From: Mortierella sp. BCC40632 | Taxonomy: Eukaryota > Mortierellomycota > Mortierellomycetes > Mortierellales > Mortierellaceae | Length of the DNA stretch: 64,000 nt | Direction: 5' to 3' | Assembly: GCA_011634665.1 (NCBI GenBank) | Contig: WAEK01000014.1 | Span: forward strand, 186,001 to 250,000 | In this document: positions 1 through 64,000 of the stretch, in pieces | Layout of the letters: the number at the start of each line of letters is the position of its first letter | How positions within the stretch are numbered: the first letter of the stretch is position 1 | Program-made: the position numbers and the translations under genes | The notes under the pieces: generated by a model | What the model was told of the DNA's origin: nothing | What the model saw: the letters and a program-made list of their open reading frames with translations, nothing else | The model's database searches: none

Positions 1-901
1 CCATCGGTTGTCTTTATAAGCTGCCCTTTTAGACCTGGCTGCACCTCTCTCGCCCCAACCTTGCTGTATGCGCCTTGTCCATGACAAAAAAAAAAAAAAA
101 AAGCGGTATCTATCGTCCCCTGCTCTTTCTCACCTTGACTCTTTGTATATTCGAGGCTCTTGAATGTCCGCTGCAGAGATGGCCTCAGAGATGGCATTGG
201 GAGCATCACCTGCAATCAAGCGGAGACGAGTCAGTCTTGTGTTCTCTGACCCAGCCTCCGTTCGCCGTCAGTTACTCCTTTATCCCCATGTAGTACTGCA
301 CTTTCTGCGTGTTTGTGCGTGCGTGCGTGTGTGCGTGTGTGTGCGCCGACTGTACCTGGATGCACCTCTTCTCCCGACTTGAGTGTGCTAATAGCCATGC
401 ATCTGCTCAACTTGGGTATGCACTCGAGCTTGTAACATTACATTTCTGCATACTCACCCAGAGCTACGCTTTGACGCCTTCCAAATCTCTTTGACTTGTC
501 TAGCCTTATCCTCTGCAACCAGCTTGACTTTGCTGTCCGCACTTTTTTTTTTTTTGACTACTCTCCGCTGCTTTTTTTTTTTTTTCTTTTCTTTTCTTTT
601 CTTTATTTTTTTTAATACTATTATTACTATTATTGTTTTGTAATATTGTATGTTCGATCCGGTCAACACCAACAGCATCTACGTCGATCTCACCCTTTTA
701 TTGTGTTCCGATCGATACTCCTTCGATTTTTCTCGGCAACGGCTGACTTCTCCCTGATCTTTTTTCAGCGTCATCCTTCCCGATCAAGAGCATTTTGCCC
801 AATAACTTTTTTTCTATCTTCTTGTCACTCAAGAAGAACATCTTGTCCTCTTCTTCCTCTCCTTCCTAACACACAACATCTACACAGACACAAACAACAA
901 C
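1..901. other. Upstream region of RasGEF gene, no gene seen
   Basis: No supportable gene. It holds a GT-rich microsatellite around 308-345 and two T-rich blocks around 541-615. A pyrimidine-rich stretch then runs into the CAACAACATG start context of the next gene, so the last few hundred bases are probably its promoter and 5' leader. Confidence 0.6.
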
Positions 902-3900
902 ATGCCTGGCTCAACCATGGGTAGCTGGCGCAGATATCTGGCAGGTTCGAAATCTCCCACTTCCACTTCTGTGGCAACAACCTCGCCTCCTTCAACTCTG
1001 AAGCCTCATCCTTTAACCCTTCCATCTTCACCACCCTTTCCCTCAACAACCTTGCAGCCCAGCTCCTCATTCCTCCCTACACCACTTTCCTCACCACCCA
1101 TCTCTTCCTCAAAGGCACCTTTTTCGTTCCCAACCTTGCCTGAAAACATTGTATCCTCATCAACATCCCCTGGGCCAGTAGTCGTACATACACAACTAGA
1201 TGCGCGTGTTGATCTGATCGAACCAGATCACGGCTGCACTAAAGAGAGAGTTCCCAGTAGCAACACTAGAAAGAGCAATAGCAATAGCAATAGCAATAGC
1301 AAAACCAAGGGTGATCTTAGTGGCAGTAGCAATCGCGTTAGTCGTATAGTCAGCAAAAAAAGCAACATCTGCACTGGCCCCCGCCCTCTCCCAGCATCAG
1401 CGTCTGTGTCCGAGTCAGTGCCAGTACTGTCCGCGACTGCATCTGCGGCGTCTGCGGCAGCAGCAACAGCAGCAACAGAAGGAACAGAAAGAACAGCGCC
1501 TGCAGGATCCAGAAGAAAGAAGCGACTCGTTCACCCCCTTCCTCCTCTCCCTCCATTCATCCTCTCCTCGCTGAGCACTATCGCTGCCACAAAACCCCCA
1601 GTCCGTCCATCGCGCTCCTCTACACGAGCCCGCTGGCGCTCCTTGACGCTCAATTCTGAATCCGCATCAGCATCTCATTCCCCCAGTTTGCATCTGTCCT
1701 CAAACGATCCATCCCTCAGCTCGTCCACATCTTTTTCATCGCTCCCACATCATCCTTCAAACTCCCCCTTCCACACCTGTCCCGTCATCCTTCCCTCAAC
1801 CTACGACTCTGTCCTCGACCCTCTCCATAGCACCGTCCACTCTGTTGCGCCCCCACGCCCACCCAGAGATTCTCACCCGTCAGGACCCGCCTCTGTCGCC
1901 TGGAGCGACCGTCCAAAGCGACTTCTTAGCCCGTCCCTCGCGAGAGGTCGTACTCACGGTGCCAAGCACCCAGTCGACCCTAGCCAATTTCCTGTAGATA
2001 GGAGACACTCATATTCGCACAGCACCAATATCCATAACGGTCATCCAGGGCAGTCAACCACAATGCAGCAAATTGAGTGTATGTCTGATTCACACCAACA
2101 GTCCGCCTTTCCTCACCACCAACGGTCTGATACCAGTCTGCCTGGGGTGAGCACCAGCACCTGGACGTCGGCAGCAACACCTGTGCCAGTACCGTCCTCG
2201 GCCCTTATGCCTCCTCTCCCACAACAGAAGCGGACATTGTCCTCAAAGAGGATGAGGCCTCCATTGGCCGAAATTTCGACCGCCAGCCTTACTTCGTCCA
2301 CTCTTGCTCTCTCGGGCAATACACAGGATCAATGCCATGCCAGTACGGCTTCTGTTTTCAACAGTCATGGCGCCGCATGTTACGATAGTCCTGACAATGA
2401 CAGTACGAGTAGCCTTGCTACCAACCAGCACGACCACAGAGGGAAGGGCGTGCAGCAGGCGCATGGTTCTTGTCTGCCACCTGCTGATGCTCGTCCTTTC
2501 CATTCGTCTTCGACAGCTGGACTGTCGACAATGGTCACACACACCACCACATCAACGACCGCCGCCAGTACGGCCTTGAGCATGGCATTGAGCACAGGCG
2601 AACCTGGACAGCAGGGTGAGGGACTGTTGTTACCGGCAGTTTCTACCCCAGTGCAGATAACGCACGAGCGCAGGATACCCAACAAGCGTACTGTCGCACG
2701 CGGCCAACTTTCTCGCGATGCGAGGGCGCTTCGAACCCGTCTCCGGAAGCTGTGGCAGGATCCAAGCCAGACGGAGCATTATCACCGAAAGTCAGATCCC
2801 AAGGTATGTATTCTATATTTTACAACCGCTTTTGTTCCTCTACTATTTCAGTCATGGTCGCTTTTCTGGACATCTCCTACTCTTCTGCGTTCTGTGTATT
2901 TGTGCATTGAGAGCACTTTTTCCCTTGCCATCAACCCCCCGTTTTGCCTACATGCCCCTGACTTTTTTTTTTTTTTTTTTCTTTCTTTTATTTTTTTCTT
3001 TTCTTTTCTCTCTCTCTCACACAATCTCCCTCTCTTTCTTTCCAACGTCTGCACCTTTCCACGGATGGGGTCGTTATGTATGCACGATAGAACAACTATA
3101 TATTACTAGAAGATGCCCTAATAGGGATGCTCCAAATAGTGCCTCCTATCATCCAGAACTCTCGTCCGCAGAACACTTGTCTACACTTGTCCAGCCCCAT
3201 CACCTTCCCTGAGCTCGATGCAGCCAGTCTGCCTAACAGCTCGAGAGCCAACAGTCCAGCAACCATCTCTCCTGCTCACCCATACCCAACGAGGCCCTCA
3301 CGTACACCATCTTCCGATCCAACTACAAAGTCAAGTAATGCATCCCCTCCTTCTACGCCCGTCCGCACTCGCGCCCGGACCACATCATCCAACTCTGCCT
3401 CAACCATCAGTGCCACTCGCTATCAAATTGCGACTAGTATCTTGCAGCCACAGGACCCCACTCTGACTGACGTTCACCAGTCTGCAGTACGTTCCTCAGG
3501 CAACCTTGCCATGCTGGGCGAGCCTGCGCTGAGCACCATCGCCCATGCCGCCGGTATCTCTATACCTGGTTTCGAAAACAAGGTTGACCCCACACTCGCA
3601 CGTTCAAACAAACCAAAACTTCAGGAAAGTAATCAGATTTTGATCTCCAAACTTCTTTCGCTCACCAATGCATTCACGGGAGCGATCAAGTCCCTGTGTG
3701 AGCAACAGAACGAAAAAGTACTTCGGTTTGATGACGACATGATCTTGGATCTTTTACTGCGATGGGAGCAGGAAGCTGGCCATGAGGATCAAGAGCAGCA
3801 ACCTGTGCCAGAGAGTTCGAGCATGGTCTCTCTAGTGACACTGGGTGCGACCAATGCCTTGGAGCGATACCAGATCACGGTGGGTAGAGTGTGGGAAGAA

Positions 3901-6900
3901 GCCGATGTAATTCTCTCTATCATTCGCAAGATACGCGACCTTGTAGAGTTTGGTCGTGTCCAACATGATTTCGCTGACTCGGACTCGGAAGAGGATGCCA
4001 TTGTTCATGATGAAGAGGCCAAAAAGGTAAAATAGAGTTGAACGTCTTTGTGTCTCTTGGTTGGTATTGGGCAAAGCTAACTGAAACATGTGTGCGAATT
4101 TGAATATTTGTTTTTTTAGAGCCTGTACTCCACATTATTGTTCCACGCCAACGGAATGGTCACTGTTCTTGGAGAGTTCTTGGAGAGCGTCTCCAATATC
4201 CAGAGGCTTGTTGGCTCTATCAAGTCTCAAGCAAATGAGATTAAAACCAAGAGTCTACCTCAGTCACCATTACCAAATGAGCAACTCATGCCCGAACCTA
4301 TACCCGAGTCTACTCCTTCAGTGGGTAGCTTCTTAATTGACGAACCACGACCCGTAAAGCATCTTGACCCGGCCATGATCCGGAAATTAAAACGAAAGAC
4401 ACCCTTCAAGGCCATGGCGGAAAAGGTCCGACGTTCATTTTCCGACTTTGCCAAGAAATCAACCCACTCTCTTCTCACCATCTTTCCACCCCTGGGTGAC
4501 GGCACGAACGAAGGGTTCAATTGGGATTCATATTCGGATGGAGAGTATTGCGATTCCGAGGAGTGGCCAACGACAGATATTGCCGCCTCACACATTGGTT
4601 TTGAAGAGAGTTTTGTCCGCAGTGCCTTGTCGGCACCCATTAGTCCTAGTGTGGCCTCAGAAAAGCGTAAGAGTGGACACCATCGGCGCCTTAGTTCCAA
4701 GGATTCCTCCAACCCCCCTGATCAATATTGGCCGGGATCAACCAAACTAGGTCATCTAGATGAAAATCTAGGCCCAGTCAGACCAGCACCGCCACCTCAC
4801 CCGCTTTCTTCACTCAGTTACGACATGACGCGAGAAATGCTTCAGGACCAACTTGTTGATCCTCGTCTGGGCACTCTTCTGCCAGGATCAACCACAAACG
4901 CAAGGCAGTCAGTCGAGTCGCGTCGAGAATCTGCTCAGCTGGGATTGGAGATGCATGATACAAAAAGGCGGGACAGTGTTCAGGTTAGTTGACATGTTTT
5001 TTTTTTTAAATGAAGCGCAGGAATACTGGTGTGCATGATGCTAATTCTCACTCTTGAAACGGATTCGTCCTTTTTCCTTCTTTTCGGCACGATAGACACA
5101 GGCTTTCACGACAGCAAGTAGCTCATCTTCCCTTCAAACCCCCTCCCGATCCTTCTCCACAGGGTCATCTGGTTCAGACTCAACCTCACCCTATCGCAAC
5201 AATTACAAGGCTCGCCCGCCCAAACCCCCGACAGCCCTTCCGCCATTGCCCCCTTCTCCCACCTATTCCTTCTTTATGGCCGAGGAATTAATGCAAGAGA
5301 CCACTCACCTTCAACGAAAGGCTGCAAACCGGACCAGCCTCTACCTAGCGACACGAAATTTTTCGCCTCAACAGAATTCGCCCTTGGTTCTGGATTCACC
5401 CTTTACACGTCAGACGAGCATTCGTATGGGTAATGATCGAAACCGGTATTCCATCCGGATGCCCTCAGATGAAGTTACACGCGAGTCCTCAGCACCCTAT
5501 ACTGTTCGTAATTTCCCAGCCTCGTTTTGGCGCCGACGAAGTATGAATGACAATGTAGAGAGGAGCTGGAATCTGATGCGTAAACGTGGATCTTTGGCCT
5601 CGGCCATCTCAGGCGGACCCTCGAACCCTTCGACAACGATCTCGACTCCACTCTCGGCAGAGTTTGACAGGCATTCGAAGACCTCCGTAACATCAAGTTC
5701 GTTTGATTTTACAGTGCCACTCTTTCCTCTTGGGAGCCCTGTTCAAGAACATCGTCGAAAAAGTGTAGAGAGGTATCGGTCAGCGCGATCGTCCTCATCC
5801 TTGGAGGTGATAAACGAAGTCAGAAGGCATTCGTGTCCATTGTCGTTGAGTGCTGAGATGGCCTTAGATGAGGCTCTGAGCAGACGACAGAGTCTTTCTT
5901 CTCAGTCGTCCCATCCACATTCGAACAGTTCTCGGGACTCGGCCGAGACGAGTCAACAATATAACTTTATGAAATCGAGTCAGATGCCGCCAGTGGATCT
6001 ACCTTCGACAGTAGAATCCTCTGAGACACCGGATTCTCCGCCTCGACCACGTTTGCCTCCAAAGGCTCATTCCCATAGCCATGACCAACGCCAGAACACA
6101 CTTGGCATGGAGAATGGTGTACATATGCAAGAGGGGGGCCATCAGAATTTGGTCCCAACCGAGAGTGGTCAAGTCCAACACGCTTCTTCTACACAACGAC
6201 CAGTCTCAGCTTCACGCTTTGGGGATATGAAGCGGGCGTAAGTACCCGTATATATTATTTTCCTTTTCTTTTTCCCTTTCCTTTTTCTATTGCATACTCA
6301 TCAGATATGAATTTTTTTTTCTTAGATGGGAGATCCTGAACTTGGATGTCAAGCGCGTGAACCAGTACTCTCATCTTCGGGCTTATGCAAGAGCATACAG
6401 TAGGTCAAATGACAATCCCTTCCCGTTTTCTTTATTCTTTGGATACGATGGTAACTCGGGCTAATTTTTTTTCTGACTTTTTTTTTTTTTTTTTTACTAT
6501 TCTCCCTACAAATCTAAAGCTCAACAGAATAACCACTGGGCATTGAGTCATCCAAATGCGCTTCAGAGCTCGACCTCCCCCCGGATCCTTCATATCTGTG
6601 AGAGTGGAGTGGATGTCCTTGTGATGGAGATGTTTGAGGATCATCTTCAAGTTGTTGCTGGACAATTGGACAAATTGATTGAACGACTTGCGGATGAAAA
6701 TGCTCAAGGTAGGATCCTGAGGTGTGAAAGGCAATGTAATTCCCCCTTCCCCCTCCTTTTTTTTTAGGGGTACGCAAAGAAATCTGGCAACTAAAAGGAA
6801 GAGCACTGCTTTTTTTTTTTTTTTTTTCCTGAAACATGTAGACGGAGAGTATGTGAGCTGCTTCCTGCTTTCACATTCGTTCTTTATTGATTCCGAGGAT

Positions 6901-7056
6901 CTACTAGACCGCCTGATTGCTCGGTTCCATATTCAACCTCGACAAGGAGAGATTCTCTATTTCCAAAAGTGGCAAACGGTGATTCAGTGCAAGTAAGTAG
7001 ACTTGAGCCCCCCCTCCCCTGCTTTGCTAGGAGAGAATGACGAAAAGGAGCTTTTT

Positions 7057-7087
<31 letters not shown>

Positions 7088-9636
7088 AAAAAGGGGGGAG
7101 GGAGGGAGAAGGAATGAAAGAAAATGATTGTATCTCTGACTATTGATTTTAATTTTGATAACGAAACACAGGGTTCTCTGCGTCCTTCATCGTTGGGTAC
7201 AGTTGCAATACGAAGATTTCGAATTGAACCCAAATATGCTAAAGACTCTCAGAAAATTTCTCGAGGTTGATGTTCGTCGATGTGGGTTTGCCAACGAAGC
7301 CGAATATATTATGGAGAACATTTCCATTAAGGTAATGATAACCCCTGTTTTCTTTTTCTATATTTATATGCTACGCCTTCTACTTTCCCCCTTCCCCCAC
7401 ACACACAGACACACCCAGGACTAAAATAACCATAAAAAAAAAAAAAAAAAAAAACAACCAACCAACCAACCAACCAACCCCTATTTTGACTAATATAGAG
7501 CCGGGCTCCCCTCAAGAATTGCAGTGTCATCATGGAGCAAGGACGTTTCTGTTTGCAAAGGACTCGGACTCGAAAAATGAGCCTATCTCAAGCCCAAAAC
7601 CTAGGCCAACTTCATTCCCCCACTTCCCCTCAATACACTCTCTCAGAAGCCCTTCAATCGATCCCCACCACACCCGAAGACCACACCGACTATATAGTCG
7701 AGTACGGTCCCACGCCCGAGTTGTCAATTTCATCCCCAATTCTGAAATTGGAGAGCGATGACCTAGCCAAGTACCTGACATTGGCGGATATGAAGGCATT
7801 CCGGACAATTACCATCTTTGAGTTGATGAGTGGATGGTGGAAACGGAGACAGGTCATTGAGAGCAAAAAAATGGAACAGGCAGCCAAGGGGATGGGCACA
7901 CGAGCGGGCCATGCAGGCTCTAGTGGCGGTCCAGGGCTCTCTGGACTGAGCTCCTTTGATGTCGACAGCATCGAGGATGGAGCGATCGAGGCCTTTACGC
8001 GTCGAGCCAATATGGTAAGTGTAGTTTTTTTGTACTAAAAAAAGAGGACTGTTTGGTGGATCTATTGAAGTGAGAGTAAGGAAGAGTCATATGTTTAATG
8101 CAAAGTAATATACATTTTTGTCGATAATAGCTTAGCTACTGGGTTGCGCACGAAATTGTTAGTACTGCAGGTGCCAAGATCAGGAAGCAGCTGTTGAAAA
8201 AGTTTATCGAAGTCGCCAAGGTAAGAAAAAAAAATGAGAGAGAGAGGGAGAAAGAGAGAGAGAGAGAGACAGAGAGAGACAGAGGAAGAGAATGGCCTCG
8301 ACATATGCCTTTGTCCATGCTTACGCTTTACTCGCCCTATTGAGCGGTGACTAATTTTGGTGTCGCCTCCCTTTGTGCGCTCTGGGCCCTGATGTTTCTT
8401 TTACTCAATAGATCTGTCGGTCTCTGAATAATTTGCACACGACCATGTTTATTGTTTCTGCATTGAGTTCTGTTCCAGTTCGACGCCTGAGTGCTACTTG
8501 GAAGGTATGTTGCTGTAGGACAGAGACATAGGAATCATTGACAAAACCTGCATTTCCATGAGTCTCCCTCCTTCCCTCCCCTCCCCAAAAAATTAGGAGA
8601 GAGATGGACCATCATACTGACTCGACACTATCTCATCTTGGGAATCACAATAGCTACTTTCGTCCAGGGACATGGATACTCTCAAAGAGTTGGAAAAGTT
8701 GCTCGATATTTCCAACAACATGCGATATTACAGACAGGCCATTGCTGAGGCTGAAGCACCTACCATCCCATTTTTGCGTAAGTTGATGGCCCTTCTCTCT
8801 CTTTCTCTCTTTCTCTTCTTATTTACGACCACTTGTTGGTAAAGAGGCAACAAAAGTGATTAAACATCTCTGATTTTACATCGGTTATAGCAATTCTGCT
8901 CAAAGACATTACTTTTATCCTCGATGGTAACCAAACGATGATCTCGTCAAGAGCCAACAGCACGCCCGCCTTAAAGCAAGAGTCCAATGGAGAATCCACG
9001 ACAGGAGCTCAAGCCGCTGCTACTTCTCCAGTGACTGAAGTCAACTCAACCTCATCCAAGAGTGAGGAAGAGAACAAAAAGGGTTCAAAGTCCGCCGAAG
9101 CCATGTTGATCAACTTTGACAAGTTCCGACGGTTGACACAATATGTGGAAAATGCTGTCGATATGGCAAAGTCAGTTGACTATTGGTTTGAACATAAGCT
9201 CCTGCGCCAAGCACGCGTTTTCCGTCCCTTGTCTCCATCTATGAGCAATGAGCTCTTTGGAAACGATAGTGAGTCAGCTCATGGTCATGGGTCAAGTCCA
9301 CGCCATTCTCAGCATCAACAGACCTCACAGGGAGGTCTTGGAAATGGATCGCCTGCTGATGGTGTCCGTGGAGAGTTGGACCACATTTCTGAAATCGTAG
9401 AACGACGACTGGTCAAGGCCTCTGGGCTCTATGGACCCCACCAGCGATTGGTCGAGGTTGTGTTTTCGACCAAGCCTAAGGGTTCTCAGGGCGGAGGGCT
9501 CTGGAATGGTGGAGGGTCCAGTGTGTCTGGTGGATCAATCCATGGGTCGGGATCTGCAGAGACGGTGATCCGGACTGTTCAGGGCGAAGAGGAGTACTTG
9601 ATGGGACTGAGTCTACTCTGCGAACCAGGGCGGTAG
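902..9636 (+). CDS. Large Ras guanine-nucleotide exchange factor (RasGEF), 13 exons
   Basis: It should catalyse GDP/GTP exchange on a Ras-type GTPase at membranes (Cdc25/Sos family). Exons: 902-2803, 3157-4026, 4120-4983, 5096-6237, 6326-6399, 6520-6708, 6842-6992, 7172-7331, 7499-8014, 8131-8220, 8412-8504, 8654-8777, 8891-9636. These join in frame to about 2,306 aa. Residues 1 to ~1,590 are Ser/Pro/Thr-rich, low-complexity and presumably disordered. A RasGEF N-terminal domain follows (~1,640-1,780, with YVSCFLLSHSFFIDSEDLL). The catalytic domain (~1,870-2,180) has LAKYLTLADMKAFR, ISNNMRYYRQAI and PILLKDITFILDGNQT, the classical end of the helical-hairpin region. A low-complexity insert and a Ser/Gly-rich tail follow. 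The start has a good CAACAACATG context. The exon 2 acceptor could also be at 3172. The exon 12 acceptor is fixed by in-frame stops just upstream. No SH3 or PH domain was recognised. The catalytic assignment is firm; the upstream regulator is unknown. Confidence 0.9.
7056..7087 (+). repeat. (GTT)n microsatellite in RasGEF intron
   Basis: About ten GTT triplets in the intron after exon 7 of the RasGEF gene. The next intron holds A20 followed by (CAAC)n at ~7435-7479. Confidence 0.9.
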
Positions 9637-9971
9637 GACCTCTTTGCTTCTCCTGCTTGCTGGTTGAAACCGAGGGATAAATAAAGGCGGACTCGACAAA
9701 CCTATTTTAGACTTCTCTTTTTATTTTATTTTATTTTTTCACACGGAGTCAGTTTGAGGGTGAGAAAAAATACAATAAGAGATAACGGGATGCTGGAATC
9801 TAGAAATCAGAGAGGGTTGGGGAAGAGGAGGAGAAGGAAGGACTCTTTCCTGATGCGATGCAATGCCAGCTTGTTCTTTTCTTTCTCTCTCTTTCTTTCT
9901 CTCTCTCTCTCTCTTCCCCCTGGCATCTCCAGGATGGTCCTGCCTCAATCTCGAGCAAGAGGGAGCTTTCT
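9637..9971. other. Convergent intergenic region
   Basis: Short region between two convergent 3' ends. It contains AATAAA-like sequence near 9678 and a CT-rich microsatellite at ~9890-9915. No gene seen. Confidence 0.6.
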
Positions 9972-10529
9972 TCACATCAAAGTGGTGCTCTTGCCTTCGA
10001 AGCCTTGTGCCTGACTTGCAAGACGGGTGAGGGCATCACCATCAACACGCATTGTCTGCCACTCTTCCATCACGACTGCTCCCATGCTCTTGTAGAACTG
10101 GATGCTGGGCTCGTTCCACTTGAGGACAGCCCACTCGAGGCGACCACCGTTCATTGCAACAACTTCGCGTGCAAGCTCGTTCAAGAGTCGCTTGCCAATC
10201 TTTTGACCTCTAGCTGAGGGTTTGACAAAGAGATCCTCGAGATAGATGCCACCACGACCGCGCCAAGTTGAGTAGTTGGTAAAGTAAAGTGCAAGACCGA
10301 CGGGCTTTGGGTCTGATGGGATAAAAGCGAGAAGACAGGAGGCAACGTTCTGAGAGGTTGGGTGTGGGGGAGAGAAGCGGAGCGTGTTGAGCAACATCTC
10401 TTCAGTCGCCTCAACAGTGGATGCGGGCTCACGCTCATACTCGGCCAGATCGTGGATGAGCGCGAGGATCGAGCCTACATCGGAGGGTGTGGCAGCGCGG
10501 ATTGTGACTTGGGCCGAGGCAGAAGACAT
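9972..10529 (-). CDS. GNAT-family N-acetyltransferase, diamine/thialysine acetyltransferase-like
   Basis: This 185-aa single-exon enzyme should transfer acetyl from acetyl-CoA to a small amine. The closest pattern I recognise is spermidine/spermine (SSAT) or thialysine acetyltransferase. Visible features: an N-terminal IRAATPSDVGSILALIHDLAEYE block, the acetyl-CoA-binding signature LFVKPSARGQKIGKRLL (Arg-Gly-Gln-x-x-Gly), and the C-terminal WAVLKWNEPSIQFYKSMGA typical of SSAT-type proteins. Length matches the family (about 170-185 aa). I chose the ATG at 10529. The reading frame stays open upstream to 10697, but that part is hydrophobic/Ser-Pro-rich and looks like leader. It converges with the RasGEF gene. 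Substrate specificity cannot be read from the sequence. Confidence 0.85.
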   Translation of the reverse strand: MSSASAQVTIRAATPSDVGSILALIHDLAEYEREPASTVEATEEMLLNTLRFSPPHPTSQNVASCLLAFIPSDPKPVGLALYFTNYSTWRGRGGIYLEDLFVKPSARGQKIGKRLLNELAREVVAMNGGRLEWAVLKWNEPSIQFYKSMGAVVMEEWQTMRVDGDALTRLASQAQGFEGKSTTLM

Positions 10530-12131
10530 GGTGTATGTGTGGGGTGAGAGAGGAGGAGGGGAGGGGAAAGAGGTATCAGAGGGAGGAGAAGCGGAAGAGC
10601 AATAAAAAGAGAAAAGGAAAGAGAACAGCGGGCCTTTTATAGCAACGATGACAATAATGACCAAGGAATAGAGTTGTTCTCTCGCTCTTACCCTCAATGC
10701 CCTTTGTCCTTTGTGTGACTCGATGACTCGATGCGACTCGGAACCCGGTCCTTGGACCTGAACCTTGATCCTGCGCTTCTCTTCTCAACTTTGCTCCATT
10801 GCGCCAAACTAGCGCTCTACGCAAGGATCGCGAATTGTCAGTGAAGGGTATCCCCTCTCTTCCTCTCTGCTAGAACCTTCCAGAGGCACAAGTGCGAACA
10901 ACGTCTTGTGGGGCATTTGAGAGAGCTCGAGAGCATAGACGACACGTGGTTCCTGGCTTGGGAGAGTCTACCTTTGCCTTGCGTGTGTGATGTCCCTCGT
11001 TCTCTCTCTCCCCGTCTATCATTAAAACTGTTGGAACTCCGTTTATGCCAGTCAACTTCACCCCTGAGCCTCTGTTGTCTGTTGTCTGTTGTCTGTTGTT
11101 TGTTGCAAGCAGCAAATTAAGATGAAAATACCGTCGGCTTGACAGAGGGGGCGGACGAAATAATAGCTGCGGTGGAATGGGGATCACCACCGCCACCACC
11201 GAAAAAAAGAAAAAAAAAAAAAGATTCTAGGCCACGCAAGAGCCGCCTTGTTCATGCCGGAAAAGAGTCGACCATGTCTAGCGACAGACGAGCCTGCCGC
11301 TGAGAGCATCACAGTGATGAACGAGATTGAAAAGAAAGGGTCAGCCAGGAGGAGGGAAGACTCCTCGGAGAGAGCAGCAAGGGTCGCTCTTTCACTGGAC
11401 TCATTGACGAGACCTTTGCATGCATGTAAATACATGCGTGCGTGCCATTTTGGCACCAACCTAGGTGAGAGGGACAAAACTGTCAGGAACAGACAACAGA
11501 CAGTACCATGCGTGATAGAATGTGGATTTGCAGAGGTTTGCTTCTATCTGCTCTCTCCCTCTCTTCCTTCTTTCTTTTTTCTGAGAGAAGTGGTGCTCTC
11601 ATCGAAGGAGAGTGAGGCCAGACCAAGCAGGGCAAGGGCGAAACACTGCTTCGCCCCTATTCGAGTGTCTACCGCTGATTCGGCAGTGCTTGCACGGATG
11701 CAGTCTCTTTCTCTGCCTGTCTCTCTCTCTCTTTCATTCTCTACGATTTGTCACCCTGTCACTCTGTCGCTCCGCCTGTCACTCAATCTCTCGCTCCTTT
11801 ATCATGACCCATCAATCATCTTTTCCTCATCTTTTCATCTCCATCTTCATTCGATCCATTCACATCAACTCCTCATCCTAATCCCCCTCCCCCCTTCCTT
11901 TCTCTCCTACCCACTTTCTCTCCCTCAAGCTCTTCCCCCGCAGTCGTTGCCCCCAGCCAGCCAGCCAGCCCCGTCGCCTCCCTTTCTGTTTAGCCTCCTT
12001 GTCAGCCTTGTGCTGCCCAACCAACCCCTTCGCCGTGCTCTCAACAGAGTCGTCACTGTCTCTCTTCCTCTCCTTTGCTCCGTTGATCCAACGTTGCATC
12101 CCTGTTCTCCTCACTCACCTTTCCTCGTGGA
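10530..12131. other. Divergent promoter region between acetyltransferase and F-box gene
   Basis: About 1.6 kb with no convincing gene. It holds a short tandem repeat of TGTTGTC at ~11071-11105 and an A-run near 11206-11222. From ~11720 a long pyrimidine-rich leader (CTCTCT and TCCATT motifs) ends at the F-box start codon. Open frames here are low-complexity by-products of the CT-rich strand. Confidence 0.55.
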
Positions 12132-15100
12132 ATGACTCTCCAGCTTGTGTCGTCGCCCTCAGAGTCCTTGGACGAGCGCAAATACCAATGGCTTTGCTAT
12201 CAAGCGGTTGCCCGCTCCGCTGACCCGTTGCTCGTACCCGAGATCCTGGAACGGATCTTGATGCACGTCATCCTACTTAATCGACTAAAGTTCAACGCCC
12301 TGTTTTCATCCGCCTACTCTGCGGCGACGCCTTCGAACTTGGCCTCAGCTGAAATCCAGACGCAGATCAAGAATCAACGTTCAAACTCCAACCGATCCGC
12401 TTTCCTAAGAGTGTCCAAGTTCTGGTACGAGGTCGGTAAGCGGCTTCTTTGGAGAGACATTAAACTATCTTATGCTCAACCGCCCGATGTTCACACCAAG
12501 ATCTGGCGCAACTGGGCTAGTGTCCAGCATCTGGAATTTGAGTATGGTAAAACAGTCAACGACCCAGGCCTGATTCTGGCAAGATTGGCCATCTATACGA
12601 CAAAAGAGGATCCGCCCCCCTTGACCCCTGATCACAACTGCCTCGCCAGTTCGGAACGACGAGGTCATGGGGACCGTGTCACTGCCCAAGAAAACAGCAG
12701 TAGCGGCAGTGGTGGAAATACTAGCTATTCTGCTGCGGCGGGAGCCGATCTGCAGTCGGGACCAGCCATGAACGCGTCCGCATCAGACCAGCCAGACAAG
12801 GACCAACCACAGATACCTTTAAGATACATCCTCGCGAATCTCGCCTCGGCTATGACTAACTTACCGGCTCATTGCCACCCTAATGGTCCTCCACTTTATC
12901 CTCAACCATTGATCCTGTCACCTTCACTGACATCGACGCGGTCCTTGCTCTATCGTTCACGGCTGAAATCCCTCACACTGACGGGTCATTTTCAACTGGA
13001 AAAGTTTCTGATCACCATACTTCCACTTGTACCCGAGCTCGTGTACCTGGATATCAACCTCCGGTGTCCTGAAAGGCGCGACGCAATTCAATTGGGTAGA
13101 GTTCTACAAACCTGTCCAAAACTTGAGTACCTCTCTGTGGAACGGACCATGGTCGGTCTTGTCGACTTTGGAGAGTGGCCAATGCAGGCTGGGGGAGATG
13201 ATAGCATGTTGTCCCTGACAAACCTTGGTCAGGAACAGGATACATCTTTAGATGATCATGAATCAACCAGCGAGGGTGATTCGGATGCAGATTGGGACGA
13301 ATATGAACAGGAACTCGAGAGAAAGCTGGGTCAACTGCCAGGCAACATCAGTCGATACCGGAGAGGGGAGTGGCACTCGAAATTCGCCCACCCAAGGTCC
13401 ACAGACGATGAGAGTTTTCTCGACGACATCATGCAAGCCTACGAACAATTGGAACAGCCCATTACTACTCCCGTAAACGACACTGCCCCAACGAATCCGA
13501 CACCAGCGCTGAATCCTGAGGGAGATGAATGGATGCGACGTCAGCAACGGCTTCGACGAAAACTGAGACGACTCCTTCATCGACCCTTTAAACTCAAAGT
13601 GCTCAAGTTGAAGAAAGTTCGTATTCCTGAAGAAGATTTTCTTCGACTCATTGCGCGATGTCCATCGATTGAGGAAATGGATGTTTACAACACCATTAGA
13701 TGGGGGTGGCAACAACCTTTTTTGGATGCCGTTGCTCGGAGTTGTCCCAAGATTCGTCACCTTCACTTGACCACCAACTACAACCAAAACGAGATTGTCG
13801 TGCCCATGGATATTGACTCTGAATTTGGTCCGCCTGGTCTAAACCCAGTCGGTGCGTCGACGGGAATCACCATTCATGAGAATGGTGTCCACACGACGGA
13901 ACCAAATCAGGATACAGAAACCAACAATGGATTAGGGGCGCACGCGCTTTCTGCTGGTCAGACAACTGCGCATCAACCCTATGATCCTGTGGTCGATTTA
14001 ATCCGACTATTCCCAGACCTACTCTCGTATGATGCCCGATATGTCCGATTTCAGGATCGAGCCCTCAAAACTATTATGAACCATTGCCGTTTCTTGGAGC
14101 GACTCGACTTGACCACTTGCCGAGAAGTGAGCTCAAAGGCTGTGGACAGGTATCTGCGGTATGCTGTGACATTGAGGCATTTCTCAGCGTCAAAGATCAT
14201 GTTGGATGTCGAAGATTTGATCGAGGTAGTAGAAAGGCATCGTTGGTCAGACAGCTCGGAGTCAACCTTACCTCCACGATGGTGGGCTTGTACTGGACTC
14301 GAGACGTTTATTATAGGTGTCAAGAACCCGCGGTTGCTGACCCATCTTCCTGGCTCGCAGCATCAACAGCCAACCATGACTGTAGACCTGCTGGCCGAAA
14401 GCGCAACCGACTTTCGGTATTACTACGGCGCAGGTCAAGGGGGTTCTTCGAGTAGTGGGGAAAAGGCTGGCGCGGATGGTGAAGGTCGCTACGAATATGA
14501 TCATGTTCAGTACTGTACCATGGTTCTGTTCCAGCATATAGGCCGGCTAGCCAAGTTGAAGCGACTAGAGTTGCACCGAGGTAGATTCGATCTAAGAACA
14601 CAACGCCCAGATGCTACTCCCGATGAAACACTACTCTCGTCGTCACCCTCGAATAGTTTACACTCTTATATGGGCAGAACATTGGAAGATCGGTCAGGAC
14701 TTGATGCCAAGGATGCCAAGCGACTCAAAGGGGGACCCAGCACATTTCAACGGGGGCTCAGTCGAATGCGAGGCCTGTTGACTAGTGGTGGTTCCGGAAA
14801 AGGAAAAGGAAGAGCCATGGATCCATTGGGTCCTCACTCACCAAGCCAAGATACTATGGCTCGAGATGTCAAAGGCAAAAAGCCTGTTCATGAAGACAAC
14901 CTTGCGACCCAACGAACCCCCTTGTCGACCGATGGAGAACAAGAGGATCCATTGAACTCGCCAAATGTATGCCTGAGCAGTCAAAACATGGATATGAACC
15001 AGACACCCCGACCCGGGGTTGTCCCATGGTATCTTTCGGGTCTATGGCCACTTGCAGGATTAAAGGAGCTCGAATCTTTCAACATGTCCTGGTCCAATTT

Positions 15101-15257
15101 CCCACAACTCCACGAGTCAGAACTAGAGTGGATGTGTGATCACTGGAAGAGTATAGAGTGGATCATGTTGGGCCAAGTCCCTCAGACTGAATGGGATTCA
15201 ATCTGGTCCTGGGTTCTGAAGCGACGGCCAAGCGTCATTGTTGCCTTTGAAAGGTAG
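12132..15257 (+). CDS. F-box-like / leucine-rich repeat protein
   Basis: Intronless, 1,041 aa. Probable substrate-recognition subunit of an SCF ubiquitin ligase. Residues ~30-95 carry an F-box-like segment: LLVPEILERILMHVILLN followed by FLRVSKFWYEVGKRLLWRDIKL. That is the usual 'P-E-I-L ... CR-x-W ... LW' layout of fungal F-box proteins. Beyond it are scattered leucine-rich units such as LKSLTLTGHFQLEKFL, LKVLKLKKVRIPEEDFLRLI and LERLDLTTCREVSSKAVDRY. They are separated by acidic and Gly/Ser-rich inserts, which make the protein longer than typical members. The C-terminus (SMSW-like LESFNMSW ... IEWIMLGQ) resembles a last repeat. The start ATG follows a pyrimidine-rich leader. The target protein is unknown; fungal genomes of this group carry many such paralogues. 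Confidence 0.8.
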   Translation: MTLQLVSSPSESLDERKYQWLCYQAVARSADPLLVPEILERILMHVILLNRLKFNALFSSAYSAATPSNLASAEIQTQIKNQRSNSNRSAFLRVSKFWYEVGKRLLWRDIKLSYAQPPDVHTKIWRNWASVQHLEFEYGKTVNDPGLILARLAIYTTKEDPPPLTPDHNCLASSERRGHGDRVTAQENSSSGSGGNTSYSAAAGADLQSGPAMNASASDQPDKDQPQIPLRYILANLASAMTNLPAHCHPNGPPLYPQPLILSPSLTSTRSLLYRSRLKSLTLTGHFQLEKFLITILPLVPELVYLDINLRCPERRDAIQLGRVLQTCPKLEYLSVERTMVGLVDFGEWPMQAGGDDSMLSLTNLGQEQDTSLDDHESTSEGDSDADWDEYEQELERKLGQLPGNISRYRRGEWHSKFAHPRSTDDESFLDDIMQAYEQLEQPITTPVNDTAPTNPTPALNPEGDEWMRRQQRLRRKLRRLLHRPFKLKVLKLKKVRIPEEDFLRLIARCPSIEEMDVYNTIRWGWQQPFLDAVARSCPKIRHLHLTTNYNQNEIVVPMDIDSEFGPPGLNPVGASTGITIHENGVHTTEPNQDTETNNGLGAHALSAGQTTAHQPYDPVVDLIRLFPDLLSYDARYVRFQDRALKTIMNHCRFLERLDLTTCREVSSKAVDRYLRYAVTLRHFSASKIMLDVEDLIEVVERHRWSDSSESTLPPRWWACTGLETFIIGVKNPRLLTHLPGSQHQQPTMTVDLLAESATDFRYYYGAGQGGSSSSGEKAGADGEGRYEYDHVQYCTMVLFQHIGRLAKLKRLELHRGRFDLRTQRPDATPDETLLSSSPSNSLHSYMGRTLEDRSGLDAKDAKRLKGGPSTFQRGLSRMRGLLTSGGSGKGKGRAMDPLGPHSPSQDTMARDVKGKKPVHEDNLATQRTPLSTDGEQEDPLNSPNVCLSSQNMDMNQTPRPGVVPWYLSGLWPLAGLKELESFNMSWSNFPQLHESELEWMCDHWKSIEWIMLGQVPQTEWDSIWSWVLKRRPSVIVAFER

Positions 15258-15684
15258 TTACATAAGAAACCTCTTTCTCTCTCTCTTTGTCCCTCAATTG
15301 TAATCATATAGGCAAAAAAAAAAAAAAAAAAAAAAGATACTTGCCCCCTAGATTCTCCTAGGGCCATTAGCTGCTGGTTTTTTTTTTTTTTTTTTTCAAC
15401 AATAGTAATAACAAAATACCAATAATGAAATATACATGACTAGAGTAATCATAGAACTTTAGAACATCTTTTATGACCGAGAATCAAATACCCATCTCTA
15501 TCTCAATCCCGCAAACATTGTTCTTGATCTCAAAGAGGCTACAGAATTGACATTCCGCAAGGGCGCGGATAGGGCGGGAGAGGGAGGGAGGCAGAGGGAG
15601 CTGAGAGTCGTTACGCGAATAGCTTTGAATATGGAGGTAATATACATAGTTGAGGTGGGTAGGGGTATTATACATGTGCAGAAT
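15258..15684. other. Convergent intergenic region with A and T homopolymer tracts
   Basis: Contains A21 at ~15316-15336 and T20 at ~15379-15398, a potential inverted pair about 40 bp apart. No gene seen. Confidence 0.6.
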
Positions 15685-17331
15685 TCAGATTGCAGTTGGA
15701 TCAAGGGAGACCTCTGGGATTGCCAGAGTTGAAGAAGTAGGGAACAGGGATGGGGAGCTACTTGGTGTTCTAAGAGTTCGTGGCCAGTCCTGATCCTCAA
15801 AGGGTTCATCCGTCTTGTGTAACTCGTGCTCATTCTTCGTCCAGTTGTTGATATTGCTAGCCATGTCTTTGACTTGTTGTTTGAAAGCAAGTAGTGCGAC
15901 CACCACTGAGAGGAGATCATCAGTATTACTACCATCGGCAACCCAGATAGTCGGGAAAGTGACTCGACAGTCGCATGACAGTTGAAAGAAACCGCCACAG
16001 CAGAGTCGAAGGCTGTAAAATGTAGCTGTCGTGGCTGAGATACGGATACCGAAGGTAACCAGGCGGTTGCATATGTCACCCTCATTGTTACTATTCTTGC
16101 GAATATTGTCAAACATATCCTTCATCATTTTGGCCATTTTCAATGTGTCAGTAAGAGCTTTGGTACCATTCGGTCCATTCTCGAGCTTTGCTGCCTCTAT
16201 CACGACCAGCTCGTATGGTCGATTCGCGCACTTGACAATACCGTCAGCCTTCCGGCCACATTGTTGCCCTGGTCTGTGCTGATAACCGGTTCTGGTTCTT
16301 GCGGAAGCTGGATGCCTGGCAGTGAATCTCACCAGGCTCGTACTCGATAGTTGGTGGGTCGTTGAAAATGTGATTAAGGATGGCCATGGGTTCTCCCTGT
16401 ACCAACTCTCCGAACGCATCCTGGGCAGCTGGAACGCATTCCGCGCGTATACCAAATAGAGGTCACTGACCAATACGTGGATGAGAAGGCAAAAATCGGT
16501 ACTGGGAGTAATATCACATTCTTGGTTCTCCATAGTACTCATGTAGCATTTACCGATCAGCGACTTTACATCCTGCGGTGGATTCTTGTAAAGATCCACA
16601 AATGACCGCTCTGCTTTAGGTAAAGCCCACAAAGCTCTGTCTTTTCTTTTCGTGAGCATACGGTAGAGGCTACTCTTGTCTGCTTGATCGACCACAAGAG
16701 CTAGCACTGCTGCGATATCGTCGATGATCCATGAATGGAGGGCTGACTCTGCCGTAAGACTGACTAGGTATGGGTGTATGAGTTCGTGGAGTGTGGCTCC
16801 AGAGGGGAGACGCCACGGCTCGCCTTGAAAGGCCTTGAGATTGGCCTCATACTCGACTCTCATCTTCTTCAGGGCCTCTGGCTTTAGGCTTCCGCTGCTA
16901 TTGCTGCTGTTTGAGGTGCAAGTCAAGGCGGGTATTGATCGCCGGTTATATCGCGATTTAGTAGCTGAAGTTGATACCAACAATGGCGGTGGTTCTGTGA
17001 CTAATTCGGTCTGTTGCCCGCTGTCTTCTTCGTTCTCCTCGTCTCTGATGTCTTCCTTCATGTCATTGAACGCTTTGATGCACTTGGGGACATCTATCGA
17101 CTCGACTATGAGCGGATACTTATCTGTGTTCGATCCGTCAAAAAAAGCCTGGATCCAGTCCCAGGTCTTGATAAGAACGGATGATGATGCGCATGAGTGG
17201 GTTGTCTTGATGAAGCTGGAAAACGCTTCATAGTTGAGTTTTGGGTTTGGTCCAAGGTGCTGGAGATGCTCAACTGCTAGTAGTTGCACAATGGACGGTC
17301 TTATTTTTTGGAAGATCACTCTTGCTATCAT
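15685..17331 (-). pseudogene. Probable nuclease-like (PD-(D/E)XK-type?) family member with two compensating frameshifts
   Basis: One open frame of 548 aa, function unknown. The C-terminal half has GRKADGI, then ELVVIEAAKLENG, then DTLKMAKMMKDMFDNI. I recognise this arrangement only as a large uncharacterised family in early-diverging fungi. The spaced Asp, then Glu-x-Ala-Lys, is reminiscent of a PD-(D/E)XK nuclease core, which is inference. Between ~16400 and ~16260 the as-read protein loses sense (PWPSLITFSTTHQL and following). A shifted frame there reads as an ordinary soluble protein (ILNHIFNDPPTIEYEPGE ... CQASSFRKNQNR). The frame returns just before GRKADGI. That implies one lost base near 16385 and one gained base near 16260-16285. 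Whether this is real decay or an assembly error cannot be decided here. Additional 5' exons are possible, since the start at 17331 is not well supported. Confidence 0.55.
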
Positions 17332-18180
17332 TTCGTGTACCCTTTGTAAAAAAAGAATGAAAGAAAGAGAGAGAGAGATATGAGTACAAGGTTAGGGAAA
17401 TATTTGCCAGCTTGTAAAGAAGGATAGTCCAGGTCCCTTCTCTTACCTTAGACTCGCTGACAGAAACGCGCTTTGCGGTTGTCCGCTCTGCCCCCTAGTT
17501 AGAAAGAATGAGGCGAAGATACGCGTCAGCTTTAGTCACCCTGGCTCTCTGTCTTTGGACTCGACAACATCCTCTATTCTTTACCTCGGCTACTGGACCG
17601 GCTGAAATGGGTCGTTTTGGCATCGATGTTGTTCCCCAGGTAACTTGATCGTCTATTGTGCAACACAGCGTATCAGTCAACAAGCTCAACAGTACAAGTG
17701 ATCGCATCCTCTGGACCTCTGAAAGGCTGTCTGCGTTCTCTCGCAAGAAAAGCAAGCCGTCACAACTGCTCTTCGTCGTTACCTTCAGGTTATCCTTTTT
17801 TTTTTTACAGTGGAATGAGGGGACACGATGCAGGGAAGAGACGAGGATGCAACAGAGAACTAAACGGAGGCGAAGTGGCGTCTTCCAACTATCAAGGCAA
17901 TGGAGAAGGCCCAAGCGCAGCTGACGTCGCTCCCACTCTGAGTCACTGTCAACATCCATTTATTTTTTTTTTTTGCTACTCCCACCATCCAACCTCTCAC
18001 TCTTCATCAACCCAATTACCCTTCACTCGAGCCAACCCTTCTTCACATTACTCAGCACTTTACGACACTCTGCGACAGTTCAGAACTCTTCACAGCCTCC
18101 GACAACAATACGAATCTCTCAGGTAATGGTGGCAACTATGAGAAACTGAACAGGGCGTTGTGCACGGAAATCAAAGTCTG
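17332..18180. other. Gene-poor region with leader-like sequence
   Basis: No convincing gene. On the minus strand an open frame from 17959 starts with an acidic MDVDSDSEWER segment that could be a lost upstream exon of the nuclease-like gene. On the plus strand 17950-18122 is pyrimidine-rich and ends CTCTCAG/GTAATG, like a 5' leader with a donor. Neither could be connected to downstream coding sequence. Confidence 0.4.
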
Positions 18181-18351
18181 AACGTGAGCAGAGTCTGCCT
18201 TGGGTCCAGGAGAGGCACAACACCAAGCTGGTGGGCTGGTGAGGGTAGAGCCTTCAAAGCTCTATCCACCTCTCCATATGACCTCTCCATATCCAAGGAT
18301 CCTCCTTGGTTGTGGTGGTGCTGGATAATAGGCAACTTCTCTGAGATTACT

Positions 18352-18469
18352 CCTTGGGTCCATGATATGACACTCTTGCTTAGACTTGCTCTGAACAATT
18401 GTGTGGTTAAGCTGTTGACGCTAACCTAGCCTCTCCATATGACCTCTCCAACACCTGTGTTGGTGGTGC
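18352..18469 (+). repeat. 118-bp direct repeat, copy 1
   Basis: Nearly identical to 18786-18903 (4 differences in 118). One difference falls in the loop of the hairpin near the end, leaving its stem intact. The similarity is much higher than between the other units, which suggests a recent segmental duplication inside the older array. Confidence 0.85.
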
Positions 18470-18785
18470 AGCAATCTCAGAGAAGACCTGTCGTCAGTCT
18501 TGTGGGTCCATGAGAGAATGTTGAGGGTTGTAGGAGCTCTCTCTCCATATGACCTCGTTTGTCTTTGTGTTTCGCTCCTCGTTGGGATGAACAGGGATCC
18601 GTATCGCCTTCAGCGAGAAGACCAGCTCCTTGGGTCCATACGAGAAGCACTCCAACACTTGTTTTAGCACAGGTGTGGGTTTGTGCCTTGGTACAGATCC
18701 ACTTCTCTGAACATGACCTCGCCATGGTCTCTTCTGACCATGGATGGTGCTGCTGGTGTTTGAACTGAACGCATCTGAATCTGTT

Positions 18786-18903
18786 CCTTGGGTACATGAT
18801 ATGACACTCTTGCTTAGACTTGCTCTAAACAATTGTGTGGTTAGGCTGTTGACGCTAACCTAGCCTCTCCATATGACCTCTCCAACACTTGTGTTGGTGG
18901 TGC
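18786..18903 (+). repeat. 118-bp direct repeat, copy 2
   Basis: Second copy of the segment at 18352-18469. It ends with the hairpin CCAACAC/GTGTTGG at 18882-18897. Confidence 0.85.
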
Positions 18904-19050
18904 TACAGATTGGAGCTATCCTCTGGGATAGCTATGGTGAAATGTCTCATTTCTGGCTGCGGTTGTTATCATCGCTGGATGATAGGGACCTCCAAGTAGT
19001 TTGGATTAATAGCATCAAAGGAGAAGTGTGGTTGTGTTCTCCTTGTAGTT

Positions 19051-20065
19051 GCTAACCATTACATTTTTTTTTACTTTTCCAGGTATTGCTTTTCTCACTA
19101 GGTATTGTGTAAACTGAGTACGTTTAAAAGGCAGTGATTGGACCGATAGATACTACAGCTTCTTCCAGGGTACTCAATAGAAGACAGGTAATATACGATT
19201 CCTCAGCGTTATTTGTTTATAATCGGTGCTACTTGAAAGGAGGAGTTATAGGTTTGTGTTGTCTGCGTTGCTTGCGCTGAGAATTACAATGAAGTCCCTT
19301 GGGTCTATCGAATCCGTTGAAATCCATCATGGGGAACCTCCTTCCACCATCCGACTATTTATTCTGTCTTCGATATACACCCAGCAAGTAGGATTTTTTT
19401 TTTCTCTATCCTTTGGAGGCTCGTCTTGGACCTTAAATTCCTTCTTTGACAACTGCACTTTGTCAAACATGAAAATGTTCATGCGGGGATCCTATGTCTC
19501 TTCCGCCATTTGTCTGTCAAGGAGAGGGATAGAATCACTGGGAAGATTGTAGGCTCAACTAAACAAGTTCTTGAGAGGTGATAATTCATGACACGGCAAT
19601 ACCAGTTTTTTACTGATAGGTTGCTGCATGCTGAAGTGTTTGCAGACACGGGTACTTTGACAACTGAGGTAGACAAAGAGACAAAGAGAGAGAGAGAGAG
19701 AAAAGGCTCGGATTGTAGTCTTGCAGAGGCAGTGGTATACAGTTGTCAGTAAAAAATGAGTGACATGATTTCGTCATAGAAAGTAATAGTAGTGGCACCA
19801 GTGTCTACCTGTTGATAGATTGGTAAGGGTTTGTCCGGCCTGCTGTAGAAAAATCGAAGCCTGGTTGAACACGGTAGTTCTGTGATACTGCCCGATCTCT
19901 GGCACCTTTTCTGGAGAAAGTGGTGCTCTGCTCTATGGTTGATTCGAGTTGGAATATCAGACAAAGGTTGTCAAGCCATCCTATAAGTAATGGTCGCTGA
20001 AGAATCATGAAGGGTTGAGCATAGTGATTCATCGTTGACCGTTGGGTCGTGAAGAAAAGGAGGAA
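19051..20065. other. Unassigned region upstream of small five-exon gene
   Basis: No supported gene. A plus-strand segment starting ATG at ~19289 (MKSLGSIESVEIHHGEPP) and running to a possible donor at ~19388 has ordinary amino-acid composition. It may be a stray exon, but no acceptor partner was found. A GA microsatellite sits at ~19687-19702. Confidence 0.4.
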
Positions 20066-21080
20066 ATGGCCGTGCCTCCTTCTCCATCACTGTCCATTCT
20101 CAACTCTCCCTCGAGAATCAAACTGCGCCAAATGAACATCGAAAGAGGACCCGCTGCAATTGACATCCGGAGGAAAGTGAAAAGCTGTTCCACTAAGATT
20201 GGTGTTGCTGATGTGTCTCCGAAAGGTATGGACAGAGACTGTATGTTGCATTTCACCAGAATGCAACAATGAACATTTCCCTAGCTTCATTGCTAGAAAA
20301 TAGCTTCTGCTGTGTCTTTGGAGAAAATTGTTGGATGTTAAATTCCTAACCAGACCTTAACAGAGAGCGCTGTTGTATGAGACATTGGGGTGAACCTTCA
20401 GATTACAGCTATTCTAATACGTTCTTACTGCAACATATGTAGTCAATTGAACCCATCTTTGCACTTCTCTGACCTATTTTTGTTCCAAAATTTATAGAGT
20501 ACGCTGTCCAAAGGGCCGGGTCCATGATTGAGGAGATACTCCACTTCAGCGAGGATGCTACAGCGCAGTACAAAGTGACCCTTTACCTCAGTACCACCAC
20601 CCAAAAAAAAAAAAAAGACTCTATCTGTTGACTTGCCTTCAATCAGAAATCGATGAAGAGGCTCAGGGGCGAAGAAGGACCGCGTCTCGGCCCGATATCA
20701 GAACTGATCGACTTTGGCTGGGTCGTTAGTCATGACAAAGCAAATGCCGAAACTTATACTTCTGTCATGTCTACCTGGCCTGACTCACACCATGGGGCAA
20801 AAGAGGCAGGTAAATCATGTTGATGTGTCTAAAAGATTCTATTTTTTCACACGATTGGTGCTACTGGCCAATACTAGTCGGTGATTCCGAGAGAGTACTC
20901 CTTCCTCGATATATGATGAATGACGAGTATCTTTTTGCTGAAGTAGATGAGGAGGTATAGTCTAGAATCACTCTCCTTTACCTTTCAATGACCGTTCTGA
21001 TCTCATGGGGGTCTGAATTTCAGTCTCTGTGGAGCGAGAAGAGTTGGGGTTGTGTAATGGAAATGATAGGCAAGAGATAA
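20066..21080 (+). CDS. Hypothetical protein, five exons
   Basis: I do not recognise this gene. Exons 20066-20225, 20498-20574, 20647-20809, 20878-20954 and 21024-21080 join in frame to 177 aa. All exon phases match, and most introns have good donors (GTATGG, GTAAAT, GTATAG) and acceptors; the second donor, GTGACC, is weak. The protein starts MAVPPSPSLSILNSPSR. Its middle is amphipathic (AGSMIEEILHFSEDATAQY), then GPISELIDFGWVVSHDKANAE, and the C-terminus is acidic then basic (DEYLFAEVDEE ... MIGKR). There is no signal peptide, membrane segment or known motif. An in-frame stop lies just upstream of the ATG. It ends about 105 bp from the convergent riboflavin kinase gene. The exon model is hand-built and should be treated as provisional. 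Confidence 0.5.
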
Positions 21081-21185
21081 AGGTAAATGAAAGAAAAAGA
21101 GCTGGTTTCCGATCCGTTCATGTTATTATTTTTTTTCTTTTTTTTTTTTATCTCTACAAATCCACATGTAGTTATTCCTCTATCC

Positions 21186-22044
21186 TTAGTGCTGAGCAAA
21201 GATTGGATCCTCCTTATAGATTGCATAGTCGGGTCTCTCGAGCGAGCGGTGGGCAACCTCGATATCGATATTGATGTCTTCGATCAGAGCCTCTATAAAT
21301 ACACAAGAGAGTTTAGACAGTTAGTCTCTAGTATGCTTTGTACGATCGGATCGAAGAGGGGGAGGGGAGTCTCTTTTCATTACCAAGGGTGGTATAATCC
21401 AGCTCGGGTCGGATATATCCCAGGACGACAACGCGAAGATCATCACCGTAAAAGTCGCGATGAAACTTGTGCATGATATGGACCTCAGCCGATTTCTTCT
21501 CGTTCTTATAAAATGGATTCCAGCCGAGAGACATGACCATTGGGTAGACTGTCGCTGGGCGTGAAAGCGCCAAAGACGCTGTCGACGAGGCGGCAGAAGA
21601 GGATGAGGAACCCTGGTCGCTAGATGAGGTGGTGGTTCCTGTGGTTCCTGAGATCTGGTGGTTGGCTGCCTTGGCGACGACCTGGGCCCAGCCATAGTAG
21701 ATTCCTGTCACCATGTCCTTCTCCTGCTCTGCGATCGACTCTTCAGGCAAGTTGGCTTTTTTCACAATTAAAACAGGAAATCGGCGAGTTAGTCTTTCTT
21801 TCCTAAAGCTCGATCTATGACCCGAAGGAAGGATTCGCCTTTTTTTCTTTTTTCTTTAATTACCTGTAGGGATCCCAAGATCCTTGCTACCCCGTCCAAA
21901 ACCCTTGATCACCGTGCCAGACATGCGGATCGGATAGGGCTTCTCGGGTGAAGTGGGGCCGGCGATCTTCGCACGGGTTGAGGCGCGAGAAGAGGGAATA
22001 GGCGTAGTATCGGTAGATGTGGAGGTGGTGGCCATATCGGGCAT
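21186..22044 (-). CDS. FMN1: Riboflavin kinase (ATP:riboflavin 5'-phosphotransferase)
   Basis: Makes FMN from riboflavin and ATP (EC 2.7.1.26). Exons (minus): 22044-21864, 21755-21384, 21292-21186, joining in frame to 219 aa. Diagnostic blocks: [18 protein letters not shown] (nucleotide-binding loop; the PTAN motif is split by intron 1), [54 protein letters not shown], and the last exon [19 protein letters not shown]. The order and spacing match the family, except for a Ser/Thr-rich insert of about 35 residues between GWAQV and VYPMV. I chose the ATG at 22044. The frame stays open upstream to 22194 with a hydrophobic/basic segment that could be a mitochondrial presequence (yeast Fmn1 is mitochondrial), so that alternative stays open. 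Confidence 0.92.
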
Positions 22045-22711
22045 GTCGATGTGTGCTGGGTGAGCACGGATATAGTTGAGGAGAGTGGAGAGGAAGGGTA
22101 AGGTAGCCAAAAGTGAAGGAGTGATTATGGATGTGTGAGTGAGTGAGGATGGGAAGAGATGGATGGGAAGGGATGGGAAGAGATGAATGGACAACAGTAG
22201 GGCTATTAGATTATATACAAGTCGAGGTAGAGGTAGTGAGGTAGTGACAGAGAGAGAGAGAGGGAAGAGAGGTGAGAGTAGGTTTTTTTTTTTTTTTTTT
22301 TTTTAAGAGCAACTCAAAAGGCGAGCGGCAATGCTGATGACTCAACGGAGGTAATTCGTCGCGGATGATGACCGATGATCTCGACCTCTCCTCTCGCCCC
22401 TCTCTCTCTCTCTCTCTCTCTCTATCAATAACGCCGCCCAATACCCAACTAGAGCGCAGCACATCTCTCTTCGCGGATCCGCGCAAAGCCACCCGATCGT
22501 CTCCAAGAGACAGGACTTGACCGTCCGAGCAATCTCTGTCCATGTGAGAGAAGATAAAGAGGGGGAAGCCCACTGGAGCAGATGGACAATCGCGCGCTCA
22601 AACGTGTGAAAAAAAAAAAAAAAAAAAAGAGTCAGAGCATTTTAATTCCCATGCGGGTCTCTTTCTACCCCCAAGAGTCACTGAGAAGACTCTCTTTTGG
22701 GCGTCGTGTTA
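22045..22711. other. Intergenic region between FMN1 and LNP1
   Basis: Upstream of riboflavin kinase, downstream of Lunapark. Holds a GA tract at ~22246-22262, T22 at ~22282-22304, a CT tract at ~22398-22423 and A20-odd at ~22608-22628. No gene seen. Confidence 0.6.
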
Positions 22712-25425
22712 CTATGAACGTTTTGTCTTTTTCTTGTTCAAAGACTTTTTGGTCTTCCTGATAGATCCAGACTCGCTACCAGCATCATCCGTGTCTGCAG
22801 CCGATTGGTTGCCCAGTCGAGCTGCACCAGCAGCAGATCGGCGGGCGGGTCGAGGCGAAGGTACCTGCAGTGAAGACGAGACAGCCTCTTCAGAATCTAC
22901 AACATATCCTTGGATTTGATTCGAGTCGGCTCCATGCTCACGCATATCATCGTTGTCGCCTTCATCATGGTTGGTGCCTTCGATCTCATCATCATTCCAG
23001 TTGTTCACAAACTCGATGTCATCAATCTCAGAATGGTTCACTGAATCTCCGTCCTGGATAAACTCATCCTGTTCTGCTCCAAAAGACTGAGGACTAAGCA
23101 GCATCTGACTGCCGATTTGCTGTGGACGAGGCACACGTTGAGCAGAGGGTGAAGGCGACGGATCACGAGAGGGTGGCAGGGGCATTCCCTGAGCCTGAAG
23201 CAAAGTCATCTCAGGTGTCGAGATATGTGGTAATTCGCCGCCATTGGCATTCTTCCTCGCCTTTTTGGAAGGGTTAAAGTGGTTGCATTTCGGACAAACG
23301 TATTCTAGAACCATGTGAAAAGCAGTCAAAACCAATTAGCTGGCCATAATTGGATACGAGCCCGTCTCTGCAATCGTACGATTCGCTGCCACTTACGGAT
23401 CTCTTCAATTTCCTGAGGCAGAACGAGGCCATTGTGAGCAAAGCACTGGCCGCAGATGAGTGCATACTTGGTATCGGGTCCCTCGTCTCCAACAATAACA
23501 TCCACAATCTTGTCGTACCAGTGTCTTTCGGTACTCTGAGGGGGACTGTAGGGACCGCCAGGACCATGGGGACCAGGAAAGCCTGGACCATAGGCCTGAG
23601 GATTTCTTGGTTGTTGGTGCTGCTGGGGATGAGGTTGCATTCCAGTGCCAGCTCCTGAAGGGTGTCCAGGGATAGGGACTCCCTGAGCATTCATAACTCC
23701 CAATCCTGCACGCTGACGAAGTCCTGGGTCCATCATGTTAGGCGGCTGCTGACGAGGCTGTCCATTCTGTGGAGATGTTAGCTTTCCATCCGGTCCAAGA
23801 GGCCGTGCGCCACCAGGGCGACCAGGTTGTTGCGATGAAGGCTTAAAAGGAAGAAGAGAAAGAAAGAAAGCAATTTCTAGTTAGGTCATAAGAAGAGAGG
23901 AGTCTTGCAATGAAGAAAAAGAAGAGATCGAAGAAACAGAATACTTACGTCGTATCGCTCCAACAGCGTCTTTGTAGAATAGTAGGCAGTCTTCTTCTTG
24001 AGCTCCTCAACCTTCAGTCTCTGATCAGCTCGAAGCATATTCAGCTGGGACTCTGTGATTGGAACAGAAGGGAGAGAGAGAGAGAGAGATGAGATGTTAG
24101 ACGTCATAGTGTGTCGCGTGTCAATCGTCCATTTGTCCAATGGTTAAGTCCATCTTCTGTGCCCGCCCATCCCCTCCGCTCACCCCTGATCTGTTGTAGA
24201 CCGCGCATTCACCTCGCTCTCTTCACCCTTCTTCTTATTTTCTCTCTTGACTCGACTTGCCTTCGTTGGTCTTGGCACGCTTGTACCAGACTGAGATAAG
24301 GTAGCGCCCGAGATAGATACTGTACACGATTGTTATTATTTTAAAAAAAAAAAAAAAAAAAAAGAACGTGCACACGACAGAACCACATGCCAAGCTGTTA
24401 GAAAAACATAGACTTTGCTGGGGTGAATAGGAGGAATATGGCTCGACAGGATAAAATGCATTTGCAGGGTTAACGTTACACTGGCAGACCAAGGACAACA
24501 GGCGCAAGGGCCCATGCCCACTTTTCTCGCTCCGTGACAGAATATTGTGGATGGAGATAGAGCACGAAGACTGTAATGTAGGTAAGCCAGGCGAGGACCG
24601 AGTATGTTAGCCAGTAGCCCATCAGCCGCTTTTCGCGTACTGTTATAGCCGACAGCCGTAGCTCAGCCTTGCGGATGTTACTATCCAGGTCGGAAAGGAT
24701 TCGTTCATAATCAGAGTCATTGCTCTATTGTTGTAGTATGTAATAGGATGAAGAGAAAAAAAAAATCACGGATCCGGATGGATGACGATATTAATAACCA
24801 ACAGGCTCGCGTATTCATATGAGCGGGACATGCTTGATGTCCGAGAAGGGGGCAAGAGCAAACAACAAGGAGGCGCTGTAGCAGAGAATCCTGCAACGTG
24901 TCATGCTGAGAGCGAGCGAGCTTGGCGCAGGGGTGCCAGACAGGAAAAGGGACGGAGGCAAGGAGAAGTGGGAGAGGACCGATGAATCTTTGGAGTTCCA
25001 GTCAACATTCAGGAATTGACAGGACCATTCCGTGCAAAGAATCAACGCTGATTGGGGCCTTGTGCTGACCAAAAGGACCTGATGGCTCTCATGGAAACAA
25101 GCATTGCCCATTCGTCCCAGAGCAAAAGCGAGAGAGAGCGAGAGCGAGAGCGAGCGAGAGAAAGAGCACTCGCACGAGGCACTCAATCGCTTTACAAGGT
25201 TATGCAAAAAAAAAAAAAAAAAAAAAAAAGTCCTTGTCCATGCTAGTCCCATTGTCGTCTCTTTCCATGCGAATGATTTCTTGATATGCGAGGGAGAAGG
25301 AAAGGGGGAGAGGAAATGAAAATTGGATTCGACGACTGTTGGTGCAAAGGAGAGGGGAAGGAGAATAAACGAGCGGTGTGGGGATGAGGCATTACCTGGC
25401 GAAGCCGAGAGATGATCGCACCCAT
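22712..25425 (-). CDS. LNP1: Lunapark, ER three-way-junction stabilising protein
   Basis: Membrane protein that stabilises junctions of the tubular ER. Six exons (minus): 25425-25396, 24724-24480, 24319-24261, 24052-23949, 23841-23397, 23304-22712, in frame, 491 aa. Exon 1 encodes only MGAIISRLRQ, which fits an N-myristoylation signal (Gly2, Ser6) as in animal Lunapark. Two transmembrane segments follow (WLTYSVLAWLTYITVFVLYL and WALAPVVLGLPVIYLG), then a coiled coil (LRADQRLKVEELKKKTAYYS with LLERYD) and a Pro/Gly/Gln-rich linker. The conserved zinc-ribbon domain has HWYDKIVDVIVGDEG, CGQC and CPKC (~270-305). The C-terminus is acidic then Lys-rich. Intron 3 (24260-24053) begins GCAAGT and ends CACAG. 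It is a GC-AG intron, needed by phase and by the family alignment across the junction. Intron 1 is 671 bp. Confidence 0.92.
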
Positions 25426-26075
25426 TGTGGGGATTGTAGCAAAGAAGAAAAAAGAAAATAAACAAGGAACAAACTTAAGAAAAGAAAAGAAGGCGGGGCC
25501 CAGGAAGAATGGGTAAGGGGTAGCCTTTGAACAAGGCAGAGCTAGAAAGGGCGAGTTAAAAGGGGAGAAGAAAAAAACAAAGAAGAGAGTGAGCGAGTGA
25601 AAAAGAGAAAGAGTGAGTGAGGATGAGAGAAAAAGAGAAAAAAAAAGGGAAAGAAAAATGAATGATGGCAAGCGTGGATGAGAGGCAAGTCGTAACGTCG
25701 TAACAATGGGTCATGCAAGTGGAGGGGGGGCAAGTAGGGGCGAAGAATCGTAATCGGACAGAGTGAAAAGAAGGATCGCGCGTGACAAACAGAGAGAACA
25801 TCTCTTTCTCTCACCGTTCTCGCTCGTGCTAAACACGTCACATCGTCGATCGTTCGTTCGAAACGCTCCTTTTTTTTTTTTTTTCCTTCTCTTCCACCAA
25901 GTGATCCACACGGACAATTTACAACTGTTCAAAGAGACCGAACCTCTTGTGACAACGCCTACATTGGAACCAAGGAACACAACAGGGCCTGACCAACCAA
26001 AAGCGAATTTTTTCATTCCCATCAACAGCGAGATTGCAGCATCGCCCAAGAACAGAACAAACAAAAGACACGCGA
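25426..26075. promoter_or_regulatory. Divergent promoter region of LNP1 and Borealin genes
   Basis: 650 bp between two head-to-head genes (an ER shaping gene and a mitotic gene). The minus-strand side is strongly GA/CT-biased (~25440-25800). It also holds T15 at ~25870-25884. No TATA box is obvious. Open frames here are low-complexity. Confidence 0.45.
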
Positions 26076-27486
26076 ATGGCAAGACTCAACTTTCCACCCA
26101 GCTCTCCAAACATCAAAGCAGCCGCAAGACCACCAGCATCAACACGGTCAACTACATCCAGTACTTTTGTCTCGACCTACGAATCTTCAAACCCCTTCCT
26201 AGACGTACCCACTTCTGCAGTCTCCTCATCCCGAACCTCAGCAGCACCAAAGCATGGAAATGCCGCTCATCTTCGCCATGCAGGATCTAGCCATAATTCC
26301 AACCGCCGCCAAAGCCCGGAGCCTTCAGATACTATCGCCTACCATCCAACTCTTAACCCTTCCTCAAGTCGACAGTATTCTCACTTTGCGGAACAGAAAC
26401 ATACCACAGTAGATGGGTTGGGCGCAGCGCTTAGAGGAGGTTCAAGGAGCAGCTCAAGGTCAACGACTGTTGCATTTGGCGCTGATCACACTGGAGATAC
26501 TACCCTAACACCTAATCGACCCCTCAGAGGGTCCAGGGACAATAGAACGATTCCCTCTACCAACAGTCATCGCCCCCTCCAGCCACAATCAACGACTCCA
26601 CTCGCACCACCGCCTATGTCAATGTTACAGTCAGATCAACTGCCACCGCAACAGGATTCGGCATCAGGACAGGATGAAGACAATCCCGAAGAAATAGAGA
26701 ATCCCCTTATTCATCTAACTCAAAACCAACGTGAGGCTGCGATTGAAAACTTGGAAATAGAAAGTAAGGACATTAGCGTGTCTCCACGGAAACAAACTAC
26801 TCATTTTTGGAAGAGAGGGAAATTGATCCGCACATTCCCAGTCTAATTATCAGCGCTGACAACTATTTTTACAGTGATGGATAGGATACAGAAGCTGAGG
26901 GCATCGATCAAAGTGTTGACCAGCTCACTTCAATTTCGAGGAGATGCTGAGCTGAATCGATTACCAGCAGCAGTTCGTGCCATGACCGTGGAAGACTTTT
27001 GGTTCAAATATAATGGGAGTGCTAAGGAGTACTTGCAACGACAGGCTTCGAGTAAAGTGGTCGCAGACACGGCATTTCTACATGCTATTGGGATGACCCA
27101 CTCAAAACGGAAAAGGGATGCCGCATTCCAATCAAACGACTTTTGGCATTACAAGAGAAACCCCTCCAGAGAGATACATACGGTAATTCTAAATAGCTAT
27201 ACACCGGAAAAATCGTGTATCCATACCGCTTGTCATTCTATACCAATGTCGCAATTCCGGCAACATCGTCTCATATTTTTCTCTCCCTCTATGACTATAG
27301 ACATCTTCTACATTAGAGGGTGCATTGAGTAATCGGGGCACCAATGGTAACAACAGCCACCAGGTCAGCGGACGTTCACAGCAATCTGAAGGAGCTCAAC
27401 ATTCAACAACCTCGCAAACATCCTCACACCGACATCAAGGAAACCCCTTTATTGATGCACGATTATCAACCCGCCCAAAGGAATAA
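26076..27486 (+). CDS. Borealin (chromosomal passenger complex subunit)
   Basis: Expected to bind survivin/Bir1 and INCENP/Sli15 and help localise Aurora B to centromeres. Exons 26076-26763, 26875-27182, 27301-27486, in frame, 393 aa. The signature is the N-terminal Borealin helix block, here at residues ~215-280 after a Ser/Thr/Pro-rich N-terminus: LTQNQREAAIENLEIE, MDRIQKLRASIKVLTSSLQF, ELNRLPAAVRAMTVEDFWF. The short 'IENLEIE' helix is split from 'MDRIQKL' by intron 1 in phase 1, which matches only when that intron is removed. The Ser/Arg-rich N-terminal extension and the basic KRKRD segment fit a nuclear protein. The assignment rests on the helix pattern of the family, not on a catalytic motif. 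Yeast Nbl1 is much shorter. Confidence 0.75.
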
Positions 27487-27905
27487 AAATATCATTGCAT
27501 TAATTTTTCTAGAGTGAACATCTTCTCTTTTGCAGCGATAAAGAAGAGGACTAAGAGGAAGGAAAACACGAGGACAAACAACCAACAGCACGCCCTAGGG
27601 TGAGAGAAAGTGGGTCACCCATTGGTACGACAAAGTGACCATCATCCCAATGACCATTCAGTGCTATTCTTGCAGAGTGACTCACTGAGTGTCTATTCGT
27701 GTCAACGATTTCATTGACAAGTCAATACAAGGTCGCCCTTCATTTTTATTATGAATGTGGCCAATATCATTTTACCATCTCTCAAACAGATACGCAAGTG
27801 AGAAGAGGCGAGAGGAGAGAAAGGATAAATCGTAGTATGTTCTATTTCCCAATACCATTCGGTTATTGGGCTGGTTATCTCTCAGCTACGTCTTCCCAGA
27901 GCTTT

Positions 27906-27939
<34 letters not shown>

Positions 27940-27950
27940 TCCCCAAGGGA
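27487..27950. other. Convergent intergenic region with long T tract
   Basis: Between the 3' ends of the Borealin and cystathionine gamma-synthase genes. A T run of about 28 lies at ~27908-27936, only ~15 bp beyond the stop codon of the minus-strand gene. No gene seen. Confidence 0.6.
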
Positions 27951-30162
27951 TTACTGAATAGCATCCAAGGCGTCCTGGAAACCCTTCAACAACACATCAA
28001 AGTCCTCCAATCCCACGGCGACTCGGATCAGATTCCTTTCAATGCCGTACTGAGCAACCCAGTCCAATTCATAGTAATGAGCAAGAATCGCATAGGGGCA
28101 GGCCAGTGTAAAGTTGGTGCCGAGAGAAGGCCCTTTGTAAAAGGGCAAGGCATCAAAGAACTCTTGCGCACCATTGTCCGAGTGGAACATGACCGAGAAG
28201 AGACCACCATAGCCTGCACCCTCAACTTTCTGCTTGTTGTAGTTTTCTGTGGTGATGTACTTGGGATAGAAGACTGTCTTGACTGTAAAATATAACATAT
28301 TATGGAATCAATTGGTCAACACCAGATTGAATTGAATGAAAGAAAGAATACCAAGCTATGCCAATGGATACCTACCTTTAGCATGGGTCTTCAAAAAATC
28401 ACAGAGAGCTTCTGTGTTCTTGTCAATACGACTAATACGGTTCTTGAACGTCCGAGAGTTTCTCTCCATAAATATTGCATCCTCTACCCACATACAGTCT
28501 TCGTATTCACGGTTCATCACCTCTTTCAATCGGGCGTAGTACTTTCTATGAGGGTTCAGCACCAAACTGCAGAAAAAAAAGGGGGGGGCATTGTCAGGAC
28601 CTATAATGAGCAAGAAGAGGTGATCACTAGCCAGACGAGTAAAGACACTTTTTTGCTTACCTGCCACCCATCACGTTACTGTCGCCGCTGAAGGTCTTGG
28701 AGAGAGATGAGACGACAATGTCCGCAAACTCAAGGGTTCGTACATTCACAAAGTTACCCAAAGTCTCGTCAATAATCAACATAAAGCCATACTTCTCCGC
28801 CAACGCGCCCAGCCGGATCAAGTTGCACGACTTGAGCAATGGGTTCGAAGGGAACTCACAAAACACGGCCAAGATCCGATCTTCCTCGGCCACATTCTCA
28901 CTCAGGGTTTTCTCCAACACTTCCTTCTCAAGCGTCTCAATCTCTTCATCGTCGCCTCTTCCGTAAAAGTAACAGCCTGGTCCAAACTTTTGCAACACCT
29001 TGAGAGAATCCGTATAGGGGAAGCCAAAACAGACCGTCTTCCGGGTTGGATACAGCTCCAAAGCTATCCGATGCGCATTAAAGATCGCGGCCATGCCTGT
29101 CGGGTATAGGTACACATCATCCTCAGCTACGTACTCACCAGTCCCTATCCAGTTGGAACCCGCATGGTGAGCGACTTGGGAAGCAATCCGACGCCGCATC
29201 GCGACCTTGGCCTTTGGCGCAAACGACAGATCCAAATTGCGACCATACCGCTCCTCGACATAAACTTCGTAATCGCGCTCGTTAAGTCCATCCTCGCCTT
29301 CAATGGGCTGATCCTCAGGATCAAGCTCCTCTTTGGGTGACAGTGAGGTTGGAGGTGGGGATGTCGCAGTAGCAGCGGGAGATGAGGATGGACTCTCGGT
29401 CAAGCCGACACTCTTGTTAGCCGAGTAGTGACGATTCACACGAGGCATGGTCAAACGTGCTGCCGAACCCTTAGTGGCCGTCGTCGCTGCCTCACGTTGA
29501 TCCTCTTCAGCCTTGAGACTCAACCATCGTAGACAATGGTCTGCCAGTCTAGACGAGACAATCTCGCCTGCATGTTGCCAATACTGCTTACCGATCGAAA
29601 AGGCCTCCGCAGGGAAGAAGGTGGCATAGATCTTGACGAATTTAAGGCCATTAGGCTTGAGTTCTGAGGCAGGCGAATGGATGGTGAACTCGACTATCCG
29701 GACAACATTGTTATTGCTGGAAGAAGTGGTCGAGGTGTTGGATGCTGACTGGGGGGGAGCATGGTAACGCTCCATGAACTGTCGGCACCGTTCGGCGATT
29801 CTCCTGCTTGGCCAAATGAAGCAGCGCTCTGTGGGCTTGCCGTACTTCTTTTCACAGATCTCTGCTAACTAAAGAAGGGACCCTTTTAGTCCGAGTTTTG
29901 GTTGGAGAAGGACACCAGCCCAAGCAAAAAAGAATATTAATCCTAGTGCTCATACCTCTTTGACCTTGAGAGAGATAAAGAAGCGAGGGTAGCCAGAGAC
30001 CATGGCCTTGACTACCCGTGGTTCAGCTTCTTCATAACCGACATTGTCACGGAATGTCGGTAACGAGACCGAGATGGCATGAGGTACATTGGGGACAGGA
30101 GAGCCGAGCGGAGCTTGTTCGGGCGTCACTCCAGCTGCAGGAGTAATGTGTTTTGTCGACAT
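27951..30162 (-). CDS. Cystathionine gamma-synthase (PLP enzyme)
   Basis: Condenses an activated homoserine ester with cysteine to give cystathionine in transsulfuration/methionine synthesis (fungal Str2/Met-7 type). Exons (minus): 30162-29956, 29868-28661, 28566-28376, 28282-27951, in frame, 645 aa, close to the long fungal enzymes. The N-terminus has [19 protein letters not shown] and SGYPRFF, typical of the fungal extension. In the fold: [15 protein letters not shown], a [12 protein letters not shown] segment, [26 protein letters not shown] (PLP-binding Asp) and [17 protein letters not shown]. The last contains the Schiff-base lysine (about residue 459). The C-terminal domain ends [16 protein letters not shown] Ser/Pro-rich acidic insert (about residues 200-250) is usual in fungal members. 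The ATG at 30162 gives the conserved N-terminus; the upstream open frame is CT-rich leader. Confidence 0.93.
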
Positions 30163-30673
30163 GGCAGTGCGCTGTCCGATTCCTTTTATTTTTTGTTCAA
30201 GTAATTGCTTGCTACCGAGTCGTTGCCAAGGTAGAATTGGTTCCGAACGAGGGTCCGAGAGAGAAGAAGAGAGGGAGAGAAAGAGAGAAAGAGAAAAGCA
30301 CGAGTAAGGTGATGAGTGCCGAGGGAATGAGGTTGGGGAAACACAAAAGGTGAGTTGAAGCTGGAGACACAAGCTTTCTCTTTTAGTTCAACGTCCGTCT
30401 CGTCCGGCCGTCCATTCAGCTTGACTTCCTTTTGAGTCACTCAAATCGCGTGATTGATAGTCACGGTTGCCAGAGATCGGTGTGTTCCATATGGAAACAC
30501 GCGTCATGAAGGCACACTTTGTCTATGGAATCTAAGCTATGACAATGGCTGTCACCACGAATATCGCTAGGTTAGCCAAGAGTCCTGCCTCTCTCTAGTA
30601 GGGGTGTTGTTCAAAGGTGTGAGGATCTGCGTTAGAAGTCTTCTTTCTCTCTCTCTCTCAATCTGCAATCGAA
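30163..30673. other. Upstream region of cystathionine gamma-synthase gene
   Basis: Contains a GA/CT-rich leader (~30250-30300) and a near-perfect palindrome centred on CCATATGG at ~30482-30500. No TATA box is recognised. The end of the aspartic protease gene abuts the left (downstream) side. Confidence 0.5.
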
Positions 30674-33600
30674 TCAGGCTTCCACTTCTCGCCCACAATG
30701 AACGTTTGCAAAAAAAATATTTAGAGGGCTCTCAAAGGTTAAATCATTTACCCCAGGACTCATCTGTGTCGAACTGCTTCTCGTACTCATGGGTCTGCTG
30801 TCCCCCAGGGTCCCATTGGCTTCTCCGCTTCCATTCTGTCCGTGGGATGGAACCGAGAGGTTCGGTAAGAGAGTAATGTTGGTCAGCGTGTTGTAGATAT
30901 TGGATGGCTGCGCGAGTCCTACTGATAGACTAGCATAATCCAATACACTATAGACATTCTTCATAAAAGATGCACCAAGGATCCAAATCTATTGGGCAAT
31001 ACGAACACAGAAAAATGAAAAGGCTTTTGTCAATATTTATCATGCATCTTGTACACACGCCTTAGCCTTAACGCTTTTTCCATCTTTTTGATCGTGTCTT
31101 CTCCCCGAATGGGCAGCTGCCTTTACCGATTCAGAATCTGAAGGTGCCGCGTCAATGGCGCTCTTGCAGTACTCGGCATATCCTGGGATCCGGATCAAAA
31201 CAACTAGCTCTTCGGATGGAACTCTGAACTGTTGACCACCAATCGTAAAGTTGAGATCTCCACTACTGGTATTACATGGAAGAATCCACCCAACTTGTGG
31301 TGCCTATAAAAACAGTATTGAAAATAGTAGTAAAAATTAGTGCTTCACGAAGATTACCAACATGGGTATTCGAGCAGGGTCAAATAATGTTAAGCAACGG
31401 TTGGGACCTATACCTCAATTGCCCCTGGTATAAGTTCATGAAATATAGTGGCCACTTTGGAAGGCACAACAATCAGAGAGGTTCCTAAGGATTGTCAGAC
31501 GTATCCGCACCTTGCGTTGATAAATTTCATTCCATCAAATGTTTTTTACCAAATGTGAAAAAAAAAAAAAAAAAAAAAACAGATGACATGGATGGTGCAC
31601 TCTTACCAGAGTCAATGAGTGCATCGCCCGAAAATCTAAGATCTTTTCCACCAAGTGAAACGGCTTCAAAATGAATCTTCCATGAGGTTTTGTCAGTGAT
31701 AGGGGTCCATGTAAAGTTACCAACATACTTGGTCGTGTCTACTCCTCCAAAGATGATGGCACCCCCTGAACCTGGGTTTGACCCTCCCATTCGCGTTCTC
31801 CCCAACCAGATCGACACGATCGGTTGAGCGAGTATCTTGTGTGTCAATATGGACTCAAATAATGCTGTGTAACCTGTAGGCCCAATAGAACTGTCAGAAC
31901 TTTGCCCATTGATTTGATTGTATCTCCATGCTAGTCAGGCTGATCTTTTTTTTTTTTACCTTTTGCATTGGCAACTTGCCCAAACCCAAGCCCGACGACG
32001 CCTTCGACGCCTTTCTTGGCAATGGTTGAATTATCTACCGCAGCCATACCGAACGAGTGGTTACCTATCTTTACTCCAGATATTGAGATTTGGTCCTATT
32101 TCAGAATGACCAAAAATGACGTTGATGCTCAGAAACCATCTTTGCCATCATGGAAGGAATCAATAGGACTAAGAATGAAGCAAGAAAATATTGTTCTCCA
32201 CATGAGACATACAACTGCAGTCATCCCACTGACAAACGAGCCATCTCCATACTTGACTTCAAATGGTTTCCCTTCAGGTCTAAATGTCCTACAAGATGAC
32301 ATTGCACATTCGCTTCAATACAACTCGGGAGATTTAAATCTTACAAAAAAGAAAAACGACAAGGCTCTTGTTGGAGAGTACTAAATAATACTTACGACGA
32401 GGACGTGTGGTTAAAACGCATCAAGGATGAGCAGATGATCATTACACATTCCTGAGAGGTCACCCAAAGATCGTTGCTTCCAGTATCAAAAACCATCGAA
32501 AAGTTCTGAGGCGGTGTACCTATAGATATCGTGCCTAAGCAAATGTCCGCCCCCCGTGGGTTCAGTTCCATGAAAGATAGACGAGATTAGGAGGCTTAGA
32601 TCATTGAACATGCTTCAATGATCCGTTGTCGGGGGAAAAGAAGAGGAGAGGCACAAATGATGGGGTGTTCTCTTCCTCCTGTTTCAAAGAGATCGATATA
32701 CCATAGTACTTGTTGTCCATCGAATGGACGTCAATTTCCAACGTGTTTTGTCAAGAAGTAAAGATGGAGGGAGTGGCTAAGAGGTTAGCTCTTGCTACAA
32801 AGAGGCTAAAAACGCCATCACAAATCGTTTCTGAGAAGCAATGGTCTTTCCTTCCCTTTAGCCATAAATAGTCCACAGCCCACAACCCTAGCAGATGTTG
32901 GTGAGCACAAAGGCAGACTGAGTTCATTCGTCCACCCTTCTATTGCACTAGAATCGTAAACACAGCACCACCTACCACAGTGTCAGCGTTCATATCCTGC
33001 AGGGGCACGCTAACGATTGTTATGTTGGGGCCGAGTCCCGGTGTAGCTCTTGGGGTTGATGTAGTGGGTTTCTCTGTTTTGGATGTGTCCTTGTCTACGC
33101 CATTGCTGTTGCCTCCATTACCACCTGTGCCACTATTCACAGCTACCTTGGATTGAGCAATAGCATGTTTGTAATTACTCTCTCTATGGTTGGAACCAAA
33201 GATTGGTGGCAATGGAGCAGTTAGCCCAGTCAACAGGTCCAAGGGGAAGGGCACTGCACCCTTTGGAGGGAACCAAAGACCAGCACCACCACTAGAAAGA
33301 AGACTCCTCTTGCTAGGAGCGATGCTGGCTATTGTTAACACCGAGGTATCGGCTGAATGGCCGGTGTTTTCATGGGCCGAGAGATCGGAAGGTTGAACAT
33401 GGGTATTAACTGCTGAGACGAGGCAGAACCCAAAATGGGCTGTATTGGACGAAAGAACACCCAATACAAGAGACAAGACAATGACCCGAAAAAGTTGAAC
33501 TCTTGTCTGGAATGGGTATTTGATGGAGACAGGACTGATGAATGGAGAGATGCATGCTGCCGAGTCGAGTCCAATTGAAGAGATGCTACCATGGGGCGAA

Positions 33601-33755
33601 CATGGCGAATGATTGGGTTGAATACAAAAACAGTTATTATCCAGGGAGAGAATAGGGTTTCTGGTCCTGTTGACAGCATGGAATGACAGATGGACAAAGA
33701 TGGATGTCGCCAAGGCTTTGCTCTGCCAGTTGAATGAGATGTCGCAAGCGGCCAC
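30674..33755 (-). CDS. Pepsin-like aspartic protease (A1 family), secreted, eight exons
   Basis: Endopeptidase of the secretory pathway. Exons (minus): 33755-32972, 32534-32396, 32288-32213, 32095-31960, 31873-31607, 31484-31414, 31303-31127, 30988-30674. All join in frame to ~654 aa. First active site: [22 protein letters not shown]. Flap region: [13 protein letters not shown]. Core: [13 protein letters not shown] and [10 protein letters not shown]. Second active site: ALIDSGTS, split by intron 5. C-terminal core: [18 protein letters not shown]. The ~260-residue N-terminus holds a hydrophobic segment ([19 protein letters not shown]) about 90 residues in and a Thr/Pro-rich propeptide. A signal peptide that deep means the true start may lie on another exon. 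The last donor could be at ~30750, which would change the final residues. Substrate unknown. Confidence 0.85.
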
Positions 33756-33977
33756 ATGCTAAGGAGCATAAGACTGGAGAGAGGAGAACAGACAGACTAC
33801 TCAGGACTCTTCTCCGTCCTTCCGAGGTTTTGAGCAGGAGATGCAAGGGATGAGGTGTGAATCAGTCAGGGCTGTGATGCATCTTAAAAGACAGGAGCTG
33901 CATGGAAGGAGACTTTATGAGGACGGGGGTGAATTTGATGGACAGTGCGCACACAAGAGTGTCGGTTCTAATTTAGC

Positions 33978-36215
33978 TCAAATCACGTAGAACTGGTCGT
34001 CAACGCGCTTGCGGGAACGGCGACCCGCACAGCAGGTCCATCTTGAAATCAACTCTTTCCATTCCATCACAGTCGACTTCTTGAAGAACAACAAAAAGAT
34101 CCAGATACCCGTCAAGCTCACAAGCGTCTCGGCAATCATCATAAACACGAAGTCTGGAATGTGACCCTTGGCAAACTGTCGTCCGCACGACTCTTGGTCT
34201 CCTCCGCCCGTAAAGATACACAACTGCCAGTTACTCATCCAGCTCAAATCGTGGGACTTTTCACCCTCGACCAAATAGAATGCCCAGTAGATCACGATAG
34301 AACCTGAGACTACCAGCGCCAACATCGCCGCGCGCCACTGGATACGGATCGCGTTCAGCACATGACGTTTGTGACTGATTCGAGCTGCCTTGCCAGAAGA
34401 AAGTGTCGACCGCGAAACAACGGATTCCGAGAGCTCGGACTGAAGCGTAATCCGAAGAATATGGATAAAAGTAGCAATATGAATCAATGTAGCCGGTACC
34501 ACAATCACACCGAGTGGAATGAACATGAGGACATTGGACCTTGCTTGAGTCACCATGCACCTATTTTTTTTTTTTCATGGAAAATTATTAACCTCCGAAC
34601 GTTGGAATGTCTAGTTCCAACAACAACAACAAAAATAAAACACGGACAAAGCCTTACATGTTGGAGTTGTTCCATCCAAGCGATTTGGTGGCCACTGCGA
34701 CGGCTGCAAAAGCTGTTGGAACTCCCCAACCAAAGAGTTGAATCAACCAGGTTCTTCGCGACAACCAGTCCGAGTTCCAGACCGTATGAAGATGCAAGTT
34801 GACAATGATGGTTGAGAGCCAAGCCGTTGCTGCGATGGCCCCAAAGAGGAGCCAGCCTCCCTGAGCAGCACAGAGTCCGTTATTATGTGAGGATGCAGGC
34901 GTGACTCCATTGATGTCGCATTGAACTCGTCTCGGGTTACCATACGAGGGTGCAACTGCTGCCAAGAAAATCAGGGTTGCGATAGCGGAAAACAGGATCA
35001 AGTTGCTTGGATGTTGTAGTTTATCAGGCAAAACCAAGTAAGAAATGACCAAGACCAAACAGAGTCCTGCAGAGACACCTTTGATAATGTCGGTGATCAG
35101 AAATCCTTGGTCAAGAATTCCTGGCTTGTAAAAGGCATTTGTCTGGGGACACGGTAAGCAACATCCACTATGATGGCCGGTGTTGAAAGGGTTATGAGGA
35201 CTGAGTTCTCTTTCTCCCAAAGGGGAAAGCCACAAAAAGAAAAGTGAGAGAGAGAGAGAAAAAAAAGAGTGACTAGAAGATAGAAGTGAGCACCTACCAT
35301 GAACAATAGGCATCATCCGTGTTCCGAACTCCGCTAGAAGTCTCGAAGACAAGGTCCTTGACAAATGGTGGTATACACTCTGCCATTGGCGTCGTGCAGG
35401 TTGAATTTGAGCTTTGGACTGTATGTAAAAAAGCACACATGCTCCAGTGAGCAAGCCGATTCTGGTAGCTCTTTTTTTCTCTCACGCAGCAGGATGCTCA
35501 TTGAACTCTACTTACATGGGACAGCATTGCAAGAGTCGCCTGACTGATACGGGAAAGGGCCCCCTGGATATAGCTCTGTGTTAGGAATGGATGCTGTACA
35601 GTCTGGAAGAATGGGCTCTGGCGGGAGAAGACCACGCTGTTGAAGATAGTCTACGTTGGCCTTGCATGCAAGTTCGACCGCTTCGCAGGTCGACTTGCAT
35701 CCAAAGAGCACATTAAAGCTATTTGCTGTACGAAAGGAATGACCCGACACAAAAAGTCAGCTACTAGTGTACGAAGGCTTGAGTGGGCATTCGTCTGAGG
35801 CGTGAGGAGGATGAAACTTTACTTACGTTGACCAGAATTGACAGGTCGTGGAAAGGCCGTTGAACAGGCATAGGCGAGATATGTTGACTTGCATGGATCT
35901 GGCAATTGAAAGACCATCTCAATATTTGTTGCATTGAGCCCTTGTTCAACCATGGCCACAGTGACATTATCGGGTAACCAGACTTGATAGTCGACAAACC
36001 CCTAAGATGAGCAAAACGATGGATAGAATTGGTCATTTCCGATGTCCTAGACGAGAGCAAAAATGCAGCTGGAGAAGAACAAATAGGAGGACCATCATCA
36101 AGGCATCTCGTTTACCTGGCAATAAACGCCGTCGTATGGCGCCACTAGTTCAATAAGAGAAAGGGGGGAACAGGTCAATATTGAAGGGCGGTCTCCTTGG
36201 CACATGGCCAAGGCA

Positions 36216-36309
<94 letters not shown>

Positions 36310-37622
36310 ATCTCGATATCCGAAATTATGATTCTGAGCCATCGGATGTGCAGGAGCTTTCTTTCCTCTGGGTCACTGATGAATCCCTGTACACTCTGAC
36401 AATTATCTGGCCAAGAAGCAGTGTCTCAACGTCCAGACGTTGGCGCCCTCTCTTTCTCTCTCTTTCTCACTCTCTGTCTACCTCGTTGAAAGCTCAACCT
36501 CTGCATGTCTTGTTCGCATGAACCTTTTGAATGTAAAAGGAGTTGAGCAGTGCACAATGAGAACACAAGAGTGCTGGGGCCGCACGAGGAAAGTAAAGAG
36601 GAGAGCATTCCTGCGTTCATTTGGGCGTTAGGAAGATGGTCGTACACAGTCTGGAAACCGTTGCGAGAAATCTAGACAGAGGAGGGAGGAGGTATGCTGT
36701 AACCGTCCTCTCTTTTTGTCCATTTCCCCCAATTGAATATCTCCGCCATGTGTGAGAGCTGCAGGCAATGCTTTGAGGAAAAAAAAAAAAAAAAAAAAAA
36801 AAAGTGGAGCGCACTGATCTGATCCTCTCTTATCTTGGTTTTGAGCTCCCAAAGTAATAGATGTATCCTACATAGACATTGTGGGGGGAGCCACGCTCAA
36901 ACCAACCATGGCCCTCCTCTCCCACGACTTGCCCATCAAAACTCCTCTCCCTCCCTCTCTCTGCTTTCTGCAGGGCCATCGGATAATGACGGACTAATAT
37001 GCCGTGGATAAAACCAAACTAGTTTGGTAATGAGGAGGATGGTTCTGCTTCCGTGAATTGAACCTTTTTTTTCCTCCTCAGGGGCAGTCATTAATATGAG
37101 CTAGAGGGCCCCAGTCGTCCAAATCCCCGCCTCGCCATTAGCGGGCAACGTTGAGTAGGCGGGGACGCATGGGCAGAAGAGAATGAAAATGAAATGAAAA
37201 CAAAATTCCATTTGGCTCGATTCAAAAGGTGTGAAAAGGAGGAGGAAGCAAAAAAATAAAAAAAATAAAAACCACACGGACCCTACTTGATCCACTTTTT
37301 GCCCAAAGACAAGGTACTGGATTAGAGTTAGTTCCCAACTCTTTTCGGTTAATTCAAGACGTCCCTGGATTAGGGCCCGGATCCCTCATTAGTGCCTGCC
37401 AAGGACAGGAGAGGGACCCTGAGCAGTGTGGGGAAGGGGATGGACCTGTTAGTCGCCCTTTCATGGCGACTGATCCGAGAAAGATTGAAACTCTATCGCA
37501 GAGGGGGGGGGGTTCAACTTACTGCTTCCAAATGCTAGTGCGCTCCTGGCTGTAAAAGAGAGTGTCAGGGCTGTTGCTAGAAGGCCTGTCAGGGCATTGG
37601 GTAGAAACCTGAATGCGACCAT
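33978..37622 (-). CDS. Frizzled/Smoothened-like seven-transmembrane receptor
   Basis: Probable G-protein-coupled-type surface receptor. Exons (minus): 37622-37523, 36144-36116, 36001-35827, 35725-35516, 35418-35298, 35167-34658, 34560-33978, joining in frame to 575 aa. Exon 1 encodes a clean signal peptide (MVAFRFLPNALTGLLATALT ... ARSALA) and ends at a perfect GTAAGT donor. Exons 2-5 encode a cysteine-rich ectodomain (VYCQ, DPCKSTYLAYACS, LFGCKSTCEAVELAC, PDC, STCTTPMAEC, DDAYCSCGCCLPCP). Seven hydrophobic helices follow, among them ITDIIKGVSAGLCLVLVISYL, LILFSAIATLIFLAAVA, WLLFGAIAATAWLSTIIVNL, NVLMFIPLGVIVVPA, MLALVVSGSIVIYWAFYLV and FVFMMIAETLVSLTGIWIF. This is the layout of the fungal Frizzled-like family. 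The 1,378-bp first intron is unusually long and contains a (CT)44 microsatellite. Ligand unknown. Confidence 0.82.
36145..37522 (-). other. Long first intron of Frizzled-like receptor
   Basis: 1,378 bp, GTAAGT donor and CTAG acceptor. Beyond the (CT)44 repeat it holds A23 at ~36780-36803 and G9 at ~37504-37512. No nested gene was found on either strand. The phase-1 junction (GS-M-AP) and the signal peptide on exon 1 support it as an intron. Confidence 0.6.
36219..36306 (+). repeat. (CT)44 microsatellite
   Basis: Uninterrupted CT dinucleotide repeat of 88 bp within the first intron of the Frizzled-like receptor gene. Open frames across it (poly Leu-Ser) are artefacts. Confidence 0.95.
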
Positions 37623-38191
37623 TGCTGAGCTCTGGTGCTGAATCCCTGTCTGTTTTTTATGTAACGGTTTTGCTTTGGAATGACCAAGTAATGGTGGTGA
37701 TTGTTGCAAGGAGAGGAGACAAATGTAAAATGTAGGACGTGGAAGACACAAATTAGGGTCCTTGTCGGAGAACAAGAGTGTAGAGGAGGTGTTGGGTATA
37801 TGGTGGTCAGTAGGCCTTGCAAAAGGGTGGGTCGCGATAAGGAGTAATGGAGAGGGAACGGTGAGTCTTTTATGGGATGGGTAGGTCAAGGTGTACTGGA
37901 CAGAGGATATGTGCGTTAAGAAACGTAAGCGTGAAGATAAAATTAAAAAGGTGACGAGCAGTAGTCCGAGATTGGGGTAGGAAATGGAATGGATGCGAAT
38001 AAGGATGAATTGGGTGGTGTGAAGGATGAGGAAAGGATAATAAAGAGGAGGATTCGCACTGTCAATGCGCAGTGGAGAAAGAGCTATGCAGTGGTTCTAG
38101 TGGAGTTGGGTGCGGATAGCGAGTATGAGGACCCCAAGTGACAAGGAGTGATGAAATGAGGTGGATGGGCAAAGGAGAAGAAAGAAAAAAG

Positions 38192-38228
<37 letters not shown>

Positions 38229-40514
38229 ACACGAGTACAGAAGAGAAATAGAGGATATCTGACCAGAGCCACACACGCCACACACACACACGCCACACAC
38301 CTGGCATGCTTTTTAAACTCTTCGCAAAGAGAAGCTTGCCCGTGCAAGGCCTTGGCTGCAGCGAATGTGCTCTGGTAACAGTCAAAAATAACCACATTTT
38401 CGGCTTACAAACCTCTAACAAATATAAAATACATAGGCTGTAGTATCGCGCAAAGGAATGACATCTTGACAGAAGGAGGAGAGGGGTACGTGTAGGATTG
38501 CCTTTGATCAAGTCTAGACTCTGAGTTTGCTCGCCCCCTTTCCGTTTTGAGGAATAACTGTTATCCTGGCGCGATGTATTTTCTTTTCTGGCACCTCTCG
38601 TCTCACCACAAAGAAGCCAGCAGGGTGAGACCTGTCCAAGCCTAGGACGTCAATGCCACCCCGAGGAACCAACGAGACACATTTTCTCATTGTTCTCTGT
38701 CCTTCTGCCCTTCAGAGAGTAATCCCATAAAGGAGAGATAATGCGTACGAACTGGTGCCCCGCAGCATATGTATTTGGCTAACATTTGAAAGTTATTGTA
38801 GGCACAAATGTTCTTCACGGCATTTCTATCCATCCACTTGGAGAGGACTGGTTTCGGTCCGTTCAATCTCGCTGATCGGGTCCTTTGTTGTACGAAGAGC
38901 AAAGAAGCACGACCATTTGTCCGAGAGCCATGAAAGCTTTGATTAATGTGAGAGGAGCATTGTTGTTGTGCACACAAGACGAAGGGCCCAACAACCTGGA
39001 TCAGAGCCTAGAGAAGATGGCTCATTCCTTCCAATATGGACTAACTCCTCTGTTTCGTTACACATGCGTCCACCCAAAGGAAGGGGCGTTGGACAGAGAG
39101 TGAGGGCACAAATAACATAGAAATATCGTTTACTCATCACAAATCATATCCGGCAAGAAGTCAAAGAGGGAGAGAGTAGTCGAAAGGAGGTCTGGAACTC
39201 ATAGGTGGCGGTTAACTGGGATGGGGGATAAAGTCTATAAATGATCTTCAACGGAGAACTTTTCACCGAATTGTCTAATTCATTTGAACTGGGCACCAAG
39301 TGGTCCTGACTTGTTTGCTATAGTACCCAGACCGTTGGTCTTTGTGGCTTTCATAGCCACATCTTCATAAAGTGAAAATGCTCTACCGAATTGGACACAT
39401 CCAGCCCACCATGCGCCCATCCTTCTACAATGATTTCTCATGGGAGCAGGAAGCTTCCATAAAAGTCATTGGAAAGAATTTTGCCCGCTATGGGAGCATT
39501 CCCTTGGGAGAGACGGAAAAAAAAAAAAAAAAAAAAAACGTTGGACCCGGCTCTCGTGAGCATCGTGAGTATTCAATAGGTTTTGTAGTACACTCCGCCT
39601 TTTCTACCGCCTTCCTACATGATTGTTATCGTCAGCGTACGCCTACAATTGCTCAGAGTAGGCTTCAGCCCTTGGGTGTGGCAGCCAACTATGCCCCCAA
39701 CTTGGTGGCTCACGGTCTAGGACCTCAACCATCACCTGTTCTAAAGAAAGAATTGGCAAGGCAAAGCACCTGTTCTTGAGGCTGTGTGTTCTAAACTTTA
39801 AAATTCTCGCTGAGCAAAGCATCCCTCCCAGTCCTTGAATTTTCGACCCTCTAGGTACCCAATTGGTTTGCTCTTAGTTGGATTACGCTTTCCAGTATGT
39901 TCTTCAGCTCACCCATGTACCAAGCACCACACAAGGAGCTTCACATCAGATGTGGAGAGTTGACTCATTCATACACCCCCCCCCCCCTCTAGCATCTAAG
40001 CCTAACTCAAACAAAAAAAAAAAAATCGATGTTTCCCACCTTCAACCATGCTGGATGGACGAGCTACATCTATTTAGTACTCGAATAGAGTCTCTTTGCT
40101 TAGAGGGAGTGCTTTGGCGGTGTCAAAATTGTTCATGCAAGAAGTTACATGCATCACGCCTTGGAGAGAGGGTGGTCACTTTTTGCTGCCTCAAGTCTTA
40201 GGTGGGCACAAAGGATAAAACTTTCACGAACAAGGCGACACACAGCACAAAGTGCAAAAAGTACTGCAGGGAAAAGGGGGGACTACTACTCTAACACAGA
40301 CTGGCAAGGGTGGTCCAGTCTCAATTGACAGTGGAGCCGAAGTGTGAGGAAGCAGAGATCATGCTTTTTCCTTCTTGGACATTATGACCAGGGCGAAGCA
40401 AGGGGATAGATTGTCACATCACATAAAAAACCTGTATAAAAATCCCTCACTTCCCCTCTAACCGCGCCTCTTAACAGAAAAAAGTCACTTCAAGCACCGC
40501 CCCCTCCCTCCCTT

Positions 40515-40554
<40 letters not shown>

Positions 40555-40660
40555 TAGTGCCTACGAAAAGTTTTCTTCATCCTTTTTCACCAGACACGGC
40601 CCTAAATCAGGAAAGCCCCTCTCCTCTCCAAGCACCACGAATCAAGCTCGAGAAAAAAAA
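37623..40660. other. 3-kb intergenic region, gene-poor
   Basis: Separates the minus-strand receptor gene from the SANT-like pair. It holds an A36 tract at ~38192-38227, a CACACGCC-type repeat at ~38273-38302, A20 at ~39518-39538 and A36 at 40516-40551. A plus-strand frame at 39378-39779 has mixed composition but crosses the poly-A as a Lys run and has no recognisable motif, so I do not call it. Confidence 0.55.
40435..40442 (+). promoter_or_regulatory. TATA box of SANT-like gene A
   Basis: TATAAAAA within CCTGTATAAAAATCCCTCAC, about 220 bp upstream of the ATG. The downstream paralogue has the same TGTATAAAWATCC element, supporting a real core promoter. Confidence 0.5.
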
Positions 40661-41554
40661 ATGACCAAGCATATGCGCCTCAAGCAACGTCGACAAAAGG
40701 GAGTTTTCCACAAATTCCGATTCACGACCTTACATGATCAGTACCTTGTTCAGCTGATGACGGATCCTGAGGTCGTACCTGCCCTAGGTGGACAAGAATG
40801 TCCTGGAATGACCAAGGAGGATGCGTATGGAATGATTCGACGGTCATTTAACCAGAGATTTAGTGCTTGCCAGGAACTCGCCACTATTCAACACAAGATC
40901 GCTCGTTTCCAGAAAGACTGGGCCAGCACTCACTGGAAGCTCTTCGCCACTGACGATCCTATGGAACGAGATAAGATAATCCAACTGAACCCCTACTATC
41001 TCGATTTGCTCGAGTATTATGGAGAATCCTCTGCTTGGAAAGGGACCTCACAGCAAAAGAAATGCAGACCCAAACCATCTCTTTCAGACAACTCAGGTCC
41101 CAGGGTTGACCAGCTTGTGAATCTTTCCAACAGCGACAAGGAAATCTATCAAGACGTTTTCTTGAACGATAGCAATGATGATTACATTTGCAATGAAAGT
41201 CAGATGGATCACGATCACCCAGTTACTTTGCCAGCTCGTCTATTGAGCTTGAAGGGCGGGAAGGACACCCGAGATCAAGGCCCAATTAGGAACATGATCT
41301 CGGCCATTGCTTCTCCTGTATCCTCCACAGCTTCCACATCTTCCTCCTCCTCATCTTCTTTTCCTTCTTCTATCCAACCTACCTCCTTACCCTATTCAAT
41401 TCCTGGATACACTACGCCAAGATACGTCACAATGGAAGTAGCAGTCAGCTCCATTAAAGAAAGGCTCGAAAAGGTCCAATTCGAAAACCTCGAGGATCTC
41501 ACAATAACCATCCTACAAGTCATTGACGCCCAGCTTGGACGAGCGTTTGACTAG
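40661..41554 (+). CDS. SANT/Myb-like putative DNA-binding protein, tandem copy A
   Basis: Intronless, 297 aa, paralogous to the next gene. Residues ~15-130 form a helical block with spaced aromatics: FTTLHDQYLVQLMTDPEVV, RRSFNQRFSACQELATIQHK, FQKDWASTHWKLF and NPYYLDLLEYYGESSAW. This resembles the Myb/SANT-like fungal domain (tri-helical, W-spaced); that is inference. A Ser-rich linker follows. A strongly conserved C-terminal block is shared with copy B: TMEVAVSSIKERLEKVQF, then LEDLTITILQVIDAQLG. This probably forms an amphipathic or dimerising helix. The basic start (TKHMRLKQRRQK) could be a nuclear signal. The ATG follows a run of A, as in copy B. Function not known. Confidence 0.75.
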   Translation: MTKHMRLKQRRQKGVFHKFRFTTLHDQYLVQLMTDPEVVPALGGQECPGMTKEDAYGMIRRSFNQRFSACQELATIQHKIARFQKDWASTHWKLFATDDPMERDKIIQLNPYYLDLLEYYGESSAWKGTSQQKKCRPKPSLSDNSGPRVDQLVNLSNSDKEIYQDVFLNDSNDDYICNESQMDHDHPVTLPARLLSLKGGKDTRDQGPIRNMISAIASPVSSTASTSSSSSSSFPSSIQPTSLPYSIPGYTTPRYVTMEVAVSSIKERLEKVQFENLEDLTITILQVIDAQLGRAFD

Positions 41555-42772
41555 AGGCGTGCAATGATGCGTTGTTGGCTGATTATTTGGATCGAAGAGA
41601 ATCAAGCATGGACAAAGTCTTTTTTTTTTTTGGACTTATGAAAATTGATCATTTCGATCGAGCAGTTTTGAATCGAGCAGTTTAGGAAAGAGGACATGAG
41701 GATGAATATGTACATACCATTAAAAAAAAAAGGTCGTTGGGCTTGACTTTTGCGATGATCAGACTTTGTGTTACTCTTGGCTGTCTTGTGAGTGCAACCA
41801 GAGCGTAAGCCTTCCTGCATGTTTGTCATCGTGGATGCCAACGGCGGCAGCATGTATGTGGACTACGGCACTTTGCCTCACTGGCATCCTGAGCTGAAGG
41901 TCTGCACTTTGAGTGTTATCAATAATCGGCCAACTCTCTTTATCCTGAGATTTTGACCGCTTCATGAACAAGGGAGGTACTAAACTTTATTTTGCGGGCC
42001 TTTCTTTCTACGTCTGCAAAACTCCAAACCCTAAATTTTTCGACTTCCAGGTCTCACCAAATGACCCTTCTCTTGTTCTATTTTCCTGTGTTGCTTCTCT
42101 TCCACTGACGCTGCAGAATTCAAGGATTGGCCATGATTGAAAAAAAAAAAAAAAAGGCTCAGGATTTTCCAATATTTAGTATCATTCTAGATCACTGAGG
42201 GTTGAGTCCCTCTCTATTTAGGATTCATTCACCAATTGTTCAATAGGAAACCGCACGATCTTGTCCCGCGGGAGGAGAGGGGGTTTCATCCCCATTTTTT
42301 TTTTTTTTCTTTCTTTCTTTTTTTTTCCATCTGGGACGATTTTTGTTGGGTAAACAGGACCATCTTTTCCGCGCAAAAGGCGGTGCACAGCGCATATGCA
42401 TCTGGGGGGGTAAAAAAAAGGGGGAAAGGAAGATATACGACAAGCACATGATATCAATCGTGTTTGATGGCAAAATAGATCGAGTATGTACTCTAGGGGG
42501 CTGAGGCAATTCATGCGAACAGTGTGGCAAGGGCGGAGTAAGGGCATGAGCTCGGATAATACACAAAGAGCAATGATAACAAGGAAAAAAAACACAGAAA
42601 AAAAAAAGATATGTATAAATATCCTTTCGTCCTGGAGCAGGAAATTTTCCTGCGCCAAGTGAAATATACCTGCTTCAATCGATATCAGCCTTAAACCAAT
42701 TCACTAAACCATCAGCTAATTCTTTAATCTTTAAACCAGACTCTACAGACAAACCGGACGAGGCGTAAAAAA
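41555..42772. other. Spacer between tandem SANT-like paralogues
   Basis: Contains the imperfect direct repeat ATCGAGCAGTTT at ~41658-41683, A16 at ~42140-42155 and T runs around 42298-42326. No gene seen. The promoter of copy B lies at its right end. Confidence 0.55.
42614..42621 (+). promoter_or_regulatory. TATA box of SANT-like gene B
   Basis: TATAAATA in ATGTATAAATATCCTTTCG, about 155 bp upstream of the ATG. It matches the element upstream of copy A. Confidence 0.5.
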
Positions 42773-43729
42773 ATGGCTAATGGAACTTCAAGAGGCTACG
42801 CATCGACACGTACCAACTCGTCTCGACGTAGATCTGGTCGCCCACCGACACCGGCAGGTGTTCAGGCCGTACACACCCAGTCGCCCAATTCAGCACAGAT
42901 AAAAAAGAACCGATTTACGCCAATACAAGTTCAATTTCTCGTGAAGCAAATGACAAATCCAGACCATGTTCGCGTCTTTACAAATCAAGATGATCCAAAT
43001 CTGGTCAAGCAGGATGCCCAAGAAGCAATCATGGAGGCATTCAACCAGAAATTCAACCTCCAGCAGAATGTCTTTTCGATTCGATCCAAGCTCAGAGCTA
43101 TCCGAGTCCTATGGACAAAAGCGCATAAACAACTCTCCGTCACGAAGGACCCAAGAAAAAGAGAGATGATTTTGGAAAAATTCCCTTATTACTTTGAATT
43201 GAAAAAATGGTATGGCGAAGAACCCGACTGGACAAGGGAGGGGTCAACAAATACGAGTCAACTTGATCAACGTCATCCAGACGACCAGATTGCCCACCAT
43301 GACAATTTCAGTCGCCACGAGATTACCGAGGCATTCATTCCCATAAGCGATGACGAAAACGACGGGCAAGACAGAAGATATGAAGAGCATGATCATCCTA
43401 ATACTCCACCAAATCGTTCAATGAGCCTAGGAGGGGAAAGAGACAATCATGATCGTGAGCTATCAAGGGATATGGCTTCTGCCGCTGCTGCTTCCTCCCG
43501 TACTCCTACTTCCCTCCGTATTCCCTTAACCCCTAGTACATCGCGCACTACATCAGGATATGCCGTGCCGAGATACGCCACCTATTCTGCGCCAAGATAT
43601 GCTACAATGGAGACAGCAGTTGGCGCCATTAAAGAGCGACTCGAGAAGGTCCAATTTCATCACCTCGAAGATCTCACCGTAACTATCCTACAAGTTATTG
43701 ACGCCCATCTTGGGCAAGAAGTTGACTAA
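42773..43729 (+). CDS. SANT/Myb-like putative DNA-binding protein, tandem copy B
   Basis: Intronless, 318 aa. Aligns with copy A throughout its N-terminal domain (RFTPIQVQFLVKQMTNPDHV, AIMEAFNQKFNLQQNVFSIR, FPYYFELKKWYGEEPDW) and in the C-terminal block (TMETAVGAIKERLEKVQF, LEDLTVTILQVIDAHLG). It has a longer, Arg/Ser-rich N-terminus (SSRRRSGRPP), which could bind DNA or serve as a nuclear signal. An acidic middle (ISDDENDGQD) and a Tyr-containing repeat (YAVPRYATYSAPRYATM) follow. The conserved ends and divergent middle suggest an old duplication under selection. No transposase catalytic motif is present, so it is not an obvious domesticated element, but that origin cannot be excluded. Confidence 0.75.
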   Translation: MANGTSRGYASTRTNSSRRRSGRPPTPAGVQAVHTQSPNSAQIKKNRFTPIQVQFLVKQMTNPDHVRVFTNQDDPNLVKQDAQEAIMEAFNQKFNLQQNVFSIRSKLRAIRVLWTKAHKQLSVTKDPRKREMILEKFPYYFELKKWYGEEPDWTREGSTNTSQLDQRHPDDQIAHHDNFSRHEITEAFIPISDDENDGQDRRYEEHDHPNTPPNRSMSLGGERDNHDRELSRDMASAAAASSRTPTSLRIPLTPSTSRTTSGYAVPRYATYSAPRYATMETAVGAIKERLEKVQFHHLEDLTVTILQVIDAHLGQEVD

Positions 43730-44161
43730 AATCGCCAAAAAAAAAAAAAAAAAAAGCGAGATCATATTGTTGGATGACTTTCTGGATTCAAGAGAGACGA
43801 GCAGTGGACAATGGACACAAACTTGGCGAATGATGAGGTTAATATGTCTGATCAAGGGTTTAAAATTGAGCACTCGACCTTAATCTAGTAGTACAAAATA
43901 AAAAAAAAGAAAAAATTAAATCAAAATCAAGAAAGAGGTCAAGATTAAACCGAGCATTGGGAGGATTAAAATCAAGTATGGATTGATGATGATTAAAATC
44001 GAGAATGGGGAAGATTCAAATTAGCAGGAGTCAAGTATTTAAATTAAAAGGGGTGGGGGGGAGGGAGGTGAGGACGCTTGCAAGCACAATCCAATTGGTG
44101 GTATCTATATTATGATGATCAAGTTCTTTCCTTGAAGCCCCAGCCAGAGCACGGAGACAAT

Positions 44162-44197
44162 TGATAATTCATAGTGATAATTCATAGTGATAATTCA
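44162..44197 (+). repeat. 13-bp tandem repeat (TGATAATTCATAG)x2.8
   Basis: Three successive copies, the last truncated to TGATAATTCAG. Intergenic. Confidence 0.9.
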
Positions 44198-44851
44198 GAA
44201 TTATGTAAGAGGTCAAGAATGGTCAGTCAGGACCATGTGGTGCCCTCCAAACGAGATTCCAATTGCCATGGCTCCACCCTGACCGTGAGACTCAAAGTTT
44301 GATTTTGTTCCGATATTGTCGAGCTAAACTTTCCTTAACCCTATGCTTTTCAGCTCAAAGGTATTCGATTTTAACCAGTTGGTTTCTCCTAACTGCAAGT
44401 TTTTTTTTACCCGCTATATTATGAAAAGAATTGTGAGGGTTTCCAGCTTGACTCACTGTCACCAGAACATTCTAAATTCGATCAAGACAGGAAAAAGGCT
44501 CGGTGGTACCCCTATCTTGAGGGTCACGCTGAATGGTCAGACTACACTTTCCTAATTTTTTGAGTGAGTCACTTTTTCCTAAGGGAATTACAGTAATGGT
44601 GTCCATATGACACCTGGATAAGAGCTGCATGCATTGCGCAATGCGGGAAAAAAAATTGATGGCCATCCTCTGAATTCTCATGCAAGTAAAGGCCCATCAA
44701 AGTAGAGGCGCTATGGAAGGGTCGAGAAGGGTGATCCAATCATGATCGACAGTAGAATTGAAGCCGAAGAAGAAAAGATATTCATCGCGTACGGTGTGAC
44801 GAGGGCGGAGCAAAGAGAGAGTATTGAATCAAAACCAACATTTTTTACAGA

Positions 44852-44858
44852 TATAAAG
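44852..44858 (+). promoter_or_regulatory. TATA-like element upstream of orphan gene
   Basis: TATAAAG about 235 bp before the ATG at 45094, the same distance as for SANT-like copy A. Supported only by motif and spacing. Confidence 0.3.
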
Positions 44859-45093
44859 CCCTTTGTATCCAATACTGGAATCGCTAACTTGGTAAATAAC
44901 GCAGAGAGTTTCTTCCCTAACACTTGCACATCCCCTCTCCCCCTCCTCTTCCATCTTGCAATCCAATCCACCAGTCTGAAAACACAGATCATTTTTTCTT
45001 AGTTCACCCGATTCTGCTTTTCAACGAGAATCTACCTCTCCAAGCTTAACAACGTAAATCAAGCCAGGCAAACCCGAAAGAAAGACAGCCAAG

Positions 45094-45903
45094 ATGACAA
45101 GCGAACCCACAAGTCCAACTTTGGGTCGACTGAGTGCTCCCCGTCCGAGAGCAGGAGCCTATATTGAACTAGGGTCTGTCCAGATATTGTTCCCTCGTCG
45201 GTCCAGATTTTTGCCTTGTCAAGATAGTTTTCGTGATGCGTGGAGAACGGGTCCCCTCTTGGGACTCAGGCAAAAAATTGAACATATACGCCGGTCTCGT
45301 TCACTTAAAAAATCGAGACGTGCCTCTTTGATAAGATACGCGCAGATCGAGTGTGATCCACAGCATATTTTTACTTCTAGAAATGATGGTGAGGGTAGCT
45401 CTACTGAACACGACAGCCCGAGCACTCAACCTGTTAGCTTGGGGACTACTCTCGCTCTTAGCCCCCAGAGCAATCATCAAAGGAGGAGATTGATGCCAGA
45501 TACCCCTGACTGGTCAGTATCAAGGCATACTATGCCAGAAGGTTCCAACGATCTTGTAGATCGCCGTACAAGCAGAAATTCGAAAATGGTCTCTTCCTCT
45601 TCCATTTCCACTTCCACTCCTCTCTACCCTTTAAAAATTTCCCTGACCGCTTTGCGAGGGTGCCCCGATTCACTAGGCTTTGCCTATCTTAGTGGTAATT
45701 TCACAATCATTGTTTGTGTCTCAACCCCTCCCTCCTCCCCTATTCCTGTCTATCCTTTCCAAATCGTACTGTATAATACGCAAGGACATCCTGTGTCAAT
45801 GCATTCTGTCAATCCTTATGGTGACTCCTCAATCGTCGCCATGGTCCCGAACTACAGCTCTGGTTTCCTAGCCCCTGTCATCCACCAGCTCAGGATGCAA
45901 TGA
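45094..45903 (+). CDS. Orphan hypothetical protein
   Basis: Intronless, 269 aa, no recognised family. The N-terminal third is basic (RRSRSLKKSRRAS) with ordinary composition and the middle is Ser/Thr-rich. The C-terminal ~95 residues look folded and beta-rich: LYPLKISLTALRGCPDSLGF, then GNFTIIVCVSTPPS, then YPFQIVLYNTQGHPVSM, then DSSIVAMVPNYSSGFLAP. There is no signal peptide and no transmembrane helix. It follows the SANT-like pair in the same orientation with a similar TATA spacing, so it may belong to the same local expansion, but I see no clear sequence similarity to the pair. Confidence 0.5.
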   Translation: MTSEPTSPTLGRLSAPRPRAGAYIELGSVQILFPRRSRFLPCQDSFRDAWRTGPLLGLRQKIEHIRRSRSLKKSRRASLIRYAQIECDPQHIFTSRNDGEGSSTEHDSPSTQPVSLGTTLALSPQSNHQRRRLMPDTPDWSVSRHTMPEGSNDLVDRRTSRNSKMVSSSSISTSTPLYPLKISLTALRGCPDSLGFAYLSGNFTIIVCVSTPPSSPIPVYPFQIVLYNTQGHPVSMHSVNPYGDSSIVAMVPNYSSGFLAPVIHQLRMQ

Positions 45904-46478
45904 GCCGAGTTCTACGCAAGGCCAAGCTAGAACTTGATACAGCTCGGTGAATGAAACGACCCAATGCCTTCGGAACTCAATTTTCGTTGGATATCGACAA
46001 TGGTTTTGAAATGAGATTTTTTAAGCCTCCATTGTAAAAAAAAAAAAAAAAAGAGAGAGAAAAAGAGGGAGAGAGAGAGACATGGAAAGAGCGTCCGGAT
46101 TCAATGTTGCCAATTTGATCTCCATTATGAAATACCAGGAGCGACTGGAGAGGAGGGTAGATTTAGATTGAAGGTGGAAATATAGCAGTGACACAGCGAC
46201 TACGGCAAACTACAGAGTATCTGTGGCAAATGTAAAACAGGAGTGGCAAGACAATAGCCTCCTCTGTCTCCCTCCCTTTCCTTTGCTGAATAAAAAAGAA
46301 TTACAAAACCAAAAGACTTGGTAGACTATTTTACTAACCAGGATGTGTTGATAAGAGTAAAGTAGAGATGTCTAGGGGGGGGGGGCGAGAGAGAGAGAGA
46401 GTGAGAGAGCGAGAAAGAGAGATTTGAAATATATAAATGAGTAACAATACTATTTAAATGCTAGGAGATATTGTTGTT
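45904..46478. other. Convergent intergenic region
   Basis: Contains A17 at ~46035-46051 followed by GA repeats to ~46080, a G10 run at ~46376-46385 and a second GA tract. No gene seen. Confidence 0.6.
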
Positions 46479-48794
46479 CTACATTAGCCGAGAATCACTT
46501 GGAGGGAGAGCCTGGGGTGCACCCGGGTTTGCCGTCGGCACAGACCCGAATCCATATCCTCCTTGAGGCCCACTGAGTGGCCGTTTCGATGCCGCGCCAC
46601 CAGTTGAACCAACAGCCGACATCTGAGGAGTAGTCAGGTATTCACCGGATTGCTTTGGTGGGACTGGTCCCTGGTTAGGGCCATATGCATCATGATACCC
46701 GTCTGTAAAGATTTGTTGAGAATGCTGTGGAGAACTTTGGAAGGGCACTTTGTAAGGATTACTTCCATCAAAGGCTCCAGACGTTGGTGGTGGAGAAACA
46801 TAGCCTCCTACAGGAGCAAACTCGGGAGACATAGAGTGAACGGGTGGTGGAGGTGGGTATTCTGGGGTCAGCTTCGAATGCTCGTTCACATAGCCAGCCA
46901 TAGGGATCGTGGTTGTATCTGTTCCTGTGGGAGAAGGGAGCCCATTGTAGTAAGGAGAATTGGTCTGTTGTTGTTGCTGATAGGGTGTCAGGTAAGGTTG
47001 TTGGTTGTGAGCACCGTTGTTATATTGATCATGTGGATTGAATTGCTGTTGACCGTAACCTTGCTGTTGCTGCAGTTGTTGCATCTTCGGGTCTTGGTCT
47101 CCAAACTGGTTCGGGCCTGTTCCAGACCCTCCATTCGAGTGATGTGCAGCAGTTGGCCCATGCTCCTCATGACCTGCCTTTTGAGTCTTGCTCTTCCTTT
47201 TGTACAGAAACAGAGCGACACCAACCAGAGCAATAAGGGCTACGCAGCCACCAATGATTCCACCAATGGCCCCACCTGACAGTCCACCGCTGCTACTGTT
47301 GCCGTTGGTGCTGTTGCCACTGTTGCCTCCGTTGTTGCCGCCATTGTTTCCACCATTGTTGCCGCCATTGCCACCATTGCCGCCATTGTTACCGCCATTG
47401 TTGCCACCGGTGTTGGGGGGCGGGGTGTAGGATGTAGTCCACTCCTTAGTATCCAAGTTCAAGATTAACAAAGAGTCGTTTAGGGCAGGGACGGAGGGGG
47501 ATTGCAAGTTCTGGTCAAAGAATCCGCCCCAGTTAAGGAAGGTGTTCCCAATGATTGTGCATGAGGAATAGCCTCGTCCTTGACGCCTGAATGCCGTCGA
47601 AGACCAGGTCCAGGAGGTAGTGTCGAGGATGTATGCATTCGGATCCGCCACACCATTGACAAAGCCCCCAAAGACCGCTACAAGGGAGCCATCTGCATCT
47701 GCAGGGTAGACGGGCGGGATAGAAAGAAAAAGGTGGTACGAAAAAAAAAAAAAAAAATAGGCAGTCAGCATGCGGAACTGGAAAAAGGAAAGAAGCAAGG
47801 GAAACATGGTAGCGTCGGATAAAAGGAGTACGAAGAGTTGTCTGTTGGTAAACAGAGGAGAGAGATGAACTTACTCGCCGCGGCACACGATCCTTTTCTT
47901 GAGTAGGTAAAACTGCCCGTGGTCGGCTAGATGGGTTGTCCAGAATGTTAGACAAGGGCAGTGGGAAGAGGAGGGAGAATGAGTGGGAAAAGGAGAACGA
48001 GAGATAACAAGTTAGCCTGGTGCGCAGGGAAGGATCCAATGGCTGCTTATTGGGCACGCATAAAGCACGCGGACAGAACTTGCCTGGCTGGACCACTGGC
48101 CATCCAGTGCGTTGTAAACATAGAGAGAACTGGGGAAGGTCGATCCTGTCTGACCACCAATCACCAACATCGATGCCATTCGCGAAACCCACACGGCCGA
48201 ATACGAAGAGATGTTCTGTGGGCCATTGCTGGGCGTGGTAATCTCGGTAAGGGCACCTGTTGCGATATCGTATGTGTCAAAGACGTTGTTGGACGTCCCA
48301 CCGTCGTTCCCAGAGTTGCCGCCAACGACATACATTCGATTGCGTCCCGCATCCGTGACACCTGAAAAGTCTCGTCGACTGTTCACAGCAAGGGCTGATG
48401 GGTTTGAGGAGGTCCAAGTGTTGGAGCGGATGTTGTAGATATTGAGCCAGCTGGCAGGGACGACGTTTGAAGGAGCAGCCGTGTCGCGGCCCAAAGTGAT
48501 GAACTGGTTACCATCCGCAGAGTAGCCTGCAGTGTGGTAAGCATTAGTCGGTCCTGGAGTCAGGCTTCGCCACGCAGGCTGCTGCGTAGTCCAGCTCGTA
48601 CTGAGGTCGAGCGCCCAGAAAGATGGCTGGAGATTGTCAGCATAGTTTCCACCACCGTGGACATAGAAGGTGTTGCCTATCCGGGCATACGCGGCCGCAC
48701 CCAGGGGCTGTGGTTGACCTTGAGCACTGACGGGCTCAAAGCTAGTCGAAGCCAAAACGAGGAGTAAGGTGATACCTTGAAGTGAGGCGAGCAT
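46479..48794 (-). CDS. Kelch-repeat single-pass membrane protein A
   Basis: Predicted type I surface protein with a beta-propeller ectodomain. Exons (minus): 48794-48084, 47926-47875, 47698-46479, in frame, 660 aa. There is a signal peptide (LLLVLASTSFEPVSAQ). Kelch units follow, e.g. YVHGGGNYADN, RNRMYVVGGNSGN, MLVIGGQTGST, SLVAVFGGFVNG and TFLNWGGFFDQN. Next come an Asn/Gly linker (~345-390), a transmembrane helix (GGCVALIALVGVALFLY, ~394-418), a basic stop-transfer KRKSK and a Gln/Pro-rich cytosolic tail. Intron 1 (48083-47927) starts GCAAGT. This GC donor is the only one that keeps WSSQ in phase with TTGSFTYSRKG. Exon 2 is 52 nt, the same length and phase as in kelch protein B (57614-61461). 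The exon 3 acceptor could be six bases further in. Ligand unknown. Confidence 0.85.
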
Positions 48795-49472
48795 CTCTTA
48801 ATTCTGGAGTTGAAAAGAGAGGGGAGAGGGGAGAGAGAGAGAGAGTGGCAAAAGCCTGCTCGTCAATGACAGCGAAGAGGGGGGGAGACGAGTGCAAGGG
48901 TGAAGGAGATGGAAAGAAAGTGAGAAAGAGAGAAGGAGAAAGGAAAAAAAGACGATGGGAAAGGAGAGATGGTGAAGAAGAGACGGCCACACACGCCGAA
49001 AGATGGGGCTGAGAGGAAGAAAGCAAAGCCCCTCCATGCACAAAGTTGCGCTTGTGCGCCTCGTGTTGCCTAGGCCTTCGGATGAATGGCTACGTCCTTA
49101 ATCCCTTCTTCTCGTTCTTCCGTCTTCCTTACCTTCTGGCCCTATTTATATCGATGACCCCTTTCCATTTTTCCCCCTGGCCCAGGTTGACCTCTCTACC
49201 CATCGAAGCGGACTTGCACGCCATGTTCCCCCCAAGAAAAGAAAGGCTGTGCAAAAGATGCTCCCGAGACTGCTTCGAGTATTACATGGAGCTCATCACG
49301 TTTTTCAGCGTGGCGATGGTGACTCAGCCACTCACCCAGGTTGGGCTCCAGCATTCTAGCATTGCCGCAGCAATGCGTACGCTTCTAGCCGACCCGGGCT
49401 AGATTTTTTTGCTCAAACTCCCAAAGACACGAGACGCATGAACGTGCCAAACCGAGTACGTATTAGTCTAAA

Positions 49473-49515
<43 letters not shown>

Positions 49516-51276
49516 TCTGGACCCTCAAGTACGTAGAGCACTTTTGGCTCAACGTACTATTCTTACGCAAAAGTCAGATCTGTAGTTCATTTGAACTCTT
49601 CGAAGGAGCGTGGGCCGTACCATTGAGATGATGAGGTGACATATTGAAGAGATGGGCGCTCGGCGAAAGAGGGACCGCCAAAGACATTCTACACAGTGTA
49701 GCTTCAGGATAGCGAGCCCCATCAGCCAATGAGAGACAGTTTGTAAAATAGCTCGTCCATCTCGAATATTGGGTCAAAGAAAAAAAGGAAACCAACTCCT
49801 CTTCTTCCTCATGTCCTCCAGCCAGCCTCTATTGCTTGAGAATAAAGGTGACCCGGTCTCCCTTCATCTTTCTATAGTATTGAGGGATAGAAGAGACGGC
49901 TGTCGTGACTTTATTTCTCGGGAAGCAGCGGGTCTCCAGCGAGGCTCTCTTAAATTTTTGAAAAAAAAAAAAAAAAAAAAAAAAAACCAAAGGGTACTTT
50001 ACCGGAGATAATGCCCAATTTACATTGTGGCTCTACATACCATTCCTACATCCCTGTAGTAATTTGGGCTGCTCGTGAAGGAGACCACTCAGGCCCCTAC
50101 GCCTTTTGACGACTTAAGGTCCCAACGTCTTTGGCCATTCAACAGACTAACTGATACGCTTGGTTCCTCAAGAGCCTAGCGACGATTGATCATATTAAAA
50201 AGGCTATATACAAGGTGACCATAGTCAGAGTAAGGAAATGAGTTCATTAGGTCAGAAGTAGAGGGAATTGAACGAGTTGCTCGGACTATTCCGACCTGAA
50301 AGAGAGGCGTAAGATAACCATGGACAACGTATGGTGACTTGTTCGCGAAACTTCCTGAATTGGCATGTTACTACCATTTGCCATTAAACCTTATCCCCAA
50401 AGATAGAATGGTTCAGGGTACCTTCGTTCAGTTTCCTTGCTGACGTTCACCTTAGCTATTTCGCTCCCTCTCTTTTCTATCTATCTATCTCCCCCTCTCC
50501 TTCTCTCTGTCTCTCTCAATTTTCTCTTCTCGCCCCACAAACAGCAAAAGAAGATTGAAAGAGGCGGCAAGTAAGGAGGATAATAGAAAGGAGTGAGAAG
50601 ATGGGAGAGGTGTGAGAGGTGTGAGAGGTGTGAGAGGTGTGAGAGGTGGGGGCGAATGTAAGCATGGGACGTTGGACATGGGACATGGGACATTCCTGTC
50701 TCAACCCGATCCCACGTAAAAAAAAAAAAGACTTCGTGGTGAGCATCAACAAATAATATGTTCTCCCCGAGGGTTTTTGGCGCTCGCCCTCACCGAGGCG
50801 GTAGGAGAGCCACACAAATAATTCGAAAAACTCGTGCTGAACCAACCAAGACCTGCAACTGGGTAGGTTTTCTATTCACAATACCTGGGCTCTCTTTCAA
50901 CCTCTTTGGAACGCCTTTTTTTAAACCAAATTCTCCACTCAGATCGAGAGGCTGTCTGGAAGAAGGGCATGCTCACCTTCGTTGCCGCGTTGCCCCTCCT
51001 ACTCCAGAGTGAAGAGCCACAATTTGAAAGTAGGTCAGAGCCTAACCAGGTCCAATTTTTCATGTCTAAACACCTACCCTTGTTGGACACCTACGGCTAC
51101 CTTGCTACGGCTATAAGAAGGCCATACCTCCCCAGCATTGACTTTTTTTCCTCAAGTCAATCTTCCCCTTCCAACTAGGATCCCATCCCACACCGCTCTA
51201 ACCAACAACCCTCCACTCCCCTCCACAACCTTCGTTCGTACCCCTTCCCCCACTCTTCAGACTCAATTTATTCACC
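48795..51276. other. 2.5-kb intergenic region
   Basis: Promoter of kelch gene A on the left, of the LysM gene on the right. It has GA/CT-rich DNA (48820-49000), a CT microsatellite at ~49479-49511, A26-odd at ~49961-49986, a 10-bp GTGTGAGAGG tandem at 50605-50649 and CT/ATCT words at ~50475-50517. Open frames are low-complexity. No gene supported. Confidence 0.55.
50605..50649 (+). repeat. 10-bp tandem repeat (GTGTGAGAGG)n
   Basis: Four or more head-to-tail copies, intergenic. A shorter CATGGGA-type repeat follows at ~50664-50694. Confidence 0.9.
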
Positions 51277-52214
51277 ATGAAGCTTACTCTCTCTCTCGCT
51301 GTTGTCGCTCTCTTTGCCTCCCAGGCTGCTGCTGTTGTCCCCATTCCTGTCGAGGTATAGACTTTTTCCTCTTCATTTCAACTACCCACTCCTCAGCAAC
51401 AAACCCGACCAGACCCTCCAATAGCAGTTTCATTTCAGCGATAATCGCCTCCTGGAAGCAGTACCTTAACCATGTTTATCTCTTTCCCCCTACCGTCCCC
51501 TTCTTCCCTATCCAACAGAACTGCATCAAGACCGTTGTCGTCAAGGAATCTGACGAGAACTGCCTCAAGTTCTCGTAAGTAAAATCAATGTCGGGAGTTT
51601 TTTATGACTGCATACATTCTTGGAAACCAATGCTGACCTATTCAAGCCATTGCTCTACCCAACGCCAATTTTAGCAAATTGCACGGAATCACCTTCGAGC
51701 AGCTCCGCGCATGGAACTACAAGCTTAGCAAGAGCTGCGATAACTTGGATGTTGGTGGTAAGGATCTTTATCGTTTAGCCACCTCGCTCATGCTCCAGTG
51801 CCTGCATTTTGACTTCACATATTCCTAACATTCCACCTTCATGTATGAACACAAACAGCTCCCTTCTGCGTTGCCATCGACCCCACTAAGCCAGTTCCCC
51901 AGCGACCCAGCAAGGACGCCAAGCCTGTTGTCCCCAAGCCTACCAAGAAGCCCGTCCCCAAGCCCAGCAAGCCCGTCAAAAGCCCACCCCCAAGCCTTCT
52001 AAGAAGCCCCCCCCCAAGCCTTCCAAGAAGCCCGTCAAGAAGCCCGTCAAGAAGCCCACCAAGAAGCCCACCAAGAAGCCCACCCCCAAGCCCACCAAGA
52101 AGCCTACCCCCAAGCCTTCCCCAAGCCTCCCCCCAAGCCTGCCCCCAAGCCTGCCCCCAAGCCCGAGGTTTAAAAGGGAAGACTTGCTTCTTAAAGGAGG
52201 TTTTTCTTAATTAG
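51277..52214 (+). CDS. Secreted LysM-domain protein with Lys/Pro-rich tail, tail frameshifted
   Basis: Exons 51277-51354, 51519-51574, 51675-51757, 51859-52214 give 190 aa as read. It has a signal peptide (MKLTLSLAVVALFASQAAA) and one LysM domain (residues ~28-75). The LysM pattern is visible as CIKTVVVKESDENCLKFS, KLHGITFEQLRAWN, SCDNLDVGAPFCVAI: Thr/Val strand, Cys, 'GITFEQLRAWN' helix, then 'C..L..G..FC'. LysM proteins bind chitin or peptidoglycan fragments. The tail starts as KPTKKPVPKPSK repeats, then switches at ~51980 to Ser/Arg/Pro. An alternative frame continues the Lys-Pro repeat, and near 52115 a third frame finishes it as PKPAPKPEV with a TAA at 52171-52173. Both breaks lie in homopolymers (A4, C4), so two single-base losses explain the tail. 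Confidence 0.78.
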
Positions 52215-52587
52215 AGTGGCAAAAGGGAAGGGAGAGAAGACCAGGCAGGACTTGACAACCTCTTCCGAGTCATAAGAACGTGGAGCGATTCATCTTCTTT
52301 AATACCCACCCAATCCCCTTTGTAATGAATAAAAAAAAAATCAACTACTACTAAATCAGTTATAGAGAAAGACTAAAGCTGTGCGAATGATTGATAAGTT
52401 TGCATGCTAGTTCTAGTGATTCGGGCGCGTGGGCTTTTTTTTTTTTTTTTTTTTGTCCTATCCATTCATATGAAGAGCATCTATTAATGTGTATTATGAC
52501 AGACCTCCATTAAAGGGGGAATTGGTTGATCTCACTTTTTATTACGCCAAGAAAAAAAACAAATCACAGTTCTCTGCGCTACTGGGC

Positions 52588-52619
<32 letters not shown>

Positions 52620-53220
52620 GGAAATAGTATACGTACCTGAAGGAGGCATCTCCAACTACTGGTCTCTGAGTAGGAGAGATGTCTTGTATAGGCTTGACCT
52701 TTTATTCGCTTGAAGAGTTACACCTAAGCCGTTGAGGACTTTTGTTGTGGCGAACGTAAGAAGGGAAACCCGCTCCCCTAGCTCGATCTATAGGAATTCA
52801 GAGCTTTGAGTTGGGCTACCGAGTAATTGTAGTGTTAACCAAACAGTCCTTCCTTTCAGTTCCTCAGATACTACTGATCGATGATTCGCTTTTGCAAAAT
52901 CTGACCCCCTGGTCTGGAGCAGACCCTCTCGACTCTACTAAGGAATGAGAACCCTGCCTTTAGACATGTTGATCTTTTTGTAGAGTCACTCGCGGGATTG
53001 CTCCTGTGCTCTTGCTCTTTCCTCCCTGTGGCAAGTGCCAAAAGCTTATGTAATTCGCATCGTTCTTACTCGCGTTGTTACTCCTACATCCCTCAAATAC
53101 ATTTGTAAAAAGCCAGGCAATACTACACTCCCCACCATGACCGCCCGAATGTTCTATTCGACTGGGCCATTCTTAGGCGGTAGAGCCACCTTCAAAGAAT
53201 AAATCTGACCCCCATTTAAA
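52215..53220. other. Region between LysM gene and transposon remnant
   Basis: Contains T18 at ~52437-52454 and T29 at ~52591-52619. No gene supported. The segment 53119-53163 resembles the reverse complement of 54566-54614 and may be a degenerate transposon terminal repeat. Confidence 0.45.
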
Positions 53221-53376
53221 ATGAAGTCTGTTTCTTTCACACTGGCCCTTGCTTTCCTTTTCTCCCACGCTCACCATCATCCTCCAGACTATAACATATC
53301 TTGCCACCACACTGAGGATCAATCATATCACATCATAGATAGCAATGCGGCCTCAAATCGCTTCAATCGTGAATGA
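53221..53376 (+). CDS. Short ORF with signal-peptide-like N-terminus
   Basis: 51 codons starting MKSVSFTLALAFLFSHAHHH, which has a basic N-terminus, hydrophobic core and small residues, like a fungal secretory signal. It runs into the 5' end of the transposase frame and stops. Two readings are possible: the 5' fragment of a secreted-protein gene cut by the transposon, or chance ORF in the element's leader. Low confidence. Confidence 0.25.
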   Translation: MKSVSFTLALAFLFSHAHHHPPDYNISCHHTEDQSYHIIDSNAASNRFNRE

Positions 53377-54373
53377 TGCGAAGGTTCAACTCAGGCGAGG
53401 AAGAAGTACCCGTGAAGTCGCTGACTCGCTTGGGATCTCCAAAGAAAGTGTCTCCAAGATACGAGAGAGAGACAAGGAGAATATCCCTGACCCCGTCGTC
53501 GGTGGACAATCAAAAGTCTCGCAGTTTACCAAGGACAACCTTATCAGGGAATACAAAGTTGGCCATCTTCAGACTCTTAAGGAGGACCAAGAATATATCA
53601 AGGCCACAACACAGACGTGCGTACACGTCAATACGCTCCAGCGCTACCTCCACGAGAAAGGGTGCAGAATTTACACCAAGAAGAAAGTTCCTAGGACCAC
53701 AAGCGCCTAAAGGAAATCTTGTCTTGATTTTGCACGACAGCACTTGGATTGGACCGTAGACAATGGAAGAATGTGGTGTGGTCGGATGAGACCATGGTTA
53801 ACATGATTAGGTCCGTAGGAAAACAACACTGCTTCAAGCACCCTGAGGACAAGGCAGTTCGGTTCATCAATCAAAACCAACAGAGCAGTCTGAAGGAGGA
53901 AAAATTATGATCTGGGGGTATCTTTCACACGACAACGCAGAAGCTGTCAGGATCAAGGGAAAGCTGGATTCTCCGCTCTATGTCTACATCCTTCAACGAT
54001 TTATTCCTATGGCGGCGAGTCACTCAGGGATCCAGAGAGGAAAACTCATATTTCGGCAGGACAACAGCAGTATCCACACAGCAAAGATTGTGCAGAACTT
54101 TTTCTGCAATACCAACATCGAAGTGATAAACAGGCCAGCAAGGTCCCCTGACATCAACCCCATCGAAAATGTATGGGCATACTCAAAGAGCCGCTTGGAT
54201 CGTTTTTCTGACAAACCGAAATCGAAGGATGCACTGTGAGAGAGGGTACAGGATATTTGAAAGTTGCTTCCAGTCGAAATGGTCCATCGCCTTAATGAAG
54301 GACTGCCACGACGCATGGAGCAGGTCATTGCCAGACACGGTACACCGGTGATTATTAAAGTGCATTTGAGGAA
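53345..54373 (+). mobile_element. Decayed Tc1/mariner-type transposase
   Basis: Remnant of a cut-and-paste DNA transposon. The N-terminal helix-turn-helix is intact in one frame (53345-53710: STREVADSLGISKESVSKIR). The catalytic domain follows in two other frames. The DDE signature is present: WSDET at ~53783 (first Asp), FRQDNSSIHTA at ~54052 (second Asp) and SPDINPIENVW at ~54148 (third acidic residue). Breaks: a frame change near 53710-53760, another near 53893-53900, and two in-frame TGA codons at 54237 and 54270 where the family has Trp. After them the frame stays coherent to HLRN. All intact motifs on one strand show a single full-length copy, now non-autonomous. No clear target-site duplication seen. 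Confidence 0.85.
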
Positions 54374-54604
54374 CTGATAAAATATCAGACTGGAGTGCCC
54401 CATGTCGTTCCGCACTTCTAGTTTTCACAGAATTGCCCCAATTTCCAATAAGAGCTCAATGACCTCAAAATCCATAAGCAAATATTGAATAGTGCATATG
54501 TGCCTTCCAGCACTAACGTGGGTAGCATGGGATGATATTGAGTAGGCAATACAACGATTGTGTAGTTGAATAGTATGTTGGCATCTGGGCAGTCGCGTGG
54601 GGAA

Positions 54605-54651
54605 GTGTATGTCGAAACTTCGACTTAAATTGGCTGAGCACACATACACTG
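54605..54651. repeat. Nested palindrome near transposon right end
   Basis: AGTGTATGT (54605-54613) is the exact reverse complement of ACATACACT (54643-54651). Just inside the left arm is a second perfect inverted repeat, GTCGAA/TTCGAC (~54612-54625). It may be part of the degenerate right terminal repeat of the mariner-like element. Confidence 0.6.
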
Positions 54652-54840
54652 TCATTGAACACCTCCTTCCCCTGCCGATAGAGGACTGCCGCTAAAGAAC
54701 TGTTAAGGAATAGAGAAGGTAGACGAGAACGACACAGCAGATATCCAATCGAAAACGAGAGAGTCCTGAGATGGGAGGAAAAAAGGCTTTACCGTGAGAC
54801 AGGTGCGGGCCTACGAATAAAACCCCTAACAGGGCCTGTG

Positions 54841-54872
<32 letters not shown>

Positions 54873-56014
54873 AGACCTCACAAAGTGTCAAAAGCATAGG
54901 AAGATAGCGGAAGGACAGTTTGGGACCCCGGTGTATTGACCCGACATATTCAGAAGGCAGACTGATCTAGCGCCTCCTGACTCGAACATTGGGCCTGTAC
55001 CGGGAAACCCTATCTTTCACTAGACATGCTATAGATCACCAGATCCAACGGAGGCATCCTTGGCTGTCTCCAACTGCTGTGCTGTGTCCCCGAGAATTCG
55101 CATTTATTAGCTACAGGCAATGATGAGCTGAAGAAGCAAATTTCACTCCACTAACCTTAACTTTCAATTGGAGGGAGCTGGCGTAGCACCTGTTCTTTGA
55201 CCGCTGGTGCAAGTATGCAAGGGCTTCGAAAAGATTCAGGCAAGGGTTTGGTCCCTTTCGCGCTTGTCTGTTACACATCCTCATCCATCATTCTATACAG
55301 CCCACCTTGCCCACCGCCTCTCGCTTTGCTTAACGCCCATCCGTTGTTCCTCATCCCAAGCCCCTCAGCCTATCTCTAAGCCGATCCTGCTTCAGGATCT
55401 ATAGGCGTAAATGTTCTTTCATTGGCTGGACTTTAAGCTCAGAATGCAGGACAACCTGGGCTGTAGCCCAACGACACTTTGCCCAAGCACTTCCAAGTGG
55501 AACAATTATAGGACATCACTTATTTGTTTTCATGGCCTCAGTACAGGGACTTGAGCACAAGCCGCCATTTAACAGCGTGTTTTTCTAAGAATATCTGTCC
55601 TTGCAGGATTGACTAGTCCCTGTGCACAGTCTCCTTTACCGGTTCAATCCCCAAAGCAGAGAGTGCTATGCTTTCTTTTGTTCCTTACGCCATCTTTCCC
55701 ATTTTTTTTAAATTATTATTATTACAATGACAGAGTGCTCGCTCAAATAGCCTAGAGAGTATTGAATGCTATCGATCAAGTAGACCTCTCGTGCGCCATC
55801 CTCCCCACTGACTGACTCAAGTTCGAACACGCCTGCCCTGATACACTTGACCTCACTGCGTAACATCAGATTCTGCGTTTACATGTCAGTTGATGAGTGT
55901 TGCATGTTGGGTAAAGCCCATCTGTCAATGCTTTTGCTCTTTCTCGGGTCATTGCCTTTCTAGATTATGTCCACCATAGGCAATAGACACTAGAAAGAAG
56001 AAAAGTAAGAGAGG

Positions 56015-56021
56015 TATAAAA
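56015..56021 (+). promoter_or_regulatory. TATA box of Ser/Thr-rich secreted protein gene
   Basis: TATAAAA in GAGGTATAAAAGCTTCTCC, about 158 bp before the ATG. A clear consensus match in a suitable position. Confidence 0.6.
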
Positions 56022-56172
56022 GCTTCTCCTAATCCCATTGTATTATCTTTCGTCGACATAAACGAGTTCCCATTGATTGCTTCCTACTCTCACACAACTC
56101 AATCGAATCTCGCACCCTCTTTCTCTCCTTTTCTCTCGTCGTACTTTCCGAGTTCCCGTACTCTTTTTTGCA

Positions 56173-56649
56173 ATGAAATTCACTTCTCTCCTTGCCATTT
56201 CCTTGGGTGTTGTCGCCCTCCAGTGTGCGAATGCTGCCCCACTGGCGCCGAGTCCGATCACTACCGATGTCACGGCTGTTCCAACGACCACGGCTAGGGC
56301 CAGGAAGCCTACAGGGACTGGGCCATCCTCTCCGACTGACTTGCCTGGTTCGCCGAGCGGGACCAGGAAGCCTACTGGGACTGGGTCATCCTCTCCGACT
56401 GACTCGCCGGATTGGTCATCTGCATCGTCGGATTGGGCTACCCCCAGGCCCACTACCAATTGTCCGGACTGGACCATTACAGAGACGGTCACAGGAACAC
56501 CTAAGCCGACCACGATCTGGACCACGGTCACCTCGGTGCTCACTTCTACATCTGGACCCATTCCTACCTCCACCATCGTGGTCACATCGGTCGTCACCAG
56601 AACCGTGACAAATACCAAGCGTCCCGGGGCTACAATCATCCCTGCCTAA
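56173..56649 (+). CDS. Secreted Ser/Thr/Pro-rich (mucin-like) protein
   Basis: Intronless, 158 aa. Signal peptide MKFTSLLAISLGVVALQCANA followed by a mature chain dominated by Thr, Ser and Pro. An imperfect repeat (RKPTGTGPSSPTDLPG and RKPTGTGSSSPTDSPD) is visible at residues ~44-77, then many TTVTSVLTSTSG-like stretches. There are only two cysteines after the signal region. This is the composition of O-mannosylated cell-wall or secreted proteins. No catalytic domain and no GPI-like hydrophobic C-terminus were seen. I chose the ATG at 56173 because it starts the signal peptide; the frame is open upstream to 56077. It has a TATA box upstream. Confidence 0.75.
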   Translation: MKFTSLLAISLGVVALQCANAAPLAPSPITTDVTAVPTTTARARKPTGTGPSSPTDLPGSPSGTRKPTGTGSSSPTDSPDWSSASSDWATPRPTTNCPDWTITETVTGTPKPTTIWTTVTSVLTSTSGPIPTSTIVVTSVVTRTVTNTKRPGATIIPA

Positions 56650-56714
56650 GTCTTCAAAAATAGGGAAAGAGGATCAAGGTCCAAATTGATTCATGATAGA
56701 TAGAGAGAAAGAGA

Positions 56715-56763
<49 letters not shown>

Positions 56764-57564
56764 ACGAGAGGATTGAATCCCAAGCTCCAATACACTTTTC
56801 CCTTCTTTCCTTTTGTTCCCCCCTCCCCTTACCCACTTGAATCAACAATGGACGCTAAGTTCTTTTATAGATAAAAGAAAAACAAATACAAAGATCATGG
56901 GCTGAAGGATGGGTAATTTTGTCCGTCCTTTATGCCTTAGTCCCAACCCTTTTTATTTTCATTTTCGTCTTTTTTGTTTTGTAAAAGAAGCACATGAAAG
57001 AGTGAAAAAATGAATAAAAGAAAGAAAAAATAAAATAAAAAAAAAAATAAAGAGGCACTTGCGTCTCTTCCCTCATCACTCTCGAGTACATCCAACTTTT
57101 ATTTTTATAGGTAATCCCTCATCCATGGAATCAACAAAAAGAGAGGGAAAAAAAATAATAAACGATAGCAATACAGCGGTAGCACATGATATATGAACAA
57201 AAAAAAACCAACAGCATAAAAAAAAAATGGTGTAAATAAAGAAGCAAATCAAAGAGTTGGGAAAGGTAGGGAAAAGCCAACCCATCCCCCTCCACAAGTG
57301 TCATTATTTATAATCAAAAAAAAAAAACAAAAGACAGAAAAAACAAAAAAAGGGGGGTGGGGACAGTGAAAGACTGAAGAATCAAAGAAAGACAAGAGAG
57401 GCGTAAATAGGACTCTATTTTGGTATATGGCAGTAAAAAGAAGAATGAACGAGAAAGGGAAAGTACAGTGCTTTGTTCCACACTTCAAAAGAGGACTAAT
57501 CCTCAAAGAAGAAAAAAATTCAAGTACAAGTTAAAAATAGAGGGGATAAGGGGGAGAGAGAAGG

Positions 57565-57598
<34 letters not shown>

Positions 57599-57613
57599 AA
57601 GAGAAAGTCGCGA
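56650..57613. other. Convergent intergenic region, low-complexity
   Basis: GA microsatellite at ~56702-56758, multiple short A runs between 56990 and 57350 and A29 at ~57566-57594 just beyond the stop codon of kelch gene B. No gene supported. Confidence 0.6.
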
Positions 57614-60600
57614 CTAGGACTTGGAGCTCGAGACGATGGCTGAGTGTGTCATGACACCAGCGAGGGCACTTCCACTTCCCAACGTCGATGTGGATCCTCC
57701 TACATCCTCCCGACGTACAGTGCCCTGACGTTCCCACGGATGAAAATTGGAAGCATCCACCATTCCTCCCCTGGATACCGCATATTCATCCTTCCCACTG
57801 CTACTCGCAGCCGAGTATGAAGATTGGCCTCCTTTCTGATCCCAAGTATTCCCCTTGCCATGGCTCGCCTTCTTGCCTGAAGGGTTTGGCCCCGTCACGG
57901 TCGAGGACGAGGACCCAGAGCCAGTTGAGTTTTGACTTGTCATGACGGTCACATTGTTCAGACTTGGTCGGCGACTGTTCCTGTTGCTGTTGCGGCGTCG
58001 GTTTCGCTTGCGGATAATGACAATTACACCCATGGTGATAAGGAAGGCCAAGATGGCACCTGTGGCAGCGATAGCAAGAATGATACCAATCGATTTCGAG
58101 CCACTAGCCTGCGTCAAATCTCCATTTGACTGACTATGCCCTGTGTTTGATGAAGACTGTCCATTCTTGTTGTTGTTGTCCTGACCCATATTAGGAGCCA
58201 AGAAAGTATGAACCCAGTTTTGTTCTGAAAGCGAGTAGATCATGGTACTTTCTTCGACTGAAGGAAGATTATTGGGTAGTGAGGTTGGGTTCTGGAAGAA
58301 CCCTGTTTTTTTTTCAACAATACAATATTGAGGAAGAAGAGTAGGAGATAAGTAGCGAATCAGATCTTCGGAGTACCTTTCTTTTTTTCATGCGGTACAA
58401 ATCGCCTTCATGACCCGCTCCTTCTGGAAAGCACACACACACAAATAGACAAGTGTGTCCATTCACAAAAAAGAGTGAATTCATACCTCCCCAGATGACA
58501 AACTGGTTGTTCACGATGGCACATGAAGAATATCCGCGTCCACGGACAGCATATGAATTCGAAGAGGTCCATGTCCAAGTCTGGGTGTTGAGAAAGTAGA
58601 TGGAGTGGTCCGATGTCGAGCTATGGTTCACGAATCCACCAAACACTCCAACGAGTGTACCATCCCATCCTCATTTTTTTTTTGTAGTCATACACGATAG
58701 AAGTACCAAGGTAAGGAAGAAAAGTACTATTGAGTTGAACTGTATCAGCTCTCACGTAGGGTGCACCATCTACTGGCGCACCATTACTTTCTTTTTCTTT
58801 TTCTCTTTCTTTTGTAAAGTAACTGGGCTGTTACTACTACTGTGGGGGGATGAGAAATGAAAAAAAAAAAAAAAAAAAAAAACTGATGCTTACTACTGGC
58901 GATACAATGCGCTGTTCGCAGATTTGGAAAAAATCCTGTGGTAGTCTAAGGGATCAAACCGAATCACGAGTATAATCGGACAAGGAGGGGGTGGTAGTGG
59001 AGGGAAAAGGGCTAGTCTTTAGCGGATCTGTCAATCAGTTTCATCCTCTCCTTCCACTTCCATCATCTCTTGATTATCATCAGCATTTCATTCACATCTT
59101 TCTTTTCTTTTCTTCACACGCACGCGCCTATCAGGCACTAAGAAATAGTTGGAAAGAAAGAACAGGGCCAGGCGAGTCGAGGGAGAGAGTCCAAGAGGAG
59201 TTCCAGGCAGTTCCAGGCAGGTTCCGGCAGGTGCAGGCAGGTTTCAGGCAGGTGCAGGCAAAAGAAAGTCCAGAGAGCGCTTCCTGCAAGTGGCGGAAGT
59301 GGCAAGCGGGCGAGGCAGAAAAATCGGCAGACGGCGAAAGTATGATCGGCGGGGTAGATCGGCGAGGAAGATCGGCAGGGCACACGGACAAAAGGAACAC
59401 ACAAGGAAGCCAACCAGGCTATAATTTTTTTTTCCGGACCGAAACACAAGACAGCGCGGACGGCTTCCCAGAGCGGCAAGACACGAATAAACACTGGACC
59501 ATCGGCACTGTTTTTCTTTTCTTTTGGACACCGGCATCAACACGATTCCTTTCCTCCTCTTCGATGAGCATTGGATTTTTCATGATAGAAACGAGCATAC
59601 ACAGGGTACGGTGATAGGCAATAACCAAAAAGAAATGAGGTGGAGAAAGAGAAAGGAACTCTCTTACACTCATTGTTTCTTCTTCGGTTCATACACCCGA
59701 CGAGGATGGAAGACCATGAAATGTAGGGCATTATCCAAAGGAAATCAGACTATGCAAAAGCATTCCCTGGTCGAGCATCGTTCGGACACAATAAAAGCGA
59801 GCAAAGATCAAAGTTGAAGGGGGGGAAAAAATCATAGCGGACAAAGAAAAAGGGCGAAGCGGACATGTCATCAAGGAACAATAGAGAAAGAAAGATAGAA
59901 AAAACCCATGTTTCTTCATTACTTCGTTCGATCTGAGGTTCTTCTGGTATGAACGTTCTTTTTCTTTTCTTCTTCATCATCATCTTTTTTTTTCTCTTTT
60001 CCTTCTCCATCTCTTTTTATTGCTCAATGCATCACTCCTGGCATTCACATAACACACACAATGGTCCTTTGGACTTCGACCTCTAACCCTATTTTCTTTT
60101 TCTTCATCTTCCTTTTGTCACAACAAGGAAGGGCGTCTCTTCTAAGTCATTTCCTTTCTCTCAACACATCCTCCAAAAAAACAGCCAAAAGATGAAAAGA
60201 TATAACAATAGAACAAAGGGTTCTTGTCGATTATTGCATTGTTGTAAAAGAGTGGATACTGCATTGTTGTTATGTTGGAGATCTGGGGAGTCGAGTTTCC
60301 TGTACCAAACAAACAAAAAAAAAAAAAAAAAAGAGAGAGAGAGAGAGGCCTTGGAGTCCGAGAAGAGGGGCACCATCTCCTTTTTTTTTTTCCCTCCTCT
60401 TCCCTCTCCTCCTCCTCCCCCACTCTCTCCATCTCCATCTCCTTTGTCTCCTTCACCCGAATGTCACGGCACCCACCACAACTGTAGCTCCTTTTCATGT
60501 GGACCAGACAAAAAAAAAATAATAAAAGAAAATAATAACCTCAATCCATTCCAAACTCCACAAGCAAACTTACCTGGGCGGTCCATCCGTTACCATTCGT

Positions 60601-61461
60601 GTTGCTACTATAGCTATTCCCTTGGGATCCGGAATTGTAGTTGCCATTACTGACACCATTGTTGTTATTCAGATTAGGGTTAACACCATTCCCGTTCGTG
60701 TTACTGTTGATGTTACCGTTCTGGGAAACGCCCGTGTAGGCCTGGTTACTCGAATAAGATGGGGGCGTGTACGGGTTGGCACCCGGGGTGTAAAGGTAGA
60801 CAAGATTGGAGTCAGGATTATCCATCATGCCACCAATGATCACCATGGATCGTCGACCCTCCAACCATGTGGCCTCCCCCCCTTGCAGATTCTGAGGACC
60901 AGGCAATGGAACAGGTGTCTCTGAGACGACACTGGACTTGAGGTTATAGATGTCAAGGACATTGGAATGGCCTGCACCCGATTGACCCGTGTCTCCACCC
61001 ACGAAATAAATTTGACCACCTGGACTAGGGTCCGAGGCTGCGGCCATATCACGACGAGTTGTGTCTTGAATCATGGTCGACCCTGTTCCGATCCAGGACC
61101 CTGTAGCCGTGGAAAAGATATTGATAAAGTTGGAGGTCGTAAAAGGCGAACCAGCCTCTCGACCGAACGTGACAAAGGAATTCGTGTCGGAGGAATAAGC
61201 TCCGGAATGGTAGGCATTAATGGGTCCCGAGGGAAGTGGAGTCCAGACAGGGTTGGTCGTGGGCCAGGTTCTTGTGAGATCGAGGGCGTAGAATTGATTG
61301 ACGAGGTTACTGCCTCCGAGGTCACCGCCTTGGACATAGAGTCGACCATGGGCGTAGACGTGAGCGGCACCTCCCGCGGGCTTGGGTTGTGCATGAGCCA
61401 AAGGTGCTGTGGAGAACAGCACCAGAGCATACGCGACAGGAAGGATAGGATGAAGCATCAT
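57614..61461 (-). CDS. Kelch-repeat single-pass membrane protein B
   Basis: Paralogue of the kelch protein at 46479-48794. Exons (minus): 61461-60574, 58945-58894, 58669-58487, 58302-57614, in frame, 603 aa. It has a signal peptide (VAYALVLFSTAPLAHAQ). Kelch units include LYVQGGDLGGS, IYFVGGDTGQS, SMVIIGGMMDN, LVGVFGGFVNH and FVIWGGF. A transmembrane helix (IGIILAIAATGAILAFLITM, ~445-470), a basic stop (RKRNRRR) and a Ser/Gly-rich tail follow. An Asn/Gly/Ser-rich segment interrupts the propeller at the end of exon 1. Exon 2 is 52 nt and encodes TTTGFFPNLRTAHCIAS, aligning with PTTGSFTYSRKGSCAA of paralogue A. Intron 1 is 1,628 bp, very long for this genome. The acceptor of exon 3 (TGAG/GATGG) lacks a pyrimidine tract, but an in-frame TGA directly upstream leaves no other choice. 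Confidence 0.82.
59201..59260 (+). repeat. Short tandem repeat (TTCCAGGCAG-like)
   Basis: Five to six imperfect 10-11-bp units inside intron 1 of kelch gene B. They are followed by further GGCAG- and ATCGGC-rich words to ~59390. No coding assignment. Confidence 0.75.
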
Positions 61462-61812
61462 TTTGACAACGTTCTGTGAGCGCGTGAGTTGAATGTGTAA
61501 TGGAATGGCGTTGATACGTGTGTTTGGGTGAGCGTGCGTGAATGTTTGTATGGTTTCAAAGAAAAGGTTGGTATGGAAATATGCGAGTAGCGGGCAACGA
61601 AGGAATCAAAGATGAAGGTGAAAAGAATGGGTGCGAAGCTAGAAAACTGGTAATCCAAGTCGGGGAATCAGGTTTATGAATGCAGGATAGGTAGAAGGGG
61701 CGATGGTTAGAGTGGTAGCGGTGGTGGTAGTGGATGGGCGGGAAGACTGAAAAAAAAGTAACTAAGCAAGTCTTGAGACAAGGAAACAGGAGCAGGTGCG
61801 AAAAGAAAGCGG

Positions 61813-61849
<37 letters not shown>

Positions 61850-63493
61850 AAAGATTCTGCGACAGGTGCAGAAAGCCGAAGAAAAAAACGCGAGAATTGG
61901 AGGGAGTGTGGTGGGGACGATGCGCGCACGCAGGAAAAACAACAAAAACGAAGGGATGCTTGTCGAAGGTGAGGGGGAGCGATCTGTAATTGAAAACAAG
62001 AAGGAAAGAAAAAAAGAATCCCGAAAACTTAGGATTTATACGATTTACCTCAATCACCGAGCGTCGGTGTGGTTGATGCACGCGGCACACGTAGGGTGGA
62101 TGAACGGCGGTACCTGGGTGGTGTGTCGAGCCGGCGAAGACTCCTGGTCATGGTTCTCTCTTTTTCTCTCACTTTTTTTTTCACAATCTTGAAAGCCCTC
62201 ACCCTCACTTCTGCACTGACTTGCATATTGGTGACCATTTGCAGGAACAGAGGGAGAGAGTAGACGGGCGAGTCTAGCATGGCAAGGGAGACGTTGAGGG
62301 GGGGGGGGAGCGAGGCTGTGGAGCATACTCCAATACAATAGTAATTGGATCAGGCTCTCTGGGACCAGAAATTTGCCCCCTCGCCTTTGGTTCGTGGATG
62401 CATTGACCAAGAGAAGGCGCGTGCCAGCATCGTTTACTATCCCTTTCTGGCTCTAGCATCCCCGCTTCTTGGAACACTTGCAGGGGAAATGCGAAATGCA
62501 TCGGCATCCGCGTTCTCGACTCGGCAGCAAAAAAAAATTGAGAAGGGGTATCAAAAAGTACGAGTTGAAAAAGAGGGACTCTTGTGCGATGCAATGCATC
62601 GCTCTCGAAGCTTCCTAAAAAAAAAATAGCCAAGGCAGGGCGAGGGACGAAGAGAGGGAGAATTGGCGAAAATAGCATTCGCTACGGATCAAATTCGCTT
62701 CCTAGTCAATGAGAAGGATTCTAGGAGCAAAAGGAGTTGGTAAGGGTCAAGCAAGATTTGATGTCTTTTTTTTTTTTTTTTTTTGAACACATATACCCCC
62801 CCTCCCTCTCCAACGGGGATTGTCGCAACAATCGCGCCAATAAGAAAAGGAAAGGGAAAAAAAAAGGATCCCAAGTCGAAAGACCAAGACGATTGGCTCT
62901 GTTGATAGTTCACAAGCAAGGTGTTCAAAAGAATGAAAGGATTCGAAAATACAAAAAAATGGACTTCTTTCTTACTCTCTCACTCTCTACCTAATCACGT
63001 CCCCTGGGATTAGACCTCCCTTGGACCTTCACCCTCTCCTCCCTGCTTTGCTCAGTCAGCGTCCAACAAGTGGTGAAGGGAGGAGTCAAGTCGGTCCTTA
63101 AAACGTAACTCCTTACCGAGGTTTTGTCTCTCACTTCAAAAAAAAAAAAAAAAAAAAAAGGTGCGCGGACAAAAGGGCGCGGGATTTGTTTGCTCAAACG
63201 ATGGAATGAAGGATGATGCCTATTGTCCTTTCAGCCCGCTCCATTTTTTTCTCCGTTTCCTGCACCTCCGCATATCCCTCGAGCCAAACAAAAAAAAAAA
63301 AAAAAAAAAAGTAAAAAAACATGGTGCTACTCCCAGGTAGCGCTCAGACTCTCAATCTGGAGCGCAATTCTCCTCAACTTCCCCTCCCCCCTCCTTTTTT
63401 TTTTTTTTTTATCCACCCTCCAGGGTTATGCTTCATCACATGTTTGTGTTTCCATGTTTGTTCGGCTAAATCCTCATTGACGCTTTTTTGGTC

Positions 63494-63537
<44 letters not shown>

Positions 63538-64000
63538 GCAAGCAGCATCTGCATTCCTTCAACAACTCCAAGAAAGCAGTCTACACGGGGACAAGAAGAG
63601 GGGGGAGAGGATGAAATAGAGAAGCAGTCTCCGTGGCCATATTCGTGAATGGTTTTTTTCTTTTCTTTTTTTGTCAGTCGATGACTCGTATTGCTCTACC
63701 TCCTTCCCTTCTCTCCTTAAACTTCTACATACCTTCCCCCACCTGCCTGCTTCTGCTACTGCTACTGCTACTGTCTTTTTTTTCCTACTCCTACTCCTCC
63801 CTAGAAAAAAGGTAAGGGGGTTCCAATGAATTGCAACCAATGCGTGAAACTTGTGGAGTCAAATAGAGCGCGCTGTGGTTGTAAACTAGAATAAAAAAAA
63901 AAAAAAAAAGCCAGTTTGCTCCATGCCCTTTTGGTTTTGGTTTTGTATTGTTTTGTCTCCCAACAAATCAGACTGCAACAAAGAAGCTCACTCCTTTCAG
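61462..64000. other. Right-end intergenic region upstream of kelch gene B
   Basis: About 2.5 kb with no convincing gene. It holds A31 at ~61816-61846, T20 at ~62766-62784, A22 at ~63138-63159, A20 at ~63291-63310, a GA microsatellite at ~63497-63533 and A18 at ~63891-63909. A CTGCTA repeat lies at ~63752-63774. The left part is presumably the kelch B promoter; the right end may belong to a gene starting beyond the window. Confidence 0.5.

Follow-up and report, generated by a model that had tools for sequence, protein, structure and literature searches.

Intron-encoded snoRNAs are stable structured RNAs that lie within the intron of a short host transcript. The ToxI repeat is 36 nt in length. 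To our knowledge, large structured RNAs that belong to no known class are rare and mostly bacterial. HsdR-type nucleases and the mitoribosomal large-subunit chains '5' and 's', which we take to be mL37 and mL65, are also among the closest known systems for the locus reported here. Passages of PMC12286853 describe GOLLD, ROOL and OLE as large, ornate bacterial RNAs; passages of PMC8860590 describe ToxIN as a type III toxin-antitoxin system, in which a repeated structured RNA lies beside one protein gene; and passages of PMC9860276 and PMC4457414 describe introners, or Introner-Like Elements, as dispersed repeats that act as introns.

In the window (the whole 64,000-nt stretch of Mortierella DNA that was analysed), we identified a 940-bp element at 18123-19062 of the forward strand. 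We consider it fairly probable, judging from sequence, that the element encodes a large structured noncoding RNA that forms the intron of a short host transcript. Like the intron-encoded snoRNAs and their host genes, it would place a structured RNA in an intron-like setting of a short, here putative, host transcript; different from them, it is several times larger, is built of repeated units and has no Rfam match at gathering score. Like introners, the element is dispersed and its copies are bounded by splice signals; however, it is long, its copies are few and mostly diverged, its fold is elaborate and covarying, it is linked to one protein family, and its flanks appear mostly non-coding, from inspection by eye and from Pfam searches of 10 flanking frames. 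It resembles GOLLD, ROOL and OLE in being a very large multi-helix RNA, but it is eukaryotic and intron-like, with repeated units and no Rfam match. With ToxIN it shares a repeated structured RNA adjoining one protein gene, whereas its unit is ∼2–4 times longer. The layout of type III toxin-antitoxin systems, in which the toxin follows the RNA repeats on one transcript, was rejected, since RNA and gene lie on opposite strands at seven of the eight linked clusters. Searching the 64-kb window with the 4227 families of Rfam 15 gave no match at gathering score, and a literature search, mainly outside subscription papers, found no earlier description of such an RNA among the papers listed. The word stem 'mortierell' is absent from the main texts of two surveys of fungal structured RNAs (PMC8216456, PMC5640933). 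This large folded RNA family has apparently not been described before.

The first-pass annotation had reported a tandem array of hairpin-bearing units at 18190-19050. The array is real, but these coordinates are too narrow: homology across unrelated loci covers 18123-19062, and the array forms the middle of the element. The features of the element, all on the forward strand, are as follows.

18123..19062, forward strand: whole RNA element, intron-like, from GTAATGG (5′ splice-site-like) to CTAACCATTAC
18123..18136, forward strand: T1 closing helix, 5′ strand, pairing with 19049..19062
18146..18166, forward strand: T2, the second closing helix, 5′ strand, pairing with 19025-19040
18195..18322, forward strand: regular unit U1 (model R1, 79.5 bits; R1 seed unit)
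18349..18471, forward strand: regular unit U2 (model R1, 70.8 bits; R1 seed unit)
18497..18626, forward strand: variant central unit U3 (model R1, 33.9 bits over 18498-18591; outside the seed)
18625..18754, forward strand: regular unit U4 (model R1, 57.9 bits; R1 seed unit)
18783..18905, forward strand: regular unit U5 (model R1, 66.8 bits; R1 seed unit)
18906..19048, forward strand: 3′ domain, the most conserved part, with the TTAATAGCATCAAAGG core
19025..19040, forward strand: T2, 3′ strand, pairing with 18146..18166
19049..19062, forward strand: T1, 3′ strand, holding the branch-site-like CTAAC (19052-19056) with a bulged A
19063..19082, forward strand: pyrimidine-rich tract and AG, a 3′ splice site predicted from sequence

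Across the copies, the RNA ranges from ∼410 to 1,080 nt in size. Two closing helices, T1 and T2, bring its ends together; inside T2 lie a 5′ hairpin, usually five units of ∼80–155 nt, and a 3′ domain that carries a well-conserved TTAATAGCATCAARG. In T1, the first 12 or so bases of the element pair with its last, and the A of the YTRAC is left bulged. Pairs 1–10 of T1 are each formed in 12–13 of 13 copies, pair 11 in 11 and pair 12 in nine; pair 8 is U-A in nine copies, C-G in two, U-G in one and broken in one. The T1 helix of locus L051, which has no YTRAC, is continuous and without bulge. At one T2 pair, 6 of 13 copies have C-G and the other 7 have U-A. The array that had been proposed as a structured noncoding RNA is therefore not free-standing; its RNA structure is supported, and it sits in the middle of a larger RNA that is closed and has intron-like ends.

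In our drawing of a regular unit, P1 (GGGUC/GACCU), an internal loop, P2, whose sequence is variable, and P3, which is the hairpin noticed at first, meet in a junction; support for the closing P0 comes mainly from individual folds. All four hairpin stems were found as they had been given: CCAAGGA/TCCTTGG in U1, CCAACAC/GTGTTGG in U2 and U5, and CCATGGTC/GACCATGG in U4. The fifth unit, U3, is of a different subtype that lacks TGGTGCTG and aligns in third position in five other loci (L022, L023, L024, L026 and L027). U1, U2, U4 and U5 match model R1 by construction, because all are seed units of it. Counted by eye, five unit positions are present in nine copies (in L049, U3 is degenerate), four in the pair of copies on contig C2, and two in each of L021, L025 and L050. 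From one repeat start (TGGGTCC or a variant of it) to the next, the distances are 154, 148, 128 and 158 bp. Tandem Repeats Finder, run over the array, reported only a 13-bp repeat at 18268-18292 and not the array itself, a miss that probably reflects the strong divergence of the units.

The search of the whole genome for the unit, suggested in the first-pass annotation, brought up many other copies. It covered the assembly to which the window belongs (49.9 Mb, 62 contigs), with the array region as first query; divergent copies were then reused as queries, and one more copy was added through the unit model. At least 16 copies of the element were found, in 12 clusters on 10 contigs; these counts are lower bounds, and all copies come from one genome. 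C14 and C4 hold two clusters each, and the others lie on C6, C9, C2, C27, C17, C3, C5 and C10. One of the C4 clusters has two copies. The C2 cluster has three, two of which lie in an inverted repeat and are 94% alike; this inverted repeat of 2.6 kb belongs to L024 (C2:1045500-1052500), and the third copy, shorter and diverged, lies beside it on the minus strand at about C2:1046.6-1047.0k. C10 has two copies, one of them degenerate: located in L080 and the start of L071 (C10:1286.46-1286.80k), it has no recognisable 5′ end, and the intact copy is ∼2.5 kb off. One weak RVT_1 match (L071:1669-2271) was noted near the degenerate copy. WD40-repeat genes lie near the RNA copies of both L023 and L049, probably by coincidence of a common fold.

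Pairwise local identity between loci is mostly ∼59–78%, and 87–94% within sister pairs. A looser 19-letter core pattern gave 19 matches in this genome, compared to 7 in a backward control. Eleven of the 19 are known copies; for two extra matches with 2 mismatches (C1 and C10:847k) the fetched sequence contained no unit, and the remaining six have 3 mismatches. A 22-letter core pattern had no exact match in IMG/VR viral contigs and prokaryote genome contigs; this test is narrow because the pattern fits only some of the copies in this genome.

To define the edges, the copies were delimited at GTAATGG and at the CCATTAC-like end, and 11 loci, one per sister pair, were compared. Upstream of the element, pairwise identity is 0.27 at −60 to −11 and 0.31 at −10 to −4, and then climbs to 0.56, 0.82 and 1.0 at −3, −2 and −1; the first seven bases of the element are identical (1.0). 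Downstream, identity is 0.50 over +1 to +10 and 0.26–0.27 farther out, and the tract is rich in pyrimidines (84% C or T at +1 to +12). Homology between loci begins and ends at the intron-like edges, being near chance up to −4 and past +10. All 14 tabulated copies read G|GTAATGGY, that is, an exon-side G followed by a GTAATGG donor; 13 of them, with L051 as the exception, have a YTRAC branch-like site near the element end, and in all 14 the first CAG, TAG or AAG lies 11–60 nt downstream. AATAAA is present within 300 bases downstream of 7 of the 14 copies, a count without chance control. A G with GT donor, a YTRAC, a pyrimidine-rich tail and an AG are signals of a spliceosomal intron. The element matches the sequence signals of a U2-type spliceosomal intron, and its removal from a transcript is predicted. 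With cmscan, no Rfam model of a group I or group II self-splicing intron matched at gathering score in the 64-kb window; with E up to 10, the region 17900-19300 gave only 2 weak matches, both to other families. A tRNA scan gave no identification of the element either.

Dispersed copies whose homology stops at intron edges, some of them degenerate, are what a mobile intron (an introner-like element) would leave; its structure would serve its own mobility or the tolerance of splicing, not a function of the host, and the protein gene described below would be its partner or passenger. The L027/L050 pair (C4:1097.9-1100.6k) fits this as well: the two are 87–90% identical inside, the similarity takes in ∼47 nt upstream and ends ∼22 nt past the T1 helix, in the pyrimidine tract, so the RNA and a short exon seem to have been copied together, a hint that an RNA may be the thing copied. 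However, there are only ∼16 copies; their flanks, judged by eye and from reading frames, look mostly non-coding and not like interrupted coding exons, and no target-site duplication was seen by eye in the flanks of 9 copies. In addition, the window copy and its sister L021 have ∼130 bp in common on each side of the element, as well as the gene region, and this pair was therefore copied as DNA. Moreover, copies that are only ∼59–70% alike retain the architecture and the pairing, which suggests long selection. Taken together, we regard a mobile intron as rather unlikely.

Pairing that is kept while the sequence changes had been claimed for the hairpin stems. Such covariation is hardly testable on the five units of the window alone, but it holds for P2 and P3 over 40 regular units from 13 loci, and in controls on a wider unit alignment. 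The 40-unit set, used for the swap tests of P0 to P2, forms 11 groups after sister merging; the U3 units, the unclear units (L024 U1, L025 U1, L026 U1, L071 U1 and U5) and the copies L024b, L024c and C10:1286k were left out. For P2, strands paired with their own partners give −8.91 kcal/mol, compared to −6.92 kcal/mol with foreign partners (z −5.3, 40 units); for P3, the values are −8.67 and −4.72 kcal/mol (z −9.9, 39 units). In both helices the own partner is better in 11 of 11 locus groups (Wilcoxon p 0.001 each). In the distal part of P2, own partners bring no clear gain (z −2.0, 7 of 11 groups, p 0.52), P1 varies too little in sequence for the test (z −0.3), and the own partners of P0 are slightly worse than foreign ones (z +1.7); 74.7% of the P0 cells are paired, and all 4 pairs show changes on both sides. 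Among the closing helices, the inner part of T1 scores −3.69 with own and −1.92 with foreign partners over the 11 loci, and none of 5000 permutations is as good; T2 scores −10.62 and −8.70 (permutation p 0.0022), the own partner being better in 10 of 11 loci.

Pair counts were controlled on 55 distinct unit rows; 84.6% of cells are paired compared to 75.6% after shuffling, and cells with double-sided change number 97 compared to 35, counts that are favoured because the alignment was fitted to the model. None of 500 shuffles reaches any of the five measures, and six slid versions of the unit structure are all lower, with 44–58% paired. Tree-based simulations and pair tests on the units used 53 of 61 rows; the omitted rows were duplicates, the chance match window:11503 and the degenerate L071:158. 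The single-pair test used 100 simulations and the consensus-fold test 60 of these. The consensus fold of the core is −77.0, compared to a simulated mean of −28.3 (sd 6.7, minimum −49.5); that of the unit is −18.9, compared to −4.1 (sd 3.0, minimum −11.6). With a helix score of 1.79 against a largest simulated maximum of 0.78, P2 is the only unit helix that beats all simulations; no core helix does so (best score 2.40, simulated maximum 2.59). The check for significant covariation in the manner of R-scape, which the first-pass annotation had advised, came out negative for single base pairs: in two such tests, none reached E<0.05.

The annotation had left it open whether selection acts on RNA or on a DNA cruciform; the strands speak for RNA and disfavour the cruciform. 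G-U pairs and A-C mismatches stand at 70:3 in T1 and T2, 137:23 in the core and 141:45 in the units, counts with some bias, as the sense strand was used to choose the structures. The large excess of G-U pairs over A-C mismatches means that it is the sense RNA that is maintained; the sense strand also has the more stable fold in 14 of 14 copies, two of which are the near-identical C2 pair. The null of the annotation was an old palindromic satellite with chance stems, having no covariation above background, no other genomic copies and no transcription. The selection on RNA structure and the other copies run counter to two of these three points. Although the units are repeats and no base pair is significant singly, the swap, slide and simulation tests, the strand asymmetry and the intron-like edges make the satellite hardly credible.

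Next to the RNA element, one protein family recurs. Its member in the window is:

15685..17331, reverse strand: divergent 548-aa ORF of the family recurring beside the RNA element, with a possible local frame disruption in the window copy

Within 5 kb, 8 of the 12 RNA clusters have a family gene, and 8 of the 16 gene places, including the 5 best-scoring ones, have an RNA copy; the other four clusters have no family gene and the other 8 gene places no found RNA copy within this distance. Part of the linkage could stem from co-duplication alone, as for the window copy and L021. At one linked cluster, L026, the element lies on the same strand just upstream of the family gene, where it could act in cis as a regulatory structure within that gene's 5′ leader. 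In the other 7 linked clusters, RNA and gene lie on opposite strands (5 divergent, 2 convergent), and such a role is very improbable.

In this analysis, the protein family was found only in Mortierellaceae. Around 16247-16462, the window ORF matches its family in two frames, and it may carry a local frame disruption. It matched no family in Pfam, NCBIfam or PADLOC, and its relatives gave only scattered weak matches. The AlphaFold model of the window ORF is poor (pLDDT 63.4), and Foldseek matched it to nothing at E<=0.001; an intact homologue was therefore modelled instead. The linked protein is tentatively considered PD-(D/E)XK-like. Two gene copies, C7:1931636-1932784 and C14:866750-867606, have one in-frame stop each in the matched part and no found RNA copy nearby; they are perhaps orphaned, decaying or intron-interrupted. 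At C7, a 1.5-kb stretch whose end lies 336 bp ahead of the match has no credible unit (best 4.7 bits). Upstream of the RNA–gene pair, the window also contains a 1041-aa ORF (12132-15257) with a weak Pfam match to LRR (F-box-associated).

The structured RNA probably works with the linked protein. In the mechanism that we propose, a short host RNA would be transcribed and the element would be spliced out of it as an intron. After debranching, the two ends would zip into helix T1, which begins exactly at intron base 1; closure of T1 would protect the intron from exonucleases and yield a stable RNA, as with intron-encoded snoRNAs. While it lasts, the pairing of the 5′ splice site with the branch site should hinder splicing. 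The repeated units would serve as several similar docking sites, most likely, given the linkage, for the protein of the neighbouring gene, and docking would assemble a multivalent RNA–protein particle. It is doubtful, though conceivable, that the pair forms a eukaryotic cassette, a selfish or defensive element of Mortierellaceae that would work in the manner of type III toxin-antitoxin systems or an OMEGA-type effector RNA. Several copies of the neighbouring protein, which may have a nuclease fold, would then be bound by the intron-borne, multi-unit RNA and be controlled or directed by it.

A fungal family of RNAs up to 1 kb long, in which each member fills an intron-like unit and zips its 5′ splice site to its branch site, would add a new kind to the intron-encoded RNAs. 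The recurrent protein-gene neighbour suggests a new RNA–protein machine, and this protein offers a direct handle for binding and knock-out tests.
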